Shown: positions 1 to 64,000 of the stretch, piece after piece | Layout: each line of letters begins with the position of its first letter | Position numbering within the stretch: position 1 is the first letter of the stretch | DNA from: Planctomycetaceae bacterium | GTDB lineage: Bacteria; Planctomycetota; Phycisphaerae; SM23-33 | DNA: 64,000 bases | Assembly (NCBI GenBank): GCA_039680605.1 | Contig: JBDKTA010000039.1 | Span: forward strand, 62,001 to 126,000 | Reading direction: 5' to 3' | Translations under genes and position numbers: made by a program | The notes under the pieces: model-generated | Databases searched by the model: none | What the model saw: the letters and a program-made list of their open reading frames with translations, nothing else | Told to the model about the DNA's origin: nothing

Positions 1-297
1 ACCAGCGGTTCGACCATCCGCGACATGATGATCGTACTGGAGAAGGTGCAGGCCGGCACCCTCGACACCAACGCCTCCGTCGACGCTGTCAGCGGAATGG
101 CCGGGGCTATCGACGGCATTGCGGCTGTCGAAAACCGCACGCTGGCCGGAAAGATCATCGTCTATCCGGAACTGGTGGACCTGCCCCTAACGCCCCTGAG
201 CGAACTGAAGAACAAACTGCCCGCCGTGGCCGCCAAGCTCGACCCGCACGGCCAGTGGACCAAGGCGGCTGAAGAAACGCTGCTGAAGCAGCGGTAA
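1..297 (+). CDS. Medium-chain (zinc-type) alcohol dehydrogenase family protein, C-terminal fragment
   Basis: Only the last 98 codons are present; the reading frame is open from base 1, so the gene begins upstream of the window. The C-terminus (GKIIVYPELVDLPLTPLSEL, then KLDPHGQWTKAAEE) resembles the end of sorbose-1-phosphate reductase-like members of the medium-chain dehydrogenase superfamily, which oxidise or reduce sugar alcohols with NAD(P). Neither the Rossmann fold nor the zinc ligands are in view, so substrate and cofactor cannot be judged. The family call rests on the tail pattern alone. Confidence 0.5.
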   Translation, partial: TSGSTIRDMMIVLEKVQAGTLDTNASVDAVSGMAGAIDGIAAVENRTLAGKIIVYPELVDLPLTPLSELKNKLPAVAAKLDPHGQWTKAAEETLLKQR

Positions 298-333
298 TCG
301 ATGTCGCTAGCCAGGAGCCTGGAAGAGAACGCC

Positions 334-423
334 GGGTGCCATGGCGGCCGTTCTTCAGCCGCCATGCTTGCGCACCAAAGCTTCAGGGACATGGCGGCTG
401 GACAACGGCCGCCATGGCACCCC
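334..423. repeat. REP-like palindromic element, GGGTGCCATGG family
   Basis: The 90-bp element starts GGGTGCCATGGCGGC and ends GCCGCCATGGCACCC, so its ends are inverted repeats. Two inner CATGGCGGC/GCCGCCATG pairs face each other. It lies just upstream of the lipB start. A relative lies at 28031-28102. The outer foot GGGTGCCA is the same as in the 148-bp units around the transposase gene at 57.3 kb, although the stem sequence differs. Confidence 0.75.
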
Positions 424-435
424 AAGGGCGAAACA

Positions 436-1140
436 ATGCCTTCGCTTTCCGTCATCGATCTAGGCCGCGTCTCGTATTCTGACGCTTTGGCGCTGCAGAT
501 GCGACTGGTCGAACAGATCAAATCTCGCGGCGACGACTGCGCCGAGGGCTATCTCATCCTCGTCGAGCACGACCCGCCTGTTATCACGCTGGGCAAGGCC
601 GCCAAGCCGCAGAATGTCGTGGCGGACGAGGCGACCCTCGCGGGCGCGGGTATTGAGGTGCATCACGTCACCCGCGGCGGCGACGTGACGTATCACGGCC
701 CGGGGCAGATCGTTGGTTACCCGATCATCAACCTGCGGGCATTGGACTCCGACGTGCGCGCGTACGTCGCGCGCCTGGAAGAAACGCTCATCCGCCTGCT
801 GGGTCGCTTCGGCATCGAAGCGTTTCGCCGCAAGGGTCTCACGGGCGTGTGGGCGTTGGGACAGTCACCACTTTCTCGCGAAAAGCCGCGAGAAACTGGT
901 GACAGTCCCTGTAAGATCGCCGCCATCGGCGTGGCGGTTTCGCGATGGGTTACGTACCACGGCTTCGCTCTAAATGTGGATCCCAACCTCGCGCACTTTG
1001 ATCTGATTGTCCCCTGCGGCATTGCCGATGCCGAGGTGACCAGCATGGCTGCAGTCCTCGGCCAGCCGATAACCACCGCCGAGGTGAAACCCGTTTTGAT
1101 AGAATGCTTCCAGGAAGTGTTCTGCGAGCTCCAACGATGA
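436..1140 (+). CDS. lipB: Lipoyl(octanoyl) transferase LipB, with a palindrome-encoded insertion
   Basis: Transfers octanoyl from octanoyl-ACP to lipoyl domains, the first step of lipoate assembly in the cytoplasm. The 234-residue product has the family blocks [12 protein letters not shown], the catalytic lysine in KIAAIG and the catalytic cysteine in VPCGI. The frame is open upstream to 301, but those codons only translate a repeat element; ATG 436 gives the normal LipB N-terminus. Between GVW and KIAAIG, where LipB normally has a short loop, about 17 residues ([17 protein letters not shown]) are inserted, encoded exactly by a 52-bp palindrome. Both catalytic residues are kept and the frame is intact, so the protein may still work. 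The stop overlaps the lipA start. Confidence 0.93.
858..909. repeat. Palindromic element inserted in frame inside lipB
   Basis: The left arm 858-880 (starting GGGACAGTCACCACTTTC) pairs with the right arm 887-909 (ending CTGGTGACAGTCCC) at 21 of 23 positions around a 6-nt loop. The element lies wholly inside the lipB frame and adds about 17 codons without a stop. I noticed no second copy in this window. In-frame palindromes of this kind recall the Rickettsia palindromic elements, though no sequence relation is claimed. Confidence 0.85.
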
Positions 1141-2033
1141 CTGACAATGCCCCGACTCGTCGCCTGCCGCCGTGGCTCACGCGCCGCCTCGGGCCTTCGC
1201 GCCAGGCCGACCAGGTTGCCGCCCTGCTGGCTGACCTGCATCTGGTCACCGTCTGCGACGGCGCGCACTGCCCCAACCGCCACGAATGCTACAGCCGCCG
1301 CACGGCCACCTTCATGATCCTGGGCGAAACCTGCACCCGCAACTGCCGCTTCTGCGCGGTGTCTCCCTGCGCCGGCGCAGCGCCGCTGCCGCCGCGCGAG
1401 GACGAGCCCGCGGCCGTGGCCGAGGCGTGCAAACGCCTGGCGCTGCGCCATGTGGTGATCACCTCCGTCACGCGCGACGATCTGGCCGACGGCGGAGCCG
1501 GCCACTTCGCCCAGACGATCGCGGCTGTTCGCGGTGCGGTTCCTCATGCGATCATCGAAGTGCTCGTGCCGGATTTTCATGGGGACCACGCGGCCATCGA
1601 AACCGTGCTGGCCGCCGCTGGGCACGTGTTTAATCACAATGTCGAAACCGTCGACCGCCTGTACGCGACCGTTCGCCCGCAGGCCAATTACCACCGCAGC
1701 CTGGGCGTACTGGCGCACGCCAAGAGCCGCGGCGCGACGACCAAGAGCGGCCTGATGGTCGGCCTGGGCGAGACGCCCGGCCAGGTCGAGCAGGTGCTGC
1801 GCGACCTGCGCGCCGCCGGCTGCGACATCGTCACCATCGGCCAGTATCTCGCCCCGTCGAAGCATCACCTGCCGGTGGTGCGATACGTCGAGCCCGCCGA
1901 GTTCGCGGCGTATGAAGAGGCCGCCAAGGCAGTGGGTTTCGCCGCCGTGGCTGCAGGGCCTTTCGTCCGCAGCAGCTACCAAGCCGAAGATGTTTTCAAC
2001 AAACGTTGTGCAAGCTCAAGAGACTTAGCCTAG
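1137..2033 (+). CDS. lipA: Lipoyl synthase LipA
   Basis: Radical SAM enzyme that inserts two sulfur atoms into protein-bound octanoyl groups to complete the lipoyl cofactor. The 298-residue product carries the auxiliary-cluster cysteines C40, C45 and C51 ([12 protein letters not shown]), the radical SAM triad C66, C70 and C73 (CTRNCRFC), and the C-terminal serine motif RSSYQ that ligates the sacrificial cluster. The ATG at 1137 overlaps the lipB stop in an ATGA arrangement, so the two genes are translationally coupled and form a complete lipoate synthesis pair. Confidence 0.97.
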
Positions 2034-2088
2034 ACTGACGTAGCCGTTTTGCGGCTGACCAGCGAGACCAATAAAGGAGATACGATCG

Positions 2089-2625
2089 ATGGCGCAACTG
2101 AAAGGCAGCAAGACCGAACAAAGTTTGAAGGATGCATTCGCCGGCGAAAGCCAGGCCCGCAATAAGTACACGTATTTTGCCTCGGTGGCGAAGAAGGAAG
2201 GCCTCGAGCAGATCGCGGCGATCTTCCTGGAAACCGCCGAGAACGAAAAAGAGCACGCCAAGCTGCACCTGAAGTTCCTCGACGGTATCGGCGATACGGC
2301 GGCGAATCTGGCTGCCGCGGCCGGCGGCGAGAACCACGAGTGGACGAGCATGTATCCGGGCATGGCCAAGACCGCCCGCGAGGAAGGCTTCGACGACATC
2401 GCCCGCCTGTTCGACGGCCTGGCCAAGATCGAGAAGGAACACGAGGCCCGCTACAAGAAGCTGCTGGCCAATTTCCAGGGCGGCCAGGTCTTCGCCAAGC
2501 CCGCCAAGACCAAATGGCTCTGCCGCAACTGCGGCTTCGTGCATGAGGGCGAAAAGGCCGTTGCGACCTGCCCGGTCTGCAAGCATCCACAGGCGTACTT
2601 CGAAGTGGCGGGGGACAATTTTTGA
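2089..2625 (+). CDS. rbr: Rubrerythrin
   Basis: Non-heme diiron peroxidase that reduces hydrogen peroxide in the cytoplasm of anaerobes using rubredoxin-type electron transfer. The 178-residue protein has the N-terminal four-helix diiron domain (E20 in [11 protein letters not shown], then E53-x2-H56) and a second EKEHE helix near residue 110. A C-terminal rubredoxin-like knot follows, with CRNC and CPVC pairs. A good ribosome binding site (AAAGGAG at 2073-2079) precedes the ATG. Together with the downstream peroxidase it suggests an oxidative-stress cluster. A rho-independent terminator follows. Confidence 0.95.
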
Positions 2626-2664
2626 CAGTGCTCTCGGTTGAGTCGCACGATGAAGTACAATATT

Positions 2665-2698
2665 GGGGCGGGAGTCGAATCGGCTCCCGCCCCTTTTT
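2665..2698 (+). terminator. Rho-independent terminator after rubrerythrin
   Basis: Perfect 10-bp GC-rich stem (GGGGCGGGAG at 2665-2674 with CTCCCGCCCC at 2684-2693), a 9-nt loop, then five T residues. It separates the rubrerythrin transcript from the peroxidase gene that starts 18 bases later. Confidence 0.85.
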
Positions 2699-2715
2699 GT
2701 TGACAAGGACTTGTT

Positions 2716-3312
2716 ATGAACATTGGAAAAACCAAGGCCATTTTGGCTGGCGTGGGGATGATCGCAGCTCTTGCCACTATCTACTTGACGAATGTCTGTC
2801 GCGGTGAAGTGGCCGCAACCAGGCCGGCCTCGGCGCTGGCGTATACCGTCAAGGACATGGAAGGCAAGGACGTGGTGCTGGCGGACAAGTACGCCGGCAA
2901 GGTCGTGCTGATCGTCAACGTCGCCAGCAAGTGTGGGTTCACGCGGCAGTACAAGGGGCTGCAGGAACTGCACGACCAGTACGCCGCCAAGGGCCTGGCG
3001 ATTGCGGGTTTCCCGTGCAATCAGTTCGGCGGCCAGGAGCCCGGCGACAACAAGACCATCCGCGAGTTCTGCGAAAGCACATACAAGGTGAAGTTCGACC
3101 TGTTCGACAAGATCGACGTCAACGGCGACCAGGCCAGCCCGCTCTATAAGTACCTGACCGGCGAGACTGTCCCCGTGGCCGACAAGGGTCCGGTGAAGTG
3201 GAACTTCGAGAAGTTCCTCATCGGCAAGGACGGCCAGGTGATCGCCCGCTACCGCTCCAGAGTCAAACCCGCCCAGATCGCCAAGGACATCGAGGCGGCG
3301 CTGGCGAAGTAG
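2716..3312 (+). CDS. Glutathione peroxidase family protein (cysteine type), exported
   Basis: Thiol peroxidase of the GPx family, reducing peroxides; bacterial cysteine versions usually use thioredoxin rather than glutathione. The 198-residue product has a hydrophobic N-terminal segment (residues 8-25, signal peptide or anchor). It then shows the peroxidatic cysteine C73 in NVASKCGFT, the catalytic glutamine in FPCNQFGGQEPG, and the tryptophan/asparagine motif KWNFEKFLI. The N-terminal segment implies a periplasmic location, which is less common for the family. It sits just after rubrerythrin but behind a terminator, so it probably has its own promoter. Confidence 0.93.
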   Translation: MNIGKTKAILAGVGMIAALATIYLTNVCRGEVAATRPASALAYTVKDMEGKDVVLADKYAGKVVLIVNVASKCGFTRQYKGLQELHDQYAAKGLAIAGFPCNQFGGQEPGDNKTIREFCESTYKVKFDLFDKIDVNGDQASPLYKYLTGETVPVADKGPVKWNFEKFLIGKDGQVIARYRSRVKPAQIAKDIEAALAK

Positions 3313-3382
3313 GCGGGTGCGATGGGCAAACTTGCTTTAGCCCTTGTCTTGACCGGAACAGGCGACGGTTTATAATGTCAAT

Positions 3383-3724
3383 ATGAGCCAGGTTGCCAGT
3401 CAACTCGATCGTTCCCGCGACGGCGTTGCAAAGCGTCTTGCCCGGGCTCATTTTCGGGTTGATCCGTCAATTCAGGCGATTTACCGGATACTGTCTGACA
3501 AAGAAGAGAGCTTCCAGGAGCCCATCAAGCTATTGGAGGTCAATACAGAGACCATCATGTCTGGGATCATGCCCGTCTCGTTCGGGCCTCATTCGGCCAG
3601 CGGCATTTTCTATGCCTCCACAATTGTTGAAGTGCGGCCGGAAGAGTTTGAGCGGATTCAACGCGGCGATCTCCAACTTCCCGAGGGCTGGTTTCTTGGA
3701 GACCAGTACCTGCCGGAGGAGTGA
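3383..3724 (+). CDS. Hypothetical protein, first gene of a two-gene module
   Basis: A 113-residue acidic, soluble protein that I do not recognise. The N-terminal third is basic (RSRDGVAKRLARAHFRVDP); the rest is rich in hydrophobic and acidic residues (FYASTIVEVRPEEFERI) and ends LPEGWFLGDQYLPEE. No signal peptide or membrane segment is visible. Its stop overlaps a GTG start candidate of the next gene (GTGA at 3721-3724), so the two are probably co-translated. By position it could be the partner of the HEPN-like protein downstream, but nothing in the sequence proves an antitoxin role. Confidence 0.6.
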   Translation: MSQVASQLDRSRDGVAKRLARAHFRVDPSIQAIYRILSDKEESFQEPIKLLEVNTETIMSGIMPVSFGPHSASGIFYASTIVEVRPEEFERIQRGDLQLPEGWFLGDQYLPEE

Positions 3725-3726
3725 CC

Positions 3727-4224
3727 ATGAGTTGGGCTGCTGCCTATGCGAGGCAGGCAAAGTCGGATCTCGATGCCCGCGAACAATTATTGAGTCTCAA
3801 TCCCTGCCACCAACTCCATTATCTGCAGATGGCTGCAGAGAAGCTCTGCAAAGCACATCTGTCTTCACAAGGTCAACCTCAGAGCGTCTTGGAGACAAGT
3901 CATGCATTCATTGCCGGGCCGTTGCCGGTGATAGTGCGTCAGATCATCGCCCGGGATTCGGGCAGGAGTCGCCAAGGGTGGCTCTTGACCGCAATTCGAA
4001 AACTGACAAGGCAGATCGAGTTGCTGCATCCGCAGGTCGACGATGGCGGGCGCACTCCAGCGAACTGCATATATCCGTGGGAAGGGCCCGGCCGAAACGT
4101 CATCGCTCCCGTCGATCATCCGTTTGGTCTTAACTTGTTGCACGAGCAAGCCGGTACGACTCTGCTCAAGATAATGAGAACTGCAATAGATGAACTCATT
4201 GCCGAAGGCGATGATCTGTCATAG
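3727..4224 (+). CDS. HEPN-like helical protein
   Basis: A 165-residue protein with an N-terminal helical pattern (AYARQAKSDLDARE, then CHQLHYLQMAAEKLCKAHL near residues 27-45) that matches the usual HEPN layout of a QxxEKxxKA helix. HEPN proteins occur as toxins, RNases or substrate-binding adaptors. The RNase motif Rx4-6H is not evident, so catalytic activity is doubtful. ATG 3727 was chosen; GTG 3721, overlapping the previous stop, is an alternative that adds two residues. Assignment to the fold is by pattern only. Confidence 0.6.
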   Translation: MSWAAAYARQAKSDLDAREQLLSLNPCHQLHYLQMAAEKLCKAHLSSQGQPQSVLETSHAFIAGPLPVIVRQIIARDSGRSRQGWLLTAIRKLTRQIELLHPQVDDGGRTPANCIYPWEGPGRNVIAPVDHPFGLNLLHEQAGTTLLKIMRTAIDELIAEGDDLS

Positions 4225-4228
4225 GCGC

Positions 4229-6331
4229 TCAGGGATGCGGCTGCCCCAAGTAAGCCGGCGTCACCGACAGCAGGTCGGATCCGCGGCGGCCTCGCGTTCG
4301 GCCGGCGGCAGAATACGCGAAGGGCTTGAATCCGATCTTCAACGCAGGGGAGTTCTCTTTCAGGTTAAAGTCGCCTTTGTCTGCATCGACGAATAGCGGG
4401 TCGGCGATGATGGAATGCGCGTCGCGGCCGGCGGCTTGCCACTGGGCGAAGGTCATGCCGGCGAAGTTCGGCTCGCCGCCGACCTGCCAGTAGCAGTTGT
4501 AGTCGAAGTCCTGCCGCCCGCCCCATTCGCCGATCAGCAGCGGGGCGTCTTTCCAGTAGAAGATGTTGTGTGTGTACTCGACGGCTTTGTAGTCTTCCTT
4601 GAGCTGGTGGAACATCTGCCCGCGGCGGCCCATCGCCACGATGTTGTTGCGAAAGACGATGTTCTTGCCGAAGTGGTGGCGGTGGCCGCCCTCGAAATTG
4701 TCCACCAGCAGATTGTTCTCGATCACCACGTCGGTGGTGGCCTGGTCGGTGTAGACCGCTCCTGCCCCGTGGCGATAGCCCATCACGTCGCGGATGACAT
4801 TGTTGCGGATCGTCGTGCCCGGCGAAATGCCCCGCGTGTACACCCCGCCCATGTCGTTGAGCAGGTTCTGCCCGATCTTGTGTACGAGGTTGAATGCGAA
4901 ATCGTTGTGATGCCCGAAGTGCGGGCCATACGTGCCCGACCAGCCCAGGTTCACCCCGCTGTAGTAGTGGTCGTAAATCTCGTTGTTCTCCAGCGTGTTG
5001 TGGTGGGCGTGGCCGACCCACAGGCCCACCGCGCCGGGATGCACGCGGCCGCCCTGGGCCAGCAGGCAGTTGCTCAGGACGTTGTGCGAGGCCACCGTCT
5101 CGTCGCTGAGCTGCGCCTTGGTGCCGTGGAGCGTGTCGGCGTCCCCGTACGAGCCGATCTTGATCGCCCCCGCGCCGGTGTCGATCACTTCGCAATCGAC
5201 GATACGGTTGTTCTTGCAGCCCAGCCCCAGCTCGAGGGCGTACTCGCCCACGTGCTGGAAGACGCAGCGATTGAACAGGCAGTCGCGTATGCCCACGGCC
5301 ATGATGGCGGCGGGGTAGGGCACTTCCGCCTGTATGACGCTGCGGCCCTGCGGTTCGAGCGACCAGTCGGCGTGTTCGAACGTCAGGCCTTCGAACTGCA
5401 CGTGCTCGACGTCGTCGAGGCGCATGAGCTGCTTCAGTCGCGGGGCGATGACACAACTCCGCTGCGGCGTTTCGCCGTCCATCGGCACATACGTCAGCAC
5501 GCCGCTGGGGCGGTCGAGATACCACTGACCTCTTTTTCCCAGGGCTTCCTTGACGTTCTCAACCAAGTAGCGGCGGTTGGCCTGCAGCGACATCCACCAT
5601 TCCTGGATCGCCGTCGGGCCGGTGAAGGTCACGGCGTTGCCCTCGACGGCCGCGATGTGCAGGCGCGAGGTCGTCCACGAATGAAAGACGATCACCTCGA
5701 TGTCGCCGCGATTGGCCCAGTCAGCTTTGATGTCGCCGACGGCGAAGCCGAAGCGGTCGTAGCCTTTGCCCGCGGCCGCGGGGGTTTCCTTGAGTGTGCG
5801 CTCGATGAGATAGAAGCCCTTGCCGGGCAGGCGCGGGCGGAATCGCCGCTGCCCGTCGACGAACAGCTGCATGAAGGCCCACCTGCCCTCGGCCACTTCC
5901 GGCAGGCGCGTCTGCCACCACCCGCGCGGGTCGACGGTCCAGCCGCCGACAATGCGGCCGCCGCTGATCCGGACCTTGTCCTGCGGCCAGGGGCAGTAGA
6001 TCGTTGGTGACTGGGCGGTGCCGCTATCCTGGCGCCCGAGCTCGAGCGTCTGGTCAAGCTCGTATCGCCCCTGGCGGAGCATGACGATGACAGGGGTCTT
6101 GCGGGCCGGTTCGGCGGCGCGAAGTTTGCGAACGGCGTCGTGCGCGGCGGCCAGCGTCGCCAGCGGCCCATCGGTGAGATCGGAATTGCGGTCCGGCAGA
6201 GTGCCGCTCCACGTGTCGCGCCCGTCGGGGGAAAGGAAGATGTCAGCCGTGGGAGGTTCCTCCGCAATCGCGGCGGCAGTCATTGTCGTCGCCAGAATTA
6301 GAGAAATCATCGTCAGGTTGGAACGGATCAT
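4229..6331 (-). CDS. Secreted right-handed beta-helix protein, GH141-like layout
   Basis: A 700-residue protein with a signal peptide (residues 1-23, ending TAAAIA before EEP). The N-terminal block IFLSPDGRDTWSG followed by LATLAAAHDAVRKLR is typical of DUF1565/beta-helix proteins, some of which are glycoside hydrolases (GH141 shares this opening). The middle and C-terminus hold many short NNxI and VxNN coils (for example RNNVIRDVMGYRHGAGAVYT) characteristic of a parallel beta-helix. Likely binds or cleaves polysaccharide outside the cytoplasm; substrate unknown. The frame is open 35 codons further upstream, but that stretch translates a palindromic repeat, so ATG 6331 was preferred. A related protein without signal peptide lies at 28135-30297. 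Confidence 0.85.
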   Translation of the reverse strand: MIRSNLTMISLILATTMTAAAIAEEPPTADIFLSPDGRDTWSGTLPDRNSDLTDGPLATLAAAHDAVRKLRAAEPARKTPVIVMLRQGRYELDQTLELGRQDSGTAQSPTIYCPWPQDKVRISGGRIVGGWTVDPRGWWQTRLPEVAEGRWAFMQLFVDGQRRFRPRLPGKGFYLIERTLKETPAAAGKGYDRFGFAVGDIKADWANRGDIEVIVFHSWTTSRLHIAAVEGNAVTFTGPTAIQEWWMSLQANRRYLVENVKEALGKRGQWYLDRPSGVLTYVPMDGETPQRSCVIAPRLKQLMRLDDVEHVQFEGLTFEHADWSLEPQGRSVIQAEVPYPAAIMAVGIRDCLFNRCVFQHVGEYALELGLGCKNNRIVDCEVIDTGAGAIKIGSYGDADTLHGTKAQLSDETVASHNVLSNCLLAQGGRVHPGAVGLWVGHAHHNTLENNEIYDHYYSGVNLGWSGTYGPHFGHHNDFAFNLVHKIGQNLLNDMGGVYTRGISPGTTIRNNVIRDVMGYRHGAGAVYTDQATTDVVIENNLLVDNFEGGHRHHFGKNIVFRNNIVAMGRRGQMFHQLKEDYKAVEYTHNIFYWKDAPLLIGEWGGRQDFDYNCYWQVGGEPNFAGMTFAQWQAAGRDAHSIIADPLFVDADKGDFNLKENSPALKIGFKPFAYSAAGRTRGRRGSDLLSVTPAYLGQPHP

Positions 6332-6359
6332 CCCACTATTATGCGCTGAAGCCGCAGTC

Positions 6360-6466
6360 GTAGCACGGGCATCTTGCCCATGCATCCCCGATCCTTCAGC
6401 GATCGGGGACACGCACAACGGAGTTGTGCGTGGCACCCGCGCCTCGCCATCGCGCGACCGTGCTAC
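6360..6466. repeat. Composite REP element with GTAG feet
   Basis: Begins GTAGCACGGGC and ends with CCGTGCTAC, so the outer ends are inverted. Inside, at 6405-6438, is the REP half GGGGACACGCACAACGGAGT found in the transposase-linked units. GTAG at the foot of a palindrome is the recognition tetranucleotide known for RAYT/REP systems. A second composite of the same make-up is at 51486-51624. It fills the gap between the two beta-helix genes. Confidence 0.7.
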
Positions 6467-7669
6467 TCACGGCCGAGCCGCCCGTACTCCATACGCGCCA
6501 ACGGTCTTGCCATCGTCAGTGCGTTTGGCCGTCGAGCAGGGGTGAACATATTCGAAAGTCGGGACAAGGCTCATGCCCTCGACGGCCGGCAGTTGAACGG
6601 CTTTGTTGACGCACGGCGAGTCGGCTGCCACGCGCAGGTCCCATGCGGCGCGGTCGATGAATTTCGGATCATCGGTGACGTTGGACTTCAGCTCGGCCTT
6701 GGCATAGCTGCACAGTTCTCCGCGACCCCGGAAGATGTTGTTGGCGACCCGCACCGGCGGCTCGATCTTGCCCGGGCGAATATGCACGAAGACGCCCTTG
6801 CCCAGATCGTTGATAAACGTGTTGTTTACCACGTATACGGAGTTGTCCGAGTACTTCATGCCCTCCTCGCCATAGGCGAAGATGGCGGAGTTCTGGGTCT
6901 TGGCGCCCTGTTGGATCACGTTGCCCAGGATCACGGCGTTGCCGCCGTTGGGTAGGTTGATCTCATAGCTGCCCGATCCGGTCTCCTCTTCGGCGATGCG
7001 GTTATACAGGATGTGGTTCACCCGTGCCCGCGACTTGAGCAGGTGCCCTTCCTTGGCGTGGTGCGTGTAGTTGAAGCGGAACGTCAGCTTGCCGATGGCG
7101 GAGATGTACAGATTGTGCGACTGCCCGCGCAGCCCGCAGCCGGCAAACTCGCAATGCTCGATCAGCATCTCGCTGCGGGGGTCCTTGCCGCCGCCGAGGA
7201 CGCCGTTCTCGCAGTCGCTGAACTTGCACCCGCGCACCGTGAGGTTGCGCCCCTCGGCCCGAATGCCCGCGCCGTTGTGATCCTTCACGCGGGCGCCTGT
7301 AAAATCGACGTTCTCCACCGTTACATTGTGGCCGCTGATAACCCAGATCGCCTTGCCGTTATTGATGCTGCCGGAGCTCTTGAGCAGCGGCTTGCGGCCC
7401 TGATCGTCCACCAAGCCGCGCAGCGTCAGGCGGTCGCGACGGACATAGCACCAGTCGTTTTCGTAGGTGCCCGGGGCGATCTCGACGATGTCGCCCTTGT
7501 AAGCCGCGGCGATGGCGGACGAGGGCTTGGCATATTTCTGGCCGGGCCCGACCTTCAGCGTCCGCGGCGGCGCGGGCTGCTCCTGCGGCTGTGTGTCCTG
7601 AGCCCAGAGCAAGCCCGCCCCGAACAGTGCGGCCACAACAACGTACACGACGATCTTGATCGGGTTCAT
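6467..7669 (-). CDS. Secreted right-handed parallel beta-helix protein
   Basis: A 400-residue protein with an N-terminal signal peptide (IKIVVYVVVAALFGAGLLWA, cleavage near residue 23). PRTLKVGPGQKYAKPSSAIA follows, the usual opening of pectate lyase-like and parallel beta-helix proteins. Repeated coils such as VTVENVDFTGA, LTVRGCKFSDC and MLIEHCEFAGC fill the middle. The start at 7669 has a purine-rich AGCGAGG upstream; the longer frame to 7735 lacks a signal peptide. Probably a polysaccharide-binding or lyase-type protein; no catalytic residues could be named. Divergent from the transketolase operon. Confidence 0.82.
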   Translation of the reverse strand: MNPIKIVVYVVVAALFGAGLLWAQDTQPQEQPAPPRTLKVGPGQKYAKPSSAIAAAYKGDIVEIAPGTYENDWCYVRRDRLTLRGLVDDQGRKPLLKSSGSINNGKAIWVISGHNVTVENVDFTGARVKDHNGAGIRAEGRNLTVRGCKFSDCENGVLGGGKDPRSEMLIEHCEFAGCGLRGQSHNLYISAIGKLTFRFNYTHHAKEGHLLKSRARVNHILYNRIAEEETGSGSYEINLPNGGNAVILGNVIQQGAKTQNSAIFAYGEEGMKYSDNSVYVVNNTFINDLGKGVFVHIRPGKIEPPVRVANNIFRGRGELCSYAKAELKSNVTDDPKFIDRAAWDLRVAADSPCVNKAVQLPAVEGMSLVPTFEYVHPCSTAKRTDDGKTVGAYGVRAARP

Positions 7670-7826
7670 ATAAGCCTCGCTGGGTATTGTATGCCGCGCG
7701 CCCGTGGCGCCCCGCTGAACAACGCGTGTCGCCATGCCGCCCCCGGCGGGAATAAGTCGCGATCCCCCCGTTCTTAAGGCACATTTTCCGCCGGAATTCG
7801 CACTCTATTGGTATATTGGATACTGA

Positions 7827-8624
7827 ATGTCCTCTCACAGCAACAGCATGGCCACCGAGATCCGTAAGGCGGTGGTGAAGATGCAGCGCCGCGGGACCAA
7901 TGTCGGCTCGGCGATGTCGGTGGCCGACATCCTGGCAGTGCTGTACTTCGACGTGATGCACATCCCCTCGCCGGCGGACCCTGCTCGCGACCGGCTGGTG
8001 CTCAGCAAGGGGCACGCCGCTTCGGCACTGTATGCGGTCTTGGCGCTGAAAGGTTTTCTGGAGCCGGCGCTGCTGGAGAGTTTTCTGCAGGACGGATCGG
8101 ACCTGACGGGCCATCCCTGTGCGGCCAACGTTGCCGGCGTGGACGTATCGACGGGGTCGCTGGGGCACGGGCTGCCCATCGCGGTGGGGATGGCGCTGGC
8201 AGCAAGGCATGACGGTCTGGCGCATCGCATCTTCGTGGTGCAGGGCTGCGGCGAGATGCAGGAAGGCAGCGTCTGGGAGGGGGCAATGTTCGCCTCGCGG
8301 TTGGGGCTGGACAACCTGACGCTGATCGTCGACGCCAACAACCTGCAGGGATACGGGCGGGCGCAGGATATCCAACCTATCGAAACGTTCGCGCCCAAGC
8401 TGCGGGCGTTTGGGTGGGATGTGCTTGAGGTTGACGGGCATGATCATGCGGCGCTTTGCGAAGTCCTTAAACGAACGCCAAACGGCAAGCCGGTGGCGGT
8501 GGTGGCTCGGACGACCAAGGGTAAGGGCGTGGCGGAGATGGAAGATGTGCTGGGGTGGCATTATTTCTCGGTACCGCCGGAGAAGGTGCAACCGTTTCTG
8601 GACGAACTGGATGAAGGACGATGA
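7827..8624 (+). CDS. Transketolase N-terminal subunit (split form)
   Basis: Thiamine-diphosphate-binding half of a two-gene transketolase. The 265-residue product shows LVLSKGHAASALYA, STGSLGHGLPIAVGMALAA and the TPP motif GCGEMQEGSVWEGA...NLTLIVDANN. Split transketolases occur either in pentose metabolism or in sugar biosynthesis loci. Here the gene starts a tightly spaced run (4-bp overlap with the C-terminal half, then 11-15 bp gaps) with radical SAM, methyltransferase and glycosyltransferase genes. That points to a dedicated role in making an unusual sugar or surface glycan precursor; the product is not known. Confidence 0.92.
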   Translation: MSSHSNSMATEIRKAVVKMQRRGTNVGSAMSVADILAVLYFDVMHIPSPADPARDRLVLSKGHAASALYAVLALKGFLEPALLESFLQDGSDLTGHPCAANVAGVDVSTGSLGHGLPIAVGMALAARHDGLAHRIFVVQGCGEMQEGSVWEGAMFASRLGLDNLTLIVDANNLQGYGRAQDIQPIETFAPKLRAFGWDVLEVDGHDHAALCEVLKRTPNGKPVAVVARTTKGKGVAEMEDVLGWHYFSVPPEKVQPFLDELDEGR

Positions 8625-9550
8625 GGAAGGCGCTGCTGGACATCCTGACGCAGTTGATGCACGCCGACCGGTCGATCTACATCCTGACGGCCGACACGGG
8701 CTTTCACGTCTTTGACGAGTTCCCGCAGCGTTTTCCGAATCGTTTCATCAACGTGGGCATCAGCGAGGCGGCGATGATCGGCATGGCGGCGGGGCTGGCC
8801 ATGGCGGGCAAGCAGGTCTTCACGTACGGGATCGTTCCGTTCGTGACGATGCGATGCTTCGAGCAGATCCGCGTGGACCTGTGCTACCCCAATCTGCCGG
8901 TGAAGGTCATCGGCGTCGGCGGCGGGCTGACGTACGGGCCGGCGGGCATGACGCATCATTCCATCGAAGACATCGCCCTCATGAGCTGCCTGCCCAACAT
9001 GTCGGTGGTCTGTCCCGGCGATCCGGTCGAGACCGGCCTGGCGATCGAGGCGTCGATGGTGCTGAAGGGCCCGTGCTATCTGCGCCTGGGCAAGAGCGGC
9101 GAGCCCGCGGTACACCCGCGCAGGCCCGAAGGCTTTGCCATCGGCAAGGGCATTGCGCTGCGCCGCGGACGCGACGTGGCGCTGGTCGCCACGGGCAACA
9201 TGCTCGCCACGGCCGCCGCCGCGTGTGACCTGCTGGAGCGGCGAGGCCTGTCGTGCGAGCTGATCAGCATGCATACCGTCAAACCTATCGACGCGGACTT
9301 GATCGCCGAGGCAGCGTCGCGATGCCCCGTCATCGCCACGCTGGAAGAGCACAGCATCATCGGCGGGCTGGGCAGCATGGTCGCCGGCGTCGCGGCCGAC
9401 CGCGGGCTCAAGGTCGCCCTGCGGCGCTTCGCCCTTCCGGACCGATATGAACACAAGGCCGGCAGCCAGGAGTATCTCCGCGGGCAGTATGGTCTGACGG
9501 CCGAAGCCGTCGCCGCCGACCTGCTGAAGATCGCCGCCGCGGCGGACTGA
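8621..9550 (+). CDS. Transketolase C-terminal subunit (split form)
   Basis: The 309-residue partner of the preceding gene, overlapping it by ATGA, so the two are made together. It contains the pyrimidine-binding domain (FINVGISEAAMIGMAAGLAM, with the TPP-activating glutamate, and TYGIVPFVTMRCFEQIR). The transketolase C-terminal domain follows (VALVATGNMLATAAAACDLL, then HTVKPIDADLI). Together the pair transfers two-carbon ketol units between sugar phosphates or makes a related acyloin product. Confidence 0.92.
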   Translation: MRKALLDILTQLMHADRSIYILTADTGFHVFDEFPQRFPNRFINVGISEAAMIGMAAGLAMAGKQVFTYGIVPFVTMRCFEQIRVDLCYPNLPVKVIGVGGGLTYGPAGMTHHSIEDIALMSCLPNMSVVCPGDPVETGLAIEASMVLKGPCYLRLGKSGEPAVHPRRPEGFAIGKGIALRRGRDVALVATGNMLATAAAACDLLERRGLSCELISMHTVKPIDADLIAEAASRCPVIATLEEHSIIGGLGSMVAGVAADRGLKVALRRFALPDRYEHKAGSQEYLRGQYGLTAEAVAADLLKIAAAAD

Positions 9551-9561
9551 CGAAACCAACG

Positions 9562-10641
9562 ATGTCACAGGTGTACAGCAACGCGAAGATCTTTCACTTT
9601 CACCAGAAGCTCTCGGCCATGCAGGCCGGGCGGTTGACGGCGCCGCTTCACGTGCGCCTCAAGCCGACCAACCGCTGCAATCACCGCTGCAACTATTGCT
9701 GCTATCGCAGCGAGGCGCTGCTGCTGAGCGAACTGATGCGCGTGCAGGACGAGATCCCGCGCGACAAGATGCTTGAGATCGCCGCCGACCTGTCCGGCAT
9801 GGGCGTGCGGGCCGTCACCTTCACCGGCGGCGGCGAGCCGCTGGTGTATCCGCACATCGTCGAGGCGATCGAGCAGCTTACCGCCGGCGGCGTGAAGGTG
9901 GCCATGCTCACCAACGGGGCGCTGTTGGCCGGCAAGGCGGCGGACCTGCTCGCCCGCCGCGCCGTCTGGGTGCGCGTCTCGATGGACGCCGCCGACGCCG
10001 GGACTTACGCCGCCAGCCGCGGCGTCGGCGCCGGCGAGTTCGACCGCGTCTGCGGCAACATCGCCGATTTCTGCCGCATCGACGGCCGCACGTGTACGAT
10101 AGGGCTCAACCTGATCGTCACCAGCGAGAACAATCGGCAGGTGCTCGATTTCCTCCGCATGGCCAAGGGCCTGGGCGTCGAGCACGTGAAGGTATCGTGC
10201 GCGGTCATCAGCACGCAGCCGCATGAGAACGCCCATTATCAGGAACCGTTTTTCGAGTCGGTCAAGGCGCAGATCGCGTTAGGCCAGGCGGAACTGGCTG
10301 GCGACGGTTTTGAGGTGATCGACAAGTTTCACCGCCCCGACAGCCGCCAGGAATCGTTTGCCCGCTCGTACACCTCGTGCCCGTTCGCGCAGTGTCTGAC
10401 GGTAATCGCGGCCGACCTGAACCTCTACACCTGCCAGGACAAGGCATACTCGGCGGCGGGGCTGCTGGGGTCGATCCGCGATCAGAGCTTCCGCCAGGCG
10501 TGGTCAAGCGAGGGGCTGCGGCGGAAGTTGGCGGCGATCAACCCCAGCGTCCACTGCCGCCACCACTGCGTGGCCGAGGGCAAGAACCTGGCGCTGCTGG
10601 ATTACTTTGGGGCCGACCCCGAACACCTGGATTTCGTCTGA
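9562..10641 (+). CDS. Radical SAM protein with SPASM-like C-terminus
   Basis: A 359-residue radical SAM enzyme. The cluster-binding triad is C39, C43 and C46 (CNHRCNYC), followed by the SAM-binding TFTGGGEPLVYPHI. The C-terminus has further cysteines (CPFAQC, LYTCQDKA, CRHHC), consistent with an auxiliary iron-sulfur cluster of SPASM or twitch type. In loci with transketolase and glycosyltransferases such enzymes often modify sugar or cyclitol intermediates, but the substrate cannot be read from sequence. It lies 11 bp after the transketolase pair and 11 bp before a methyltransferase. Confidence 0.85.
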   Translation: MSQVYSNAKIFHFHQKLSAMQAGRLTAPLHVRLKPTNRCNHRCNYCCYRSEALLLSELMRVQDEIPRDKMLEIAADLSGMGVRAVTFTGGGEPLVYPHIVEAIEQLTAGGVKVAMLTNGALLAGKAADLLARRAVWVRVSMDAADAGTYAASRGVGAGEFDRVCGNIADFCRIDGRTCTIGLNLIVTSENNRQVLDFLRMAKGLGVEHVKVSCAVISTQPHENAHYQEPFFESVKAQIALGQAELAGDGFEVIDKFHRPDSRQESFARSYTSCPFAQCLTVIAADLNLYTCQDKAYSAAGLLGSIRDQSFRQAWSSEGLRRKLAAINPSVHCRHHCVAEGKNLALLDYFGADPEHLDFV

Positions 10642-10652
10642 GTGGAGAGTCG

Positions 10653-11321
10653 ATGGGTTACGTGGATTTCATTTCGTCGCTGCACAAGAAGACCTCACGG
10701 AACTATCTCGAGCGCGTCGCGCGGGGCGACAAGGCCGCCTGCGCCGAAGTGGCGCGGCAGTTCGGGCGCGACTACTGGGACGGCGACCGCAAGCATGGTT
10801 ACGGCGGGTTCCGCTACGACGGGCGCTGGGCGGGCGTGGCGGCGGAGATGATTCGGCACTACGGCCTGAGGCCCGGCCAGCGCGTGCTCGACGTCGGCTG
10901 CGGCAAGGGCTACCTGCTGTACGAGCTGATGACGGCCTTGCCGGGGCTGGAGGTGTGCGGCCTGGACATCTCCGCCTACGCGATCGCCAACGCCAAGGAG
11001 GAAGTGCAGCCGCTGCTGACGCAGGGCCAGGCGCAGGCGCTGCCTTATGAAGACGGGCGGTTCGACCTGGTGATCTCGATCACGACGCTGCACAATCTGT
11101 ACATTTACGACCTGGCCGCGGCGCTGGGGGAGATCGAGCGGGTCAAGGCTCCCGGCGGCGGCAGCTATGTCGTCGTCGAGTCGTATCGCAATCAGCAGGA
11201 GAAAGACAACCTGCTGAACTGGCAGCTTACGTGCGAGTGTTTCTTCACGCCGCAGGAATGGCAGTGGCTGTTCGAGCGGCTTGGATATCGCGGCGATTAT
11301 TCGTTCATCTATTTCGAGTAG
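10653..11321 (+). CDS. SAM-dependent methyltransferase (class I)
   Basis: A 222-residue protein with the class I Rossmann motif VLDVGCGKGYLLYEL, acidic motif II (VCGLDISAYAI), and a later DLVISITTLHNLYIYDL, typical of small-molecule or sugar C-/O-methyltransferases. ATG 10653 lies 11 bp after the radical SAM stop, preceded by GTGGAGAG. Being in the same operon as the split transketolase suggests methylation of an unusual sugar or a lipid-linked intermediate. Confidence 0.85.
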   Translation: MGYVDFISSLHKKTSRNYLERVARGDKAACAEVARQFGRDYWDGDRKHGYGGFRYDGRWAGVAAEMIRHYGLRPGQRVLDVGCGKGYLLYELMTALPGLEVCGLDISAYAIANAKEEVQPLLTQGQAQALPYEDGRFDLVISITTLHNLYIYDLAAALGEIERVKAPGGGSYVVVESYRNQQEKDNLLNWQLTCECFFTPQEWQWLFERLGYRGDYSFIYFE

Positions 11322-11336
11322 GACGGCAAGAGTCTC

Positions 11337-12272
11337 ATGAGCATCGAACGACGCAAGATTCTCATTGTCAAGCTGGGCTACTCCGAGACGCTGCTGCCGA
11401 TCGTCGGGCAGACATGCAGCCTCGGCGACGTCTTTCGAACCACGGCTATCCTGCACCTGTTCAAGGACGACCACGTCACGTGGTTGACGGACCATGCGGC
11501 CGTGCCATTGCTCGAGGGCAACCCGCTCATCCACCGCCTGCTGACGTTCGACCTGTTGAGCGTGCTGCAGTTGCTCAGCGAGCGGTTCGACAAGGTGATC
11601 AACCTTGAGAAGGTTCCTGGCATTTGCTCGCTGGTCAACCGCGTTTCGGCCTGGAGCAAGTTTGGGTTCCGCCTCGACGAGGAAAGCGGCGACGCCCAGG
11701 CCTTCGAGATGGCACACGAGGCATTTACCCTGGCGACGGTCGAATCGGCAAAGCGGCTCAACGACCGCCCTTGGGTTGACGTGCTTTACAAGCTGTTGGG
11801 CGCCACGTGGAACGGCGAGAACTACGTGCTGGGTTACCGCCCGGCCAGCCCGGTGCAGTACGACCTGGGGTTCAACACGCACGTGGGCAAGCTCATTCCG
11901 CAGAAGGCCTGGCCGATGCGGCGATGGCAGGAACTCGAGCGCCTCGTCCAAGGCCGCTTCACCTACAGCTATCAGCAACACCTCAACGACCTCAAAGGGT
12001 ACATGGACTGGATCCATTCCTGCCGCATGCTGGTGACGGGGGATACGCTGGGTCTCTACTTGGCCGTCGCGATGAACAAGAAAGTGTTGGCCTTGTTCGG
12101 CCCTACGCCTACCAGCGAGCAATCGCCATGCGAGAATCTGCGGTTGATGATCTCGCCGGCAGCGCCCAAGACGGTCTCGGTCATGCCCGCTCCCGCGCAG
12201 GACGACACCTGCATGGCCGCCCTGTCCTCCCAGAGCGTCTTCGACCAGATCACGCAGTGGATGGAACCGTAA
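11337..12272 (+). CDS. Glycosyltransferase family 9 (heptosyltransferase-like)
   Basis: A 311-residue GT-B protein. The N-terminus KILIVKLGYSETLLP with GDVFRTTAILHLFK and the C-terminal GDTLGLYLAVAMNKKVLALF, GPTPTSEQSP are the two diagnostic blocks of GT9 enzymes, which transfer heptose or other sugars in lipopolysaccharide core synthesis. It is the last gene of the five-gene run starting at 7827. This links the run to surface polysaccharide assembly at the inner face of the membrane. Confidence 0.85.
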   Translation: MSIERRKILIVKLGYSETLLPIVGQTCSLGDVFRTTAILHLFKDDHVTWLTDHAAVPLLEGNPLIHRLLTFDLLSVLQLLSERFDKVINLEKVPGICSLVNRVSAWSKFGFRLDEESGDAQAFEMAHEAFTLATVESAKRLNDRPWVDVLYKLLGATWNGENYVLGYRPASPVQYDLGFNTHVGKLIPQKAWPMRRWQELERLVQGRFTYSYQQHLNDLKGYMDWIHSCRMLVTGDTLGLYLAVAMNKKVLALFGPTPTSEQSPCENLRLMISPAAPKTVSVMPAPAQDDTCMAALSSQSVFDQITQWMEP

Positions 12273-12438
12273 TCAATAGACGCCTTGCCAAGGAAACAAT
12301 TGTCTATTTTTGTCTGTTTTTGAGTGATTCAGAAAAAGGCGTGTTATATAAAACCTTTACTGGCAGTAGGTTATAAGAATAACATCATTGTCTGCTGCTG
12401 GAGACCGGACAATCCCTCCGGCAGGGCGATTTCGCCAC

Positions 12439-13557
12439 TTACCGGAGGGCGTAGGGGGCTTTGGCTGTGATGGCCGTTGCGATGCGGCGCAGGGCTCCGA
12501 CGGTGCGCTCCAGGTTCTGCGGCGGTTGATCGGGTCCGCTGGGGAGGATCAGTCCTGCGTCGCTCCAGAACGCTGCGCGGGGGAAGTCGCCCGGGCATTG
12601 CAGGTGCGGCGAGAGGCTCAGCGGCGGATGGAACGGCCGCGTCTGGATGCCCTGCTCGGCCAGCAGCGTCATCACGCGCGGGCGGTCGGCGCAGAGGACT
12701 TGCGTCCACAGGGGCGCCTCGCCACCGGCTATGTTCGACTCGATCAGGCGCAGGTAATGCAGGTCTTTCAATTCGCGGCGGTAGAACTCATAGACCCGCG
12801 TGACGCCGGCGATGCGTTCATCCAGGCGGTCGAGTTGAGGCAGCACCAGGGCGGCTTGCATGTCGGTCAGGCGCAGGTTGAAGCCCGGCTGGGGGAAGAC
12901 GTTATCGGCGATGGCGAGGGTGCCGTGGTTGCGGAACCGCAGCGCCTGCTCGTGCCGCCGGTCGTCGGCGGTTGCGACGAACCCGCCCTCGCCGCTGGTG
13001 ATGAGCTTGGTGATGCCCATCGAGAATGCCCCAGCGTCAGCGAGCGTGCCCAGCGGCCCGGAGGGTCCGGCGCTGGCGAACGCCTGGGCGGCGTCTTCGA
13101 TGACGGCAATGCCGCGCGGCGCGGCGATACTCTTGATGGTGTCGATGTCGCACGCCGCGCCGCCGAGGTGAATCGCGACGATGGCCTTGGTGCGGGGCGT
13201 GACGGCTGCGGCAACGGCGGCGGGGTCGACCAGCGGGCGGTCGGCCCGAACGTCGGCCAGGCGAACCGTCGCCCCGGCCAGCAGCGCCGCATGGGCCGGG
13301 GCCACAAACCCCAGCGCGGGGATGACGACCTCGTCGCCGGCGGCGACGCCGCAGGCCTTGATCGCCGCCAGCAGCGCAGCGCTGCCGCTACCGGTGACGG
13401 TCACGTGCGGCACGCCCAGGCGTGCGGCCAGGCGCGCCTCCAGCTCGCGACAGACCGGTCCGCCGTTGATGTGGCGTCCGCGGATCGCCGCGGCGACCGA
13501 TTCGATCTCCGGACCGCCCAGGTCCGTCTTCCACCAGGGAACTGTCTGCGTTTCCAT
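12439..13557 (-). CDS. DegT/DnrJ/EryC1/StrS aminotransferase family protein
   Basis: A 372-residue PLP enzyme of the sugar aminotransferase family, making amino sugars from keto sugars. Visible blocks are GSGSAALLAAIKACGVAAGD, VIPALGFVAPAHAALLAGA, AVIEDAAQAF and the PLP-lysine region SMGITKLITSGEGGF. The C-terminus has the usual FRNHG and FNLRLTDMQAALVLPQLDRL. ATG 13557 was preferred to an in-frame ATG at 13614 because the latter adds a non-conserved leader. It is divergent from the second radical SAM gene but belongs by content to the same glycan cluster. Confidence 0.9.
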   Translation of the reverse strand: METQTVPWWKTDLGGPEIESVAAAIRGRHINGGPVCRELEARLAARLGVPHVTVTGSGSAALLAAIKACGVAAGDEVVIPALGFVAPAHAALLAGATVRLADVRADRPLVDPAAVAAAVTPRTKAIVAIHLGGAACDIDTIKSIAAPRGIAVIEDAAQAFASAGPSGPLGTLADAGAFSMGITKLITSGEGGFVATADDRRHEQALRFRNHGTLAIADNVFPQPGFNLRLTDMQAALVLPQLDRLDERIAGVTRVYEFYRRELKDLHYLRLIESNIAGGEAPLWTQVLCADRPRVMTLLAEQGIQTRPFHPPLSLSPHLQCPGDFPRAAFWSDAGLILPSGPDQPPQNLERTVGALRRIATAITAKAPYALR

Positions 13558-13675
13558 CGAGTGCCATTCTACCGGCGCCGCGGGGTTACGGGCAGGTGAA
13601 ATTCCCGGGCTCATCCCCGTGAGTTTTCATCCGCCGCAGATGATCCTTGCCTTATAATGGCCGCATCGACTTGCC

Positions 13676-14734
13676 ATGTTCGACACCAACTTCGACAACC
13701 AGAAGCTGATGTATCATCCCGCCGAGGTGGCCCGATGGCTCAGGACCGGCCGTACGCGCGGGCCGCTCTACACGGAGATGGAATTGTGCAGTTCGTGCAA
13801 CTGCCGCTGCGTGTTCTGCGCGGTCGATTACCTGGTCAACAAGAGCCACGACCGCATCGACGTGGACCTGGCGCACAAGGTCATCGACGGCCTGCATGCC
13901 CTGGGCAACAAGTCCGTGATGTTCTGCGGGCATGGGGAACCGCTGCTGCACAGCCGCGCGGGAGAGATCATCGCCGACTGCTCGAGACGGATGAGCACGT
14001 CGCTGACGACCAACGGTCTGGCGCTGACCGCCGATCGCACGGAGATCATTGACGCTCTGGAGTGGGTGCGGTTTTCCATCAACGGTTGCAGCGCGGAGAA
14101 TTATGCCGCCATCCACGGCGTATCGGCGGAGATGTTCGAGCGGGTGATGGGTAATGTCGCCGCGGCCGTCGAGCGTAAGCGCCGCGATAAGCTGGACGTG
14201 GTGATCGGCGCCCAGCTCGTGCTGCTGCAGGACAACGCCGACGGCGCCGTGGACCTGGCGCGTCGGCTCAAAGACATCGGCGTGGACTACTTCAGCGTCA
14301 AGCCGTACTCGCAGCATCCCCTTCGCCCGCAGCGCCTGGAGGTCGACTACAGCCGCTTCGAGAGCCTCGGCCAGGAGCTGGCGTCGCTGCAGAACGAGCG
14401 GTTCAAGGTGATCTACCGCCGCGGGTCGATGTCCAAGGCCGGCGCCGCCAAGCCGTACCGCCGCTGCTACGGGACGCACTTTCTGTCATTCGTCTCGGCC
14501 ACGGGCGACGTGTGGGAGTGCAATGTTTTTGCCGGCGACGAGCGGTTCCTGATCGGCAACGCCCAGGCGGAAACGATGAGCGAGATCTGGACGGGTCCGC
14601 GTCGACGCCAGGTGTTGGCGTACATCGCTAATGAAATGAGCATCGACGGTTGCCGCGACATCTGCCGCATGGACGAGTGCAACCGCTACCTCTGGCGCCT
14701 CCGGCACCCGCGGCCTCACGACAACTTCATTTGA
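13676..14734 (+). CDS. Radical SAM/SPASM protein
   Basis: A 352-residue protein with triad C41, C45 and C48 (CNCRCVFC) after MELCSS and the SAM-binding MFCGHGEPLLHS. Its C-terminal cysteines (RRCYGTHFLSFVSATGDVWEC, and CRDICRMDEC) match the SPASM layout of two extra iron-sulfur clusters. It is only distantly similar to the radical SAM protein at 9562. The position next to the aminotransferase suggests a role in an unusual amino sugar or cyclitol, though peptide modification cannot be excluded; no short precursor peptide gene was seen nearby. Confidence 0.85.
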   Translation: MFDTNFDNQKLMYHPAEVARWLRTGRTRGPLYTEMELCSSCNCRCVFCAVDYLVNKSHDRIDVDLAHKVIDGLHALGNKSVMFCGHGEPLLHSRAGEIIADCSRRMSTSLTTNGLALTADRTEIIDALEWVRFSINGCSAENYAAIHGVSAEMFERVMGNVAAAVERKRRDKLDVVIGAQLVLLQDNADGAVDLARRLKDIGVDYFSVKPYSQHPLRPQRLEVDYSRFESLGQELASLQNERFKVIYRRGSMSKAGAAKPYRRCYGTHFLSFVSATGDVWECNVFAGDERFLIGNAQAETMSEIWTGPRRRQVLAYIANEMSIDGCRDICRMDECNRYLWRLRHPRPHDNFI

Positions 14735-14754
14735 TAATCGGCGGGGTCGCCAGG

Positions 14755-16710
14755 TTATTCAGACGCGGGTTGCTCGGGCGCGCCGCCCTGAGGCGCCGGC
14801 GGGGGAGCGTTGCCCGCCGGACCGCCGCCTTGAGGATTATTACCCGGCTTGCCTTTGCGTCGACGGCGACGGCGTTTCTTCTTGCCCTGTCCGTCGGCGG
14901 CGCCCGGCGCGGGCGCCTCGGCGCCTTGAGCGGGACGCGGGGCGGCAGCGGGCTGCGTTTCGGCCGGCGCCGGCGCCAGTGCGGGGCGGGGCGGCGGGAC
15001 CGGTCGCGGCGCCGCGGCGGCGCGGGCGGGCAAACCTGGACCCGGGCGTCGCACGGACCCATGGCCCAACTGCGGACGCGGCGCCAGGTCCTCGGGCGGG
15101 GCCTTCATGTTGCGTTCGATGATGCTCTCGTTGGGCACGGCGATCTGCGTACCGTCGGCCAGCGCCAGCAGGACCATCTGGCTGAGAATCTCCCCGTCGA
15201 GCACCTTGCCGAACACCTCCGCGGTGCGGACGAAGGTCTTGCGCTTGGGCAGGAGCTTGCGCAGATCTTCATACGTATCGTCCTCGTACCGCATGCAGCA
15301 CATGAGCCTGCCGCAGCGACCGGAAATCTTCGTCGGGTCCAGCGAGGCCTTCTGCGTCTTGGCCATGCGCATCGAGACGGGCTTGAGTTCCTTGAGGAAC
15401 GACTGGCAGCAGCACTGCTGGCCGCACTTTTCGTAATCGGCCACCAGGCGCGCTTCGTCGCGCGCGCCCACCTGCCGCATTTCGATGCGGGTGTGGTATT
15501 CGCCGGACAGCGCCTGGACGAGCTTGCGGAAGTCGATGCGGTGCTCGGAGGTGAAGTAGAAGATGATGCGGTCGCCGCCGAGGACGTGATCGACGCCGAC
15601 GATCTTCATCGTCAGGCCCATCTTCCTGGCCTCGGCGCGGCAGAAGATCGCCTCCTGGCGGGACAGGTCCTTGATGCGCTGGGCGTCGACGAGGTCCTGG
15701 GCGTTGGCCACGCGCAGCACCCGCCCCTCCTCAGGAATCGCGTACTCCTCGCCTGGGAAAGCCACGTACGCCGCGAGGTCGGCCCGGGTCATGCAGCCGC
15801 GACGGCTGTGCTGACCACCGCCGCAGCCCTGACCGCAGAGACCTTCCAGGGCCGCCGGATCGACTCGGTACTCGGGGGCTTCAGTGGATTCGGCGGCCTT
15901 AGGGGCGGTGGCGGGCGGGTCGCCCGGCGTCTGGGGCGCCGCGTCGGAGGCCTCGGGCACGACCGCCCCGGTGACCTCGCCGATCTCGATGCCCCGGGGC
16001 GTCCGGATCACCACGCGCGTCCCGCACGGCGGCGGCGACGACAGATTGTGACGAAACTGCCCGACGCCCCGCATCACCCCGAACCGAACCACGACCATCG
16101 GACCTTCGATGATCGCCGGAACCTTCGTCCGCGGTTTGGCCGCCTGCGCCAGCTTCGCACGCTGCGCCCAGGCCGCGTCCTGCTGCTGGGCCTTGATCTG
16201 CTCGGCCGTCAGGACCGGCGCGGCGGGGTCTTGCTCCCACAGCGGGTCCGGCGCGGGCGCGACCAGCGGCTCGGGCGCCGAGACGGGCGCCTCGACCGCG
16301 TCCCGCGTGGGCAGGGGTTCCTCCTCGCCGTGAAATATGTCGTCCTCCTGGATATCCACGGCCGCCAGGGCCGGTCGAGAGTCCGAGATCTCGGGCAGGT
16401 TTTCGAAAGCGATCAGCGGCTCGTCCGCGGCGTTGTCGGGGCGGTTGGCCGCCTCCGCCTGGGCGCGAATGGCCGCTTCCTTGACCCGTTCCTCAAACGA
16501 CTTGTCCGCGTCGGGCGGGGCGTCCTGGGGCGGCGCGGGCGGCGGCTGCAGAAGCTGGTTTTCGCTTTCAGCGGGCAGCCCGCCGGCGAGCATCGCCTCC
16601 AGCAGCGTAGGCCTGCGGGAGGGCGTTTGGGCGGGTTGATCGGGCGGGGCAGAGGTCTGATCGCCGCGCGGCGCGTGCGAATCGCCTGTCGAAGCCGTTG
16701 CATCGGACAT
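14755..16710 (-). CDS. PSP1/RicT-like protein with long low-complexity arms
   Basis: A 651-residue protein whose core contains the PSP1 domain. Landmarks are DRIIFYFTSEHRIDFRKLVQ, then CGQQCCCQSFLKELKPV, SLDPTKISGRCGRLMCC and MRYEDDTYEDL. RicT (YaaT) binds iron-sulfur clusters through such cysteines and forms a complex that guides RNase Y and other processing in Bacillus. RicT proteins are about 275 residues, so this one has a 215-residue acidic/proline-rich N-terminal arm. It also has an internal cysteine-rich insertion (CGQGCGGGQHSRRGC) and a proline/alanine/lysine-rich tail ending in a KKKRRRRRRKGK stretch. ATG 16710 was chosen over a TTG 12 bases upstream. Confidence 0.8.
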   Translation of the reverse strand: MSDATASTGDSHAPRGDQTSAPPDQPAQTPSRRPTLLEAMLAGGLPAESENQLLQPPPAPPQDAPPDADKSFEERVKEAAIRAQAEAANRPDNAADEPLIAFENLPEISDSRPALAAVDIQEDDIFHGEEEPLPTRDAVEAPVSAPEPLVAPAPDPLWEQDPAAPVLTAEQIKAQQQDAAWAQRAKLAQAAKPRTKVPAIIEGPMVVVRFGVMRGVGQFRHNLSSPPPCGTRVVIRTPRGIEIGEVTGAVVPEASDAAPQTPGDPPATAPKAAESTEAPEYRVDPAALEGLCGQGCGGGQHSRRGCMTRADLAAYVAFPGEEYAIPEEGRVLRVANAQDLVDAQRIKDLSRQEAIFCRAEARKMGLTMKIVGVDHVLGGDRIIFYFTSEHRIDFRKLVQALSGEYHTRIEMRQVGARDEARLVADYEKCGQQCCCQSFLKELKPVSMRMAKTQKASLDPTKISGRCGRLMCCMRYEDDTYEDLRKLLPKRKTFVRTAEVFGKVLDGEILSQMVLLALADGTQIAVPNESIIERNMKAPPEDLAPRPQLGHGSVRRPGPGLPARAAAAPRPVPPPRPALAPAPAETQPAAAPRPAQGAEAPAPGAADGQGKKKRRRRRRKGKPGNNPQGGGPAGNAPPPAPQGGAPEQPASE

Positions 16711-16902
16711 GGCAAAATCCAATATCTTCAGCCGCGGCGGCCCGCGGTTACAGTCGGTTCCAGTCTCCGGTCCGTCGCCGGAGTTTCAAACGCCCGCAAG
16801 GGCTGATCGGCCAGGCCGATTGTCGCAACACCCGCAAGCGCGGCAGCGGCGACAGGGACATTGTACCGGGGTGGCGGGGAAATTGGAACAGGAGTTTGGC
16901 GG

Positions 16903-19308
16903 TCACGGTCCGATGCGGGTCTTCCAGCCGTCGATGACCTTGAGCCGCTCGGCGCGCGAGGCCTTGATGTCGTAGCCTTTGAGGTGCGGCGCCAGGCGGG
17001 CCAGCAGCGCCAGGATCGTCTTTTCCGATTCGGGCTTGGCGCCGTCGTCGGAGATGGATTTGGCCATCGCCTCAACCAGCGGTTTGACCGCCCGCGGTCC
17101 GAGGTTCTGCAGTTCGACCTCCGCCGCCTTGGCCGCAGACTCGTCGCCGCCGAGCATTTGCCCCAGCAGTTGACGGACGCGCTGCTGGTCGTCGAGGCGC
17201 TGCTTGGCCGAGGCCAGCGCCAGCAGATTCTGCATCCGCTTGAGCTGCTCGCTGGTGAGGCGCTGGGCGAGGCGGTCCACCGCCTGGCGGGCCAGCAGCA
17301 CCACCAGGTCGAACTTGCCGTCGGCATTCAGGGCCGACATGCGGTGATTCAACTGCTCCAGCGCCGCCTGGAAGGCCTCGGCGTCGGTCTGCTCGGCCAT
17401 CGCCTTGACCGCCGAGACGTCGTCGGCGAGGATCATGGCCTCGACCCACTGTCGCCAGGCGGGGCGGGCCTGGGCATCGCCGGCGGCCAGCAGCGCCTTG
17501 TGCGCCTTCTCGAAGGCGACGGCGGCTTCGGCGGCTCGGGAGGCCTTCATCAGCGCCTCGCCCATCTCGCGTTGAACCGCCCAGGCCTGCGGGCTCTTCG
17601 CCGCCACCAGCGCCTGGACCAGCATGTCCAGCACCTTGATGCGCTGGACGAGGGCATCCTCGCGCGCGGCCAGGGCGGTCGCCGTCTCGCGCAGGACTGC
17701 GACGTCGGCCTTGGACAGCAGGCTCATCATGGTCGACCAGGCCTGGTCGCGCACGGCGGCGTCGTCTTCGGTCTCCACCCGCGTACGCTGCGAAATGGCG
17801 CCGAGATACTTCTGCCCGCCCAGGGTGCCCAGGGCGAGGATGGCCGCACGACGAACGCCGCGGTCGCTGTCGCCCATCAACGGGGCGATCGTCTCGGCGC
17901 CGTCGCTGAATCCCTGTTGCGCCATCGCGTTGAGCGCCGCCAGGCGGACGGTGGCCGCCCGGTCGCTCAGCGCCCGAGCGAGGGTCTTGCAGACCGCCGG
18001 GTCGTTCAGCGGTCCCATCGCCGTGATCAGTGCCTCGCGCAGCGTTTCGCCGTCGTCGGCCTTGTCGGCCTGGTCATACCGAGCCAGCAGCGTGGCCACT
18101 GCCGTGGCGCGCTCCTGACCGTTGAGCGGCTGGCTGCCGGCGATTCGCGCCAGTGCCCCGGCCGCGGCGATCACCGTCCGCTCGTACGTGGAGTCCATCT
18201 CCTTCAGGACCGCTGGAAGGGCCTTGGGGTCCCGCAGGCGCCCCAGCGCCGTCAGCAGCCCCTGGCGCACGGTCTGGACCTTCTCGCTGTCCAGTTGCGT
18301 CAGCAGGGTCGGGAGAATCTGCGCCTCGCCCAACTGGGCCGCCAGCAGCGCCGCCGAGCGGCGCACCTCGCCGGTGGCGTCGGTCAGCATCCCGCTGATG
18401 CGCTTTCGCACCGCGGCGGGTAGTTCCTTGCCGCCGGCGACGCGGCGGTCAGCCAGCGTCAGCCCCGCCAGGCGAACGTCGGCCATCCGATCGCTCAGCA
18501 GCGACAGCAGCATGGATTCCTGCTGGGTCTGGCTGGCAGTCTCGTACAGGTCGGTGATGGCCTTGGTCAGGCGCTCGCGAAGTTGGGCGTTTTCGATTTC
18601 GAGGGCGGCCTTGGAGCGGCTGAGACTGTCGGCCAGTTCGTTGAGCCACAGCAGTGGGTCTTTGTCTTTGTTTCGCTGCCACCAGGCGGCCCAGGCGGCG
18701 CGATCCTTGCCCAGGCTCTGGTTGTTGGTCATCGCCGCCAATGACAGCATCGCCGCGTCGCGGATCACCGCATCGTCGTCGTTGGTCAGGGTGATCAGGG
18801 CCTGGGCGGTCTGCTTGTCCAGCAGCGAGCCCATCGCCTCGGTGGCCACCTGCCGCACGGGCCTGTCCTGCTTGACGTCCAGGGCGATAGCCGTCAACTT
18901 GCCCGAGGCGCCTTTGGCGCGGTACGTGGCCAAAGCCTTGGCCGCCGGGCCGCGCACCGACGCGTCCTGCCCGGTCAACATCGACACCAGCGGCGCGATG
19001 AAGTCCGGATGGGCCGGACCATTCTCGGCAATCGCCTGCGCGATGGCGATCTGCGCCGTCTGGTTCGCACTGTTCTTCAGCACGGTCAGCAGCGCCTCGG
19101 CGGCCTGGGGATAGCTGCGCGTCAGCAGCAGCGCAGCGGCTTCCTGCTTGGTCCTGGCGCTGCGCTGGGGATCGTTGAGCTGGGCGGTGTAGGTGGACAG
19201 TTCCAGCGACTGGGCATCGGTCAGCGGCGTTGGGGGGCTCTGGGCGCCGGCTGAACCGGCGGCTAACAGGCAGCTCACCAGAAATATGCAGATGTTTCGC
19301 TCGTACAT
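16903..19308 (-). CDS. Secreted HEAT-repeat protein
   Basis: An 801-residue protein with a signal peptide (residues 1-23, NICIFLVSCLLAAGSAGA before QSPP). Almost the whole mature chain is helical repeats of HEAT type, each about 30-40 residues, for example VRRAAILALGTLGGQKYLGAI, VRLAALNAMAQQGFSDG and VQTVRQGLLTALGRLRDPKAL. HEAT arrays are protein-binding scaffolds; no enzyme domain was seen. ATG 19308 fits the signal peptide; the frame stays open for 91 more codons upstream without conservation. Smaller membrane-anchored HEAT proteins occur at 31.4 and 33.6 kb. Confidence 0.8.
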   Translation of the reverse strand: MYERNICIFLVSCLLAAGSAGAQSPPTPLTDAQSLELSTYTAQLNDPQRSARTKQEAAALLLTRSYPQAAEALLTVLKNSANQTAQIAIAQAIAENGPAHPDFIAPLVSMLTGQDASVRGPAAKALATYRAKGASGKLTAIALDVKQDRPVRQVATEAMGSLLDKQTAQALITLTNDDDAVIRDAAMLSLAAMTNNQSLGKDRAAWAAWWQRNKDKDPLLWLNELADSLSRSKAALEIENAQLRERLTKAITDLYETASQTQQESMLLSLLSDRMADVRLAGLTLADRRVAGGKELPAAVRKRISGMLTDATGEVRRSAALLAAQLGEAQILPTLLTQLDSEKVQTVRQGLLTALGRLRDPKALPAVLKEMDSTYERTVIAAAGALARIAGSQPLNGQERATAVATLLARYDQADKADDGETLREALITAMGPLNDPAVCKTLARALSDRAATVRLAALNAMAQQGFSDGAETIAPLMGDSDRGVRRAAILALGTLGGQKYLGAISQRTRVETEDDAAVRDQAWSTMMSLLSKADVAVLRETATALAAREDALVQRIKVLDMLVQALVAAKSPQAWAVQREMGEALMKASRAAEAAVAFEKAHKALLAAGDAQARPAWRQWVEAMILADDVSAVKAMAEQTDAEAFQAALEQLNHRMSALNADGKFDLVVLLARQAVDRLAQRLTSEQLKRMQNLLALASAKQRLDDQQRVRQLLGQMLGGDESAAKAAEVELQNLGPRAVKPLVEAMAKSISDDGAKPESEKTILALLARLAPHLKGYDIKASRAERLKVIDGWKTRIGP

Positions 19309-19849
19309 CGCCCTAGCACCCATCCTCGGCCTCGGCCGCCACGCCGAGGAAAGAAGGATCCCTTTTATAAACCGCCCTCTGGACCTACTGTACCGTCGGC
19401 GTTGGCCAAATGCCAGCAGAAGAAGCTCAAATGCGGGGAAAATCACAGAATTCACGCGCGGCGACTCCTTTTTCGGGACTCCACAGATCGTACTCGCCGG
19501 ATATGTGCCATGGGGGCGGTAGCGGTTACATGCGTTACGCGAATTCCCACTACGGGGAGGGAAAAGTCGCGGCGGAGGCACTAAATGAAGAAGTAATTCG
19601 TTGTGTGAATTACTTCTTCATTTCGGGCCGTGTACCCCTGTTCATCGCAAGTATTCATCAAAGCCGCACAACGGCTTTGATAAATACTTGGTGCCTTCGC
19701 CGCGACTTTTCCCGCGCGGCGGAGGCAACGCGAAAAACAACAAGGCGTCTCGCCATGTCACCGCCGCCCGTCCCATTCACGCCTTACAACCCACAACTCA
19801 CAGCGGCTGCACTGTTGCATTCTCCCGCGCGACTGCTACCATACTGGCC
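19309..19849. other. 541-bp gap without a gene, holding a nested inverted-repeat element
   Basis: No convincing coding frame covers this gap between the HEAT-repeat gene and purM. Its middle is the structured element at 19559-19713 described separately. The rest, including CTGTTGCATTCTCCCGCGCG just before purM, shows no clear promoter. Confidence 0.6.
19559..19713. repeat. Nested inverted-repeat element with two internal hairpins (MITE-like or structured RNA)
   Basis: An outer stem is formed by 19559-19581 and 19691-19713 (left arm GGGAAAAGTCGCGGCGGAGG..., 22 of 23 positions pairing). Directly inside lie two more hairpins: 19583-19599 with 19607-19623 (17 of 17, starting AAATGAAGAAG) and 19648-19665 with 19673-19690 (17 of 18, CAAGTATTCATCAAAGCC). 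A 24-nt linker joins them. The parts abut almost without spare bases, giving a cloverleaf-like fold. Terminal inverted repeats without a coding frame also fit a miniature transposable element; no target duplication was recognised. Confidence 0.75.
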
Positions 19850-20923
19850 ATGACATCATCCGCCGCCATGACCTACAAAGCCGCCGGGGTGGATATCGAC
19901 GCCGGCGACGAAATGGTCGACCTGATCGCCCCGCTGGTCAAGCGCACGCACACCCCGCGCGTGCTCGACCGCTTCGGCGGCTTCGCCGGCCTCTTCAGCC
20001 TGGACTTTCAGGAGGACCTCCTCAAGCGCGACTACCGCGACCCGGTGCTGGTGGCCTGCACCGACGGCGTGGGCACCAAGCTCAAAGTCGCCCTGGGCAT
20101 GAACGTGCTGGACACCGTCGGGGTGGACCTGGTGGCCATGAACGTCAACGACCTGATCTGCACCGGCGGCGAACCGCTGTTCTTTCTCGATTACCTGGGC
20201 GTGGGCAAGCTCGATCCGCAGCGCATGGCCTCGATCGTCCGCGGCATGGTCGACGGATGCATGCAGGCCAGTTGCGCCCTGCTGGGCGGCGAAACGGCCG
20301 AGATGCCCGCCTTCTACAAGCCCAAGGAGTTCGACCTGGCGGGCTTCGCCGTCGGCGTCGTCGAACGCAAGAGCATCATCGACGGCAGCCGCGTCGAGGC
20401 CGGCGATGTGGCTATCGCCCTGGCCAGCAGCGGGCTGCACTCCAACGGATACGGTCTGGCGCGCAAGGTGCTTCTGGGCAAGGGGCAGTTCAAGCTCACC
20501 GATCGCCCGGCCGCTTTGGGCGGCGCCAGCGTGGGCGAGGAGATGCTCCGCCCGACGCGCATCTACGTCAAGAGCGTGCTGGACATCCTGCACCGCTACC
20601 GCGTCAAGCGCCCCGTCAAGGCGCTGGCGCACATCACCGGCGGGGGCATCGAGGGCAACCTCCTGCGCGTGATCCCGCCGGGCCTGGGCGTCCGGGCCAA
20701 ACGCGACAGTTGGACTGTCCCGCCGATCTTCAGTCTCATCGCCGAACGCGGACCGGTCGATTCGCTGGAGATGTTCCGCGTCTTCAACATGGGCGTCGGG
20801 TTCGTCCTGGTGGTCTCGCCGGCCTTTGCCGAACCGATCATGAACCGCCTGGCCGCACTGGGCGAACGACCCTGGATTCTCGGTCGAGTCCGAAAAGGCC
20901 CCAGCGAGTTGCAGTGGTCTTAG
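19850..20923 (+). CDS. purM: Phosphoribosylformylglycinamidine cyclo-ligase
   Basis: AIR synthetase, the fifth step of de novo purine synthesis, ATP-dependent and cytoplasmic. The 357-residue protein has the family blocks TYKAAGVDIDAGDEMVDLI, VACTDGVGTKLKVA, MNVNDLICTGGEPLFFLDYL, LLGGETAEMP and the C-terminal AHITGGGIEGNLLRVIPPGL. ATG 19850 was chosen; ATG 19868 (just before TYKAAG) would give a more typical N-terminus and is equally possible. No other purine gene is next to it. Confidence 0.95.
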   Translation: MTSSAAMTYKAAGVDIDAGDEMVDLIAPLVKRTHTPRVLDRFGGFAGLFSLDFQEDLLKRDYRDPVLVACTDGVGTKLKVALGMNVLDTVGVDLVAMNVNDLICTGGEPLFFLDYLGVGKLDPQRMASIVRGMVDGCMQASCALLGGETAEMPAFYKPKEFDLAGFAVGVVERKSIIDGSRVEAGDVAIALASSGLHSNGYGLARKVLLGKGQFKLTDRPAALGGASVGEEMLRPTRIYVKSVLDILHRYRVKRPVKALAHITGGGIEGNLLRVIPPGLGVRAKRDSWTVPPIFSLIAERGPVDSLEMFRVFNMGVGFVLVVSPAFAEPIMNRLAALGERPWILGRVRKGPSELQWS

Positions 20924-20930
20924 AAGCAGC

Positions 20931-21095
20931 GGTGAGTGGTGAGTGCGGAGTGGTGAGTATGGAGTGCGGCAGCCTTAGCTGCCGCTTTGGTTGTTGTTCG
21001 GATGCTGCACAAAGTGGCCAGTCGCGAATGGTAAGTGGCAAGTTCTGATTGTGGAGTTTCTCACTCACCACTCACCACCCACAACTCACCACTAC
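20931..21095. repeat. Pair of inverted low-complexity arms (GTGAGTGGTGAGT family)
   Basis: A purine-rich stretch at 20931-20968 (GGTGAGTGGTGAGTGCGGAG...) directly after the purM stop is roughly the reverse complement of a pyrimidine-rich stretch at 21058-21095 (TTCTCACTCACCACTCACCA...), just before the next start. The arms are internally repetitive and separated by about 90 nt. Two other gaps in the window (31257-31432 and 54566-54763) have the same architecture with different sequence. Confidence 0.6.
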
Positions 21096-21103
21096 AATAA
21101 AGC

Positions 21104-22042
21104 ATGCCTGACAAACCGCAAATCCTGGTCGTCGGTTCCATTGCCATGGACATGGCCATGCACTGCCCGCACCTGCCTTCCGTCGGGCAGACCATCCGCG
21201 CCGCCAACTTCGTCACCAGCCCCGGCGGCAAGGGGCTGCTCCAGGCCACCGCCGCCGCCCGCATGGGCGGGCAGGTCCGCCTCATCGGCTGCGTGGGCGA
21301 TGACGTGCTCGGGCGCCAGCTCATCGACGCCCTGCAGGAAGAAGGAATCGACACCGCCGCCGTCTGCACCCGTTCCGGCTTGCCCACGGGCGTGGCCGTG
21401 ATCCTGGTGGATTCCAAGGGCGAGAACACCAGCATCGTCTCGGCCGGCGCCAACGCCGCCGTGACGGCCGACGACCACCTCTTCACGCACGAGGATATGT
21501 TCAAGACCGCCGATATCGTCCTGCTGCAACTGGAGCTGCCCCTGCCGACGCTTCGGGCGGCCGCCAACCTCGCCCGCAGCCACGGCTGCACGATCGTGCT
21601 GGACCCTGCCCCGGGCATGCAGGGGCTGTGCAGCGAGCTGTCGCACGTGGACGTGATCTGCCCCAACGTGATCCAGGCCGAGCTGATCACCGGCAAGCAG
21701 ACCGGCGAGGAGCGCGGCGACATGAATATCGGGCTGGACCTGATCGCCCAGGGCGCCCAGGCCGCCGTGCTCAAACTGGGCCCGCGCGGATGCCTGGTCG
21801 TCACCGGCGGGGGCGAGTTCGAACGCGTACCGCCGTACAAGGTCGACATCGCCGACACCAGCGGCGCCGGCGACGCCTTCACCGGAGCGCTCGTCGTAGC
21901 CCTGGCCCGAAAGCACGACCTGGCCACAGCCGCCAAATGGGCCAACGCCGCCGGCGCCCTGGCCTGCACCCGAATCGGCACCCTCGCCGCCCTGCCCACC
22001 TACGACGAAGTCCGCCTCCTGATGGCCGACAACAACAAGTAG
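21104..22042 (+). CDS. PfkB-family carbohydrate kinase (ribokinase-like)
   Basis: A 312-residue sugar or nucleoside kinase. The N-terminus ILVVGSIAMDMAMHCPHLPS and the SPGGKGLLQATAAARMGG block correspond to the ribokinase N-terminal signature (usually PGGKGANQA). The C-terminus DTSGAGDAFTGALVVALA carries the catalytic aspartate and anion hole. Ribokinase phosphorylates ribose for the pentose phosphate pool, but the GLLQA change and lack of transporter neighbours leave the substrate open. Confidence 0.88.
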   Translation: MPDKPQILVVGSIAMDMAMHCPHLPSVGQTIRAANFVTSPGGKGLLQATAAARMGGQVRLIGCVGDDVLGRQLIDALQEEGIDTAAVCTRSGLPTGVAVILVDSKGENTSIVSAGANAAVTADDHLFTHEDMFKTADIVLLQLELPLPTLRAAANLARSHGCTIVLDPAPGMQGLCSELSHVDVICPNVIQAELITGKQTGEERGDMNIGLDLIAQGAQAAVLKLGPRGCLVVTGGGEFERVPPYKVDIADTSGAGDAFTGALVVALARKHDLATAAKWANAAGALACTRIGTLAALPTYDEVRLLMADNNK

Positions 22043-22252
22043 CAAGTACCCTGGGAGTAATATGAGATTGCGGCCCAAAGTCGTCTCGGAAGATGGTAGA
22101 GGTGCCCCTTGGAATCATTGCCGGCGCGATCATCTTGAGCATACTCTTAGTCGCGATCGTCTCCACAAATTATGAGTGGGAGCGATGGACGAGTCAGAAG
22201 GTCCGGCGCATCCTGGGGCAAGAGAGAGTGGAGGAACACTGCACGTCTGATC

Positions 22253-22393
22253 GGGTGCCACGCACAACTCCGTTGTGCGTGCCAATGTGTCTGGTCCTGA
22301 GAAGATCGTTGAAGGGAAACAGAAGCGACCTTCAGGATTGCGATGTCCCGAGGTTCCCGGGGACACGCACAACGGAGTTGTGCGTGGCACCCC
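22253..22393. repeat. Dispersed two-REP (BIME-like) unit, 141 bp
   Basis: Starts with GGGTGCCACGCACAACTCCG (REP1, stem CACGCACAAC with GTTGTGCGTG) and ends with the inverted GGGGACACGCACAACGGAGT...GGCACCC (REP2). About 75 nt lie between the two REPs. It matches the layout of the four 148-bp units next to the transposase at 57.3 kb and lies between the kinase gene and hicB. Confidence 0.85.
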
Positions 22394-22404
22394 GTCCATA
22401 TTGC

Positions 22405-22800
22405 TCACTTCTCCATCAGGGCAGTTGCGCGAACGTAATCGGCGATGCCGCGGAAGCCTTTGGTGCGGCTGCGGGATTCGAGGATGGCCTTTTCTTCCGG
22501 AGTCAGACGCAGATTGACCTGTTCGGAGCGAACATTCTGGCGGGCCGGGACAGGGGGCGTGTTGCCGTCTTCCAGCATCGAGGCCACGCCGGCGATGAGC
22601 GACTTGCGCGTTTCCTCCATGCACTTGCCGACGGTCTTCCCGACGCCGATGCCTTCGGGATATTCCAGCGCGTGGCCGACCCAGTCGCCGCCCTCGCGGC
22701 GCATCACGATGTCATATGCATCCACGACGCGCTCGGCCCTGACCAGAATGGATTCGTCAAACGGAACTGATTTGAGCTTGGTCTTGGTTGCCATAGTCAT
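22405..22800 (-). CDS. hicB: HicB-type antitoxin
   Basis: A 131-residue protein with the partial RNase H-like HicB fold (YDIVMRREGGDWVGHALEYP then GVGKTVGKCMEETRKSL). The C-terminal segment VNLRLTPEEKAILESRSRTK looks like a DNA-binding ribbon-helix-helix tail. HicB proteins neutralise HicA and repress their own promoter. The start at 22800 overlaps the hicA stop by ATGA; ATG 22794 is an alternative. The 3' end of this gene is duplicated as a fragment at 23090-23203. Confidence 0.85.
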   Translation of the reverse strand: MTMATKTKLKSVPFDESILVRAERVVDAYDIVMRREGGDWVGHALEYPEGIGVGKTVGKCMEETRKSLIAGVASMLEDGNTPPVPARQNVRSEQVNLRLTPEEKAILESRSRTKGFRGIADYVRATALMEK

Positions 22801-22982
22801 GCCTCCAGCTTTTGTATCATCCGCACGTAAGCCGGATGCACCTTGCCGCGATGCACCGGGATGGGCAAGCTGCGGACGCCGGGTTTCTTGAAAATGTGGT
22901 GCGAGCCTGAAATCCGCTCCAGGAAGTAACCCTTCCGTTCCAGCATCTTCTTGATTTCCGCGAATCGGACTTCGCTTGCCAT
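22797..22982 (-). CDS. hicA: HicA-type mRNA interferase toxin
   Basis: A 61-residue basic protein of the HicA family, a double-stranded-RNA-binding-like fold that cleaves mRNA. It shows the signature GSHHIFKKPG, with the catalytic histidine, followed by LPIPVHRGKVHPAYVRMI. The gene precedes hicB with a 4-bp overlap, the usual order. The predicted -10 box lies six bases before the ATG, so the transcript may be leaderless. Confidence 0.9.
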   Translation of the reverse strand: MASEVRFAEIKKMLERKGYFLERISGSHHIFKKPGVRSLPIPVHRGKVHPAYVRMIQKLEA

Positions 22983-22988
22983 TATTGA

Positions 22989-23017
22989 AGTATAGCGTGG
23001 GATATCGAGGAGAACAA
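22989..23017 (-). promoter_or_regulatory. Predicted sigma-70-type promoter of hicAB, leaderless
   Basis: Read on the minus strand: TTGTTC (23012-23017), a 17-bp spacer, then TATACT (22989-22994). The ATG of hicA follows six bases after the -10 box, so transcription would start at or next to the start codon. No Shine-Dalgarno sequence is present between them. Inferred from consensus matching only. Confidence 0.6.
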
Positions 23018-23089
23018 AGCATTTCTATCGGGTGCTGCCTTGCCGCAGTTGCCTGGGCGAACGCAGACCAGTGTTCAATCCCATGTTAG

Positions 23090-23203
23090 TCACTTTTCCA
23101 TCAAAGCCGTTGCGCGAACGTAATCAGCGATGCCGCGGAAGCCTTTGGGGCGGCTGCGGGATTTGAGGATGGCCTTTTCTTCCGCCGTCAGGCGGAGGTT
23201 ATA
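23090..23203 (-). pseudogene. Duplicated 3' fragment of hicB
   Basis: The last 37 codons (YNLRLTAEEKAILKSRSRPK... to ALMEK and stop) are nearly the same as the end of the intact hicB at 22405. There is no start codon or N-terminal HicB domain; upstream the frame runs into the hydrogenase gene region. Most likely the relic of a second hicAB copy or of a partial duplication. Confidence 0.75.
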
Positions 23204-23220
23204 GCGCCTTCTTCGTCCTA

Positions 23221-23778
23221 TCAAGCGGACGCCGCTGCGTGGGTAGCCGCCAAGCGGTATTTCTCCAAGGTGGCGGGCACCTGGTCGGCCGTGATGGGTC
23301 CGTGGACGTTGCCGTCGATCATGATGACCGGCGCCAAGCCGCACGTGCCCAGGCAGCGGGCTGGCTCGAGGGTGAACATGTTGTCGGCGCTGGTCTGGCC
23401 GAATTCGACGCCCAGTTCGGCCCGCAGCCTGTCGGCGATGGCCTGAGCGCCCTTGACGTAGCAGGCCGTGCCCAGGCAGACGCTGACCTTGTATCGCCCC
23501 TGCGGCTGGAGGCGGAAGAAGTGGTAGAACGTCGCCACGCCGGTGACGCTGGAGGTCGGCACGCCCAGCAATTGGGCCACCGCATCCATGTGCTCCCGCG
23601 ACAGGTACGAGTAGCGTCCCTGGACTCGATGGAGGATCGAGATCAGGTGGCTCTGCGGTCTGTCGCTCTGGGCGCACTGGCTGATGTACGTGACGATGTC
23701 GGCCTCGAGGGTGGCCTCGGCGGCGGCGCGAACGTCATTCCAGTTATCGGTATGGGTGCAGGTGCAGGTGTGACTCAT
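23221..23778 (-). CDS. hydC: NuoE-like [2Fe-2S] subunit of trimeric [FeFe]-hydrogenase (HydC)
   Basis: A 185-residue thioredoxin-like [2Fe-2S] protein. The four cluster cysteines are C101 and C106 (CLGTAC) and C142 and C146 (CLGTCG); the helical N-terminal domain has SVTGVATFYHFFRLQPQGRY. In electron-bifurcating or NAD(H)-linked hydrogenases this is the gamma subunit, passing electrons between the flavin subunit and the rest. Its start overlaps the hydA stop by ATGA, making it the last gene of the operon hydB-hydA-hydC. Confidence 0.92.
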   Translation of the reverse strand: MSHTCTCTHTDNWNDVRAAAEATLEADIVTYISQCAQSDRPQSHLISILHRVQGRYSYLSREHMDAVAQLLGVPTSSVTGVATFYHFFRLQPQGRYKVSVCLGTACYVKGAQAIADRLRAELGVEFGQTSADNMFTLEPARCLGTCGLAPVIMIDGNVHGPITADQVPATLEKYRLAATHAAASA

Positions 23779-25568
23779 CGAATGCCTCGTGGGAGCCTTG
23801 CCTTGTAATGGGTGTGGAGCAGGGTGTGCGCGATTTCGCTTCCGGGCTGGCCCAGGAACTCGCTGTAAAGTTCAGCGATGGCCGGATTCTCGTGCGAGCG
23901 GCGCATCGTCTTGTCCTGGTCGATGCTGTACAGGGCCGACGCCCGCTGCGCCAGCAGGGCCGGATCGAGCACCTTAACGCCTTTGGGCGGGTACGGCTGA
24001 CCGCCGCCGCCGATGCATCCGCCGGGGCAGGCCATGACTTCGATCACGTCGTACTTCTCGCCGGCCAGGACCTTGTCGAGCACGATCTTGGCGTTATTGA
24101 GGCCGTTGGCCACTGCCAGGCGCACCTCGCGCCCGCCGACCGATAGCGTGGCCTCTCGCAGGCCCTCGACCGCCCGGACTTCAGTGAACTCGATCTTGTC
24201 GGCGCGCTGGCCGGTAATCTTCTCGATGGCGGTGCGGAGAGTCGCCTCCATGACGCCGCCGGTGGTGCCGAAGATGTCGCCGGCGCCGCTTGAGACTCCC
24301 ATCGGCGAATCGAAAGTGTCCTTGGGCATTTCCCAGAATTCCATCGTGGGCAGTTGCCAGTAATCGATCCCGAAACTCTTGATCAGCCAGATCGCCTCGC
24401 GCGTGGTCAGCACCGCGTCGGTCAGCGGGATGCCTTCCTGGAGGTAATGCTCGGGGCGGCGAGCCTCGAACTTCTTGGCCACGCAGGGCATGACCGCCAC
24501 CACAAAGATGTCCTTGGGATCGACGCCGATCTTCCTGGCGTACCAGGTCTTGAGCAGGGCGGACATCATGCCCATCGGCGAGCGGCACGTGGAGGCGTTG
24601 GGAATCATCTCGGGGTAAAACTTCTCCAGAAAATTCACCCAGCCCGGCGAGCACGACGTCAGCAGCGGCAGCGGGCCATTGCCAGCCAGCCGCTGCAGGA
24701 ACTCATTGGACTCTTCCATGATCGTCAAGTCGGCTGTGAAGTTGGTGTCGAAGACAGCCTCAAAGCCCAGGCGCCGAAGGGCGGCGACCATCTTGGACGT
24801 CGAAGGCGTTCCCGGCGGCAGGCCGAACCCTTCGCCGATGGCGGCACGGATCGACGGGGCCGTCTGCACCACCACGTGTTTGGTCGGATCGGCCAGCGCC
24901 GCCAGGACGGCCTCGGTGGCGTCCTGCTCGAGGAACGCGGCGGTGGGGCACACGTTGATGCACTGCCCGCACTGGATGCAGACCGATTCGTCCATCGGGG
25001 CGTCGTGCGCGGGCGCGACGCGCGTGAGGAACCCGCGGCCCTGCTGGCTGAGGTTGTGGACGCCCTGCACTTCGTCGCACACGCGGACGCAACGCCCGCA
25101 GAGGATGCATTTGTTGGGGTCGCGGACGACGGCCGAGCCGCTGTCGTCGCAAGGGAAGTCTTTGCGGCTTCCCTCGAAGATCCGGTGCCTCACGCCCAGC
25201 GAGTACGCCAGGTTCTGCAGCTCGCAGTTTCCGTCGCGTTCGCAGGTCTGGCATTCCTTGGGATGATTGTCCAGCAGCAGCTCGACGATGTCGCGACGGG
25301 CCTGGCGGATCTCCGGCGAGTTGGACCGTACGATCATGCCCTCCCAGACCTTGGTGGCGCAGGCGGCCATGTAGTAGCCCATCTCTTCGACGTCGACCAC
25401 GCAGACGCGGCAGGAGCCCGAAAGGCTCAGGTCCGGATGGTAGCACAGCCGCGGGATGCGGATCCCCAGCATCTCGGCCGCTTCCATGATGGTCGTGCCG
25501 GCCGGGACGGTGACCTTCTGGCCGTCGATGGTGAACGTGACCGTTTTGGTTTCAGTGGTTTGTGTCAT
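23775..25568 (-). CDS. hydA: [FeFe]-hydrogenase catalytic subunit (HydA/HndD-type)
   Basis: A 597-residue cytoplasmic hydrogenase that makes or consumes H2. Order of domains: plant-type [2Fe-2S] ferredoxin (C42, C53, C56, C70), histidine-ligated cluster (HPKECQTCERDGNC), two [4Fe-4S] ferredoxin motifs (CILCGRCVRVC, CIQCGQCINVC), H-cluster domain and small-subunit tail. H-cluster motifs are TSCSPGWVNF, MPCVAKKFE and EVMACPGGCIGGGGQP, all with intact ligand cysteines. The C-terminus has the RRSHENP segment of the small-subunit domain. It is flanked by the flavin and NuoE-like subunits, as in HydABC and Hnd complexes that couple H2 to NAD(P)(H) and ferredoxin. Confidence 0.96.
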   Translation of the reverse strand: MTQTTETKTVTFTIDGQKVTVPAGTTIMEAAEMLGIRIPRLCYHPDLSLSGSCRVCVVDVEEMGYYMAACATKVWEGMIVRSNSPEIRQARRDIVELLLDNHPKECQTCERDGNCELQNLAYSLGVRHRIFEGSRKDFPCDDSGSAVVRDPNKCILCGRCVRVCDEVQGVHNLSQQGRGFLTRVAPAHDAPMDESVCIQCGQCINVCPTAAFLEQDATEAVLAALADPTKHVVVQTAPSIRAAIGEGFGLPPGTPSTSKMVAALRRLGFEAVFDTNFTADLTIMEESNEFLQRLAGNGPLPLLTSCSPGWVNFLEKFYPEMIPNASTCRSPMGMMSALLKTWYARKIGVDPKDIFVVAVMPCVAKKFEARRPEHYLQEGIPLTDAVLTTREAIWLIKSFGIDYWQLPTMEFWEMPKDTFDSPMGVSSGAGDIFGTTGGVMEATLRTAIEKITGQRADKIEFTEVRAVEGLREATLSVGGREVRLAVANGLNNAKIVLDKVLAGEKYDVIEVMACPGGCIGGGGQPYPPKGVKVLDPALLAQRASALYSIDQDKTMRRSHENPAIAELYSEFLGQPGSEIAHTLLHTHYKARLPRGIR

Positions 25569-25587
25569 GGGTATTTATTCCGCTGGA

Positions 25588-27774
25588 TCAGGCCCTGGCA
25601 ATAGCATCGAAGCGGCAGGCTTTGAAGCATGCGCCGCAGCGAATGCACCGCTGCTGATCGATCTGGTGAACCTTTTTGGACGAACCGGTAATGCACGCCG
25701 CCGGGCACTTGCGGGCGCAGGCGGTGCATCCCACGCACTTGTCAACCACCACGGTGTACCGCAGCAGGGCTGCACATCGTCCCGCCGCGCAGTGCCGCTG
25801 GTGGATGTGTGCTTCGTACTCGTGGCGGAAATACTTGAGCGTGCTGAGCACCGGGTTGGGCGCCGCCCGCCCCAGGCCGCACAGCGAACTCTTGCGGATG
25901 AGCTTGCCCAACCGCTCGAGCTTTTCAAGGTCTTCGATCACGCCCTTGCCTTCAGTAATGCGCTCGACGATCTCAAGCATGCGCCGCGTGCCTTCGCGGC
26001 AGGGCGTGCATTTGCCGCACGATTCGTCTGCCGTGAAGCCCAGGAAAAACTTGGCGATGTCGACCATGCAGTCATCTTCGTCCATCACGATCATGCCGCC
26101 CGATCCCATGATCGAACCGAGCTTGCCCAGGGTGTCGAAGTCGACCGGCGTGTCGAGGAACTGTGCCGGAATACATCCGCCGGCGGGGCCGCCGGTCTGG
26201 ATGGCCTTGAGCTTCTTGCCGCCGGGCACGCCGCCGCCGACATCAAAGACGATCTGCCGCAGCGAGGTTCCCATCGGCACTTCGACCAGTCCGGTGTGGC
26301 TGACCTTGCCGGCCAGCGCGAAGACTTTCGTGCCGCCGCTGGCGGGCGTGCCCAGGGAGGCAAACCACTGCGGCCCGTACAGGAACACCACCGGCACGTT
26401 GGTGAACGTCTCGACGTTGTTGATGACGGTGGGCTTGCCCCACAGGCCTGCTTCGCTGGGGAAGGGCGGGCGCACTCGCGGCTGGCCGCGCAGGCCTTCG
26501 ATCGAGTGGATCAGGGCTGTCTCCTCGCCGCAGACGAACGCCCCGGCGCCCAGCCGAATCTCCAGGTCCAGGTCGTACCCGCTGCCGAGGATGTTCTTGC
26601 CCAGCAGCCCGTTCTTGCGGCACAGCTCGATGGCGTTCTCCAGGCGGCGGATGGCCATGGGGTATTCGGCCCGCACGTACAGGAAGCCTCGGTGGGCGCC
26701 GATGGCAAAACCGCCGATGATCATGCCCTCGATCACGCTGAAGGGATCGCCTTCAAGCATGCTGCGGTCCATGAACGCGCCCGGGTCGCCTTCGTCGGCA
26801 TTGCAGATGATGTAGCGAGTGGTCTCAGGGCTCCTGGACGCGTTGGCCCACTTGGTGCCTGTGGGGAAACCCGCTCCGCCGCGCCCACGAAGCTTCGCCT
26901 GGGAAACCTGCTCGATCGCCCACTGCGGATCGTTCCGCCCGAGCACTGCGGCGGCGGCCTCGAAACCCTTGACCGCCACGTATTCGTAAAGGTCTTCCGG
27001 GTCGATCAGGCCGCTGTTGCGCAGGGCGATGCGGCTCTGGCGATGGAAGAACGCCACGTCTCCGTAGAGTGCGAAAAACCGCTGGCTGATGGGCTGGTCG
27101 TGAACGACCAACTCCTGCACAACCTGCCCGCCGACAACCTGCTGGCGGATCACGCGCTCCAGGTCTGCCTCGCTGGCCAGACGGTAAATTGCCTGCCAGG
27201 GCCGCACCATCATGTGAACGGCGTTTCCCTCATGGTTCGCCGGGCACAGGCCAAAACAGTTGGCATGGACGATGCAGTAGTCTTGCTCGCTGACGCCGGC
27301 GGTCTTGAGCTTGGCGGCAAGCAGTTCCGGCAGGTCGGGCAGGACCTTGCGTCCGCAGCGGGCGCCGGAGCAGAAGAGGAACTCGAACTTCCGCAGCCCC
27401 GCGGTCTCGACGTCCAGAACTTCCTCCGTCAGCGGCTTGCCTGCCATGACGTGCTGAGTGAAGATGCGGTGGACTATCTCGCGATTCACCCGCTCGTACT
27501 TCACCGGAGCTTGGCCGGCCACCAGCAGCGAGACGATCGGCTCGCAACTGCATCGACCGGTGCAGCCGGTTCGGCGCAGGCGGATGTCCGAGCGTCCGGA
27601 GGCCTCAATGTGCTTGCGGAACTCGTCAAAGACTTCGTTGGCCCCGGCGGCGTCCTCGCAGGTGGCCGAGCCAACCTGGATTCGGATGAGGTTGCCACTA
27701 TCGCGCTGGGCGAGAATCCTGCGGGACTCCTCCACCAGGGCTTGATAGTGTATTGAAACCGACTGCTTAGGCAT
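25588..27774 (-). CDS. hydB: NADH-binding flavin subunit of [FeFe]-hydrogenase (HydB, NuoF-like), with two N-terminal thioredoxin-like domains
   Basis: A 728-residue subunit that binds FMN and NAD(H). N-terminal domain 1 has cysteines in GSATCEDAAGA and GCTGRCSCEP, the usual HydB thioredoxin-like [2Fe-2S] unit. A second such unit follows (FCSGARCGRKV with NCFGLCPANHEGNAV), which I believe most HydB proteins lack. The NuoF core is clear: LRGRGGAGFPTGTKW, CNADEGDPGAFMDR, the cluster motif SCGKCTPCREG, and two C-terminal [4Fe-4S] ferredoxin motifs (CVGCTACARKCP, CIRCGACFKAC). ATG 27774 has AAAGGAG upstream. First gene of the operon, behind the promoter at 27854-27882. Confidence 0.93.
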   Translation of the reverse strand: MPKQSVSIHYQALVEESRRILAQRDSGNLIRIQVGSATCEDAAGANEVFDEFRKHIEASGRSDIRLRRTGCTGRCSCEPIVSLLVAGQAPVKYERVNREIVHRIFTQHVMAGKPLTEEVLDVETAGLRKFEFLFCSGARCGRKVLPDLPELLAAKLKTAGVSEQDYCIVHANCFGLCPANHEGNAVHMMVRPWQAIYRLASEADLERVIRQQVVGGQVVQELVVHDQPISQRFFALYGDVAFFHRQSRIALRNSGLIDPEDLYEYVAVKGFEAAAAVLGRNDPQWAIEQVSQAKLRGRGGAGFPTGTKWANASRSPETTRYIICNADEGDPGAFMDRSMLEGDPFSVIEGMIIGGFAIGAHRGFLYVRAEYPMAIRRLENAIELCRKNGLLGKNILGSGYDLDLEIRLGAGAFVCGEETALIHSIEGLRGQPRVRPPFPSEAGLWGKPTVINNVETFTNVPVVFLYGPQWFASLGTPASGGTKVFALAGKVSHTGLVEVPMGTSLRQIVFDVGGGVPGGKKLKAIQTGGPAGGCIPAQFLDTPVDFDTLGKLGSIMGSGGMIVMDEDDCMVDIAKFFLGFTADESCGKCTPCREGTRRMLEIVERITEGKGVIEDLEKLERLGKLIRKSSLCGLGRAAPNPVLSTLKYFRHEYEAHIHQRHCAAGRCAALLRYTVVVDKCVGCTACARKCPAACITGSSKKVHQIDQQRCIRCGACFKACRFDAIARA

Positions 27775-27853
27775 GGACGTCAGGCGCTCCTTTATCGCAT
27801 CTCCGGTGTGTCTCGCCGAGCCGCTGAGGGGCTCGGCGATCGAGTGGATCATA

Positions 27854-27882
27854 TAGATAACCTACGAACATGCAGATGTCAA
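27854..27882 (-). promoter_or_regulatory. Predicted sigma-70-type promoter of the hydrogenase operon
   Basis: Read on the minus strand: TTGACA (27877-27882), an exact 17-bp spacer, then TATCTA (27854-27859). This is a near-consensus match and the best one I saw in the window. It places the transcript start near 27847, giving a leader of about 73 nt before hydB. Confidence 0.75.
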
Positions 27883-27890
27883 CCTGATAG

Positions 27891-27923
27891 TGTGAAAACT
27901 TTCACAGAGTGAAACATTTCACA
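27891..27923. promoter_or_regulatory. Two tandem palindromic operators upstream of the hydrogenase promoter
   Basis: Two palindromes, TGTGAAAACTTTCACA (27891-27906) and AGTGAAACATTTCACA (27908-27923), centre to centre 17 bp apart, lie just upstream of the -35 box. TGTGA-N6-TCACA fits the CRP/FNR-family core and also the Rex core (TTGTGA-N6-TCACAA). Rex responds to NADH/NAD+ and would make sense for an NAD-linked hydrogenase, but the position upstream of the -35 box would fit an activator too. Confidence 0.7.
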
Positions 27924-28030
27924 GGCAGCCCCATGGCGACGGGGCAGTGGCTGTCGCCACTTAGCTTAAGTGACCACAGACTTATGATTTACGATCGGTT
28001 TATCGGTATGTCCCTGCTCCTGGTTCCCTC

Positions 28031-28102
28031 TGCCATGGCGGCCGTTGTCCAGCCGCCATGTCGTCCAAGACATGGCGGGTGAGAAACGCCCGCCATGGCA
28101 CC
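28031..28102. repeat. REP-like palindromic element, TGCCATGGCGGC family
   Basis: Starts TGCCATGGCGGCCGTTGTCC and ends CGCCCGCCATGGCACC, so the ends are inverted, with an inner CCGCCATGTC/GACATGGCGG pair. It is a close relative of the element at 334-423. It sits in the 360-bp gap between the hydrogenase promoter region and the beta-helix gene; apart from it and the operators I see nothing else there. Confidence 0.7.
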
Positions 28103-28134
28103 AGGCTGCCGGTTCCCTTGTTCCCGGCTCCCGT

Positions 28135-30297
28135 CTACTTCTTCAGCGACTGCGGGCCCACTTTGCGCTGCAGGCCGATGCCCTTCTGGTCGATGGGCAC
28201 GAAGCCCATCTTCAGGGCGGGGGAGGTCTTCTTCAGGCGGAAGTCGCCCTTCTCCAGATCGACGAACTCGGGGTCGGCCGCGACGGAGTGGCTCTCGATG
28301 CCGTACTGGCGTTCCTCGTCCAGCAGGCGCTGGCCCCACTTGGCGTCGGCGGCGTTGAAGTAGAGGTTATAGTCTGCCCGCGTATCGCGCAGCCACACGT
28401 TCATGCGGTAGTAGGTCATGCCCTGGCCGATGGCCTTGTCTTTGCGAGACACGGCGTAGTAGATGTTCCGTTCGACCAGCGACCAGTTGATCGGGGCGCA
28501 CTCCAGCGAGAGCATGCCGCGCATTGGCGGCTGCACGGGCACGGCCATGATGTTGTTGACGACGTCGTTGACGCCCTTGATGGCGATGAAGCTGGCCAGC
28601 CCTCCGATGCGCCAGAGGATGTTGCCTTCGATGAGCGTGGCGTGCTGGTCGTCGTCGCAGCGGATGCCCTCGGCCATGTGGATGCTTTCGCAGTGGTGGA
28701 GGAAGTTGTTTCGCACCACGTTTCCGCCGCCGGCGCCGGAGATGTAGATGCAGTTGCCGTCCTCGAGTACTTCCATCACGTCGCGGATCTCGTTGCGTTC
28801 GATCTGGTTTCGGCGCGAGTGCATGAGCGGCTCGCGGTTGTGCCAGGTGTGCGGCTTGTCGCCCAGAAGAGCGGCGACTTCCTTAGTTCGCACGCTGCGC
28901 GAGCACTCGGCGACGCCGTTGGGGTCGGGGCAGATTCGCCCGCTGGCGACGATTCCGGTGTAAGGCATGTTGTGGATGAGGTTGTTGGCGATGACGTTCT
29001 CGCCGCTCTGCCAGGCGAAGATGCCGCTGCTGTGCCAGTACGTCTCGCCCACGTGGTGAATGTGATTGTTCACGACGGCGTTGCGCTTGTTGACGTCCTT
29101 GGTTCCCAGGCCGTAGCCCGCCAGCAGCACCCCCGCGCCGCCGACGTGCTCAATGACGCAGTCGGTCACCCGGTTGTCCATGCAGTGCAGGTCGAGGCGC
29201 ACGGCGGTTCCGCCGGAGGCGGTAAAGCGGCAGGCCTCGACGGCGCATTTCTCCACCCCGCGAAACCGCAGCATCGCCGAGGGGGCGTCGTACATTTCCC
29301 AGTCATGCTGCAGACCCCAACCGACGTGGTCCTTCGTCCAGGTGAACCGCTCACCGTGGGCGAAGGTGAGCCCGCGCAGGACGATCCCGCGCACGGGCGT
29401 GTCCTGCGGCGCGTCGACATCGATCTTGCCTTCGACGCGAACCAACTCCGTCAGACACGGAGCAAAGATGTTCTCAAGGTCTACGCGAGGCTCGGCTTTG
29501 GACTTGTCGTTTGGCGTTAGTTTCCCCGATTCCGCCCAGAGATAGACCTTCCTCGCCTTGGAGTCGACGACCCACGTCCGGGGTTTGTTCATGCCTTCAA
29601 AAACATTCTCGACGAAGACGCTCCCGCTCTGGAACTTTCCGAAGCGGGGTTTGGTCAGCGCATAGGTGCTCATGAACGCGGTGCGCACGATGTTCTTCTG
29701 GGTGTCGATCGACTCGACGGGCAGCACGTTCATCGTCCACGGGGCCGCCGGGACGATCGAGAACTCGACGTCGGCAATGTTCGCCCAGTTCTTCATCGCC
29801 CCGGGCGGGAAGGGCATCTGCGTGCGGGCGTCGGCCGTCTCGCCGGTCCATCCCGTCGACTCCACCGGCGGCGTGAAGCCTTCGCAGCGGGCACGCGGCA
29901 GGCGGGTCAGGCCGCAGAACAGCGTGTGGAACGTCCCCAGCCCCTGCGGCAGGTCGGCCTGGTACACCTTGCCGCGGGCCTTGGCGGGAAGGCCGGGCAA
30001 GTCGCCCTCGACCTTGCGCCATCCTGCGATGCGCACGCCGGCAGAGAGCACCGGCTCCTGCCCCGGAACGGCTGAGTAGACCACGCGCCCGCCGGCGGCG
30101 GAGTCTTCCAGACCAAAGACGACCGTCTGGCGAATCGGATACGTTCCGCCGGCGATCCAGACGGTGATGTCGCCTTTAGCGGGCTTCTTGAGCTTTCGCA
30201 CGGCGTCGCGGGCGGCCGCCAGCGTGGCCAGTGGTTTGCTTTTGGTTCCGGGATTGGAGTCGTTGCCTTGGGGTGAAACGAAAAGCTCGGTGGTCAT
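28135..30297 (-). CDS. Right-handed beta-helix protein, no signal peptide
   Basis: A 720-residue protein of the same family as 4229-6331: it opens with ELFVSPQGNDSNPGTKSKP, LATLAAARDAVRKLKK and has beta-helix coils with NN turns (IVANNLIHNMPYTGIVA-like patterns, MDNRVTDCVIEHVGGAGVLL). GH141-type hydrolases share this opening. Unlike its relative, no signal peptide precedes the conserved block at ATG 30297. The frame is open 82 codons further, but that overlaps the PHP gene and encodes no plausible leader. It lies 13 bp after the PHP-domain gene on the same strand, so the two form an operon. Confidence 0.78.
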   Translation of the reverse strand: MTTELFVSPQGNDSNPGTKSKPLATLAAARDAVRKLKKPAKGDITVWIAGGTYPIRQTVVFGLEDSAAGGRVVYSAVPGQEPVLSAGVRIAGWRKVEGDLPGLPAKARGKVYQADLPQGLGTFHTLFCGLTRLPRARCEGFTPPVESTGWTGETADARTQMPFPPGAMKNWANIADVEFSIVPAAPWTMNVLPVESIDTQKNIVRTAFMSTYALTKPRFGKFQSGSVFVENVFEGMNKPRTWVVDSKARKVYLWAESGKLTPNDKSKAEPRVDLENIFAPCLTELVRVEGKIDVDAPQDTPVRGIVLRGLTFAHGERFTWTKDHVGWGLQHDWEMYDAPSAMLRFRGVEKCAVEACRFTASGGTAVRLDLHCMDNRVTDCVIEHVGGAGVLLAGYGLGTKDVNKRNAVVNNHIHHVGETYWHSSGIFAWQSGENVIANNLIHNMPYTGIVASGRICPDPNGVAECSRSVRTKEVAALLGDKPHTWHNREPLMHSRRNQIERNEIRDVMEVLEDGNCIYISGAGGGNVVRNNFLHHCESIHMAEGIRCDDDQHATLIEGNILWRIGGLASFIAIKGVNDVVNNIMAVPVQPPMRGMLSLECAPINWSLVERNIYYAVSRKDKAIGQGMTYYRMNVWLRDTRADYNLYFNAADAKWGQRLLDEERQYGIESHSVAADPEFVDLEKGDFRLKKTSPALKMGFVPIDQKGIGLQRKVGPQSLKK

Positions 30298-30310
30298 GGG
30301 GTCCTCGGTG

Positions 30311-31246
30311 CTAGTTTGCGGGGTGGTGGGTCCACAGGTCGTCGCTGCGAAGGTCCAGGGCGGCAAGCAATCGCTCGGCGGGTACGCCCAGGGCGTGATC
30401 CCGAGGCCGCAGGCGGAACAGATCGCGATCAGACAGGCGCAGGCGGTCCAGCACCATCTCGATCGCAGAGAAATTCGTGTTGTAGGGATTGCCATGATGG
30501 TCGGTCCCTGCCGAGAGCGTGATCCCGCGGCTGCCCAGTTCAACCAGGTAGTCGAGGTACTGGTTGCGGAATGTTTCGCCGTGCGAGGGCGACAGGGCCC
30601 AGGGGCTGACCTCGACGGCCTTGCCGTTATCCAGGCAGGTGGCGGCGAACTCGTCGTGGTAATCCTCTGGAATGACGGAGAAGTCGTCCATCCACGGGCC
30701 CGGGACGAACGAGCCGTCGGGATAGTAGAAGTGATTATGCCACCACCACGGGTGGGCGATGATCCGCACCAGCGGGTGCTGCGCCAGGTACATGAGCTGG
30801 CGGTGGAAGAAGTCGATGATCGCCCGCGGCGTGGGCTCGATGCCCCGCGCCCAGTGTACGCCGCCGATGACGTACTCGATGCCCAGGATCGCCGCGTCGG
30901 CCTCGGTCAGGGCGATGGCCGGTTCGCTGACCGGTCCGTCCTGCCCGCGGCCGTAGATCGGCGGCTCGGCGTAGTTGCCCGCGTCGATCTGGTCGAGTTC
31001 CCAGCGTCGCATGCAGGTGACCTCGACGCCAAAATGCACGCGCGGCGAGGGATTGGCCGACAGGAACTCCAGGCGGCTGGCCGCCAGGTCCGGCAGGTTA
31101 TAGCGGCTGTGCAGATGGTCGGAGATGCCCATATCGGCGACGCCCTGCGCGGCCGCGGCGGCGAGGATATCGGCGATGGGGGAGCCCATCTGGTGGCATT
31201 CGCAGGAATGTCGGGAGTGTACGTGCCAGTCGGTGGTAATTTTCAT
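30311..31246 (-). CDS. PHP-domain metal-dependent phosphoesterase
   Basis: A 311-residue protein with the PHP-domain metal motifs: H8 and H10 (DWHVHSRHS), the DHLH block near residue 57, GVEVTC, AHPWWWH and the C-terminal SAGTDHHGNPYN. The PHP superfamily includes histidinol phosphatase and other phosphoesterases acting through a trinuclear metal site. No histidine operon genes are nearby and the neighbour is a beta-helix protein, so a role in sugar phosphate or polysaccharide metabolism is as likely. ATG 31246 gives a PHP-typical start. Confidence 0.85.
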   Translation of the reverse strand: MKITTDWHVHSRHSCECHQMGSPIADILAAAAAQGVADMGISDHLHSRYNLPDLAASRLEFLSANPSPRVHFGVEVTCMRRWELDQIDAGNYAEPPIYGRGQDGPVSEPAIALTEADAAILGIEYVIGGVHWARGIEPTPRAIIDFFHRQLMYLAQHPLVRIIAHPWWWHNHFYYPDGSFVPGPWMDDFSVIPEDYHDEFAATCLDNGKAVEVSPWALSPSHGETFRNQYLDYLVELGSRGITLSAGTDHHGNPYNTNFSAIEMVLDRLRLSDRDLFRLRPRDHALGVPAERLLAALDLRSDDLWTHHPAN

Positions 31247-31256
31247 AATAGACAAA

Positions 31257-31432
31257 ATCCGAGACGACAAAATCGAGATCCGAAACAAACAGACAAAGAA
31301 ACAAGGAACAAATCAAGAAGAAAGAACCGTCAAGGCATGGGTACCTGTACCGCAGTCAGTTCCTCCTTTGTGGTTCGCTCCTTGTTTCGAATTTCGTATT
31401 TGTCGTTTCGGATTTGTTCTCTATTTGCCTCT
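31257..31432. repeat. Pair of inverted low-complexity arms (AAACAAGGAACAAAT family)
   Basis: A purine-rich stretch at about 31257-31325 (CGAGACGACAAAATCGAG..., ACAAAGAAACAAGGAAC) faces a pyrimidine/T-rich stretch at about 31369-31432 (TTTGTGGTTCGCTCCTTGTT, TTGTCGTTTCGGATTTGTTC) that is roughly its reverse complement. The right arm reaches into the 3' end of the frameshifted HEAT gene. Same architecture as 20931-21095 and 54566-54763, different sequence. Confidence 0.6.
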
Positions 31433-32046
31433 GTGCTCGTAGTGATAACGCGTGATGACGGGCCCGGAAAGTCTCCAGAAGGCTTTGTAGTATTTGATGA
31501 GCCGCTCGCGCTGAATGGCCGGGTCGGAACTGGTCTGGCCGGGCTCGATCCCGCAAATGCGGGCCAGCGACTTGTGTACCTGTCGCACGACGACCGGCTC
31601 GGGGTCTTTCAGCGCGGTGATCAGGTCCGGAACGTGATCGCAATCCCAGGCCTCGCCGATGGCCTTGGCGGCGTCGGCGCGGGCCTCGGGGCTGGAGTCT
31701 TTTGCCAGCATGACCGCGGCCGGCCCCATTTCCTTGCCATTATGGACGAACCGCGTACGGCAGGGCGGTTGTCGCTGGCTCGCTCACGAAGCACCTGCAG
31801 GGCCAAGGGCGTCCGGACATTGGCCAGCGCTTTGACGGCGCGGCAAGAATCGAGCGTGTCGGCCGATTCGGCGACCTTCGCCAGACCCTCTACGTCATTG
31901 CGATCGGCCATGCGGGCGATTTCATCGTGACCGCCGCCCAGGCCAGTTCGAGAGATCCAGACCCCGCCGGCGACCAAAAGGACCAGTGCGATCCAGATCC
32001 AGGGTCTGCCAAACGCTCCGTGCATGCTCCAGTTCAATTCCAGCAT
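31421..32046 (-). pseudogene. Membrane-anchored HEAT-repeat protein, frameshifted copy
   Basis: The first part (start 32046 or 32025) encodes an N-terminal membrane helix (WIWIALVLLVAGGVWIS) and HEAT-like helices to about LRERASDNRPAVR. The rest (AVMLAKDSSPEARADAAKAI to RYHYEHRGK) is in another frame. The join lies near 31744-31760. The intact paralogue at 33556-34203 reads straight through the same order, so a single base gained or lost here explains the break. It is either a decaying gene or a sequencing error. It starts 1 bp after the prepilin gene stop at 32048. Confidence 0.7.
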
Positions 32047-32047
32047 C

Positions 32048-33475
32048 TTAAGGCAGCCAATACCGGGCTTCGGTGCCCGGGATCGTGGGATCGATCTCGG
32101 TAGGATTCATCATCTTGACGGTTCCGCTGCGCATCAGCACGTTGACGTTGCCGTTGTGGCGGGCGAAGCTGGGATTCGTGTCGGCCCAGTCTTCATCGTT
32201 GTTCTGGACGATCAGATGCTCGTAGTCAATCGCCATAATCTTGTCAGCGCCCAGCCCGGCCACGTCCACAAGGTGGGGATTGATGCCGTAGCTGATGGTC
32301 AGGCTGTTGGTGTCGCCGGGCGTTCCTTCGCCGCCCGTGCTGCCGGGGGTGCCGATCGACACCTTGGGATATCCTTCGCGATCCGGGGAGTTCCAGTTGG
32401 CGGTGGCAAACGCGGGGTTGGATGGGTCGCCGTAACCGTTGGGGATGACGACCACGTCGTCAGGCGTCAGATCGCCCTTCTTGACGAGATTGGGCTGGCC
32501 ATACATCATCTCCGTGAAGATGCGCACGCCGATGGACGTGGTGCCGTCATCCTTGTGCGTGATCCACAAGCCCACGTTCTGACACGGCGACTCGCCCTGG
32601 GGGCCGAAGTACTTGTAACCGGCGCGTCCGCCCCACCACCACGTCTGGCCGGTGCTCTGGTCGACGCCGGTGTCATAGTAGCCGCCGGTATTCTTGAAGC
32701 TTTGCCACACTCCGGCGGGGTCCGAGTCCGGAGGGATGACGCCCGATTCGGCATAGATCCAGTTGCAGTAGGGATTGCTGCCAGGATCATAGTTGAACTT
32801 GAAGCACCATTGCGGGGCGTTAGCGCCATAGCCCGAAGCGCCGAAAGTATCCAGCAGCATGGTCAGCGGATTTCCATAACGGTCCTTGATGATGGCGCCG
32901 TTGTATTCGCCGGCAGGAACCGTCAGCAACGACTCCCGCTCTGGATCATTGATCTTTCGGGCAAAGTAGCTTGTACCGTCAAGGGGGATGTAGACGTCCC
33001 GAAACGCCGTCTTCCACAGCACAACCGGGTCGGTCAGCCACGGCGCCCAGCCCGGAATGCCGTTGGTGATCCGTTGTCGATAGTCCCGCAAGAAGGTTCG
33101 CATCGCCTCTTCGGCCAGCGACGTGCCGCCCGACGGCGGCGTACCGCCGGAGGTGACCACGACGTTAGCGGCGCTCTCGGGGCACAGCAGGATGCTCTTG
33201 GCGTTGTCGGCGTCTTTGAGAACGACCTTGTACCAGTCCTTGGGATCGGCCAGCGTTGCGGCCACGCTCCTGTCCATGTCACGCAATTGCAGCGAGGGGC
33301 ACTGGCCGATGCGCATGAGATTGCTGCGGCAGACCGTCATGCGGGTGCGAGACAAGACTCCGCTCATGGTGGGAAACAGCAAAGTCACCAGAATGGCAAG
33401 AACCGCGACAACGACAAGCAACTCGGTGAGAGTCATTCCTCGATAGCGCAACTCAGCGGAGTTCATTTTCACCAT
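32048..33475 (-). CDS. Prepilin-type protein with degenerate H-X9-DG end (copy B)
   Basis: A 475-residue pseudopilin-like protein. The type IV prepilin peptidase site is YRG|MTLTELLVVVAVLAILV, where the glycine precedes a hydrophobic helix with a conserved glutamate. The C-terminal region has ARHNGNVNVLMRSG, the H-X9-DG motif of planctomycete prepilin-like proteins with DG changed to SG. ATG 33475 has AGGAG about eight bases upstream, and a TATAAT box lies near 33523-33528 on this strand. Paralogous to the 34222-35640 gene; each is followed by a HEAT gene, so the pair was duplicated in tandem. Confidence 0.88.
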   Translation of the reverse strand: MVKMNSAELRYRGMTLTELLVVVAVLAILVTLLFPTMSGVLSRTRMTVCRSNLMRIGQCPSLQLRDMDRSVAATLADPKDWYKVVLKDADNAKSILLCPESAANVVVTSGGTPPSGGTSLAEEAMRTFLRDYRQRITNGIPGWAPWLTDPVVLWKTAFRDVYIPLDGTSYFARKINDPERESLLTVPAGEYNGAIIKDRYGNPLTMLLDTFGASGYGANAPQWCFKFNYDPGSNPYCNWIYAESGVIPPDSDPAGVWQSFKNTGGYYDTGVDQSTGQTWWWGGRAGYKYFGPQGESPCQNVGLWITHKDDGTTSIGVRIFTEMMYGQPNLVKKGDLTPDDVVVIPNGYGDPSNPAFATANWNSPDREGYPKVSIGTPGSTGGEGTPGDTNSLTISYGINPHLVDVAGLGADKIMAIDYEHLIVQNNDEDWADTNPSFARHNGNVNVLMRSGTVKMMNPTEIDPTIPGTEARYWLP

Positions 33476-33555
33476 GGCGAATGCTCTCCTGTCCGTCTCA
33501 CGCCGGCCTGTCTTGACGATCTATTATATGAAATAGATCCAACGGGGCCCCTATT

Positions 33556-34203
33556 CTATTGCTTCTTGTCATCCCGGCCGAGGTAGTCGCCGTGGTAGCG
33601 TTTGAGGATGTCTCCGTAGACTTTCCAGCACCGGTCGTAGAATTTGACGGCCCTGGCACGGCGGGTGGCGAGGTCGGTGGCGGATTCGTATCCGGGTTCC
33701 ATCCCGCAGATGCGGGCGGCCGAGCGCTGGGCCTGGCGGAAGACCTCTTCATTGGAGTCTTTTTCCATGGCCGTGATCAGCTCGGGCATGCGTTTGAAGT
33801 CCCAGCTCTCGCCGATCGCCCGCGCCGCGACGGCGCGGACATCGGCTGATTCGTCATTGAGAAGCTTGTCGGTCAGCAGGGTACCATACTTGCGAGGGGC
33901 GGCCCGGGCCACCGCCAGGACTGCGTGCTGGCGGATGACCTGGCGCGGGTCGGCGGTAGCGGAGACGATGGGGGCGACGGCTTCGTGTTTGCCCATCGCG
34001 CTCAGGGCCTTGATGGCCCGGCAGGCATCGGTTTCGTTGCCGGCGGCGATAACGCGTGCCAGTCCGCTGATGTCCTGCGCGCGGCGCATCTGCTCGATGT
34101 CGTCGCTCTCGCGTGACATGGAGAAAGCCGCGGCTACTGCCGCAATCACCAGCGCACTCACGATCCAGAACCACGGTCGTTTCAGCACTGCCGCATCCTT
34201 CAT
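33556..34203 (-). CDS. Membrane-anchored HEAT-repeat protein (intact copy A)
   Basis: A 215-residue protein with one N-terminal transmembrane helix (FWIVSALVIAAVAAAFSM, residues about 12-29) and a soluble part of HEAT-like helical repeats: DACRAIKALSAMGKHEAVAP, VIRQHAVLAVARAAPRKYG, VRAVAARAIGESWDF. It follows the prepilin gene by 18 bp. The stable pairing of prepilin and HEAT protein in both copies suggests the HEAT part binds the pseudopilin or its assembly machinery at the inner membrane; this is inference. Confidence 0.8.
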   Translation of the reverse strand: MKDAAVLKRPWFWIVSALVIAAVAAAFSMSRESDDIEQMRRAQDISGLARVIAAGNETDACRAIKALSAMGKHEAVAPIVSATADPRQVIRQHAVLAVARAAPRKYGTLLTDKLLNDESADVRAVAARAIGESWDFKRMPELITAMEKDSNEEVFRQAQRSAARICGMEPGYESATDLATRRARAVKFYDRCWKVYGDILKRYHGDYLGRDDKKQ

Positions 34204-34221
34204 GCAAAACCGCGCCCCTGG

Positions 34222-35640
34222 TCAGGGACGCCAATACTGCGCTTCGTACAGGTTGGGGTCAATCTCCGTCGGCCACTTCGTCGCGACCGATCCGTCGCGA
34301 TAGAGGACGTTGACTTTGCCGCTGTGGCGGGCAAAGGCCGGCTCGGGGGCGGTCCAATCCTCGTCGGTCGGCCGCACCACCAGGTGGTCATAGTCGATGG
34401 CCAGGATCTTCTGCTGGCCCAGCCCCGCCTGGTCGGTGATGGAGGGATTGATGCCGTAGCTGACCTTGAAGGACGTGGTGGATCCCGGGGGGGTGGTTCC
34501 GCCGGTGGCAGAGCCGATCGTCACCGTCGGAAGCGACTCGATCACCGCCGCGTTTGGCGCCCAGGCGTCGTTGTTGGGGTGCCCGAATTTTTCGACCACC
34601 AGCACGTCGTCGACGCCAGGGGTGGTGGTGTTGGAATGGCGTACGATATTGGGGATCCCATGGTTGCGGTCGGAGGTGCTCCACATGCGGCGGATGCGCA
34701 TGACGGTCGTGCCATCCTGTTCGTGGGTCACCCAGAAGGCTACGTCTTGTGCGGGATCGTCGCTGAAGCTCTTATACGTCGCCGATCCGCCCCAGAACGC
34801 GTAGATGCCCCAATAGGTGTCCATGTTCTGCTTGAGGCGGTATCCCGAGAACGTCGCGCGGACCATCGCCTCGTTCGAATCCGGAGGCACGGCGCCGGTG
34901 CCGGCATAGATCCAGTACGTGTAAGAATCGGCGCCGGGCGAATAGAGGAAGTTGTAGCAGTACTCCGGGCTCCAGGCCCAGTTGTTGGGAAGATCGTGCA
35001 GGAGCCTCTGGGGCGTGCCCTGAAAAGTGGGCGTGTTACCGGCCGGGGCGAACTGCGCCACGCTGGGATGGAGGTAGTCGTTGTTCCCGCTGGCGTCTTT
35101 GTGGTCCCGCATCACCATGTATTCCGTGTGCGATATCTTGCGGGCGAAGTAGCTCGTCCCGTCCAGCGGGAGATACAGGTAATTTGACGAGCACCCGAAG
35201 GCCGTAATCGCATCTTTGCCGTTGAAATTGCACGACATCCGCAGGCGATAGTCGGCCTTGAACGCCTGGAGCTTCTCCTCGGCCAGCGCGGGCCCTTCAT
35301 GGCCGCCGGAGGTGGTTTCCGTCAGCACCGTTGCGCCTTCGGCGCATTGCAGGATGCTCTTGGCGTCATCGCTGTCTTTCAGGACCGCCTTGTACCAGTC
35401 GCCGGCCTCGGCAAAGGCGGGCCGGGCGGATTTGTCCATGTCGCGAGACTGCAGCGAAACGCTTTGCCCAATTCTTTTGAGATTGTTCTGACACATCAGC
35501 GCCCGCGTTTTGACCAGGAGGTTGCCTGTCGCGGGTACCAGAAGAGTGACCAGGATCGCCAGGATGGCGACCACAACCAGCAGTTCCGTCAGCGTCATCC
35601 CCCGAATTCCACAAGAGGTCCGTGTTTGTGTGCTAAGCAT
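34222..35640 (-). CDS. Prepilin-type protein with H-X9-DG motif (copy A)
   Basis: A 472-residue pseudopilin-like protein with prepilin cleavage site IRG|MTLTELLVVVAILAILV and C-terminal ARHSGKVNVLYRDGSV, where H is followed by nine residues and DG (the planctomycete H-X9-DG prepilin motif). The central region (LPLDGTSYFARKISH, NPSITDQAGLGQQKILAIDY) is shared with copy B. The start is preceded by AGGAGAG. A TATAAT box at 35690-35695 suggests its own promoter, 93 bp from the TPR/protease gene upstream on the same strand. Confidence 0.9.
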   Translation of the reverse strand: MLSTQTRTSCGIRGMTLTELLVVVAILAILVTLLVPATGNLLVKTRALMCQNNLKRIGQSVSLQSRDMDKSARPAFAEAGDWYKAVLKDSDDAKSILQCAEGATVLTETTSGGHEGPALAEEKLQAFKADYRLRMSCNFNGKDAITAFGCSSNYLYLPLDGTSYFARKISHTEYMVMRDHKDASGNNDYLHPSVAQFAPAGNTPTFQGTPQRLLHDLPNNWAWSPEYCYNFLYSPGADSYTYWIYAGTGAVPPDSNEAMVRATFSGYRLKQNMDTYWGIYAFWGGSATYKSFSDDPAQDVAFWVTHEQDGTTVMRIRRMWSTSDRNHGIPNIVRHSNTTTPGVDDVLVVEKFGHPNNDAWAPNAAVIESLPTVTIGSATGGTTPPGSTTSFKVSYGINPSITDQAGLGQQKILAIDYDHLVVRPTDEDWTAPEPAFARHSGKVNVLYRDGSVATKWPTEIDPNLYEAQYWRP

Positions 35641-35689
35641 GGTGAATGCTCTCCTTTATTTCACACCGGGCATTCCCTTTGCACGTTTT

Positions 35690-35718
35690 ATTATATTGGA
35701 TATCTTCCCTATCGGAAA
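35690..35718 (-). promoter_or_regulatory. Possible promoter of the prepilin/HEAT block
   Basis: On the minus strand an exact TATAAT (35690-35695) is preceded, 17 bp upstream, by the weak TTTCCG (35713-35718). The start codon follows about 50 bases later with AGGAGAG in between. The other prepilin copy also has TATAAT at a similar place (33523-33528). The -35 element is poor, so regulation by an activator is possible. Confidence 0.4.
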
Positions 35719-35733
35719 TAGGTAATCCAATGA

Positions 35734-38700
35734 TTAATCAAGAGGCGTCTGTCGTCCCAAAGCGCCGGCCAACGCACGTTTCCAGCAGACCATCGGCCAG
35801 GACTTGCCGATAAGTTTGGCTTGCGCCTTGGCTTTGGCAGTCAGAGCTTTGCGCGATCTGGCGTCGGCGGCTTTGCCTTCGATCAGGTCGGCGAACAACA
35901 GCAGCATCTTGGATAGGTGCGTCGCCAAGGGCGGCGTCCAGTGCTCGGCCGAGTAGTCCTCCAGCAACGCGCGGTGTGTGCGCACGGCGGCCAGGAACTC
36001 GTCGATGCGCCCCAGGCGCAGGGTGGTTTCGCAGAGCACGATGGCCTGAAACCGCATCGTCTGGTCGCCGCGCAGATGCTGCAGCACGTCGCGACTGGTG
36101 GCGTAGAGCTCTTCAAGGTCTTCTTTGACGCCTTTGGCCTTGCGGAGCGAACTGGAATAGTTGGCGATGGCCCACATCTCAATGCCGTCATGCTCGCGCC
36201 AGTCGCACATCCACCGGCGGATCTCGGCGGCCGCGGGAGGTTTGCTGCATGAGAGCATGTACCCGATCTTCTGCCATACCGGCGTCTGGTGGCGGCAGGA
36301 GTCTTTGTGGTCTCGCCAGTACTTCATTGCGGCAGGGCGCGAATGCGTGTCGTGCAGGACTTCGAGTACCTGGGCCTTGCAGGCGCCGTTGTCCCAGCCG
36401 CCGCGGTCGAGGCCTTCCAGCAGCATCAACAGCTTTCGTGCCGACGCCGACGGAGCCAGACCCAGCGCCTGCCTCAGCCGCAGCGCCAGCGGGGTAGGCA
36501 CCTTCACCAAGGCCACAGCCGCGGTGAGCTTGACCATCGCCGCCCGCCGCACACGTCGGTTGGAGAGGACCCTGTCGAACAGCGCCTGGGCGGCCATCGG
36601 CGCGCGCCGATGTTTCTCGAAGGCCTCCCAGGCGGTCTGCTCTGGCCAGACCTCGTCCTCGCCCGGGGCCTGCCAGACCCGGCAGGCGGTATCCAGGGCC
36701 AGGTCCCACTGCCCCGCCTCGGCAAAGCACTGCACCTTGCGGGCCAGGAGGTACGTGGATTGCGGATAGAACCGCTCAATGGCGGTGATGACGCCCTGGG
36801 CGCGGTCCAACGACCCGCGCTTCAGGAGCTGGTCGAAACGCCAGATGTGAACCGCCTCGTGGCGCGGGAAATCCTGCAGAAGCTGGTCCCACTGCGAGTC
36901 GAGTTCGTCCGACGTCACACCTGCGGCCTCCAGCAGCAACAGGCGCCGCGCGGCCAGGCGCGGGTCTTCCATGATGACGGGGTGGACGCTGTGGAGAATT
37001 TCGCGGGCGCGTGTCCAGCTCTGCTGGTTCTCCATCCAGTCCATCAACTGTTCCCAGGCCCACTTGTGGGTGGGCCACTGGGCGACAACCTGGGCCATTT
37101 CGTCGATGGCCTGCTGGGGTTTCTCCTGCACCCAGGTGATCCATGCCAGTCGCGCGGCGATGGCCGCGGGCGGTCCATCGAGTTGGCGCTGCTCGGCGAT
37201 GAGTTGGCGGGCTTGGTCGCAGCGGCGCGTCTGTGCCAGCAGCGTCGCAAGGCGGTCGGCGGCATCGAACAGCGCGGCGTTGTATTCGAGGGCCTTGTTC
37301 AGGGCGTTTTCGGCCTCGACCAGGTCGTTGTTGACCTCGCAGCGCAGCAGCGCGTCGCCCAGAAGGTACCAGAAGTACGCGCCGTTTTCCATCAGGGCGG
37401 TGGCCTGGCGTGCCAGGTCGAGGGCCTGGTGGTGGTGCTGGAGTTCGAGGGCGAAGTCGATCGCGCGGCGGCGCAGCTCAACGCTCAGGGGCGTTTTGGC
37501 CAAGCCGTCGATGCACGTCTGCAGGGCCTGGTCGTACTGCTGGGCGTTCCACTGCATGTCCGCCAGGTAGCCCCAGGCATCCTGGGCGTCGGGGCGGAGT
37601 CGCACGCTCTGGCGGAGGATGTCGAAGGCCTCGTCCCGCTGCCCGCGGCGCTCCAGGACGCTGGCCAGGTTCGCCCGGGCCGCCAGGTTCACCGGCTGGC
37701 GGCGGATGATCTCGCGCAGGACGGCGATCTCCTTGTCTTCCTGCAGCAGGCTGCGATAGGCGTCGGCCAGCGAGAAGCGCAGGTCGAAGTGGTTGGGGAA
37801 GCGGCGGATGGCTTCTTCGAGCACCTCGACGGCCCGCGCCGCATCGCTGCGCCCGCGACCGTAGGTCAACCACAGGTCCACTTGCGCCTCGATGACTTCC
37901 GGATCGGAGGCGTCGCGGCTGAGCCATTCCTCCACGCACTGCTGGGCCTGCTGGCAACCGAATTGTTCGGCCAGGCGGAACGCCAGAATGCGCGCATGGT
38001 GCAGCGGACCGATGGTCCGCAGAATCTGCTGGCACAACCGCGCTCGGATGCGCTCGACGACGTCGGGCGCCAGGTGGTCGACGCACATCCAGATTCGGTC
38101 GTAGCAGTACCCGTTGCCCGGGTCGGTCGTGACGGCCTGGAGCAGCATCTCGGCGGCCGGGGCATGCAGCCCCCGCGCCTGCGCGGCCTGGGCGGTGAGA
38201 ATCATGGTCGTCGCGTCGTGAGCGGCCAGCCCCTGCACCCGCCGCACGATGGCGTCAACCTCGTCGAACAGCGCCGCCGCGGCAGCGCCTTTGCGCTGGG
38301 AGGCCTCGTTGAGCAGGCTGTAGCCCAGTTCGCGCCAGGCCCAGGCGTCCAGGGGGTTGCGCTGGACGCGCCGGCGCAGCACCTGGGTGTACGCCTCGTC
38401 CTGAAAATCCGCCCGGAGCTGTTCGAGATAGATCTGCTCGAACATCTCGTGGTTCTGTCGCTGCCCGAGCCATTGGGCCGCCAACTCCACGCACGCCTTG
38501 CGCCCGTGTGCCACGGCGTACTGGCGCAGGTACGCCGTGCGCGCCTGGGCGTTCTCGCTCTCCTCGGTCATCCACTGCCCGCTCAGTTCCAGGGCCTGCT
38601 CCCATTGGCCGCTGGCCTCGTGCAGATACACCGCCGCCGAAAGGTACAGCCCGCGGTGTCCCGCGCGGGAGGCACATTCCAAAGCCGCCCACGCCCGGTC

Positions 38701-40917
38701 CCAGTCGCCCATGCGCACCCAGAACTCGGCGGCGAAGGAATGAACCTCGCCGCCGGCGTCGCTGTGCTGCTGCGCTGCGAGCATGGCCGCGATCGCCTCG
38801 TCGGCCCGACCATAGTCCTCCAGCGCCATCACCCACGTGCGCCAGGCCCATCCGCCCCGGACCAGCCCCCCGAGGCGCTGGCAGCGGCGGTGCAGCCACT
38901 CCAGGGCCTCGCTTTCGCGACCCGCCAGGCGCAGGGCGTCGGCGTAGCTGCGGGCGTAATGGTCGTGCTCGTATTCCAGGCACGCCGCCAGGCGGAAGGG
39001 CAGCAGGCTTTGGTCGGCCTGGTTCTGCCAGATGCAGATGTCGCCCAGCACGTGATACGCCCCCGCCGCTGCCGGTTCGTAGCGAACCGCCTTGAGCAGC
39101 AGCCGCCGGGCGCGGGCGAACCCTTCGCTGGTGACGCCGAGATAGTCGGCATAGCGGGTGATGATGGCCGCCGGGACATAGCGCCAGAACTGGCGGTCGC
39201 CGACGGCGGCGACGCGTCCGCGGTCGACGATCTGTCCCAACGTCGCCAGCACCCGCGCCGTGTCGCGGGTGCCCTCCAGGCTGCCCAGAAACTCCTCCTG
39301 CACCGCCGCGCTGTGCGGATAGCGTTCAAGCAGACGCTGCTGGATCTCGATGGCGGCAAAGCGCTCGCCGATGCGGTCGAGGTACATCGCGTGGAGGCGC
39401 TGGACCAGCGGCTCGTCGTCTCTCTGGGCCAATAGCGACTCGACGAGCCCGGCGGCCGACCGCGCCCCGCGCGTCTCCAGGAGTTTGGTGAACTCGATCA
39501 TTCCCTCCATGGCGCGGCATTGGTCGGGGTCGATCACCTCCAGCCGCGCCGCCTGGTCCTGCGGGACCATCGCCACCCCCTGCGGACCAAAGGGCGCCTC
39601 TTCACTATGCACGTGCTCCAGCAGCACGCGCGACCATCCGCTCGAGGACGGGTCGTGGATGATCAGCACGCCGGCGGCTTCGTCCAGCCCCACCACCGCC
39701 GTAGCGTGGGCCGATCCCATCCGCCGCGTCGAGAGCAGAAACGGGATGCCCGCCCGGATCAGCGCCGAGGCCCGCTCGGGCGTCACGGCGAACGCCCGCG
39801 TGGCCCAGCCGTTGGCTTTAAGCCAGTCCACCGCCCGCCAGATGGCCGTTCCACCGTAGGTCAGCGCCTCGGCCAGGGCGTCCTGGTCTACCTGGCGTGC
39901 GAAGACCCCTGCCGCCGCGGCAATGCTGGTGGGAAGGCACGTGTTGTGTTTCTGCAGCAGCGGGCGATAGGGCAGCAGGATCAACCGCCCGTCGGGATTC
40001 TTCTGCAGATTCTCGTGCGCGAGGCGATAGAACGGGTGGCGGGCCTGCTGGGAATACCGACTCAGACGCCCGCGGTCGCCCGTGGTCATCGCCACGTCGG
40101 CTCGCATGTAAGCCAGTTGGGCCTTGGTCTGGCGATCAGCCAGCGGGGTCAGGCGCGTTTCGATGTCTTCCAGTATCGCCCAGGCGTCGGCCGCCAGGCT
40201 CTCACGCGCCGAACCGCTCTCGCGCTCGGCCAGGTCTGCCAGGTACGCCACCGTCACCTGGGCGGTTTCGTACGATTGCCCGCCCCGGGCGGCTTCGAGC
40301 AGCCGCTCATGCACCAGTTCCTCCAGCCGCCCCAGACGTGTCAGGATCAAACCCAGCACCTGGGCGGTGGCGGGCATGGCCGGACGGCTCTGCCAGGACC
40401 GGTCGGCGAAATCCAGCGCCTCGTGCCAGCGGTCCTGGTGGAACAGCACCCAGGCGCGGCAGCAGAGCACCCAGGCGTCGATGGGGGCTGTCCGCTCCGA
40501 GGCCGCCAGCAATTCGTGCGCGCGGTCGAAGTCTCGCAGCAGGCTCCACGAGACCGCCATGTTCGCCAGCCAACTGGCTTCGAGATCCGCATCGGCGCCT
40601 TCAAGGCGCGGATGGTCCTCGAACTGCTGCAGATCGGCGAAGAAATTGTGCCCGCCCCTGGTGTCCGAACCGACGTAATACCGCACCAGCGGATGTGTCG
40701 CGTCGTGCGAGCGGGCCAACCGCAACAACCACCGCCGCAGGCGCTGACCGCCCAGGCGCCCCCCCAGCTTGGCCGCGTGTACAAGCTGCTCGACCGTCAT
40801 ACGGTCCGTCACGTCAGACCGCGACCACCATGAACGCGTCAACTCATAAGCGTCCAGGTACCGCACCTGGTCGTACAGTCGCAGAACCTGCGGCAGATCT
40901 ACGTCCGGCCCCGGCAT
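35734..40917 (-). CDS. Giant TPR protein with an internal C39-like cysteine protease domain
   Basis: A 1727-residue protein. Residues 1-300 and 450-1727 are helical tetratricopeptide-like repeats (for example ALNKALEYNAALFDAADRLA, AFDILRQSVRLRPDAQDAWG). Residues about 315-440 form a C39/papain-like peptidase: cysteine C327 in HNTCLPTSIAA, histidine H404 in MGSAHATAVVGLD and aspartate D422 in IIHDPSSSGW. C39 peptidases normally sit at the N-terminus of bacteriocin ABC exporters and cut double-glycine leaders; here there is no transporter, no membrane helix and no signal peptide. Start 40917 was chosen over 40980. It lies 100 bp after the retropepsin-like gene on the same strand. Substrate unknown. 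Confidence 0.85.
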   Translation of the reverse strand: MPGPDVDLPQVLRLYDQVRYLDAYELTRSWWSRSDVTDRMTVEQLVHAAKLGGRLGGQRLRRWLLRLARSHDATHPLVRYYVGSDTRGGHNFFADLQQFEDHPRLEGADADLEASWLANMAVSWSLLRDFDRAHELLAASERTAPIDAWVLCCRAWVLFHQDRWHEALDFADRSWQSRPAMPATAQVLGLILTRLGRLEELVHERLLEAARGGQSYETAQVTVAYLADLAERESGSARESLAADAWAILEDIETRLTPLADRQTKAQLAYMRADVAMTTGDRGRLSRYSQQARHPFYRLAHENLQKNPDGRLILLPYRPLLQKHNTCLPTSIAAAAGVFARQVDQDALAEALTYGGTAIWRAVDWLKANGWATRAFAVTPERASALIRAGIPFLLSTRRMGSAHATAVVGLDEAAGVLIIHDPSSSGWSRVLLEHVHSEEAPFGPQGVAMVPQDQAARLEVIDPDQCRAMEGMIEFTKLLETRGARSAAGLVESLLAQRDDEPLVQRLHAMYLDRIGERFAAIEIQQRLLERYPHSAAVQEEFLGSLEGTRDTARVLATLGQIVDRGRVAAVGDRQFWRYVPAAIITRYADYLGVTSEGFARARRLLLKAVRYEPAAAGAYHVLGDICIWQNQADQSLLPFRLAACLEYEHDHYARSYADALRLAGRESEALEWLHRRCQRLGGLVRGGWAWRTWVMALEDYGRADEAIAAMLAAQQHSDAGGEVHSFAAEFWVRMGDWDRAWAALECASRAGHRGLYLSAAVYLHEASGQWEQALELSGQWMTEESENAQARTAYLRQYAVAHGRKACVELAAQWLGQRQNHEMFEQIYLEQLRADFQDEAYTQVLRRRVQRNPLDAWAWRELGYSLLNEASQRKGAAAAALFDEVDAIVRRVQGLAAHDATTMILTAQAAQARGLHAPAAEMLLQAVTTDPGNGYCYDRIWMCVDHLAPDVVERIRARLCQQILRTIGPLHHARILAFRLAEQFGCQQAQQCVEEWLSRDASDPEVIEAQVDLWLTYGRGRSDAARAVEVLEEAIRRFPNHFDLRFSLADAYRSLLQEDKEIAVLREIIRRQPVNLAARANLASVLERRGQRDEAFDILRQSVRLRPDAQDAWGYLADMQWNAQQYDQALQTCIDGLAKTPLSVELRRRAIDFALELQHHHQALDLARQATALMENGAYFWYLLGDALLRCEVNNDLVEAENALNKALEYNAALFDAADRLATLLAQTRRCDQARQLIAEQRQLDGPPAAIAARLAWITWVQEKPQQAIDEMAQVVAQWPTHKWAWEQLMDWMENQQSWTRAREILHSVHPVIMEDPRLAARRLLLLEAAGVTSDELDSQWDQLLQDFPRHEAVHIWRFDQLLKRGSLDRAQGVITAIERFYPQSTYLLARKVQCFAEAGQWDLALDTACRVWQAPGEDEVWPEQTAWEAFEKHRRAPMAAQALFDRVLSNRRVRRAAMVKLTAAVALVKVPTPLALRLRQALGLAPSASARKLLMLLEGLDRGGWDNGACKAQVLEVLHDTHSRPAAMKYWRDHKDSCRHQTPVWQKIGYMLSCSKPPAAAEIRRWMCDWREHDGIEMWAIANYSSSLRKAKGVKEDLEELYATSRDVLQHLRGDQTMRFQAIVLCETTLRLGRIDEFLAAVRTHRALLEDYSAEHWTPPLATHLSKMLLLFADLIEGKAADARSRKALTAKAKAQAKLIGKSWPMVCWKRALAGALGRQTPLD

Positions 40918-41017
40918 ACGATGCGCCTTGATTATGAACAGACAGCCCGATCGTCTCGCCGCGCGCGGCGGCAGGTGCAAATCATAATCGCCGCCTTGCG
41001 CCGGTCAAGGGCGCGCG

Positions 41018-41602
41018 TCACCATGTCGGCGCGGCGCTGAGGCGGCGGGCGCTGAAGGTCAGGGCATAACCCTCCAGGACCCGCGCCCGCCCGAGAATGT
41101 TGTACTGCGGCATCGCCGCCAGTGGACGCGCCGCCGGCGCCTCGTCGGCGACGTTCCGCGGAGGCACGATCACCGGCACCATGAACGGACGGTCGTCGAG
41201 ATACACCTGCACCCACCGCCGCAGACCGATCATCGGCGCCCCGCCGGCGTCGCGAACGACCGCCGCCACGTCGCCGGGATGCATCGCCCGCTCGATCCCC
41301 AGGTCGTCGGCAGACGACGCCGTCAGCGTGCTCACGTCGGCGCCGGTGTCGACCAGCACCAGCACCTTGCGCGTGACGGAGGTCTGGATATTCTGCATGT
41401 CCAGCAGGACCACCGGCATGGCGTTGCGGCTGGCGGCCGCCCAGATCATCCCATAGCGGTGCGGGTCGCGCGCCAGCAGGCCCGCCAGTTCGCCCGCCGG
41501 CGGCAGCGGCGGCGAGGGCGCTACCGGCGCCAGGTATTCGTGCGCCCATCGGCGGCGCCGACCGCGGCGGCGCGGAGCGAGTTTGACGGTCTTGCCCTTC
41601 AT
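41018..41602 (-). CDS. Retropepsin-like aspartic protease (clan AA)
   Basis: A 194-residue protein with the aspartic protease motif D85-T86-G87-A88-D89 in VLVLVDTGADVSTLTASSAD and the C-terminal NILGRARVLEGYALTFSAR, which matches the hydrophobic-glycine block of retropepsin-like enzymes. Such single-domain proteases act as dimers. The N-terminus is strongly basic (RRRGRRRRW), without a clear signal peptide. Its start overlaps the stop of the response regulator by ATGA, so it is the direct partner of the signalling pair. A processing role for the regulator, the TPR protein or another target is inferred from position only. Confidence 0.78.
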   Translation of the reverse strand: MKGKTVKLAPRRRGRRRRWAHEYLAPVAPSPPLPPAGELAGLLARDPHRYGMIWAAASRNAMPVVLLDMQNIQTSVTRKVLVLVDTGADVSTLTASSADDLGIERAMHPGDVAAVVRDAGGAPMIGLRRWVQVYLDDRPFMVPVIVPPRNVADEAPAARPLAAMPQYNILGRARVLEGYALTFSARRLSAAPTW

Positions 41603-42315
41603 TTGGCAGCCGCCTCCAGCACGTCGAGAATGACCGGCATCGCCCGGCGAAAGGCGGCGCTGCGGAGAATGCGGCGGGTCAACTGGGCGTTATCCGCCGC
41701 GGCGAAGACCACCCGCTCGCCTAGGCGCACGCCGCCGGTGAGCTTCTGCCGCCGCGCCTGTGCCGCCTCGACGACGGCCACGCTCTTGCCCGCGAAGCGC
41801 CTGGCCAGTTGGGCATAGTGTCGAGCCAGCCAGGTCTGGTTGGGATCCAGCTCGCGGCGGCGTTTTTCTTCGACAAGTCGGGCGCACTGGGCGACGAGCT
41901 GGTCAGCGGTGTTGCCCCCGGGAAGGGTCTTGGGCAGGTAGTAGGCCCCCGCGCGGGAGACCTCGATGGCGTCATGCACGCTGGGGTAAGCGGTGAAGAC
42001 GAAGATCGGCGTGTCCGGGTCGACCAGGCCGTGGCGGCGGATCGAACGGATTTCTGCCAGCGTCCGCAGCACCTGCAGCGCGGCGTCGGGCTGGTCGCGC
42101 CCGGACCGCCCGGCGTCCAGGGGCATGCGCATGTCGAGCACGACTACGTCGTAGCGCCGCTGCAGCAGGCGGCGGACGGCCTGGTCGACGTTGGACGCTC
42201 CGGCCGGTGCGAACCCCGCCAGGCGGAACAACGTGGCCAGGCTCCGCCGCAGCGCCGGGTCATCGTCGGCGATCAGCACGCGGGGCGGCGACAGGCGGCG
42301 GGGGCGGACCTTCAT
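41599..42315 (-). CDS. Response regulator with non-DNA-binding output domain
   Basis: A 238-residue protein. Residues 12-135 form a receiver domain: acidic D17-D19, phosphoacceptor D61 in VVVLDMRMP, T108 in VFTAYPS and K129 in YYLPKTL. An insertion (DAGRSGRDQPD) follows the phosphorylation site. The output part (residues 150-238, with LARHYAQLARRFAGKSVAVV, and RRAMPVILDVLE) has no helix-turn-helix and recalls DUF5678. I recall small DUF5678 proteins encoded next to retropepsin-like proteases, as happens here. Both ends overlap neighbouring genes by ATGA. Confidence 0.82.
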   Translation of the reverse strand: MKVRPRRLSPPRVLIADDDPALRRSLATLFRLAGFAPAGASNVDQAVRRLLQRRYDVVVLDMRMPLDAGRSGRDQPDAALQVLRTLAEIRSIRRHGLVDPDTPIFVFTAYPSVHDAIEVSRAGAYYLPKTLPGGNTADQLVAQCARLVEEKRRRELDPNQTWLARHYAQLARRFAGKSVAVVEAAQARRQKLTGGVRLGERVVFAAADNAQLTRRILRSAAFRRAMPVILDVLEAAAK

Positions 42316-43043
42316 TGCGTCCTCCCGTTGCGCTGGGGCAGGACGATCCGGAACCGCGCCCCGCATCCGGGGCGCCCCACTTCCTGTGCGGTGCCTCCAT
42401 GGACTGCCGCCACGCGCCGCACGATGCTCAGCCCCAGCCCGAAGTGCCCGCAATCCTGCGAGTGGTACGGGCGGAAGACTTTCCGCTTCATCGCCGCCGG
42501 AACGCCCGGACCATTGTCGCAGACTTCGATGACCACATGCGAGCCGGCGCCCCGCCGCGACATGCGCACGCCGATGCGACCGCCGCGCCGCGGCACGAAC
42601 CGACGCGCGTTCTCGAACAGCTCCACCACCGCCCGCTCGATCAGGTGCGGGTCGCCCCAGATCACCAACCGCCGCGGCAACTGCCACAAGAACCGCCGCC
42701 GCGCGTACTGGCGCCGCAACCGCGCCGTCAGATCGGCCAGATCAAATCGCACGAATTGCGGTTTCTGCCACGCCCGACCGTACCACATGGCGCTGGTCGC
42801 GGCGCCTTTGAGCATCTCGATCGACCGCGACAACTGCCCCAGCGCGTCCTTGCAGGAGGAGGCGGCTTGGCGCTGCAGGATTCCCATCGCCGCCTCGACG
42901 CCGGCGATGCGCCCCAGGAGGATGTGGCCGGCTTCGCGGGAGAACTCCGCCAGCGCGCACTCGATGCGCCCATTGAATGGAGGCTCGCAGAAACCGTCGA
43001 TGCGCCCGCCGGACCGGCTGGGTCGCCCATCTTTGCACGCCAT
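42312..43043 (-). CDS. Sensor histidine kinase, soluble
   Basis: A 243-residue kinase with a clear HATPase domain: N-box ELFENARRFV (N145), G1 CDNGPGVPAA, F-box-like KVFRPYHSQ and G2 GHFGLGLSIVRRVAAVHGG. The first 80 residues form a helical dimerisation region with H40 (SREAGHILLGRIAGVEAA) as the likely phosphorylated histidine, although the usual HE/D motif is absent. No sensor or membrane segment is visible, so it may sense a cytoplasmic partner. Start 43043 is chosen; 43088 is also in frame. First gene of the overlapping kinase-regulator-protease run. Confidence 0.82.
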   Translation of the reverse strand: MACKDGRPSRSGGRIDGFCEPPFNGRIECALAEFSREAGHILLGRIAGVEAAMGILQRQAASSCKDALGQLSRSIEMLKGAATSAMWYGRAWQKPQFVRFDLADLTARLRRQYARRRFLWQLPRRLVIWGDPHLIERAVVELFENARRFVPRRGGRIGVRMSRRGAGSHVVIEVCDNGPGVPAAMKRKVFRPYHSQDCGHFGLGLSIVRRVAAVHGGTAQEVGRPGCGARFRIVLPQRNGRTQ

Positions 43044-43204
43044 AATGCACAACCCAAAGATGGACAACAATACCCTGGATAGGAACAATACCTATGCGAC
43101 CACGGCAGGGCAAGCAAAATGCAACCAGTCGTAGACGCGGCATGTCGGAACTTCGCCCCCAAGGGCGGGTTTTTATAGCAGGTCTTTTACCGGAAAGGTT
43201 CTCT

Positions 43205-44161
43205 ATGATCACAATGTTGCTGGCAAAACGTATTCTGTTGGCTGTGGCGATGCTGGTAGCCGCCGCGGCGCTGGTGTACCCCTTCGCCCCCGCGGCCAAG
43301 GCCGACGGCGAGGCCAAGGCCCACAAGACTGACTGGCTGTACAAGGCCAAGTGGGGCGTCATGTTCCACTACACCGACCCCTGGCAGGGCGCCGGCACGA
43401 TCGAGGAATGGAACAAGCGCCTGGATGGTTTCGACGTGGACGGTCTGGCCAAGCAGCTCAAGGAACTCGGCGCCGGCTATCTGATGATCACCAGCAAGCA
43501 CGGCGGCAAGTTCACGCTGGCGCCCAACGCGGCGTTCGAGAAGGCCAACCCCGGCTGTACGCCCAAGCGGGACCTGATTGGCGACCTGGCCGAGGCGCTG
43601 GACAAGCAGGGCATCGGTCTGATGCTCTATTACGCTACGGGCATGGGCATCGACAAACCCAAGGTGGCCAACGTTACCGCCGAGGTGATCGGCGAGTGGT
43701 CGAAGAAGTACGGCAAGAAGGTGCGCGGGTGGTGGCTGGACAATAACGTCGGCGACCAGGACCTGCAGAAGCTCATCGCCGACGCCGCCCGCAGCGGCAA
43801 TCCCGACACCGTCGTGGGTTTCAGCCCGCCCAAGGCCCCCAGCCCGAGGCGCAACAGCCCCCAGGACGATTACACCGCCGGAAATACCCACGCCCCGGGC
43901 CCGGCCCGGTGCTCCGGCCGCTTCGTCGACGGCGCCCAGTGGCACATCCTGACGTACCTGGGCAACAACTGGGCCGGCGTTCACAAGAAGGCCGGCATGC
44001 GCTTCAGCCCCGAGCGCGCCGCGGGCATGACGGCAGGAGCGCTGTCCAAGGGCGGCGTGGTGACCTGGGACGTCAAACCGCTGGCCAGCGGCCTCATCGA
44101 CCCGGCGTACCTGCCCGGTCTCAAGGCCATTGGTGAAGCGGCCGCCAAGATCCAGCGATAA
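43205..44161 (+). CDS. Secreted alpha-L-fucosidase-like protein (GH29-like)
   Basis: A 318-residue protein with a signal peptide (residues 4-30, RILLAVAMLVAAAALVYPFA before the AKADG region). The mature chain matches the GH29 catalytic fold: KWGVMFHYTDPWQG, GAGYLMITSKHGGKFTLAPN, RDLIGDLAEALDKQGIGLML and KVRGWWLDNNVGD, where the aspartate is the likely nucleophile. The usual fucosidase C-terminal beta-sandwich is missing, so the protein is shorter than typical family members. The start is the ATG with AAAGG shortly upstream; a longer frame extends to 43094. It is divergent from the histidine kinase gene. Confidence 0.75.
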   Translation: MITMLLAKRILLAVAMLVAAAALVYPFAPAAKADGEAKAHKTDWLYKAKWGVMFHYTDPWQGAGTIEEWNKRLDGFDVDGLAKQLKELGAGYLMITSKHGGKFTLAPNAAFEKANPGCTPKRDLIGDLAEALDKQGIGLMLYYATGMGIDKPKVANVTAEVIGEWSKKYGKKVRGWWLDNNVGDQDLQKLIADAARSGNPDTVVGFSPPKAPSPRRNSPQDDYTAGNTHAPGPARCSGRFVDGAQWHILTYLGNNWAGVHKKAGMRFSPERAAGMTAGALSKGGVVTWDVKPLASGLIDPAYLPGLKAIGEAAAKIQR

Positions 44162-44164
44162 GGC

Positions 44165-45814
44165 CTATTTGGGATATCCCAGGTTTGGCAAGGTCGCCTC
44201 GGCCGAAGGCTTCAACGGCCAGACGGTCGCTTGCTTCAGTTGCGCCTGACCGCCTTCGGCGAAGAACGTCACCTCGCTGAAGGGGCCGATCTTCGCCCGC
44301 TTGTGCAGGCGGATCAAATTGTTGGCGTAGACGATGACGAAGTCTTTCGAGGCCGCCACGTGCAGGCTGAGCGTGTTCTTCTGCTCGGGCCAGGGCTTGA
44401 ACGGAATCGCTACGCCGTCGACGGTCAGCGTGTCGCCCTCAAAGACGATCTCACTTTGCCCGATCTTGATGCCGGTTCGCTTGGCCGAGCCGACCTGGAT
44501 GTCGGCGTCGATCTCCACTGGCGCGCCGCCGGTGGAAACGGTTTCCTTGCCCAGCGGCTTGTCGGCCAGCACCGTGGCCTTGGTCCGCAGCGGCGTCAGC
44601 TTGGGCAACACCACCAACCGAAGCTGGCTGTAGGAACAGAGCTTGCTGTGATAGTTGCGATCGGCTTTGCAGCCGGGGCAGCGGTTGACGACGGCAAAAT
44701 CATTTTCGGTGACCACCGTCACGTTGCTGGACCCGTTGCCGACACAGTTCTTGGCGGTGACCGAGGGGCAACCGTAGTTGTACTCGGCGAAGCGGTGGTT
44801 GTGCCCGCCGTAGGCCTGCGTCACGCGCTTGACAACCTGGTGATACTCCCCGACGCCGGTGGGGAAGTGTACGAACTGGAAGATCCGCGCGCCGTCCTTG
44901 AGGCGGGCGAAGTCGGCCTTCATGAAGTCCGCCGCCGCCTGAGGCGCCTCGTCACCCCAGAGCCCTTGGGCCTTGGGGTTGCGCCAGTCAACGCCGACGA
45001 AATGGCAGCCGCCATAGTTGAACGACCAGCGGTGCGGACCGACGTACTTCGTCCACACGCCGTGACAAAACAGCGGGTGGTCCGGATGGTGCTTGTCCGG
45101 CGAAACGGTACAGCCGGTATTGTCGTGGTTTCCGGGGACGGCAAAAGTGGGCACGGGAAAGTTCGCCCGCTTGATGTTGGCGGCCAGGCGTCGGAAACTC
45201 ATGATCGACTCCGGCGGCTGGGAGTAGTTGGCGTAGAGAACGTCGCCGGTCTCGAAGTGCATTCTGAGCATCGGACCCATCAGGGCGATGTCCCGGGCGA
45301 CGCCGGGATATTCCCCGCCGGTGCCGTGCCCGTCGGTGGTGTGCATGAACGCGAAGGGCAGCGTCTGCTTGTCCTCCCGCAAACCGAAGTCCACGCCCTT
45401 GCCGGTGGGCACCTCGCTGAGGCGATAAAACCACTTGCCCGTCGGCCAATAGTTGCTCGGCCAGGTCATGCTGACGCACCGCGCCGGGTTCCAGGGAATC
45501 GCCGGGTCGGGCACGAGCGTCAGGGTGTAGGCCCCATCCTCGCCGGTGACGGCGAAGTGCATGCCGTCATTGACGCCCACGCCGGCCAGGCCCTTCTCGC
45601 CCGCATCCCGTTTGCCGTTGGCATTGGCATCGAGGAAGACGACGCCCTCGACCGCGGCGGGGGCTTTCTCGTTGAACGAGGCCTTTACCTCGTCGAGCAC
45701 GTCTTGGGGAACCACAACCTTCGAGTCATCGACCGGTGGAGCTTCCTCGGCGGCCGGGGCGGCCCATAGCGGCGCGCACAAGACCAGAATGGCCACGATC
45801 GTCCATTTTTTCAT
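44165..45814 (-). CDS. Secreted calcineurin-like metallophosphoesterase
   Basis: A 549-residue protein with signal peptide (WTIVAILVLCAPLWAAPAA, cleavage near residue 22). A carboxypeptidase-regulatory-like domain follows (VEGVVFLDANANGKRDAGEK then LAGVGVNDGMHFAVTGEDGA), then the metallophosphoesterase domain. Metal motifs are HTTDGHGTGGEYPG (variant), VPGNHDNTGC, FVHFPTGVGEY and AYGGHNHRF. It may cleave phosphate esters or diesters in the periplasm. The URO-D-like gene lies 22 bp upstream on the same strand; the same pairing recurs at 60-62 kb. Confidence 0.82.
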   Translation of the reverse strand: MKKWTIVAILVLCAPLWAAPAAEEAPPVDDSKVVVPQDVLDEVKASFNEKAPAAVEGVVFLDANANGKRDAGEKGLAGVGVNDGMHFAVTGEDGAYTLTLVPDPAIPWNPARCVSMTWPSNYWPTGKWFYRLSEVPTGKGVDFGLREDKQTLPFAFMHTTDGHGTGGEYPGVARDIALMGPMLRMHFETGDVLYANYSQPPESIMSFRRLAANIKRANFPVPTFAVPGNHDNTGCTVSPDKHHPDHPLFCHGVWTKYVGPHRWSFNYGGCHFVGVDWRNPKAQGLWGDEAPQAAADFMKADFARLKDGARIFQFVHFPTGVGEYHQVVKRVTQAYGGHNHRFAEYNYGCPSVTAKNCVGNGSSNVTVVTENDFAVVNRCPGCKADRNYHSKLCSYSQLRLVVLPKLTPLRTKATVLADKPLGKETVSTGGAPVEIDADIQVGSAKRTGIKIGQSEIVFEGDTLTVDGVAIPFKPWPEQKNTLSLHVAASKDFVIVYANNLIRLHKRAKIGPFSEVTFFAEGGQAQLKQATVWPLKPSAEATLPNLGYPK

Positions 45815-45836
45815 AGCATGTTCTCCTGCAAACAGT

Positions 45837-46946
45837 TCAGCGGTGAGCGAGTTCGGCTGAGCGATCGAAGTAACGTTTGATTCCGGCCGGCGTGACATTC
45901 CAGGGAATGTGGTTACCGATACACATCATATAACCCCCGGTCATCCGCGCGGTTTCGATCATCGAGTCGACCATCGCGTCGATCTCGTCGGGGTTGTTGC
46001 GGGTCAGGACGCGGTTGTCGCCCTCGCCGGCCAGGAACAGGTTCTTGCCGGCGTGGCGGCGGGCGATGGCCTTGTAGTCGGTGTAGGGCTCGGAGATGAT
46101 CCCGCGGGCGCCGCAGGCGATCACGTCGTCGGCGTAGGCGTCCATGTTGCCGTCGGCCATGAAGATCACTTCCTTACCCGCCGCGCGAACGATGCCCCAG
46201 AACTCTTCGTAGCGCGGGAAGACGTACTTGTGCATCCACTTGGGCGAGCAGACCGGTCCGCGCGAGGTGACGATGTCGTCGTGGCAGGTGACGAACTTCA
46301 CCGGCAGACGCGCGAAGACGCGGAACAGCCGGCGGTTGATCTCGGCAAACTCGTTCATGATCCGCTCGAAGCGGTCGTCCAGGCAGCACTCCAGAAACAG
46401 CTCCCATCCGAACGTCAGCAGCGGCCACATGAACATCGTGTTGTAGAACCCGCATCCGGCGTCGGAGCCCTCGGGGGCTTTGTCGCCCCACTCGGCCGGG
46501 TAGCCGCGGCGGTACTCCTGGTACAGCCGCTGCTCGTCGCGGAAGTCATGGCCGTCGACGATGGGCCATTTGGAGAAGTCGCCCACCTCGAGCGGGCTGA
46601 ACTTGAAGACGTCCTCAGCCGACTTGAACATCGATTCGCCGTGGACCCACGAGGCGCTCTCGCCGTCGCCCCAGCGCACGGTGTGGCGATCGGGGTCGGA
46701 GCTCTTTCCGGTCAGATCCATCTCGGGGCGCGGGCGTGGGTCGTCCTTGTCGGGAATCCACAGCCCCAGTTGCGGATACAGCTCGGCGAGCTTCTGGCGG
46801 CAGAGTCGCGGGTGGTCGTAGTAGTCGATCCCCGTCATGTACGACTCGGCGTCCGGGCACGACCAGTGTTCCCAGTGCGGAATCCGCCGCGGCGCCAGTC
46901 CCATCAAGGCCAGATAACGATCGGAGGGTTTATTCTGTTCGCTCAT
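45837..46946 (-). CDS. Uroporphyrinogen decarboxylase-like (URO-D superfamily) protein
   Basis: A 369-residue protein of the URO-D superfamily. Landmarks are RIPHWEHWSCPDAESYMTG at the N-terminus, FVTCHDDIVTSRGPVCSPKW, FMADGNMDAYADDVIACGAR, and YMMCIGNHIPWNVTPAGIKR at the C-terminus. Conserved features of heme-pathway HemE, such as the FxGxPxT motif, are not evident. It is therefore more like the methyltransferase-type relatives (MtaA/CmuA) found in anaerobic planctomycetes. Substrate unknown. Confidence 0.8.
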   Translation of the reverse strand: MSEQNKPSDRYLALMGLAPRRIPHWEHWSCPDAESYMTGIDYYDHPRLCRQKLAELYPQLGLWIPDKDDPRPRPEMDLTGKSSDPDRHTVRWGDGESASWVHGESMFKSAEDVFKFSPLEVGDFSKWPIVDGHDFRDEQRLYQEYRRGYPAEWGDKAPEGSDAGCGFYNTMFMWPLLTFGWELFLECCLDDRFERIMNEFAEINRRLFRVFARLPVKFVTCHDDIVTSRGPVCSPKWMHKYVFPRYEEFWGIVRAAGKEVIFMADGNMDAYADDVIACGARGIISEPYTDYKAIARRHAGKNLFLAGEGDNRVLTRNNPDEIDAMVDSMIETARMTGGYMMCIGNHIPWNVTPAGIKRYFDRSAELAHR

Positions 46947-47132
46947 ACTCTTCCTGTATCAAAGCCGGCACGGCGCCGGGGCTTTCCGCCGCGCCGGCAG
47001 GGCGGGCGAATCGCGCTGCGAGTATAGCGACTGCAGCCGCGGCACGCGACGCAGTTTTGTGCTGAGCATCCACCGCCGGCGCGGCCGCGGCGGCAGCGGC
47101 GTCATCGATGTGGCCCCTCGGCGGGCGCGGTT

Positions 47133-48272
47133 CTATTTCCAGATGACCTTGAACTTGCCCAGCGTCAGGGAGCGTCTGAAGCGCGTCAGGCCCTGGCGGT
47201 CGGTCGTGAAATGTTTGAGTTGCCACTCCGGCGACTTGATCTCCAGGTTCGTCCGGTTGTTGATGATCGAGAGCTGGAACTCCAGGCGGTAAGACTGCAT
47301 CGCCTCGCGGTGGCGGTAAGGGGTGTGGTACACCAGCCGCCGGTTGGAGATGAGGATCCCGCTCATGCCGTCTTCGGTGCGCTGCAGGTCGCGGTCGGGC
47401 ACGTAACCGATGAACTCCTCGCCGTCCTGGCACTCGAACCATTGCTGGATGCGGTTCTGGACCGTCAGGGGCACCAGCGCCCAGCGCGACTCGCTGGTGT
47501 GCTCGATGAACTCGTGCAGCTTGGCGTGTTCGGGGCTGCCGCCCCCGCCGGCGGCGACCATGAACTCCTCCGCCCGGCGCAGGTTGCCGATCTGCAGGCG
47601 GCACCAGCCCTGGGCGGTGTCGCTGTTGACCTGGATCTGGGCGGAGATGATCCCGCTGCTGCCGCACATGTCGCACAGCCAGTAGGGCATGGCGTTGTCG
47701 GCCGGGCGAGGCACGTTCGGCACGCGTGGCAGGCGGGCCAGCACGTCTTTGGTCGAGACATCTTTCACGTCGTGGCTGCGGAGCACCATTTCGCCGGCGC
47801 TGCGCTCGGCTTCGAGTGAAATACTCGTCGTCAGTTGCGGCGCGAAGATGATCACGTGCGCGTCGAGGTGATGGCCGGTGCTGCACTGCAGGCACCGGCG
47901 GGGCATCGTGCAGCGGAACGACTCGTCCAGCAGGCGGTCGGCGGGAAACTCGAACAGCGCGCTGGTGCGTTCGAACTGCACCAGCCGCAGCGGTCCGTTG
48001 GAGATCGCGTGCGTGGCGGCAGGGGAAGGCTGGTCGAGGTCGATGGGCCTGTGCACCGGCGGCGCCGGCGCCGAGGCGTCGTCTTCCTCGTCCTCGTCGC
48101 TGAGCCAGTCGACGATGATGTCCTCGGGCGCTTCGATGACTGGAAGCTGAAATCGCTGGCGGCAGTTTCCGCAGCGCGCGTTCTGGCCGCTGTATTCCGG
48201 CGGCACGTTCAGGATTGTTCCGCAGTGCGGACACTGCGCCTGGCGCTGACGAATCAATACGTCTTCGCTCAT
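47133..48272 (-). CDS. Hypothetical protein with N-terminal zinc ribbon
   Basis: A 379-residue protein. The first 40 residues hold a zinc-ribbon pattern (CPHCGTILNVPPEYSG, ARCGNCRQRF) like MJ0042-type zinc-finger N-termini, then an acidic/proline linker (DEDEEDDASAPAPP). A large C-terminal domain has more CxxC pairs (CLQCSTGHHL, CDMCGSSG). No enzyme motif, signal peptide or membrane segment is visible. I do not recognise the C-terminal domain. Between its end and the URO-D gene are 186 bp without recognisable features. Confidence 0.65.
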   Translation of the reverse strand: MSEDVLIRQRQAQCPHCGTILNVPPEYSGQNARCGNCRQRFQLPVIEAPEDIIVDWLSDEDEEDDASAPAPPVHRPIDLDQPSPAATHAISNGPLRLVQFERTSALFEFPADRLLDESFRCTMPRRCLQCSTGHHLDAHVIIFAPQLTTSISLEAERSAGEMVLRSHDVKDVSTKDVLARLPRVPNVPRPADNAMPYWLCDMCGSSGIISAQIQVNSDTAQGWCRLQIGNLRRAEEFMVAAGGGGSPEHAKLHEFIEHTSESRWALVPLTVQNRIQQWFECQDGEEFIGYVPDRDLQRTEDGMSGILISNRRLVYHTPYRHREAMQSYRLEFQLSIINNRTNLEIKSPEWQLKHFTTDRQGLTRFRRSLTLGKFKVIWK

Positions 48273-48599
48273 GGGTAACCCTCCAGCAGGCATATCTTGC
48301 GAACCGGTCATAGCCCTCTCCGCGGTCGAACGCCGGCGGTGCTCTTTCGCCCGGACCCGTTATCCGAGGCTGCCGCCGTAACGCGACACTGTCCACGCCC
48401 TGGTCTGACACGAAAACCCGGCAAAAAATGCACAATTTCAGGCGCCAGAACTGCCCTCCGAAACGACCGGCCGGCGGCACCTCGCACCGTCTGGGTCGCT
48501 CAAGACCCTTCCTTGCCGTCGGGTCTCGACTCACCTTACACACGTGATTCTAGTCTGAAGTCGGAATTCTGTCAATGAGGTAAAACGGCCACTTACCGG
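48273..48599. other. 327-bp gap, nothing recognised
   Basis: Between the zinc-ribbon gene and the mannitol dehydrogenase-family gene. Contains no frame I would support as a gene, no strong palindrome and no clear terminator; there is some AT-rich sequence near the dehydrogenase stop. Confidence 0.4.
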
Positions 48600-49883
48600 T
48601 CAGCTTTCCTCGTAAGCCCGCAGACAGGTGATTGCTTCCCACGTCAGATCGACCAGCGCCTCGGCGCGATGTCCGCTCTCGTCGCCCCAGATCTGGCCCA
48701 TCAGGCGAGCCAGGTTTTCGCGGGCGGCGGGGGCCTGTTCCACCACCGCCCAGGGCAGACCGGCCGAGAGGCCTCTCTGGCGGGCCATCATCAGCACCGC
48801 CGCGGCGGCGCCCAGGGCGAGGTTGCGTGGTTTGATCCCCGCCTCCATCGCCAAAACCATCGTGCCATAGAGACGGTCGTGGTATCCCAGTTTGCGCAGC
48901 GGGTCCCGCGTGACGCGCGAGACCAGATCGTTGAGATGCAGGCACGCCATCCGCTCCAGCAGGTCTTCGGCGTATGCGCGATACCCCTCGGGCGTGAACA
49001 GCGCATCGCCCAGCCCCGCGTGACGCTTCAGCAGGGCCTGGCCGCTCTCTTCCAGGAACGCCGCACGGGCGATGCGCATGATCCACTCGTCCGCACCGGC
49101 CGCGGCGATCGTCTGATACCCGCGGAACTGCGCCAGGTACCCGATGAGCGAATGGACGGCGTTGTGCCCGTAGAGCTTGGCTTCCTCGAAGGGCAGCAGG
49201 TCGTCCTTCTCGACGAAGACCTCGATGCCCCGCCGCGCCGGCGGGCGCACGCGGGAGACCAGGATGTGGTTGAACTCCTCGACGAGGACGGCCTTGGTCA
49301 GTCCCGGCGTCATCGGCGCCAGGTTGAGCCGGTCGATGGTTTCGACGTCGCTGATGACGCCGCTCATTTTCCCGATGACGGTGTTGAGGGTCTGCACCTC
49401 GGCCAGCCGCTGCGGCGATCCGTGCCGGGCCAGCGCCTCGGCGAGGCGTTCGGCGGCGTGGTTGTGATTTTCGGCGGCGTAGATCAGCGTGGGCAGGTGG
49501 TTTCCCCGCCCGTCGAGCCCGGCGGCGATCATCGCTGCCACGCTGGCCGCTCCGGCGGCGTCATAGAACTTCACGCTGGGAAGGGCGGTGGCCATCTCGC
49601 AGGACTCGCGCACGGCTTCGACGATCCGCCGCCGCCCCGCCGACTCGGAAGGGTTGCACAACTCGACGCCGGCCACGGCGATCTTGTCGATCCCGTCGCT
49701 GCGGGCGACGTTGATGGTGTAGCAGTTGCCAGCCGCCCGCACCGCCGCGACCAGATCGGCGTCGACCTCGGCGACGACATAGCGCCCGAAGTTGCCCGAC
49801 AGGTAGGCTTCCAAAAGGAACAAGCCGCTCTGGATCGGTCCAAAGCCGAAGCCGACGAACGTTCTGTTTTCATGGCCGCTCAT
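48600..49883 (-). CDS. Mannitol dehydrogenase family protein (mannitol-1-phosphate 5-dehydrogenase-like)
   Basis: A 427-residue NAD-dependent dehydrogenase of the long-chain mannitol/polyol family. The N-terminus has the nucleotide-binding fold (TFVGFGFGPIQSGLFLLEAY, VVAEVDADLVAAV). Later blocks TLIYAAENHNHAAERLAEAL, VVNTVIGKM-like TLNTVIGKMSGVIS and LYGHNAVHSLIGYLA correspond to the family active site region (K/H residues). It probably oxidises a sugar alcohol phosphate. It is divergent from the carbohydrate-catabolic run starting at 49980 and probably works with it. Confidence 0.82.
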   Translation of the reverse strand: MSGHENRTFVGFGFGPIQSGLFLLEAYLSGNFGRYVVAEVDADLVAAVRAAGNCYTINVARSDGIDKIAVAGVELCNPSESAGRRRIVEAVRESCEMATALPSVKFYDAAGAASVAAMIAAGLDGRGNHLPTLIYAAENHNHAAERLAEALARHGSPQRLAEVQTLNTVIGKMSGVISDVETIDRLNLAPMTPGLTKAVLVEEFNHILVSRVRPPARRGIEVFVEKDDLLPFEEAKLYGHNAVHSLIGYLAQFRGYQTIAAAGADEWIMRIARAAFLEESGQALLKRHAGLGDALFTPEGYRAYAEDLLERMACLHLNDLVSRVTRDPLRKLGYHDRLYGTMVLAMEAGIKPRNLALGAAAAVLMMARQRGLSAGLPWAVVEQAPAARENLARLMGQIWGDESGHRAEALVDLTWEAITCLRAYEES

Positions 49884-49979
49884 GATGGTCGCCGCCGAAA
49901 CGGGTGGGCACATTATACGTTTCCGTATCCCGGCAAGCCCCTTTAGAATACTAGCGTAATGTCTTTTCGAGGATGTGCC

Positions 49980-51509
49980 ATGGCTGTCACGCGCGGAAAA
50001 TTCGTTCCGGTCAAACTGTCGCTGGCCGAGTTGCTGGGAAAGGATTACGTCCAGGCGGTGGCGGCTGCCCGGTCGGCCCTGACGGGCGAACCGGCGGCGC
50101 CGCTGCGGGCGGCGGCGCGGCGCAGGATCGACTTCTTCCCCGTCGCGATGCAGCGGGCCCTGGCGGCCCGCCTGGCCGACGTGGGGCGCCGCGTCTCCAG
50201 ACCTTGCGCCAGCACTGCCGCCGGGGCCTCGACGGCGACCTTCGAGGCCGTCACGCGAACGCAGGCCTCACCCGCCAGCGGATGGGGGTACTACCGCATC
50301 GGCGAGGACGGGCGGTTGTACCTGCTGTCCAAGAGCGAACACTATCACACGCCGCTGGGGCACTCGTTCCCCGGGTACGAGCTGGGGCGGCTGGCCCAGA
50401 CGCTGGGCATCTGCCAGGCCACCCACAACAACACGCGCGGGCACATCACGCGGCTGCTGGAAGGGGAGTTGCTCCGGGCCGCCAACGGCGCCGCCCGCGG
50501 CGGGCTCAGCGAGGTGCTCAACCTCCAGACCGGCTCCCTGGCATGCGAGGCGGGCATCAAGATGATGCTGGCGCGGTTCTACCAGTCTCAGGACGACTCG
50601 CCGCCGGCGCCGCAGCGCCGCGTGCCGGTGATGATCGTCATCGGCGACAACGAAGGCGGACGCGGCGCCAACTATCACGGCACGACGATGTTCGGCCAGA
50701 TGCTGCGCGGGATGTGGCCGGGCCTCGAGCGGCGGCTGGATCGGGCGGACGTCTGGAAGGTCGTCGCCGTGCGGGCCAACAACATGGCCGAACTTGAGGC
50801 CGCCTTCGCCAGGTACGACCGCGGGCGGTACAAGATCGCCGGAATGAGCCTCGAACTGGTGCTGATGAATTACGGCGGGCTGCGGTTGACGCCGGCATTT
50901 GCCCGAGCGGCCCAGCGTCTTTGCCGCCGTCACGACGCGCCGCTGATGATCGACGAGATCCAGACCTGCCTGTGGAGCCCCAGGCTGTACATGTACCGCG
51001 AGTACGGTCTCAAGCCCTCGCTGGTGGTGATCGGCAAGGGCTTTTCCGGCGGTGAATACGCCGCCTCGCGGTTGCTGATCGACAGGAGCCTCGACCGCCT
51101 TCCGCAGTTCGGCGCCCTGGTGACCAACGGGCAGGAAGAGCTGGCGTCGCTGGCGTACCTGGTGACGATGCGATGGGCGGCCGCCAACGCCGAGGCGACG
51201 GCGGCTGTGGGCGATTATTATCAGTCGCGCCTGCACGAGCTGGCTGCGCGCTATCCGCGGCTGATCTCGACCGTCGAGGGCAGCCGGCACCTGGCGTCGG
51301 TCTACTTCCACGATCTGGAGATCGTCAAGCGGTTCGTGGCGACGTTGGCCGGGGGCGGGCTGGATATTTCCGTCCAGACCTACAAGGCCGCCTGCCCGCC
51401 CGGAGCGCTGACCAAGCTGCCGCTGATCGTCGACGCCAAGGTCGTCGACCTGGTCATCGCCCGAATGGATGCCGCCCTGAGTTCAGTAGCACGGGCGTCT
51501 CGCCCTTGA
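49980..51509 (+). CDS. Class III aminotransferase
   Basis: A 509-residue PLP enzyme. The PLP region is visible: LMIDEIQTCLWSPRLYMYRE and SLVVIGKGFSGGEYAASRLL, with the lysine of IGKG as the likely Schiff base. NNTRGHITRLLEG and LQTGSLACEAGIKMMLARFY form the N-terminal substrate region. The family moves amino groups between omega-amino compounds or amino sugars and keto acids. ATG 49980 has GAGG about eight bases upstream; ATG 49959 is in frame. It sits at the start of a carbohydrate-kinase/isomerase run, so an amino-sugar or amino-alcohol substrate is likely. Confidence 0.82.
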   Translation: MAVTRGKFVPVKLSLAELLGKDYVQAVAAARSALTGEPAAPLRAAARRRIDFFPVAMQRALAARLADVGRRVSRPCASTAAGASTATFEAVTRTQASPASGWGYYRIGEDGRLYLLSKSEHYHTPLGHSFPGYELGRLAQTLGICQATHNNTRGHITRLLEGELLRAANGAARGGLSEVLNLQTGSLACEAGIKMMLARFYQSQDDSPPAPQRRVPVMIVIGDNEGGRGANYHGTTMFGQMLRGMWPGLERRLDRADVWKVVAVRANNMAELEAAFARYDRGRYKIAGMSLELVLMNYGGLRLTPAFARAAQRLCRRHDAPLMIDEIQTCLWSPRLYMYREYGLKPSLVVIGKGFSGGEYAASRLLIDRSLDRLPQFGALVTNGQEELASLAYLVTMRWAAANAEATAAVGDYYQSRLHELAARYPRLISTVEGSRHLASVYFHDLEIVKRFVATLAGGGLDISVQTYKAACPPGALTKLPLIVDAKVVDLVIARMDAALSSVARASRP

Positions 51510-51624
51510 GGAGCATGGGCGCGACGGGTGCCACACACAACTCCGTTGTGCGTGTCCCCGACCGCAAAGGCGGAGAGCATGGGCGAGACGCCCATGCTAC
51601 TCACGGGCAGGATGCCCGTGCTAC
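51486..51624. repeat. Composite REP element with GTAG feet
   Basis: Three palindromes lie back to back. GTAGCACGGGC-N5-GCCC occurs at the left, the REP half GGGTGCCACACACAACTCCG at 51526-51559, and two GTAG-footed stems at the right (reverse strand GTAGCACGGGCATCCTGCCC and GTAGCATGGGCGTCTCGCCC). GTAG-footed stems are the classical RAYT substrate. A relative is at 6360-6466. The element fills the gap between the aminotransferase and the kinase. Confidence 0.75.
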
Positions 51625-51657
51625 TCTATAACGTCCGTGCTACGCCGGAGAATCCTG

Positions 51658-53163
51658 ATGCCCCAAGACGTGCTGCTGGGAATCGACCTGGGCACCACCG
51701 CGCTGAAGGTGGCGGCCGTCGGCGCTTCCAACGGTCGTTTGCTTGGCGTGGCGTCGGCGACACTTCCCGTTGACAGCGCCCCCGACGGTACGCGCGAGCA
51801 GCGCCTGGCGGATGTCGATGCGGCGTTGGCTCGCCTGAGCGGCGCCCTGCGGCGCAAGCTCGGCAAGGACTGGCAGCGCGTGGCGGGGGTCGGTCTGGCC
51901 GCCCAAGGCGGCAGCGCGATCATCGCCGACGCCGCTACCGGCGAGGCTTTAACGCCCATGCAGCTCTGGAACGACTCGCGTCCGCTGGGCCTGCTGCCAG
52001 CCATCGCGGCGTTGAAGCCGGCGCCCTACTGGCGGCGGCTGTCGTATTTGTCCGATCCGGGCGCGGGGCTGGCGCGGATCGCCTGGCTGCGGCGCCGCCG
52101 CGGCGGCGAGAGGCTCTTTCGCAAGGGCAACATCTATGTCGGGGCCGGGGAGTACGTCTACTTCAAACTCACCGGTCAGTGGCGCCAGGATGCCGGCAAC
52201 GCCCTGCAGATCGGCTGCTACGACGCGCGGCGGGGCGAACTGGTGGACGAGCCGCTGTCGCTGGTGGGGCTGGACCGATCGTTCGTGGCCCCGATGCGCC
52301 AAGGGCACCAGACCCATCCTCTCGGCGCCGCCGGCGCCAGGCTGCTGCATCTGCCGCCGGGCCTGCCGGTAGCGGGGCCTTACATCGATCAAGAGGGTGG
52401 GTATCTCAGCGCAGCGGCGGCATCGTCGCGGCCGTTGCAGCTTTCGCTGGGTACGGCGTGGGTGGGCAACTTCGTCTGCCCGCACCAGGCGGTTCCCCGC
52501 GATGGGTTCAATCTCGTGCTGCCCTCGCCGGCGGGGTCCGGTGCGATGGTCATCCGCGTGATGCACGCCGGGGCTATCACCTGGGACTGGGCGGTGCGCA
52601 CGTGCGTGGGCAGCGGGCGCGGGGCGATGTCGGCCGCCGAGGCGATCTTCCGCCGCCGGCTGCTGGCGCCGCCGGCTCTGACAGCCATGCCGTGGCTGAC
52701 CGCGCCCAATGCGATCGACCGCGCCGCCGCCGGCAGTGGGGGGCTCGTCGGCATCTCGCCGCACACCAGTTCCGACGACATGCTGCGGGCGATGGCCGAG
52801 GGTTTATGCTATGAACTGGCGCGCGTATTTGAGAGTGTTTTGTGGCATGGGCGCAGCGCCCGTGCCGCCATTGACGCGGTGGTGCTGACCGGCGGAGCCG
52901 CCAACGGCTGGCAGTTCCGCCAAATGCTCGCGGGCCTGCTGGCGCCGCTGCCGGTGCTGCAGGTCGGTGCTGACGAGCCCGCTGCCGCACGCGGAGCGCT
53001 CTGGGCCTTTAGCAGAAAAGCCGCCGCCGTCGCGGTGCGCCCCTGCCCGCCGCCGCCCGTTGCCGTGCGAAGAGCCCTGGGCGAGGGACTGCACCGCTAT
53101 CGCCGACTGTGTGAGGTCTTATCCAAAGGTCTGGGCCCCGCGGCCGCCGACCTGCTGACATAG
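51658..53163 (+). CDS. FGGY-family carbohydrate kinase (xylulokinase-like)
   Basis: A 501-residue sugar kinase. The first phosphate loop is LLGIDLGTTALKVAAVGAS; GLAAQGGSAIIADAATGEAL, LQLSLGTAWVGNFVCPH and AVVLTGGAANGWQFRQMLAG (C-terminal FGGY signature region) follow. Family members phosphorylate xylulose, glycerol, fuculose, ribulose and similar polyols. Next to an isomerase-like protein and a polyol dehydrogenase it probably phosphorylates a ketose made from an aldose. The start at 51658 is the ATG directly before QDVLLGIDLGTT; one in-frame ATG lies upstream within the repeat-bearing gap. Confidence 0.88.
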   Translation: MPQDVLLGIDLGTTALKVAAVGASNGRLLGVASATLPVDSAPDGTREQRLADVDAALARLSGALRRKLGKDWQRVAGVGLAAQGGSAIIADAATGEALTPMQLWNDSRPLGLLPAIAALKPAPYWRRLSYLSDPGAGLARIAWLRRRRGGERLFRKGNIYVGAGEYVYFKLTGQWRQDAGNALQIGCYDARRGELVDEPLSLVGLDRSFVAPMRQGHQTHPLGAAGARLLHLPPGLPVAGPYIDQEGGYLSAAAASSRPLQLSLGTAWVGNFVCPHQAVPRDGFNLVLPSPAGSGAMVIRVMHAGAITWDWAVRTCVGSGRGAMSAAEAIFRRRLLAPPALTAMPWLTAPNAIDRAAAGSGGLVGISPHTSSDDMLRAMAEGLCYELARVFESVLWHGRSARAAIDAVVLTGGAANGWQFRQMLAGLLAPLPVLQVGADEPAAARGALWAFSRKAAAVAVRPCPPPPVAVRRALGEGLHRYRRLCEVLSKGLGPAAADLLT

Positions 53164-53176
53164 TGGAGTGCCTTCG

Positions 53177-54565
53177 ATGAAGCCCCGTGCCGGACTGCTG
53201 CCGCTGTATCTGAAACTCTACGACGACGCCCTGCCCGAGATGCGGGCGGTGCTCGAACCGCTGCTGGACAAGATCCAGACCGGCTTGCTCAGCGCCGGAC
53301 TGGACGTGACCCGCGCGCCGATCTGCCGCGTCGCCGGCGAGTTTTCGCAGGCCGTCGCCGAACTCGAAACCGCCGGCGCCGACGCGCTGGTGTGCCTGCA
53401 CCTGGCGTACTCGCCTTCGTTGGAATCGGTGGACGCCCTGGCGGCTTCGCCGCTGCCGCTGATCATGCTCGACACGACGCTGGATGAGTCATTCGGGCAA
53501 AGCGTCGATCCGCAGCGGCTGCTCTACAATCACGGTATCCACGGCGTGCAGGACCTGGCGTGCATGCTCCGCCGCCGCGGGCGCTCGTACGAAGTTGTGG
53601 CTGGGCACTGGGAGAAGTCTGACGTGCTGGCGCGGACCGCCGAGGCCGTGCGAGCCGCCCGGGCGGCTAGGCGCCTTCGCGGCGCCCGCGTGCTGCGCAT
53701 CGGGGCGGTCTTCGGCGGCATGGGCGACTTCGCCGTCGAGCCGCAGGTGCTCGCCGCGCAACTGGGCATGAGCGTCACGCAGATGCAGGCGGCGGACCTG
53801 ACCGAGCCCGCCCGCGCGGTCACCGACTCCCAGATCGCCCAGGAAATGCAGCGCGACCGCGACGCGTTCATCTGCGAAGCCCCCGCCGACGTTCACGCGT
53901 ATTCGACGCGCGTCGGCCTGGCGATGGCCGCAGTGCTCGATCAGGGGCGCTACGACGCTTTCAGCATGAACTTCGCCGCATTCGACTCGCCCGACGAACC
54001 CGTCTGCACCGTGCCCTTTCTGGAAATCTCCAAAGCCATGGCGCGGGGCATCGGCTATGCGGGCGAGGGCGACGTGCTGACAGCCGCCATGGTCGGCGCA
54101 CTGCTGGCCGCCTGGCCGAAAACTACCTTCACCGAAATATTCTGCCCAGACTGGCAGGGCGGGTCCATCTTTCTCTCGCACATGGGGGAGATCAATCCCG
54201 CTGTGGCCGCCGGCAAGGCGCTGCTGTGCGAGAAGGACTTCCCCTTCACCCCCGCGCGCAATCCGGCGATGCTGGCGGCCGCCCCCGCGCCGGGCCCGGC
54301 GACGTTTGTGAACCTGGCGCCTGGACCCAACGACACGTTCCGCCTGATCGTCGCGCCGGTGGAGGTGCTGGGCGGCGGTACGCACCCGGACATGCGCAAG
54401 ACCGTGCGTGGATGGATCAAACCCCGCCGCCCACTGGAGCGGTTCCTCGAAGATTTCTCCCGCGCCGGCGGCACGCACCACAGCGCCCTGATCCTGGGCG
54501 ACCATACGCCGGGGATCAAGATGATGGCGAACTTCGCAAATATCGAGTGTATCGTGATCGAATAA
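53177..54565 (+). CDS. L-fucose/L-arabinose isomerase-like protein
   Basis: A 462-residue protein of the sugar isomerase family. It begins GLLPLYLKLYDDALPEMR, with GADALVCLHLAYSPSLESVD and RIGAVFGGMGDFAVEPQVLA in the N-terminal half. Later blocks CVTVPFLEISKAMARGIGY-like, GEGDVLTAAMVGALLAAWP and TTFTEIFCPDWQGGSIFLSH carry the catalytic glutamates and the metal-binding histidine expected of the family. Members isomerise aldoses to ketoses. GTG 53168 is a possible start; ATG 53177 has GTGGAG just upstream. Fits as the step before the FGGY kinase. Confidence 0.82.
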   Translation: MKPRAGLLPLYLKLYDDALPEMRAVLEPLLDKIQTGLLSAGLDVTRAPICRVAGEFSQAVAELETAGADALVCLHLAYSPSLESVDALAASPLPLIMLDTTLDESFGQSVDPQRLLYNHGIHGVQDLACMLRRRGRSYEVVAGHWEKSDVLARTAEAVRAARAARRLRGARVLRIGAVFGGMGDFAVEPQVLAAQLGMSVTQMQAADLTEPARAVTDSQIAQEMQRDRDAFICEAPADVHAYSTRVGLAMAAVLDQGRYDAFSMNFAAFDSPDEPVCTVPFLEISKAMARGIGYAGEGDVLTAAMVGALLAAWPKTTFTEIFCPDWQGGSIFLSHMGEINPAVAAGKALLCEKDFPFTPARNPAMLAAAPAPGPATFVNLAPGPNDTFRLIVAPVEVLGGGTHPDMRKTVRGWIKPRRPLERFLEDFSRAGGTHHSALILGDHTPGIKMMANFANIECIVIE

Positions 54566-54763
54566 AGAGGGGACGACACAGAGAGACAGAGACGCAGAGA
54601 CAGGGACCAAGAGGGGACGACACAGAGTGACCGAGACGCAGAGATTGAGCAAAGGGTTTGGCAACAATGAAACATCCAGACAAGACCCCTCTTAATCTTC
54701 TTTGCCACCAATGTTTTTCTCTTCTCTCTGTTCCTCTGCGTCTCTGTGTCGAATTTCCCCTCC
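54566..54763. repeat. Purine-rich direct repeats facing a pyrimidine-rich arm
   Basis: Right after the isomerase stop, two copies of AGAGGGGACGACACAGAG followed by GAC(C)GAGACGCAGAGA occur at 54566-54600 and 54610-54644 (33 of 35 positions equal). At about 54725-54763 lies their approximate reverse complement (TCTCTGTTCCTCTGCGTCTC, then TGTGTCGAATTTCCCCTC). This ends 13 bp before the amidohydrolase start. Shares its architecture with 20931-21095 and 31257-31432. Confidence 0.7.
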
Positions 54764-54776
54764 CCAGGAACCAGGA

Positions 54777-55820
54777 ATGATCGAGATCAAACCAGTTGAC
54801 CGCAGTTTTTATCAAGACCGCCTGGCCGGGTTTCTCCCGCCCAAGGTGATCGACATCCACACGCACGTCTGGCCGGCGCAGCACGCTCAGGGGGACACCA
54901 CCGGCCGCACGGCGTCGTGGCCGATGCGCGTCGCGGCGGTCTGCCCCGTCGAGGACCTGCTGGAGATGTACCGGCTGATGTTCCCCGACAAGCAGGTCAC
55001 GCCGTTGATCTTCGGCAACCCGCTGGTGCAGGGCGCCATCGACGAGATGAATGCGTACGTCGCCGCGGCGGCGGCAGCCCATTCGCTGCCGGCGCTGCTG
55101 CTGACGAGGCCCGAGTGGACCGCCGAGGTGGTCGAAGAGAAGATCGCCTGCGGACGGTTTCTCGGGGCCAAGGTCTATCTCAGCTATGCGCCGGCGTCGA
55201 TCGCGCCGGGGCAGATCCGCATTTTCGACTTCCTGCCGCATCACCAGCTCGAGCTGTTCGACCGCCACGGGTGGATCGTCATGCTGCATATCCCGCGGGT
55301 CGACCGCCTGCGCGACCCGCTGAACCTGGCCGACCTGATCGAGATCGAGCGGCGCTACCCGCGCGTGCGGTTGATCGTCGCCCACGTCGGTCGGGCGTAC
55401 TGCCCCGAAGACGTCGGCAACGCCTTTGACGTGCTCTCGGATACGCAGCACATGTGCTTCGACATCTCGGCCAACACCAACGCCGAGGTGTTCGAGCGGC
55501 TGCTGGCGGCGGTCGGGCCGCGGCGCGTGCTGTTCGGCTCCGACATGCCCATCACGCGCATGCGCATGCGGCGCATCTGCCAGGACGGGCGATACGTCAA
55601 CATCATCCCGCGCGGGCTCTACGGCGACGTGTCGGCCGACAAGCACATGCGCGAGGCCGACGGCGACGAGGCTGCCCGCCTGACGCTGTTTCTGTACGAA
55701 GAGATCAACGCCTTCCGCCGCGCCGCCGAGGCGCAGGGGCTCTCGGCTGGCGACGTGCGGGACGTGTTCTACAACAACGCCCGGCGGATGATCGCCGCCG
55801 CCGGAGAGGACAGCCAATGA
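54777..55820 (+). CDS. Amidohydrolase family protein
   Basis: A 347-residue metal-dependent hydrolase of the amidohydrolase-2 type. Metal motifs: VIDIHTHVWPA at the N-terminus, LIVAHVGRAYC in the middle and the C-terminal LFGSDMPITRMRMRR. The family hydrolyses or decarboxylates small substrates in a TIM barrel. ATG 54777 follows CCAGGAACCAGGA. Its stop overlaps the next gene by ATGA, so it is co-translated with the Gfo/Idh/MocA oxidoreductase, a common pairing in carbohydrate loci. Confidence 0.85.
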   Translation: MIEIKPVDRSFYQDRLAGFLPPKVIDIHTHVWPAQHAQGDTTGRTASWPMRVAAVCPVEDLLEMYRLMFPDKQVTPLIFGNPLVQGAIDEMNAYVAAAAAAHSLPALLLTRPEWTAEVVEEKIACGRFLGAKVYLSYAPASIAPGQIRIFDFLPHHQLELFDRHGWIVMLHIPRVDRLRDPLNLADLIEIERRYPRVRLIVAHVGRAYCPEDVGNAFDVLSDTQHMCFDISANTNAEVFERLLAAVGPRRVLFGSDMPITRMRMRRICQDGRYVNIIPRGLYGDVSADKHMREADGDEAARLTLFLYEEINAFRRAAEAQGLSAGDVRDVFYNNARRMIAAAGEDSQ

Positions 55821-56947
55821 AAACGCTTCGAGTTGGGTTCGTGGGCTTCGGGTTCATCGGCAAAGTCCACGCATACGGGTACATCAACCTGCCGCTGTTC
55901 TACAACCTGCCCGTTAAGGCGCAGATCACGCATGTCTGCACCAGCAGCGACAAGAGCGCCCAAGCCGCCGCCGCCCAGATCGGCGCGCGCTACGGAGTGA
56001 CGGACTTCCGGACCATCACGGAAAACCCCGACGTGGACGTGGTGCATATTTGCACGCCCAACCACCTCCACCGCGAGGCGCTGCTGTCGGCGATGGCCGC
56101 CGGCAAGCACATCTACTGCGACAAGCCCCTCACCGCCACGCTGGCCGAAGCGCGCCAGATCGAAGCGGCGCTGCCGGCCTACACGGGCACCGCCCAGATG
56201 ACGCTGCAGAACCGGTTCTTTCCTGCGACGATGCGGGCCAAGCAGCTCATCGACGAAGGCTTTGTCGGCCGCGCGATCGAGTTCCGCGCCGCGTACCTGC
56301 ACTCGGGCAGCGTGGACGAAAAAGCCCCGCTGAAGTGGAAGCTCTCCGCCGCCGCCGGCGGGGGGGTGATCGCCGACCTGGGCTCGCACGTGCTGGACCT
56401 GGTTCACTGGCTGCTGGGCGACTACGAGCGGGTGCTGGCGGCGACGACGATCGCCTACCCGACGCGGCCGTCAGCCGACGACCCTTCGCGCCAGGTGACG
56501 GTCGACGCCGAAGACAGCGTGATGCTGCTGGCGAAGATGGCCGGCGGCGCGCTGGGCACGATCGAAGCGAGCAAGATCGCCACCGGCGCCGAAGACGAAA
56601 TCCGCTTCGAAATCCACGGCACCCGAGGCGCCCTGCGGTTCAACGGCATGGACCCTCACCACCTGGAAGCCTACGACCTGGGCGCGCCTGACAAACCCAC
56701 CGGAGGCCTGCGCGGCTGGACGAAGATCGACACCGGCCAACGCTACCCTGCCCCCGCCAGCGGCCTGCCCGGCGCCAAAATGGCCATCGGCTGGACGCGC
56801 GCCCACATGGCCTGCCTGGCGAATTTCGTCAGCGACATCCTCGCCGGCCGCCCCGGCGATCCGGGCCTGCGGCAGGGAGTCTACATCCAGAAGTTGATCG
56901 ACACCGTTGCCCGATCCGCCACCGCGCAGCAGTGGACAAAAGTCTAG
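55817..56947 (+). CDS. Gfo/Idh/MocA family oxidoreductase
   Basis: A 376-residue NAD(P)-dependent sugar oxidoreductase. The N-terminal Rossmann motif is VGFVGFGFIGKVHAYGYINL, with VVHICTPNHLHREALLSAM and KHIYCDKPLTATLAEARQIE (the EKP-type lysine, here DKP). The C-terminal domain has GGGVIADLGSHVLDLVHWLL, with the catalytic aspartate and histidine. The family works on inositol, glucose and other sugars. It ends the catabolic run, ten bases before the first unit of the REP array. Confidence 0.9.
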   Translation: MKTLRVGFVGFGFIGKVHAYGYINLPLFYNLPVKAQITHVCTSSDKSAQAAAAQIGARYGVTDFRTITENPDVDVVHICTPNHLHREALLSAMAAGKHIYCDKPLTATLAEARQIEAALPAYTGTAQMTLQNRFFPATMRAKQLIDEGFVGRAIEFRAAYLHSGSVDEKAPLKWKLSAAAGGGVIADLGSHVLDLVHWLLGDYERVLAATTIAYPTRPSADDPSRQVTVDAEDSVMLLAKMAGGALGTIEASKIATGAEDEIRFEIHGTRGALRFNGMDPHHLEAYDLGAPDKPTGGLRGWTKIDTGQRYPAPASGLPGAKMAIGWTRAHMACLANFVSDILAGRPGDPGLRQGVYIQKLIDTVARSATAQQWTKV

Positions 56948-56956
56948 CCCCGGTCC

Positions 56957-57104
56957 GGGTGCCACGCACAACTCCGTTGTGCGTGCCCATGTGCGCTGTA
57001 CGAGAGAGAGCCGTTGAATGGGAAAGGGATGGCCCTGGCGTTTGAGGGCCTCTCTTCGAAACGTACGGTCGGGGACACGCACAGCGGAGCTGTGCGTGGC
57101 ACCC
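56957..57104. repeat. 148-bp two-REP unit 1 of the transposase-linked array
   Basis: REP1 (GGGTGCCACGCACAACTCCG, 10-bp stem CACGCACAAC/GTTGTGCGTG, TCC loop) lies at the left. A conserved inner part of about 83 nt (TTGAAT, GGCCCTG, TTGAGGG, TCTCTTCGAAACGTACGGTC) follows, then the inverted REP2 (GGGGACACGCACAGCGGAGC...GGCACCC, GGA loop). Exactly 148 bp, followed by a 25-bp linker to the next unit. Confidence 0.92.
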
Positions 57105-57129
57105 CTGCTGATGCGCGATACCCCCGTCC

Positions 57130-57277
57130 GGGTGCCACGCACAACTCCGTTGTGCGTGCCCATGTGCGCCATGCTGAAGTAACCGTTAAATGGGAAAGGA
57201 ACAGCCCTGAGGTTTGAGGGTCTCTCTTCGAAACGTGCGGTTCAGGGACACGCACAGCGGAGCTGTGCGTGGCACCC
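57130..57277. repeat. 148-bp two-REP unit 2 of the transposase-linked array
   Basis: Same organisation and same 148-bp length as unit 1, beginning 173 bp after it. The inner part differs at several bases (GGAAAGGAACAGCCCTGAGG) but keeps TTTGAGGGTCTCTCTTCGAA. It ends 50 bp before the transposase start. Confidence 0.92.
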
Positions 57278-57327
57278 GGCGGAGGGGGAACTTGTGTGGG
57301 ATGTTCTGATGTGATAAGGTGCCGGCC

Positions 57328-57906
57328 ATGCAGATACGTGGGGAAAAACATCGAAAACTGTGCCAGCGATGGGATGTGCCGTATGGGGTGCATTATCTGA
57401 CGTTCTCATGTTATCGGCGGCAGCCGTTCTTCGGCAGCGAGAGAACGTGTCGGTGGTTCTTGGAGTGTCTGGATCAGGCGCGGGCGCGGCAGGGATTTCA
57501 TCTGTGGGCGTGGGTCATCATGCCTGAGCATGTCCACGCCCTGATTTCTATCCCAAATGAGGCACAGATCAGCGCCATTCTCAGGTCGATCAAGTATCCC
57601 TTGGCGCGGCGGGCGATTTTGTGGGCCAAAGAAAACCGCCCGGACCGGATGGGTTCGATGGAAGTGATCGGACCGGACGGGATCGTCTCGTACCGGTTCT
57701 GGCAGCGCGGCGGGGGGTACGACCGGAACATGCGATCGACTCGCGATGTGCATGAGAAGATACGGTATATCCACAACAATCCGGTGCGGCGGGAGTTGGT
57801 CCGGCGGCCGGAGGATTGGCCCTGGTCAAGCTGGCGCGCCAATCAAACGAGAGAAGACATACCTCTGCGAATCGACCGCGAGACGATTCCAATCCTTGTT
57901 GAATAG
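57328..57906 (+). CDS. REP-associated tyrosine transposase (RAYT, Y1_Tnp family)
   Basis: A 192-residue single-strand-specific transposase. The HUH motif is H68-V69-H70 in VIMPEHVHALISIP, and the catalytic tyrosine is most likely Y147 in KIRYIHNNPVRRELV. The N-terminus (VPYGVHYLTFSCYRRQPFF) and the end of the domain (WPWSSWRAN) are typical of RAYTs, which cut and move REP hairpins rather than themselves. ATG 57328 is chosen; GTG 57319 is in frame. It is flanked on both sides by units of the same REP family, with a half unit starting 11 bp after its stop. This is strong evidence that these repeats are its substrate. No frameshift is seen. Confidence 0.93.
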   Translation: MQIRGEKHRKLCQRWDVPYGVHYLTFSCYRRQPFFGSERTCRWFLECLDQARARQGFHLWAWVIMPEHVHALISIPNEAQISAILRSIKYPLARRAILWAKENRPDRMGSMEVIGPDGIVSYRFWQRGGGYDRNMRSTRDVHEKIRYIHNNPVRRELVRRPEDWPWSSWRANQTREDIPLRIDRETIPILVE

Positions 57907-57916
57907 CCGAGCGTCA

Positions 57917-57949
57917 GGGACACGCACAGCGGAGCTGTGTGTGGCACCC
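57917..57949. repeat. Half unit (REP2 only) next to the transposase gene
   Basis: GGGACACGCACAGCGGAGCT...GGCACCC, the REP2 of a unit whose left 115 bp are missing. It is followed by the usual 25-bp linker and the next full unit, so it holds its place in the 173-bp period. Confidence 0.9.
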
Positions 57950-57974
57950 TGCTGGTGCGCGATACCCCCGATCC

Positions 57975-58122
57975 GGGTGCCACGCACAACTCCGTTGTGC
58001 GTGCCCATGTGCGCTGTGCGCGAGAAGTTGTTGAATGGAAGAGGCGCGGCCCTGATCGGTTGAGGGTCTTTCGTCGAAACGTGCGGTCGGAGACACGCAC
58101 AGCGGAGCTGTGCGTGGCACCC
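57975..58122. repeat. 148-bp two-REP unit 3 of the transposase-linked array
   Basis: Full unit with REP1, a conserved inner part (AGTTGTTGAATGGAAGAGGC, TTGAGGGTCTTTCGTCGAAA) and REP2. It starts 25 bp after the half unit. Confidence 0.92.
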
Positions 58123-58147
58123 CTGCGGTGCGTGATGCCCCCGGTCC

Positions 58148-58295
58148 GGGTGCCACGCACAACTCCGTTGTGCGTGCCCATGTGCGCTGTGCGCGAGAAG
58201 TTGTTGAATGGAAAAGACGCGGCCCTGATCGGTCGAGGGTCTTTCGTCGAAACATACGGTCGGGGACACGCACAGCGGAGCTGTGCGTGGCACCC
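58148..58295. repeat. 148-bp two-REP unit 4 of the transposase-linked array
   Basis: Full unit starting exactly 173 bp after unit 3 and nearly identical to it in the inner part (AGTTGTTGAATGGAAAAGAC). It ends 29 bp before the small basic peptide gene stop. Confidence 0.92.
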
Positions 58296-58324
58296 CGGTT
58301 GGGCGGAGTGCGATGTGGCGTCAG

Positions 58325-58405
58325 TTACTTCTTAGCGCCCTTGGCGGCTTTGCTCTTTTTGGGCTTCTTGACGTTCTTGCGCGGGGCGTTGCTGCCTTTT
58401 GCCAT
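58325..58405 (-). CDS. Small basic lysine-rich peptide, 26 residues
   Basis: ATG at 58405 opens a 26-codon frame (MAKGSNAPRKNVKKPKKSKA then AKGAKK) ending in TAA. The start is preceded by AAGGAAA about nine bases upstream, a fair ribosome binding site. Short peptides of the MAKG-type with KKPKK runs are found in many bacteria without known function. It lies 12 bp after the stop of the amidase-like gene on the same strand and may be co-transcribed. Similarity to such peptides is from memory. Confidence 0.6.
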   Translation of the reverse strand: MAKGSNAPRKNVKKPKKSKAAKGAKK

Positions 58406-58417
58406 GGTCGGGTTTCC

Positions 58418-58993
58418 TTACGGTATCAACTGTTTGGTGAATGACTCGACGGGGAACGCCAGACCGGGGGCGTCGCTGCCGTCAAGTTCGCAGCGGAGGT
58501 AGACGTGGCTGTGATTGATGTTCAGCGGCGCACCCTGCAGCAGTTGGGTCAGGGCGACCAGGGCCTTGTACTGCTCGGGACCGGGGGCGACTTTCGAGAA
58601 GTCGCCGATCAGGCAGACGCTGATGGTTTCGGCGTTGAACGAGGCAGGCTGACCCGCGACGCCCAATCCGGCGGCCTGGCGTTTCCACAACGCCGAGGCA
58701 TGGACGGCCGTTCCGTTGGAAGATTCAACGACGACGAAGTGGCATCGGCGGGCGATGTCGCTCTCGACGGAGGGGGAGGAATGGATGACGATGTGGCGCC
58801 ATCGCGAGGGGAGCATGGGGGCGTCGGTGTCCAGCAGTTTCGCATCGAGCACGGGCGGCTGAGGCGCTACGACGACGGCGGCAATCTCTCCCGGCGGGAG
58901 CGGGTCGCCGCTCATCATCCAAAGCAACAACGCGCCGCTTGTCATGGAGATCAGCAGCGCCAGCAGCGTTTTGACTGTACGTGGTTCTACCAT
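58418..58993 (-). CDS. N-acetylmuramoyl-L-alanine amidase/PGRP-like protein
   Basis: A 191-residue protein with an N-terminal membrane segment (TVKTLLALLISMTSGALLLW, residues 6-25). An amidase_2/PGRP-type domain follows: WRHIVIHSSPSVESDIARRC, HFVVVESSNG, and ISVCLIGDFSKVAPGPEQYK. The first zinc histidine sits in IVIHSS and further histidines are in the NHSHVYLR block; one ligand is uncertain, so activity is not assured. Probably anchored in the inner membrane and acting on peptidoglycan. ATG 58993 was chosen; a longer frame extends to 59173. Confidence 0.7.
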   Translation of the reverse strand: MVEPRTVKTLLALLISMTSGALLLWMMSGDPLPPGEIAAVVVAPQPPVLDAKLLDTDAPMLPSRWRHIVIHSSPSVESDIARRCHFVVVESSNGTAVHASALWKRQAAGLGVAGQPASFNAETISVCLIGDFSKVAPGPEQYKALVALTQLLQGAPLNINHSHVYLRCELDGSDAPGLAFPVESFTKQLIP

Positions 58994-59190
58994 GTGCCGT
59001 CCGGCCTTCACGTTTTGCCCCAGGCGAGCATCCGGCTGTCTGGGGATTCTATGGCTGCTATCGGTCAGTGGCAATCTTATTCGCGAGAAAAAATTCGGGC
59101 AAAAGCGGAGAAATGGGTCCAAAAGAGGCCGCCGGGTAAAGCCGGCCCGCCAACGGCGGATAGGGGAACCCATGAAGGGGCGTTAGTGCG

Positions 59191-59949
59191 TCATTCCACG
59201 CCCAACACGCTGCCGTCGTTGCGGGCGACGAGGCGCCGCCCGGGAGGCACGATGGTAAAATCGTCGTCCCACCGCCCGGCAAAGAGCTTCTCCAGCAGCG
59301 TCCAGTCGCCCCGGAGCAGCTCGAAGTCCCACTGGCGCTGGGCCGCCTCGGCGCGGGTCTTGGCGATGGCGGCCGATTCGTCGCACGCGTCCATCTGCAG
59401 ATAGCAGAAGCGGCTGTAGTTCTTCGTCCAGTCGCCCAGGCTTTCGAGGATGAAGTCGGCGTTTTCCTTGCCGTACTTGGCGACCATGCCCTCGTAGTCG
59501 TCGGCCAGCCCGAGCTTGCCCATCACGCCCTGGCGATCGTACGCCGGGCGGTCGTAGCCTTCCCCCGGGGTGACGTTTCGCTCCGACCACCCCGTGGTCA
59601 TGTAATACGTGCCGGGGTGCTTGTCGAAGTACGCCTGGTACGCCCCGCGCGAACCAAAGAAGAACGTCACGCAGTCGTGGGCGCGGGGGATCACCAGCGG
59701 CCGCGTGCGGGCGGTCAGGCCGACCAGCCCGTCGTTGCAGCGGGCGTAGCCCAGCAGGATGGCCTCGTAGCGCCCTTCGGCGTCGGCGGCGTCGACCGCC
59801 GCCTGCACGCGGGCGATCATGTCGGCCCGCTCCAGGTCGTGCAGACCCTTGCGCAGGAACTCGACGTCGACCTGGTGAACGCTCCGCGCCGCCAGCAGGC
59901 ACGCCTCGCGATAAATAATCTCACAGCCGATGAATTTGTACACGCTCAT
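59191..59949 (-). CDS. DUF1638-family protein
   Basis: A 252-residue cytoplasmic protein. Blocks FIGCEIIYREACLLAARSVH, EAILLGYARCNDGLVGLTAR, RPLVIPRAHDCVTFFFGSRG and the later MTTGWSERN are the hallmarks of DUF1638. These proteins occur near URO-D-like and corrinoid methyltransferase genes in anaerobes; their biochemical role is not settled. Here a URO-D gene lies 1.1 kb away on the opposite strand, which fits. ATG 59949 gives the family-typical start. Confidence 0.8.
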   Translation of the reverse strand: MSVYKFIGCEIIYREACLLAARSVHQVDVEFLRKGLHDLERADMIARVQAAVDAADAEGRYEAILLGYARCNDGLVGLTARTRPLVIPRAHDCVTFFFGSRGAYQAYFDKHPGTYYMTTGWSERNVTPGEGYDRPAYDRQGVMGKLGLADDYEGMVAKYGKENADFILESLGDWTKNYSRFCYLQMDACDESAAIAKTRAEAAQRQWDFELLRGDWTLLEKLFAGRWDDDFTIVPPGRRLVARNDGSVLGVE

Positions 59950-60023
59950 GGCACCACTATACGGCGCAGAATCGCTACAAAGAAATGAATGCTTTGCCAA
60001 AAGCGCTCCTCTATCATGCAGGC

Positions 60024-61082
60024 ATGCGAAACCTCCTGATCCTGACAAGCGTCCTGCTTCTTGCAGCCGCGGCGTTATGCACCGCTTCGCCACCGGCGAC
60101 GACGACGGCGCCGGCGGCCGGCGGCGAGTTCTCGCTGGTCGTGCTGCCCGACACGCAGATCTATGCGATGAAGCATCCGGACATCTTCCACGCCCAGACG
60201 AAGTGGATCGCCGACAACGCGGCTGCGCTCAATATCAAGTACGTGCTGCACGTGGGCGACATCACCAACGACAACGTGCCTGCGCAGTGGACGGTCGCGC
60301 GGGCGGCGATGGGGCGGCTGGACGCCAAGGTGCCCTACGCCCTGTGCGTGGGCAATCACGACATCGGCGCCGGCGGCACCAGCCGCGACCGCAGCACGCT
60401 CATGGGCCGGTACTTCACGCTCGACCAGCTCAAGGCCGCCCCGACCTTCGGCGGCGTGTACGACAAGGAGCCCGCCGGCGTCTCGAACAGTTTTCACACC
60501 TTCGAAGCGGCGGGCAAGAAGTGGCTCGTGCTGGCGCTGGAGTTTGCCCCGCGCGACGACGTGCTGCGCTGGGCAGCCGAGGTCGCGGCCGCCCACAAGG
60601 ACCACCGCGCCATCGTCATCACGCACGGGTACATGTATCCCGACGGGCTGCGCTACGACCAACCCCTGCGCCAACCGTACCACACCAGCCGCTATCGCGT
60701 CGGGCGCGACGGCAACGACGGCCAGCAGATATGGGAAAAGCTCGTGTATCCCAGCGAGAATATCCGCCTGGTCGCGTGCGGGCACGTGTGGACGGTTGGC
60801 CGCCGCAGCGACGCCAACGCCGCGGGCAAGACCGTTCACCAGATGGTGGTCGACTACCAGACCGCTCCGCGCGGCGGCGAAGGATATCTGCGCGTGATCA
60901 AGTTCTCGCGCGACGGCGAGTCGGCCGACGTGTACGACTACTCGCCCGTGCTGGACAAGATCAACCCCGCCCCCGGGGCGAGCTTTCATTTGGACTTCAC
61001 CGCAGCGCCGCAGTCGAAACCCCAGGCCACGAGCCGACCGGCGATATCTACTACTACCAGGCAAACGACGGGAAAACATTGA
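60024..61082 (+). CDS. Secreted calcineurin-like metallophosphoesterase
   Basis: A 352-residue protein with a signal peptide (residues 1-22, LLILTSVLLLAAAALCTA before SPPA). Metal motifs: VVLPDTQIYA, VLHVGDITNDN, CVGNHDIGAGG, VITHGYMYPDG and ACGHVWTVG (GHVW replaces the usual GHVH). Likely a periplasmic phosphoesterase or phosphodiesterase; the last-motif change may alter metal binding. It ends 1 bp into the URO-D-like gene (TGATG), so the two are coupled, mirroring the pair at 44165-46946. Confidence 0.82.
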   Translation: MRNLLILTSVLLLAAAALCTASPPATTTAPAAGGEFSLVVLPDTQIYAMKHPDIFHAQTKWIADNAAALNIKYVLHVGDITNDNVPAQWTVARAAMGRLDAKVPYALCVGNHDIGAGGTSRDRSTLMGRYFTLDQLKAAPTFGGVYDKEPAGVSNSFHTFEAAGKKWLVLALEFAPRDDVLRWAAEVAAAHKDHRAIVITHGYMYPDGLRYDQPLRQPYHTSRYRVGRDGNDGQQIWEKLVYPSENIRLVACGHVWTVGRRSDANAAGKTVHQMVVDYQTAPRGGEGYLRVIKFSRDGESADVYDYSPVLDKINPAPGASFHLDFTAAPQSKPQATSRPAISTTTRQTTGKH

Positions 61083-62143
61083 TGATTCGCCAACCGCTGT
61101 CGCGAGATGAAGTGATCAAGGCCATCGAGCACCGCCGCCCCAGCCGCGTGCCCATGATGATTCACCAGTGGAACTGGGCCGGGGCCTTCGGCGAGCGCAC
61201 GGCCGAGGTCGAGGCCATCCAGGCCGAGTACCCGCAGGACTTCTTCCAGATCATCCCGCGCATGCCCAACCACTGGGACGATCTGGCCAACGGCGGCCAC
61301 ATCCCCGGGTATTCGTGGATGCACACGCCGCCGCCGGCGGCCTCCGGGCCGGCCAAAGGGCACGACGCCAACGTCGCGATCACCGACTGGGCGATGCTGG
61401 ATGACATGCTGGCGGCCTGGCCGGACCCCAACCTGCCGCAGATGTACGAAGGCGCCGCCGAGCACCTGGCCGCCAACGCCGGCGGGCGGTACACGGGCAT
61501 TCACTGGTGGTTCTGCCTGTACGAGCGGCTGTGGTCGCTGCGCGGGATGGAGAACATCCTCTGCGATTTCTATCTCAATCCTGAGCCGGTGCATCGGCTG
61601 ATGGACGCCCTGACGGACTTCTACTGCGGCGTGATCCGCCGCGGGGGTGAGCTGGGCGTCGACTGCGTCTACACCACCGACGACATCGGCATGCAGACCG
61701 GGCCGATGTTCGGCATCGACGTCTTCCGCGAGTTCTTCAAGCCGCGCTACCAGCGCATGATCAAGACCGCCCACGACTGCGGGATGCACTTCTGGCTGCA
61801 CACCTGCGGCGACGTGCGGCTGTTCATGGAAGACTTCATCGAGATCGGCCTGGACGTGATCCACCCGATCCAGAAGTACACGATGAACGAGCGCGAGGTC
61901 GCCGAGCGCTTCGGCGGGCGCATCTGTTTCTGGACGGGCATGGACGTGCAGCAGATTCTCCCGCGCGGAACGCCCGAGGACGTGCGCCGCGAGGTGCGGT
62001 TCATGATCGACACCTACGACCGCCCCGAAGGCGGCTGCATGGTTACCGCCGGCAACGGCATCACCGCCGACGTGCCGGTGGAGAATCTGCGGGCCTTCTA
62101 TGATGAAACGTACAACTATGGCCTGACGCACCGGCAAAGGTAG
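61082..62143 (+). CDS. Uroporphyrinogen decarboxylase-like (URO-D superfamily) protein
   Basis: A 353-residue URO-D superfamily protein. N-terminal block RDEVIKAIEHRRPSRVPMMI, middle GELGVDCVYTTDDIGMQTGP and HFWLHTCGDVRLFMEDFIEI, and the C-terminal CMVTAGNGITADVPVENLRA are visible. As with the homologue at 45837-46946, the HemE-specific N-terminal motif is absent, so a methyl-transfer or related role is more likely than heme synthesis. The start overlaps the phosphoesterase stop by one base. Two such genes in one window point to a methyl-group metabolism typical of anaerobes. Confidence 0.82.
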   Translation: MIRQPLSRDEVIKAIEHRRPSRVPMMIHQWNWAGAFGERTAEVEAIQAEYPQDFFQIIPRMPNHWDDLANGGHIPGYSWMHTPPPAASGPAKGHDANVAITDWAMLDDMLAAWPDPNLPQMYEGAAEHLAANAGGRYTGIHWWFCLYERLWSLRGMENILCDFYLNPEPVHRLMDALTDFYCGVIRRGGELGVDCVYTTDDIGMQTGPMFGIDVFREFFKPRYQRMIKTAHDCGMHFWLHTCGDVRLFMEDFIEIGLDVIHPIQKYTMNEREVAERFGGRICFWTGMDVQQILPRGTPEDVRREVRFMIDTYDRPEGGCMVTAGNGITADVPVENLRAFYDETYNYGLTHRQR

Positions 62144-62212
62144 ATCTTTCCCCATTCGCGCAATTCGTGACATTCGTGGACGTAACATCCCCGCCCCCGA
62201 ACTTGCAGAAAC

Positions 62213-62758
62213 TCAAAGCTCTGCGAAATCTTCTTCGAGTTGCTTGAGCGCTTTGCGATGGGCGAGCCTGGCGACCGAGCCCATGCGGTCGATGATCATG
62301 CGGCCGTCGATGTGATCGCATTCATGCTGGAAGCAGCGGGCCATGAGGCCCTGGGCGGTCTGCTGGAAGCGGCGGCCTTCCAGGTCGATCGCTTCGAGCA
62401 CGACCGTGTTGTATCGCTTGATGCGGGTGTAGATCGAGGGGAAGCTCAGGCAGCCTTCTTCGTCATCGGCGGGATCGCTCTGCTCGACGATGCGCGGGTT
62501 GATGTAGGCCATGACGCCTTCGCCGGTCTCGTCGGGCACGCCGGCCAGGAATAACCGCACCGTCACGCCGACCTGGCAGCCGGCCAGTCCCACGCCGGAG
62601 GCCCTGCTCAGGATGGCGGCCATGCGCTGGGCCAAGGCTCGCACGGCGTCGTCGACGGCGTCAATGGGGGTGGACACTTCGCGCAGGCGCGGGTCGGGAT
62701 AGTGAATGAGTTTCAGCGCCGGCAGGTCCGCGGAACGAATTTTCTCAGCAGAAGTCAC
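62213..62758 (-). CDS. def: Peptide deformylase
   Basis: Removes the formyl group from the N-terminal methionine of new proteins. Metal and catalytic motifs: GVGLAGCQVG (family GxGLAAxQ, one alanine changed to glycine and the next to cysteine), EEGCLSFPS with the metal cysteine, and QHECDHIDGRM (HEXXH). About 181 residues from GTG 62758, the usual length; a TTG start at 62791 is an alternative and no good ATG was found. It is close to a DinG-type helicase gene on the same strand. Confidence 0.92.
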   Translation of the reverse strand: MTSAEKIRSADLPALKLIHYPDPRLREVSTPIDAVDDAVRALAQRMAAILSRASGVGLAGCQVGVTVRLFLAGVPDETGEGVMAYINPRIVEQSDPADDEEGCLSFPSIYTRIKRYNTVVLEAIDLEGRRFQQTAQGLMARCFQHECDHIDGRMIIDRMGSVARLAHRKALKQLEEDFAEL

Positions 62759-62792
62759 GTCACCCCATCCTATCAGGCGGCGGGCGGTCAAA

Positions 62793-64000
62793 TCAACCCG
62801 AAGACCCTCGTTTGCACCACTGGTCCATGACGATGGCGATGTCGGGCAGGGCCTGGATGAACGCCTTGCCGTAGGGCTTGCTGACGATGCGATGGTCCAG
62901 GCAGACGACGAAACCGGTGTCGACGCTGGAGCGGATCAGTCGGCCGAAGCCTTGCTTGAAGCGGATGACGGCCTCGGGAAGCTGATAGGAATTGAACGGG
63001 TTTCCGCCGCTGAGGCGGATGGTCTCGATGCGGGCCTCGATGATCGGCTCATTGGGCACGGCGAAGGGGAGCTTGGCGATGATGACGTTCTGCAGCGCGT
63101 CGCCGGCGACGTCGACGCCCTGCCAGAAGCTCGTGGTTCCCAGCAGCACCGAGCGGGCCTCGCCGCGGAAGCGGCGCAGCATCGCCTGCTGCGACAGCGC
63201 GCCGCCCTGGGTCAGGAGCTGGTACTCGTGTTCGTGGCAGAACGGTTCGATCTCGGCCGCGATGGCGTTGAGCATCTGGTAGCTCGTCAGCAGCACGAAG
63301 CAGCGGCCCTGCGAGAGGTCGACGTAATGCTCGATGGCTCGGGCGGCGGCGGGCACGAAGGCCGGATCGTTGACATCGCCCAGGCCCGTTTCGATGTAGA
63401 GCTTGGCCTGGCGACGGAAGTCGAAGGGGCTGGCCAGAAGCAGCTCGCGCCCCTCTTCGAGACCCAGGCGGCTTCGGATGTAGTCGAACCCGTGCTTGCC
63501 CGCGCGGGCGGTGGCCAGGGTGGCGCTGGTGAGGATGGCGGACTTGACCTCGTGGAAGACCAGGTCGCGCACGATCGGCGCGACGTTGACCGGGGCCGAG
63601 GCCAGCGTGACGGCGCGGCGGCGCGTGCGGCCTCGCGTTTCGCGCAGCGTCACCCAGTAGACATGATCTCCCTGGGCCTGGTCGATGATATCGGCGATGT
63701 CGCCGGCCAGTTCAACGGCCCGGTCGCGGGCGCCGGCGATCTCGAAGGCGGTTTCGTCTTTGCGAGAGCCCGTGGCGCGTTTGAGCGCCTCGGCCAGTTC
63801 CTTCAGCGCCGGCGTGAGGGGGTTGGTGATGAACCCGGCGTCCCGGATGCGTCCGCTGGAGGCCACCGCCGGTCCGCGGTAATTGGCCAGGGCGTCGAAG
63901 AACTCCGTCGCCGCGGCGTCGGCGGCCACTACGGCGTTGATCGTAGCCTGATCGTTCGCCAGGGCCAGCAGGCCGCGTCCGGTGCGTTCGTCGAAGAGGT
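62793..64000 (-). CDS. dinG: DinG-type ATP-dependent helicase, C-terminal part
   Basis: Minus-strand reading continues past base 64000, so the N-terminal Walker A part is outside the window. The C-terminal helicase domain is clear: KSAILTSATLATARAGKHGF, LLTSYQMLNAIAAEIEPF, SVLLGTTSFWQGVDVAGDAL, and the final motif AVIRFKQGFGRLIRSSVDTG. DinG/XPD helicases unwind R-loops and D-loops with an iron-sulfur cluster; the cluster cysteines cannot be checked here. The stop lies 34 bp before the peptide deformylase start. Confidence 0.88.
   Translation of the reverse strand, partial: LFDERTGRGLLALANDQATINAVVAADAAATEFFDALANYRGPAVASSGRIRDAGFITNPLTPALKELAEALKRATGSRKDETAFEIAGARDRAVELAGDIADIIDQAQGDHVYWVTLRETRGRTRRRAVTLASAPVNVAPIVRDLVFHEVKSAILTSATLATARAGKHGFDYIRSRLGLEEGRELLLASPFDFRRQAKLYIETGLGDVNDPAFVPAAARAIEHYVDLSQGRCFVLLTSYQMLNAIAAEIEPFCHEHEYQLLTQGGALSQQAMLRRFRGEARSVLLGTTSFWQGVDVAGDALQNVIIAKLPFAVPNEPIIEARIETIRLSGGNPFNSYQLPEAVIRFKQGFGRLIRSSVDTGFVVCLDHRIVSKPYGKAFIQALPDIAIVMDQWCKRGSSG

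Follow-up and report, generated by a model that had tools for sequence, protein, structure and literature searches.

Eight genes on one strand of a Planctomycetota genome raise the question of whether they form a single system. They lie in the window, the whole 64 kb stretch of DNA analysed here (G000:C39:62001-126000, within a 5.23 Mb genome), and encode a histidine-kinase-like protein, a response regulator, a retropepsin-like aspartic protease, a giant C39/TPR protein, and two pairs of a prepilin and a HEAT-repeat protein (Table 1). The preliminary description presented them as one candidate system in which signalling controls proteolysis of a pseudopilin or surface assembly. The best reading, and in our judgement a fairly probable one, is a proteolysis module gated by a two-component system and flanked by two accidental neighbours.

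Table 1. Features of the minus-strand run and the promoter-like sites within it
Feature	Position	Strand	Remarks
Sensor-less histidine-kinase-like protein	42312..43043	(-)	243 aa from ATG 43043; 258 aa from TTG alternative 43088
Response regulator, non-DNA-binding output	41599..42315	(-)	PF00072 1e-14; receiver fold in model
DUF5678-like output domain of regulator	41608..41853	(-)	residues ~155-236; ~16-residue insertion
Retropepsin-like aspartic protease (A2/clan AA)	41018..41602	(-)	DTGA active site, ILG motif
TTGACC-16-TATGAT, upstream of giant	40981..41008	(-)	best-scoring site of region, 10/12
Giant C39/TPR protein, 1727 aa	35734..40917	(-)	ATG 40917; C39 domain ~39649-39963; Peptidase_C39_2 1e-7, TPRs
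TATAAT, 55 nt upstream of prepilin 1	35690..35695	(-)	consensus match
Prepilin 1, H-X9-DG type	34222..35640	(-)	N-terminal prepilin motif; TIGR04294 C-terminal motif
HEAT protein 1	33556..34203	(-)	N-terminal membrane anchor + HEAT repeats; PF13646 6.5e-11
TATAAT, 53 nt upstream of prepilin 2	33523..33528	(-)	consensus match
Prepilin 2	32048..33475	(-)	48% identical to prepilin 1
HEAT protein 2, frameshifted	31421..32046	(-)	frame broken near 31.7 kb into ORFs 31621-32046 and 31421-31729, which overlap

Gene content and layout

The sequence contains all eight genes described earlier between 43043 and 31421, with the qualification that the second HEAT gene is frameshifted. The giant and the first of the two prepilin/HEAT pairs following it are intact, while HEAT protein 2 is broken and is either a pseudogene or the product of a sequencing or assembly error. 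The ATGA overlaps reported for the first three genes are seen at both junctions (kinase/regulator and regulator/retropepsin). The giant starts ~100 nt past the retropepsin, and prepilin 1 starts 93 nt past the giant. The domain identities also stand, namely HATPase_c (4e-20), receiver (1e-14), gag-asp protease (1e-4), Peptidase_C39_2 (1e-7), TPRs, the prepilin motif, and HEAT repeats.

Kinase, regulator and retropepsin

The HATPase_c domain of the kinase (PF02518) is complete, and Pfam found no sensor domain and did not recognise HisKA. The protein has an H-box-like stretch, AGHILLGRIAGVEAAM, whose candidate histidine aligns with the kinase of genome G105, discussed below; it resembles the C-terminus of that kinase through the H region, the alignment lying wholly in a contiguous C-terminal part. 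In the regulator, Pfam sees nothing but the receiver and no DNA-binding domain. The regulator aligns over its full length with the two other proteins in which a receiver is joined to DUF5678 (G179 and G105, 31 and 24% identity), and the receiver residues D18, D61, T108, and K129 are invariant in this alignment. Its structural model (mean pLDDT 80.7) has a confident receiver and an output part made of a helix plus short strands and helices.

The protease carries the retropepsin catalytic motif LVDTGADVS, in which D85 and G87 are invariant in 15 aligned sequences. Its gag-asp protease match lies below the Pfam cut-off, and TIGR02281 (NCBIfam, clan AA) scores 17.2 bits, under the cut-off of 57.95. 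The fold confirms the assignment: the AlphaFold2 model (mean pLDDT 71) matches the HIV, SIV, and EIAV proteases (best E 1.1e-5, probability 1.00), and the family profile has matches to ApRick, a Rickettsia protease, and to Ddi1. No signal peptide was seen. As a single-domain member of its family, it would be expected to be active as a homodimer.

Neither the regulator nor the retropepsin occurs in any of the 34 other family genomes, and the exact kinase-regulator-retropepsin trio is absent from these genomes, the phylum sample, and the GTDB scan. Query P0004 had no relative among all GTDB genome contigs. Judged by these searches, conservation appears to hold for the parts of the trio and for analogues, and not for the exact trio.

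Recurrence of DUF5678 beside retropepsins

DUF5678 was first met in a neighbour survey, as a small protein upstream of small retropepsins in other Planctomycetota. A search with the Pfam DUF5678 model, which leaves the loci unselected for retropepsins, returned 26 loci in 17 Planctomycetota genomes. In 22 of the 26, the next gene on that strand encodes a retropepsin, or the retropepsin is fused to DUF5678, always in the same order and with domain gaps of at most 177 nt; some of these loci supplied seeds for the retropepsin HMM, and at the non-seed loci L173, L176, L178, L180, L183, L185, L186, L190, L191, L193, and L196 it scores 6e-5 to 5e-25. At L178 and L190 (G071), the two domains are fused in a single chain.

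An HMM trained without the window regulator finds its C-terminus at 16.8 bits, a score that 0 of 2000 shuffles reach (best 11.5); the assignment at this score is a distant one, carried mainly by the N-terminal half of the domain. The window domain shares with DUF5678 (PF18929) the motif W(L)xxHxxEL..YxGExVAVxxGxVxAH and the position upstream of retropepsins, but differs in its insertion and in falling below the Pfam gathering threshold, at which PF18929 has no match in the regulator or elsewhere in its genome. The 16-residue insertion is probably what hides this copy from Pfam. No solved structure of DUF5678 was found.

Two DUF5678 proteins among these loci bear a receiver. In G179 (VGYV01000788.1), from a different genus than the window, the gene of the receiver-DUF5678 regulator overlaps a retropepsin gene downstream of it by 4 nt. 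In G105, from a third genus, overlapping genes for a kinase and a receiver-DUF5678 regulator are followed by a gene that is not a retropepsin. Searched against GTDB genome contigs, the G179 regulator retrieves its own sequence, followed mostly by plain receivers that align over residues 4-109; near these, the HMMs detect no DUF5678 or retropepsin.

Two further observations concern these genomes. The gene downstream of the G105 pair (L198:2985-4322, G105:C161) encodes a 235-aa protein without a Pfam match, whose GHIAVYW and NCHNCVTWAVD motifs, we presume, resemble those of a permuted papain-like peptidase; it is possibly another peptidase type under a like regulator. At L188 / L200 (G179:C392), a dUTPase-like ORF continues without a stop into DUF5678, with a retropepsin next at a 4-nt overlap, and this ORF is either a real fusion or the result of a missing stop.

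Proposed mechanism of the trio

By analogy, the simplest account would be a regulator with an output domain that acts on a protease rather than on DNA. In this scheme, the kinase would most likely phosphorylate the regulator at D61, which would expose or dimerise the DUF5678 domain; this domain would then recruit or dimerise the co-translated retropepsin, and the protease so engaged would cut a single cytoplasmic protein or a small number of them. Because a retropepsin has to dimerise, a partner that recruits it or promotes its dimerisation could plausibly control it. We infer every biochemical step and all regulation from the domains, the overlaps, and the DUF5678-retropepsin recurrence, and we offer only tentatively the view of a phospho-signal-gated retropepsin in which DUF5678 would serve bacterial HIV-protease-like enzymes generally as an activator or adaptor domain. 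Of the earlier proposal that signalling controls proteolysis, what survives concerns one protease, since the DUF5678-like output is the usual partner of retropepsins; the link to the C39/TPR giant and the pseudopilins does not.

The DUF5678 domain could be an adaptor, an inhibitor, or a substrate of the retropepsin, and all three fit the present data. If it were a substrate or a built-in inhibitor, phosphorylation would expose or shield it, and either the regulator would be cut or the protease released. We consider this rather unlikely. The tight pairing and the single-chain fusions suit a substrate or propeptide with its protease as well as they suit an adaptor, but the N-termini joined to DUF5678 are of several different kinds (a receiver, helical stretches), and G105 keeps the domain although the downstream gene is not a retropepsin; both points favour an adaptor slightly.

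It is improbable that the two-component genes adjoin the retropepsin and its partner by chance, with these two being ordinary housekeeping genes and the regulator acting via partners elsewhere. The DUF5678 partner does lack a receiver in most Planctomycetota loci; however, a receiver-DUF5678 protein lies beside a retropepsin in two genera that are distant from each other, and in each case the genes overlap by 4 nt.

Comparison with known systems

RssB and CpdR combine a receiver with a non-DNA-binding output and pass a phospho-signal to ClpXP proteolysis. The window regulator has the same architecture, and RssB is among the Foldseek matches of its model, by way of the RssB receiver. To our knowledge, the output parts of RssB and CpdR are unrelated to DUF5678. 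These two proteins also feed ClpXP, whereas the protease of the window is a co-encoded retropepsin; in the phospho-gated scheme, the regulator would be an adaptor of RssB or CpdR type that serves the retropepsin instead of ClpXP.

The bacterial A2 peptidases characterised so far, which are few, involve additional protein factors (PMC11957791). RimB and RloA are, like the window protease, single-domain retropepsin-like aspartic proteases that work with partner proteins (PMC11957791, PMC12239564), but they pair with ATP-grasp (RimK/RloC) and transglutaminase-like proteins, and the Rlo enzymes are secreted. No DUF5678 partner was seen described in either paper. A link between a two-component system and a retropepsin has a precedent, since RloA2 is predicted to share an operon with the two-component system CreBC; moreover, VxrB controls rloABC in Vibrio (PMC12239564). 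The need of bacterial retropepsins for partners is known, though few partners are. DUF5678, a neighbour or fusion partner of retropepsins at most of the loci examined and here the output of a regulator, gives a testable handle on how retropepsins are switched.

C39/TPR giant

The giant belongs to a family of 1,600-1,800 residues, consisting of an N-terminal region, a C39_2 domain, and TPRs, with matches in 26 of 294 Planctomycetota genomes, its own included. The only full-length homologue within the family of the window genome is in G003, where it is flanked by unrelated genes and where the C39 Cys, His, and Asp are conserved. None of the 17 homologous loci (G003 and 16 further) adjoins the trio or the pilin pairs. 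Around those 16, neither the kinase nor the regulator has a close relative, and DUF5678, retropepsins, and prepilin/HEAT pairs are all absent; the sole HEAT match there is one unrelated 551-aa HEAT protein. On this evidence, the giant appears to be a stand-alone protein; our best guess is a TPR-guided cytoplasmic cysteine peptidase.

Identification as a C39 ABC transporter was considered and rejected. The giant shares the papain-like C39 group with bacteriocin-processing C39 ABC transporters. In contrast to them, it matches Peptidase_C39_2 and not PF03412, which has no match in the whole genome, has neither an ABC nor a membrane domain, and consists largely of TPRs.

Prepilin/HEAT pairs

Both prepilins score above the TIGR02532 cut-off. 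TIGR04294 is just above its cut-off in prepilin 1 only, and the C-terminus of prepilin 2 shows a similar motif. They share with H-X9-DG prepilins (TIGR04294) and GspG-like pseudopilins the prepilin leader, the hydrophobic helix, and the C-terminal H-X9-DG motif, but are longer here (337-540 aa) and regularly paired with a gene for a membrane-anchored HEAT protein. Prepilin relatives match in all 35 genomes, with 32 in the window's own genome, and a subset of them is paired with a short HEAT protein bearing an N-terminal hydrophobic anchor.

Besides window pair 1, there are 14 other intact pairs in G000-G003, four genomes of the family, with the pilin first and gaps of -53 to 50 nt. Their flanks differ between loci and are common to orthologous loci, such as those in G001, G002, and G003, whose flanks look like rpmE and prfA. 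Pilin and HEAT distances are correlated (Mantel r 0.83, reached by 0 of 5000 permutations, a value partly due to duplication of pairs as units within genomes), which indicates that the two members of a pair are duplicated and diverge jointly. Outside the family, the best HEAT homologues are in G254, of the same class and another family (2.6e-39 and 2.4e-36, against 1e-25 at best for generic HEAT proteins), and they adjoin a prepilin in reversed order, clearly in L340 and probably in L341. The recurrence in G000-G003 and in G254 makes the prepilin/HEAT pair a unit in its own right. Most likely, the HEAT protein is a dedicated periplasmic chaperone or assembly partner of its own pilin, and the pair points to a possible dedicated partner for the prepilins, which are very numerous in Planctomycetota.

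Elsewhere in the window's genome, L102:3245-4276 (G000:C25) holds two HEAT paralogues, one of them with a stop, and neither lies beside a prepilin; they are possibly a decaying pair.

One operon or three modules

The same gene order elsewhere, named beforehand as the deciding observation, is absent from the family genomes and from phylum samples of about 250-390 genomes, and no relative has the order regulator-protease-giant-pilin. The proposal of one joint system therefore fails: giant homologues stand alone, pilin/HEAT pairs stand alone, and relatives of the trio occur without either. The putative promoters, as consensus matches only, would likewise separate the trio, the giant, and the prepilin pairs. 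TATAAT occurs five times in the 64 kb on both strands, two of these being the sites before prepilins 1 and 2, and it also lies upstream of two other prepilins in the same genome.

A single operon whose signalling governs two proteases acting on a pseudopilin or surface assembly has the common strand and direction and the short gaps (about 100 nt between retropepsin and giant, 93 nt between giant and prepilin 1) in its favour, but is very improbable given an order found in no relative, 17 giant homologues located elsewhere, pilin/HEAT pairs that recur without the remaining genes, a promoter-like site of their own before the giant and the prepilins, and a retropepsin with no visible secretion signal. 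With no signal peptide seen, nothing suggests that the retropepsin would act on periplasmic pilin or HEAT proteins. Rather, the run is probably three unrelated modules that share a strand by chance, namely the trio (A), the giant (B), and the prepilin/HEAT pairs (C); the absent A-B-C link and the pilin/HEAT recurrence are read from the sequence itself.

As a candidate undescribed system, the eight-gene run gives way to two smaller recurrent modules that are apparently undescribed. A literature search with subscription papers outside its reach did not turn up a description of either DUF5678-retropepsin pairs or the pilin/HEAT pair, a weak sign of novelty for each, and met the name DUF5678 solely in an unrelated context.

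Other features of the window

A defence-system library searched against the locus gave nothing beyond receiver or HEAT cross-matches. Directly upstream of the kinase, the divergent gene 43094-44161 matches PF01120 (alpha-L-fucosidase domain, 2e-13). A 35-nt imperfect palindrome (GGGTGCCACGCACAACTCCGTTGTGCGTG...) is present in thirteen copies, at 56957-58295, 6404-6438, 22253-22392, and 51526-51560, with 173-nt repeated units. Among these copies sits the ORF 57319-57906, a putative REP-associated tyrosine transposase.

Follow-up and report, generated by a model that had tools for sequence, protein, structure and literature searches.

With a probability of roughly 0.87, the locus described here is a REPtron, in which a single gene for a REP-associated tyrosine transposase (RAYT) is embedded in a tandem array of REPINs (a BIME) built from its cognate REPs. 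It lies in the window, by which we mean the whole stretch of 64,000 nucleotides that was analysed, a part of contig C39 of a draft assembly of 5.23 Mb in 72 contigs (genome G000). The anatomy of the locus, the family of its enzyme, the REP family across the genome, the status of the array as the only one among mapped REPs and the association in related genomes were all observed directly. A preliminary description had placed a RAYT within a periodic array of cognate REPs, and this was borne out: the protein passed the family profile, and the association of REPs and transposase holds both genome-wide and in relatives.

Anatomy of the array and its RAYT gene

Four REPIN units of 148 bp were located on the plus strand at 56957..57104 (U1), 57130..57277 (U2), 57975..58122 (U3) and 58148..58295 (U4), U1 reading as b-REP, interior and inverted a-REP. 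Plus-strand linkers of 25 bp separate U1 from U2 (57105..57129) and U3 from U4 (58123..58147), and a third (57950..57974) joins U3 to a 33-bp half unit on the minus strand (57917..57949), which is the RAYT gene's own 3' a-REP and has a single altered stem base (CACACACAGC...). The 173-bp period, the unit, half-unit and linker lengths of the preliminary description were thereby recovered when coordinates were re-measured, all three REP-to-REP linkers being 25 bp. The array begins 9 bp past the stop codon of the upstream gene, and these 9 bp (56948..56956, plus strand) match the end of the U3-U4 linker and form a linker remnant at the array's left edge.

Each unit contains two facing hairpins with 10-bp stems and loops of TCC and, on the plus strand, GGA, as had been described; because GGA is TCC on the other strand, both hairpins represent one REP read in opposite directions. 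The b-arm reads GGGTGC-CACGCACAAC-TCC-GTTGTGCGTG, followed by CCCATG, and the a-arm, read on the other strand, has AGC...GCT in its stem and is followed by TCCC(T/C)GA or TCTCCGA. With these two inverted REPs, which differ slightly in type (b and a), each unit makes up a REPIN. All four units have inverted REPs that can fold into a long hairpin, with DNA fold z scores of -8.9 for U1, -6.1 for U2, -5.6 for U3 and -5.7 for U4, and the array as a whole has the regular spacing, alternating orientation and two alternating inter-REP segments of a BIME (+-+-|-+-+-). The 23-base REP core, allowing at most 3 mismatches and counting both strands of near-palindromes, occurred 24 times in the window and 0 times in 100 shuffles. 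There was no Rfam match in 56000-59300. To the right of the array, a short lysine-rich open reading frame of 26 aa lies on the minus strand at 58325-58405 (MAKGSNAPRKNVKKPKKSKAAKGAKK), and two of 59 other genomes have similar frames, at 84% and 74% identity.

The RAYT gene (57328..57906, plus strand) encodes 192 aa from an ATG at 57328, a GTG start at 57319 also being possible. The protein has an HUH motif, H68-V-H70, and a catalytic Tyr147, which are conserved in 54 (H68), 55 (H70) and 54 (Y147) of 55 aligned sequences. The open reading frame scored 111.3 bits against the NCBIfam equivalog NF047646 (REP_Tyr_transpos; cut-off 80) and carries Pfam domain PF01797 (Y1_Tnp), and its best solved relative by sequence is TnpAREP (PDB 4er8, E=3.5e-8). 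Judged by its sequence, the gene codes for an HUH/Y1 REP-associated tyrosine transposase and is intact. It is also the one close RAYT in the 5.23-Mb genome, as expected of one gene copy per REP family: a search of the genome returned one RAYT match of 458 bits, and the other match reached 21.8 bits at 28% identity.

These scores bear on whether the locus is instead an ordinary insertion sequence of the IS200/IS605 kind whose ends form hairpins, a reading we consider very improbable. The Y1 transposase domain would fit it, as would a match to NF033573; however, that match, at 27.1 bits, lies far under the cut-off of 55, whereas NF047646 was passed clearly, and there is a single close gene copy in the genome while the REPs far outnumber the gene. 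Membership in IS200/IS605, defined by a profile match over the cut-off together with several mobile copies, was accordingly rejected.

Cognate REPs occupy both sides of the RAYT gene and are abundant genome-wide. The nearest flanking REPs stand in direct rather than inverted order, the inverted partner ending 170 bp upstream. By analogy with its family, the RAYT enzyme, a single-strand-DNA HUH/Y1 nuclease, would bind the folded REP strand, cut near the REP via Tyr147 and rejoin the strands, and REPs would in this way become dispersed.

Array units and dispersed REPs

The REP pattern (at most 3 mismatches) was present at 116 places in the genome, compared to 0 for a control pattern. Genome-wide copies were thus compared, as the preliminary description had proposed, and they comprise 116 REPs with one close RAYT and an array around that RAYT. 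For mapping, 76 stretches (302 kb) were fetched, and in these 104 REPs were located at 2 mismatches or fewer, of which 9 belong to the array and 95 are dispersed. No second tandem REPIN array was found among these 104 mapped REPs, which leave at least 12 of the 116 unmapped. Most dispersed REPs (75 of 95) had no neighbour within 200 bp, and these singlets were of type a in 66 cases, type b in 2 and unclear in 7. Their hairpin core is nearly invariant, and information drops fast outside it. Within the window, dispersed copies comprise singlets at 6410..6432 (minus strand) and 51532..51554 (plus strand, 1 mismatch) and a REPIN, b then inverted a, at 22259..22386 (plus strand). By a crude codon model, 76 of the 104 mapped REPs lay outside predicted genes, 33 of these between convergent and 3 between divergent genes; the remaining 28, scored as inside genes, are an upper figure because the model overextends gene starts.

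The array and 73 of the 75 singlets carry the tag GTGC, and the other 2 singlets have GTGG. Since the superfamily of GTAG-tagged REPs carries an unpaired GT(A/G)G tag at the hairpin foot, the locus is not filed there. Ahead of GGTGCC, a number of singlets have in common a longer 5' stretch like ATGGGCGAGACG, as would be expected if they descended from a single master or had hit a single kind of target. Elsewhere on the same contig, outside the window, the neighbouring REPs at G000:C39:53585 and 53653 have other compensated stems (CTCAAC/GTTGAG and CACACC/GGTGTG).

The equal length of the four units masks small compensating indels, and a gapped alignment spans 150 columns. Pairwise identity is 83-96%, with U3 and U4 the nearest pair (142/148). 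Across the four units 32 of the 150 columns vary, all of them between the arms (P about 3e-11, assuming equivalent columns). Thus, the arms have been kept the same even though not every unit is a recent copy of another.

The a-arms carry a further mark. All five a-arms of the array have a G-C pair, whereas the dispersed REPs read AACTCCGTTG in 91 of 95 cases; the array form, a compensatory change from A-T to G-C, occurred in 0 of the 95 dispersed copies and was likewise absent among the other genome-wide matches listed, which cover the first part of the 116 places. This private base pair suggests that the array expanded locally, by duplicating its own unit, and that the dispersed copies have not recently been derived from it. 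The double change preserves the REP stem while introducing a mismatch into the long REPIN hairpin, which argues that what is maintained is the stem of the single REP. Selection or short-tract copying would keep the REP hairpins constant while the interiors drift.

RAYT and REP pairs in related genomes and described systems

We searched 119 other genomes, drawn from outside the window's genus, and a RAYT match was present in 82 of 120 genomes with its own included; the REP pattern used for the window's genome recurred in 2 of the 119 (4 and 11 copies). A hairpin tagged GGGTG(C/G) lay within 700 bp of 40 of 54 RAYT loci; among 270 shuffled controls the figure was 20. The order REP+, gene, REP-, from which the window's locus departs in its nearest REPs, was seen at 21 of the 54 loci and at 0 of the 270 controls. 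This set comprises loci of at least 100 bits, the window's among them; it omits L136-L140, whose proteins are identical to other rows, and retains repeated copies from L162 and L163. Removal of identical proteins left 51 loci at the same threshold, 40 with the hairpin on at least one side and 11 without such a hairpin. One of the omitted proteins, that of L136 (Phycisphaerae bacterium SMBSF08), is identical to the RAYT of L064 in G024, a genome of the window's family, which puts the window within or close to the Phycisphaerae. Stems vary between genomes and the tag is kept. Furthermore, cognate REPs were abundant in all three other genomes tested, with 114 (G056), 196 (G024) and 73 (G038) copies and 0 in controls.

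Periodic arrays also accompany other RAYTs: L078 shows a 61-bp period to either side of the gene, and periods of 65, 104 and 128 bp occur in L076, L082 and L179, respectively. In L168 (G061; 1255-2278 in gene orientation) the RAYT again lies inside a tandem REPIN array, with units, read from the positions of GGGTGCC and GGCACCC, of 79 and 80 bp to its left and 80 and 81 bp to its right, 25-bp linkers, and 17 bp of linker before the third unit. RAYTs are normally single, and tandem copies are unusual; L162 (G104:C1:2613160-2620910) has three tandem RAYT genes with identical proteins at a spacing of 1578 bp, plus a copy on the opposite strand, and its first two periods are identical at 1576 of 1578 positions.

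Singlets predominate among the REPs of G000 (75 of 95), G024 and G038 (28 of 30 sampled in each), whereas those of the fourth genome, G056, are mostly doublets with a 54-bp spacing (44 of 50 sampled). The REP monomer may be the spreading unit in part of the clade. Position 6 of the tag (C or G) is clustered on the RAYT tree, with 9 changes compared to a shuffled mean of about 12; 9 and 11 of 500 shuffles were as low, on a tree of 40 rows with only 5 of 37 inner branches starred. This is weak evidence that tag and RAYT coevolve.

Under the guide rule described for Marinomonas, as presented in PMC8266576, a REP with a GTGC tag would be cut at GA or GC. A cut site based on this rule was tried and dropped: many G000 copies have a longer upstream stretch in common, G024 (GTGC tag) has GT at -4 and no GA end (30 REPs, 30 loci), and the GTGG genomes G056 (50 REPs) and G038 (30 REPs) gave no clear CA or CC end at 30 loci each. 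The four bases ahead of GGTG form a motif G-N-(C/T)-G that is common to G000, G024, G038 and G056 despite their quite different stems, most clearly in G056 and G024, and that may reflect a target preference, belong to the REP itself or serve as a cut site.

The locus belongs to a described kind, the REPtron or BIME, here in a planctomycete host and with a GTGC tag in place of GT(A/G)G. According to the account of Nunvar 2010 (PMC2817692), RAYTs are flanked by REPs, one third of their loci are joined to modular BIMEs, and BIMEs are modelled to grow by a rolling circle. Like the REPtrons of Stenotrophomonas and E. coli described there, the present one has a BIME of alternating REPs with two inter-REP segments, the RAYT's downstream REP doubles as a BIME REP, and altered REPs retain the palindrome; unlike them, it has a planctomycete host, a GTGC tag, and a-REPs in direct order on either side of the gene. 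In P. fluorescens SBW25, tandem REPIN clusters lie beside each RAYT (Bertels and Rainey 2011, PMC3116915). Both systems have ordered tandem REPINs including their flanks, and the largest SBW25 cluster is reported as four REPINs and one extra REP. The SBW25 report places tandem clusters at 16 places and reads singlets as remnants, whereas one array was found here and 75 of the 95 mapped dispersed REPs are singlets.

In the survey of Di Nocera 2013 (PMC3733652), Planctomycetes are listed among REP carriers, REPtrons differ in the relative placement of their flanking REPs, and R. baltica is mentioned as harbouring many tyrosine transposase genes with repeats beside them. The TIRtrons (TIRYT) of the same survey combine RAYT-like genes with inverted repeats that have no GTAG tag, some forming repeat families, as here; their common motif is described as GGGGWSAS, and the repeats at the present locus are hairpins with a GGGTG(C/G) tag. 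The transposase resembles TnpAREP subclass 2.4, as characterised in PMC6006769, in its W motif (WQ), its Y motif (YIHNNP, within YIxNNP) and its length (192 aa compared to a median of 194), and differs in having EHVH instead of NHxH, given there as NH(IFV)H, and in a tag other than GT(A/G)G. Searches of the open-access literature, which were not aimed at the tag itself, did not turn up this GTGC-tagged family in the texts consulted.

Phase of the gene and formation of the array

The gene is in phase with the array. Its 50-bp 5' flank (57278..57327, plus strand), which contains no linker sequence, the RAYT gene and one a-REP together form a 672-bp module (57278..57949, plus strand), and the starts of U2 and U3 are 57975-57130 = 845 = 672 + 173 bp apart. 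Excising 57278-57949 leaves a perfect four-unit array with a 173-bp period. An in-phase module of 672 bp therefore explains the layout without any loss. On this reading, the array would have been born beside the gene via repeated duplication of the 173-bp unit of REPIN plus linker, and the gene with its own 3' REP would form an in-phase module placed after the a-REP of U2.

The preliminary description had instead taken the half unit to lack its left 115 bp as if the gene had replaced them. In this alternative, a five-unit array once existed and the RAYT replaced one linker and the left 115 bp of the third unit. It yields the identical layout and phase, and, since the usual order has a plus-strand REP upstream, a b-gene-a unit minus its b-REP and linker would look alike. 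However, it requires a loss of 140 bp that insertion does not, the 50-bp 5' flank showed no trace of either b-REP or linker, and a single inverted REP directly after the stop codon is usual in related RAYT loci, the 33-bp half unit being such a REP. The replacement is thus not needed, although the layout it predicts is the one observed, and we regard it as unlikely.

A 35-bp direct repeat with one difference surrounds the gene (57243-57277 and 57915-57949), ending both U2 and the module. Together with the exact phase, the direct a-REPs on both sides would suit a gene that moved with one a-REP as a unit, as a circle, into an existing array by strand transfer or recombination at the U2 a-REP, and the RAYT of L168 likewise stands between two REPIN pairs. 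Against this, a gene-free array was not found among the 104 mapped REPs, and RAYTs are not known, in the account of PMC2817692, to move their own genes; this course of events is conceivable but rather doubtful. In a search for an empty site, the Gfo/Idh gene was not found beside the downstream amidase at any of 9 related loci (1.5-kb flanks), and homologues of that amidase are present in 31 of 35 genomes of the family, its own included.

Recombination across the same 35-bp repeat would delete exactly 672 bp, as would be required if the whole REPtron had duplicated in tandem and REP-REP recombination had then removed the extra genes, each leaving one exact 173-bp unit. The tandem RAYTs of L162, with their nearly identical periods, are a precedent for the duplication, but they belong to another genome and share only 41-42% identity, and the window's array contains neither a second RAYT copy nor a decayed one; we hold this history to be improbable as well. 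In its wider form, in which REPtrons duplicate and the direct a-REPs beside the gene recombine and delete each extra gene in phase, periodic REPIN arrays would be footprints of lost transposase copies and would record past genes rather than the transposition of repeats, a generalisation that is quite unlikely.

The expectation that the locus would give a view of how such arrays grow was borne out in part: the phase of gene and REPs and the private base pair are visible, while the mechanism of growth suggested above is read from them. RAYT and REP pairs with a GGGTG(C/G) tag are now documented through planctomycete relatives. The arithmetic of the locus (845 = 672 + 173) separates models of REP/BIME array formation, and the array-private marker base pair, together with relatives that have comparable arrays, bears on how REP/BIME arrays form.
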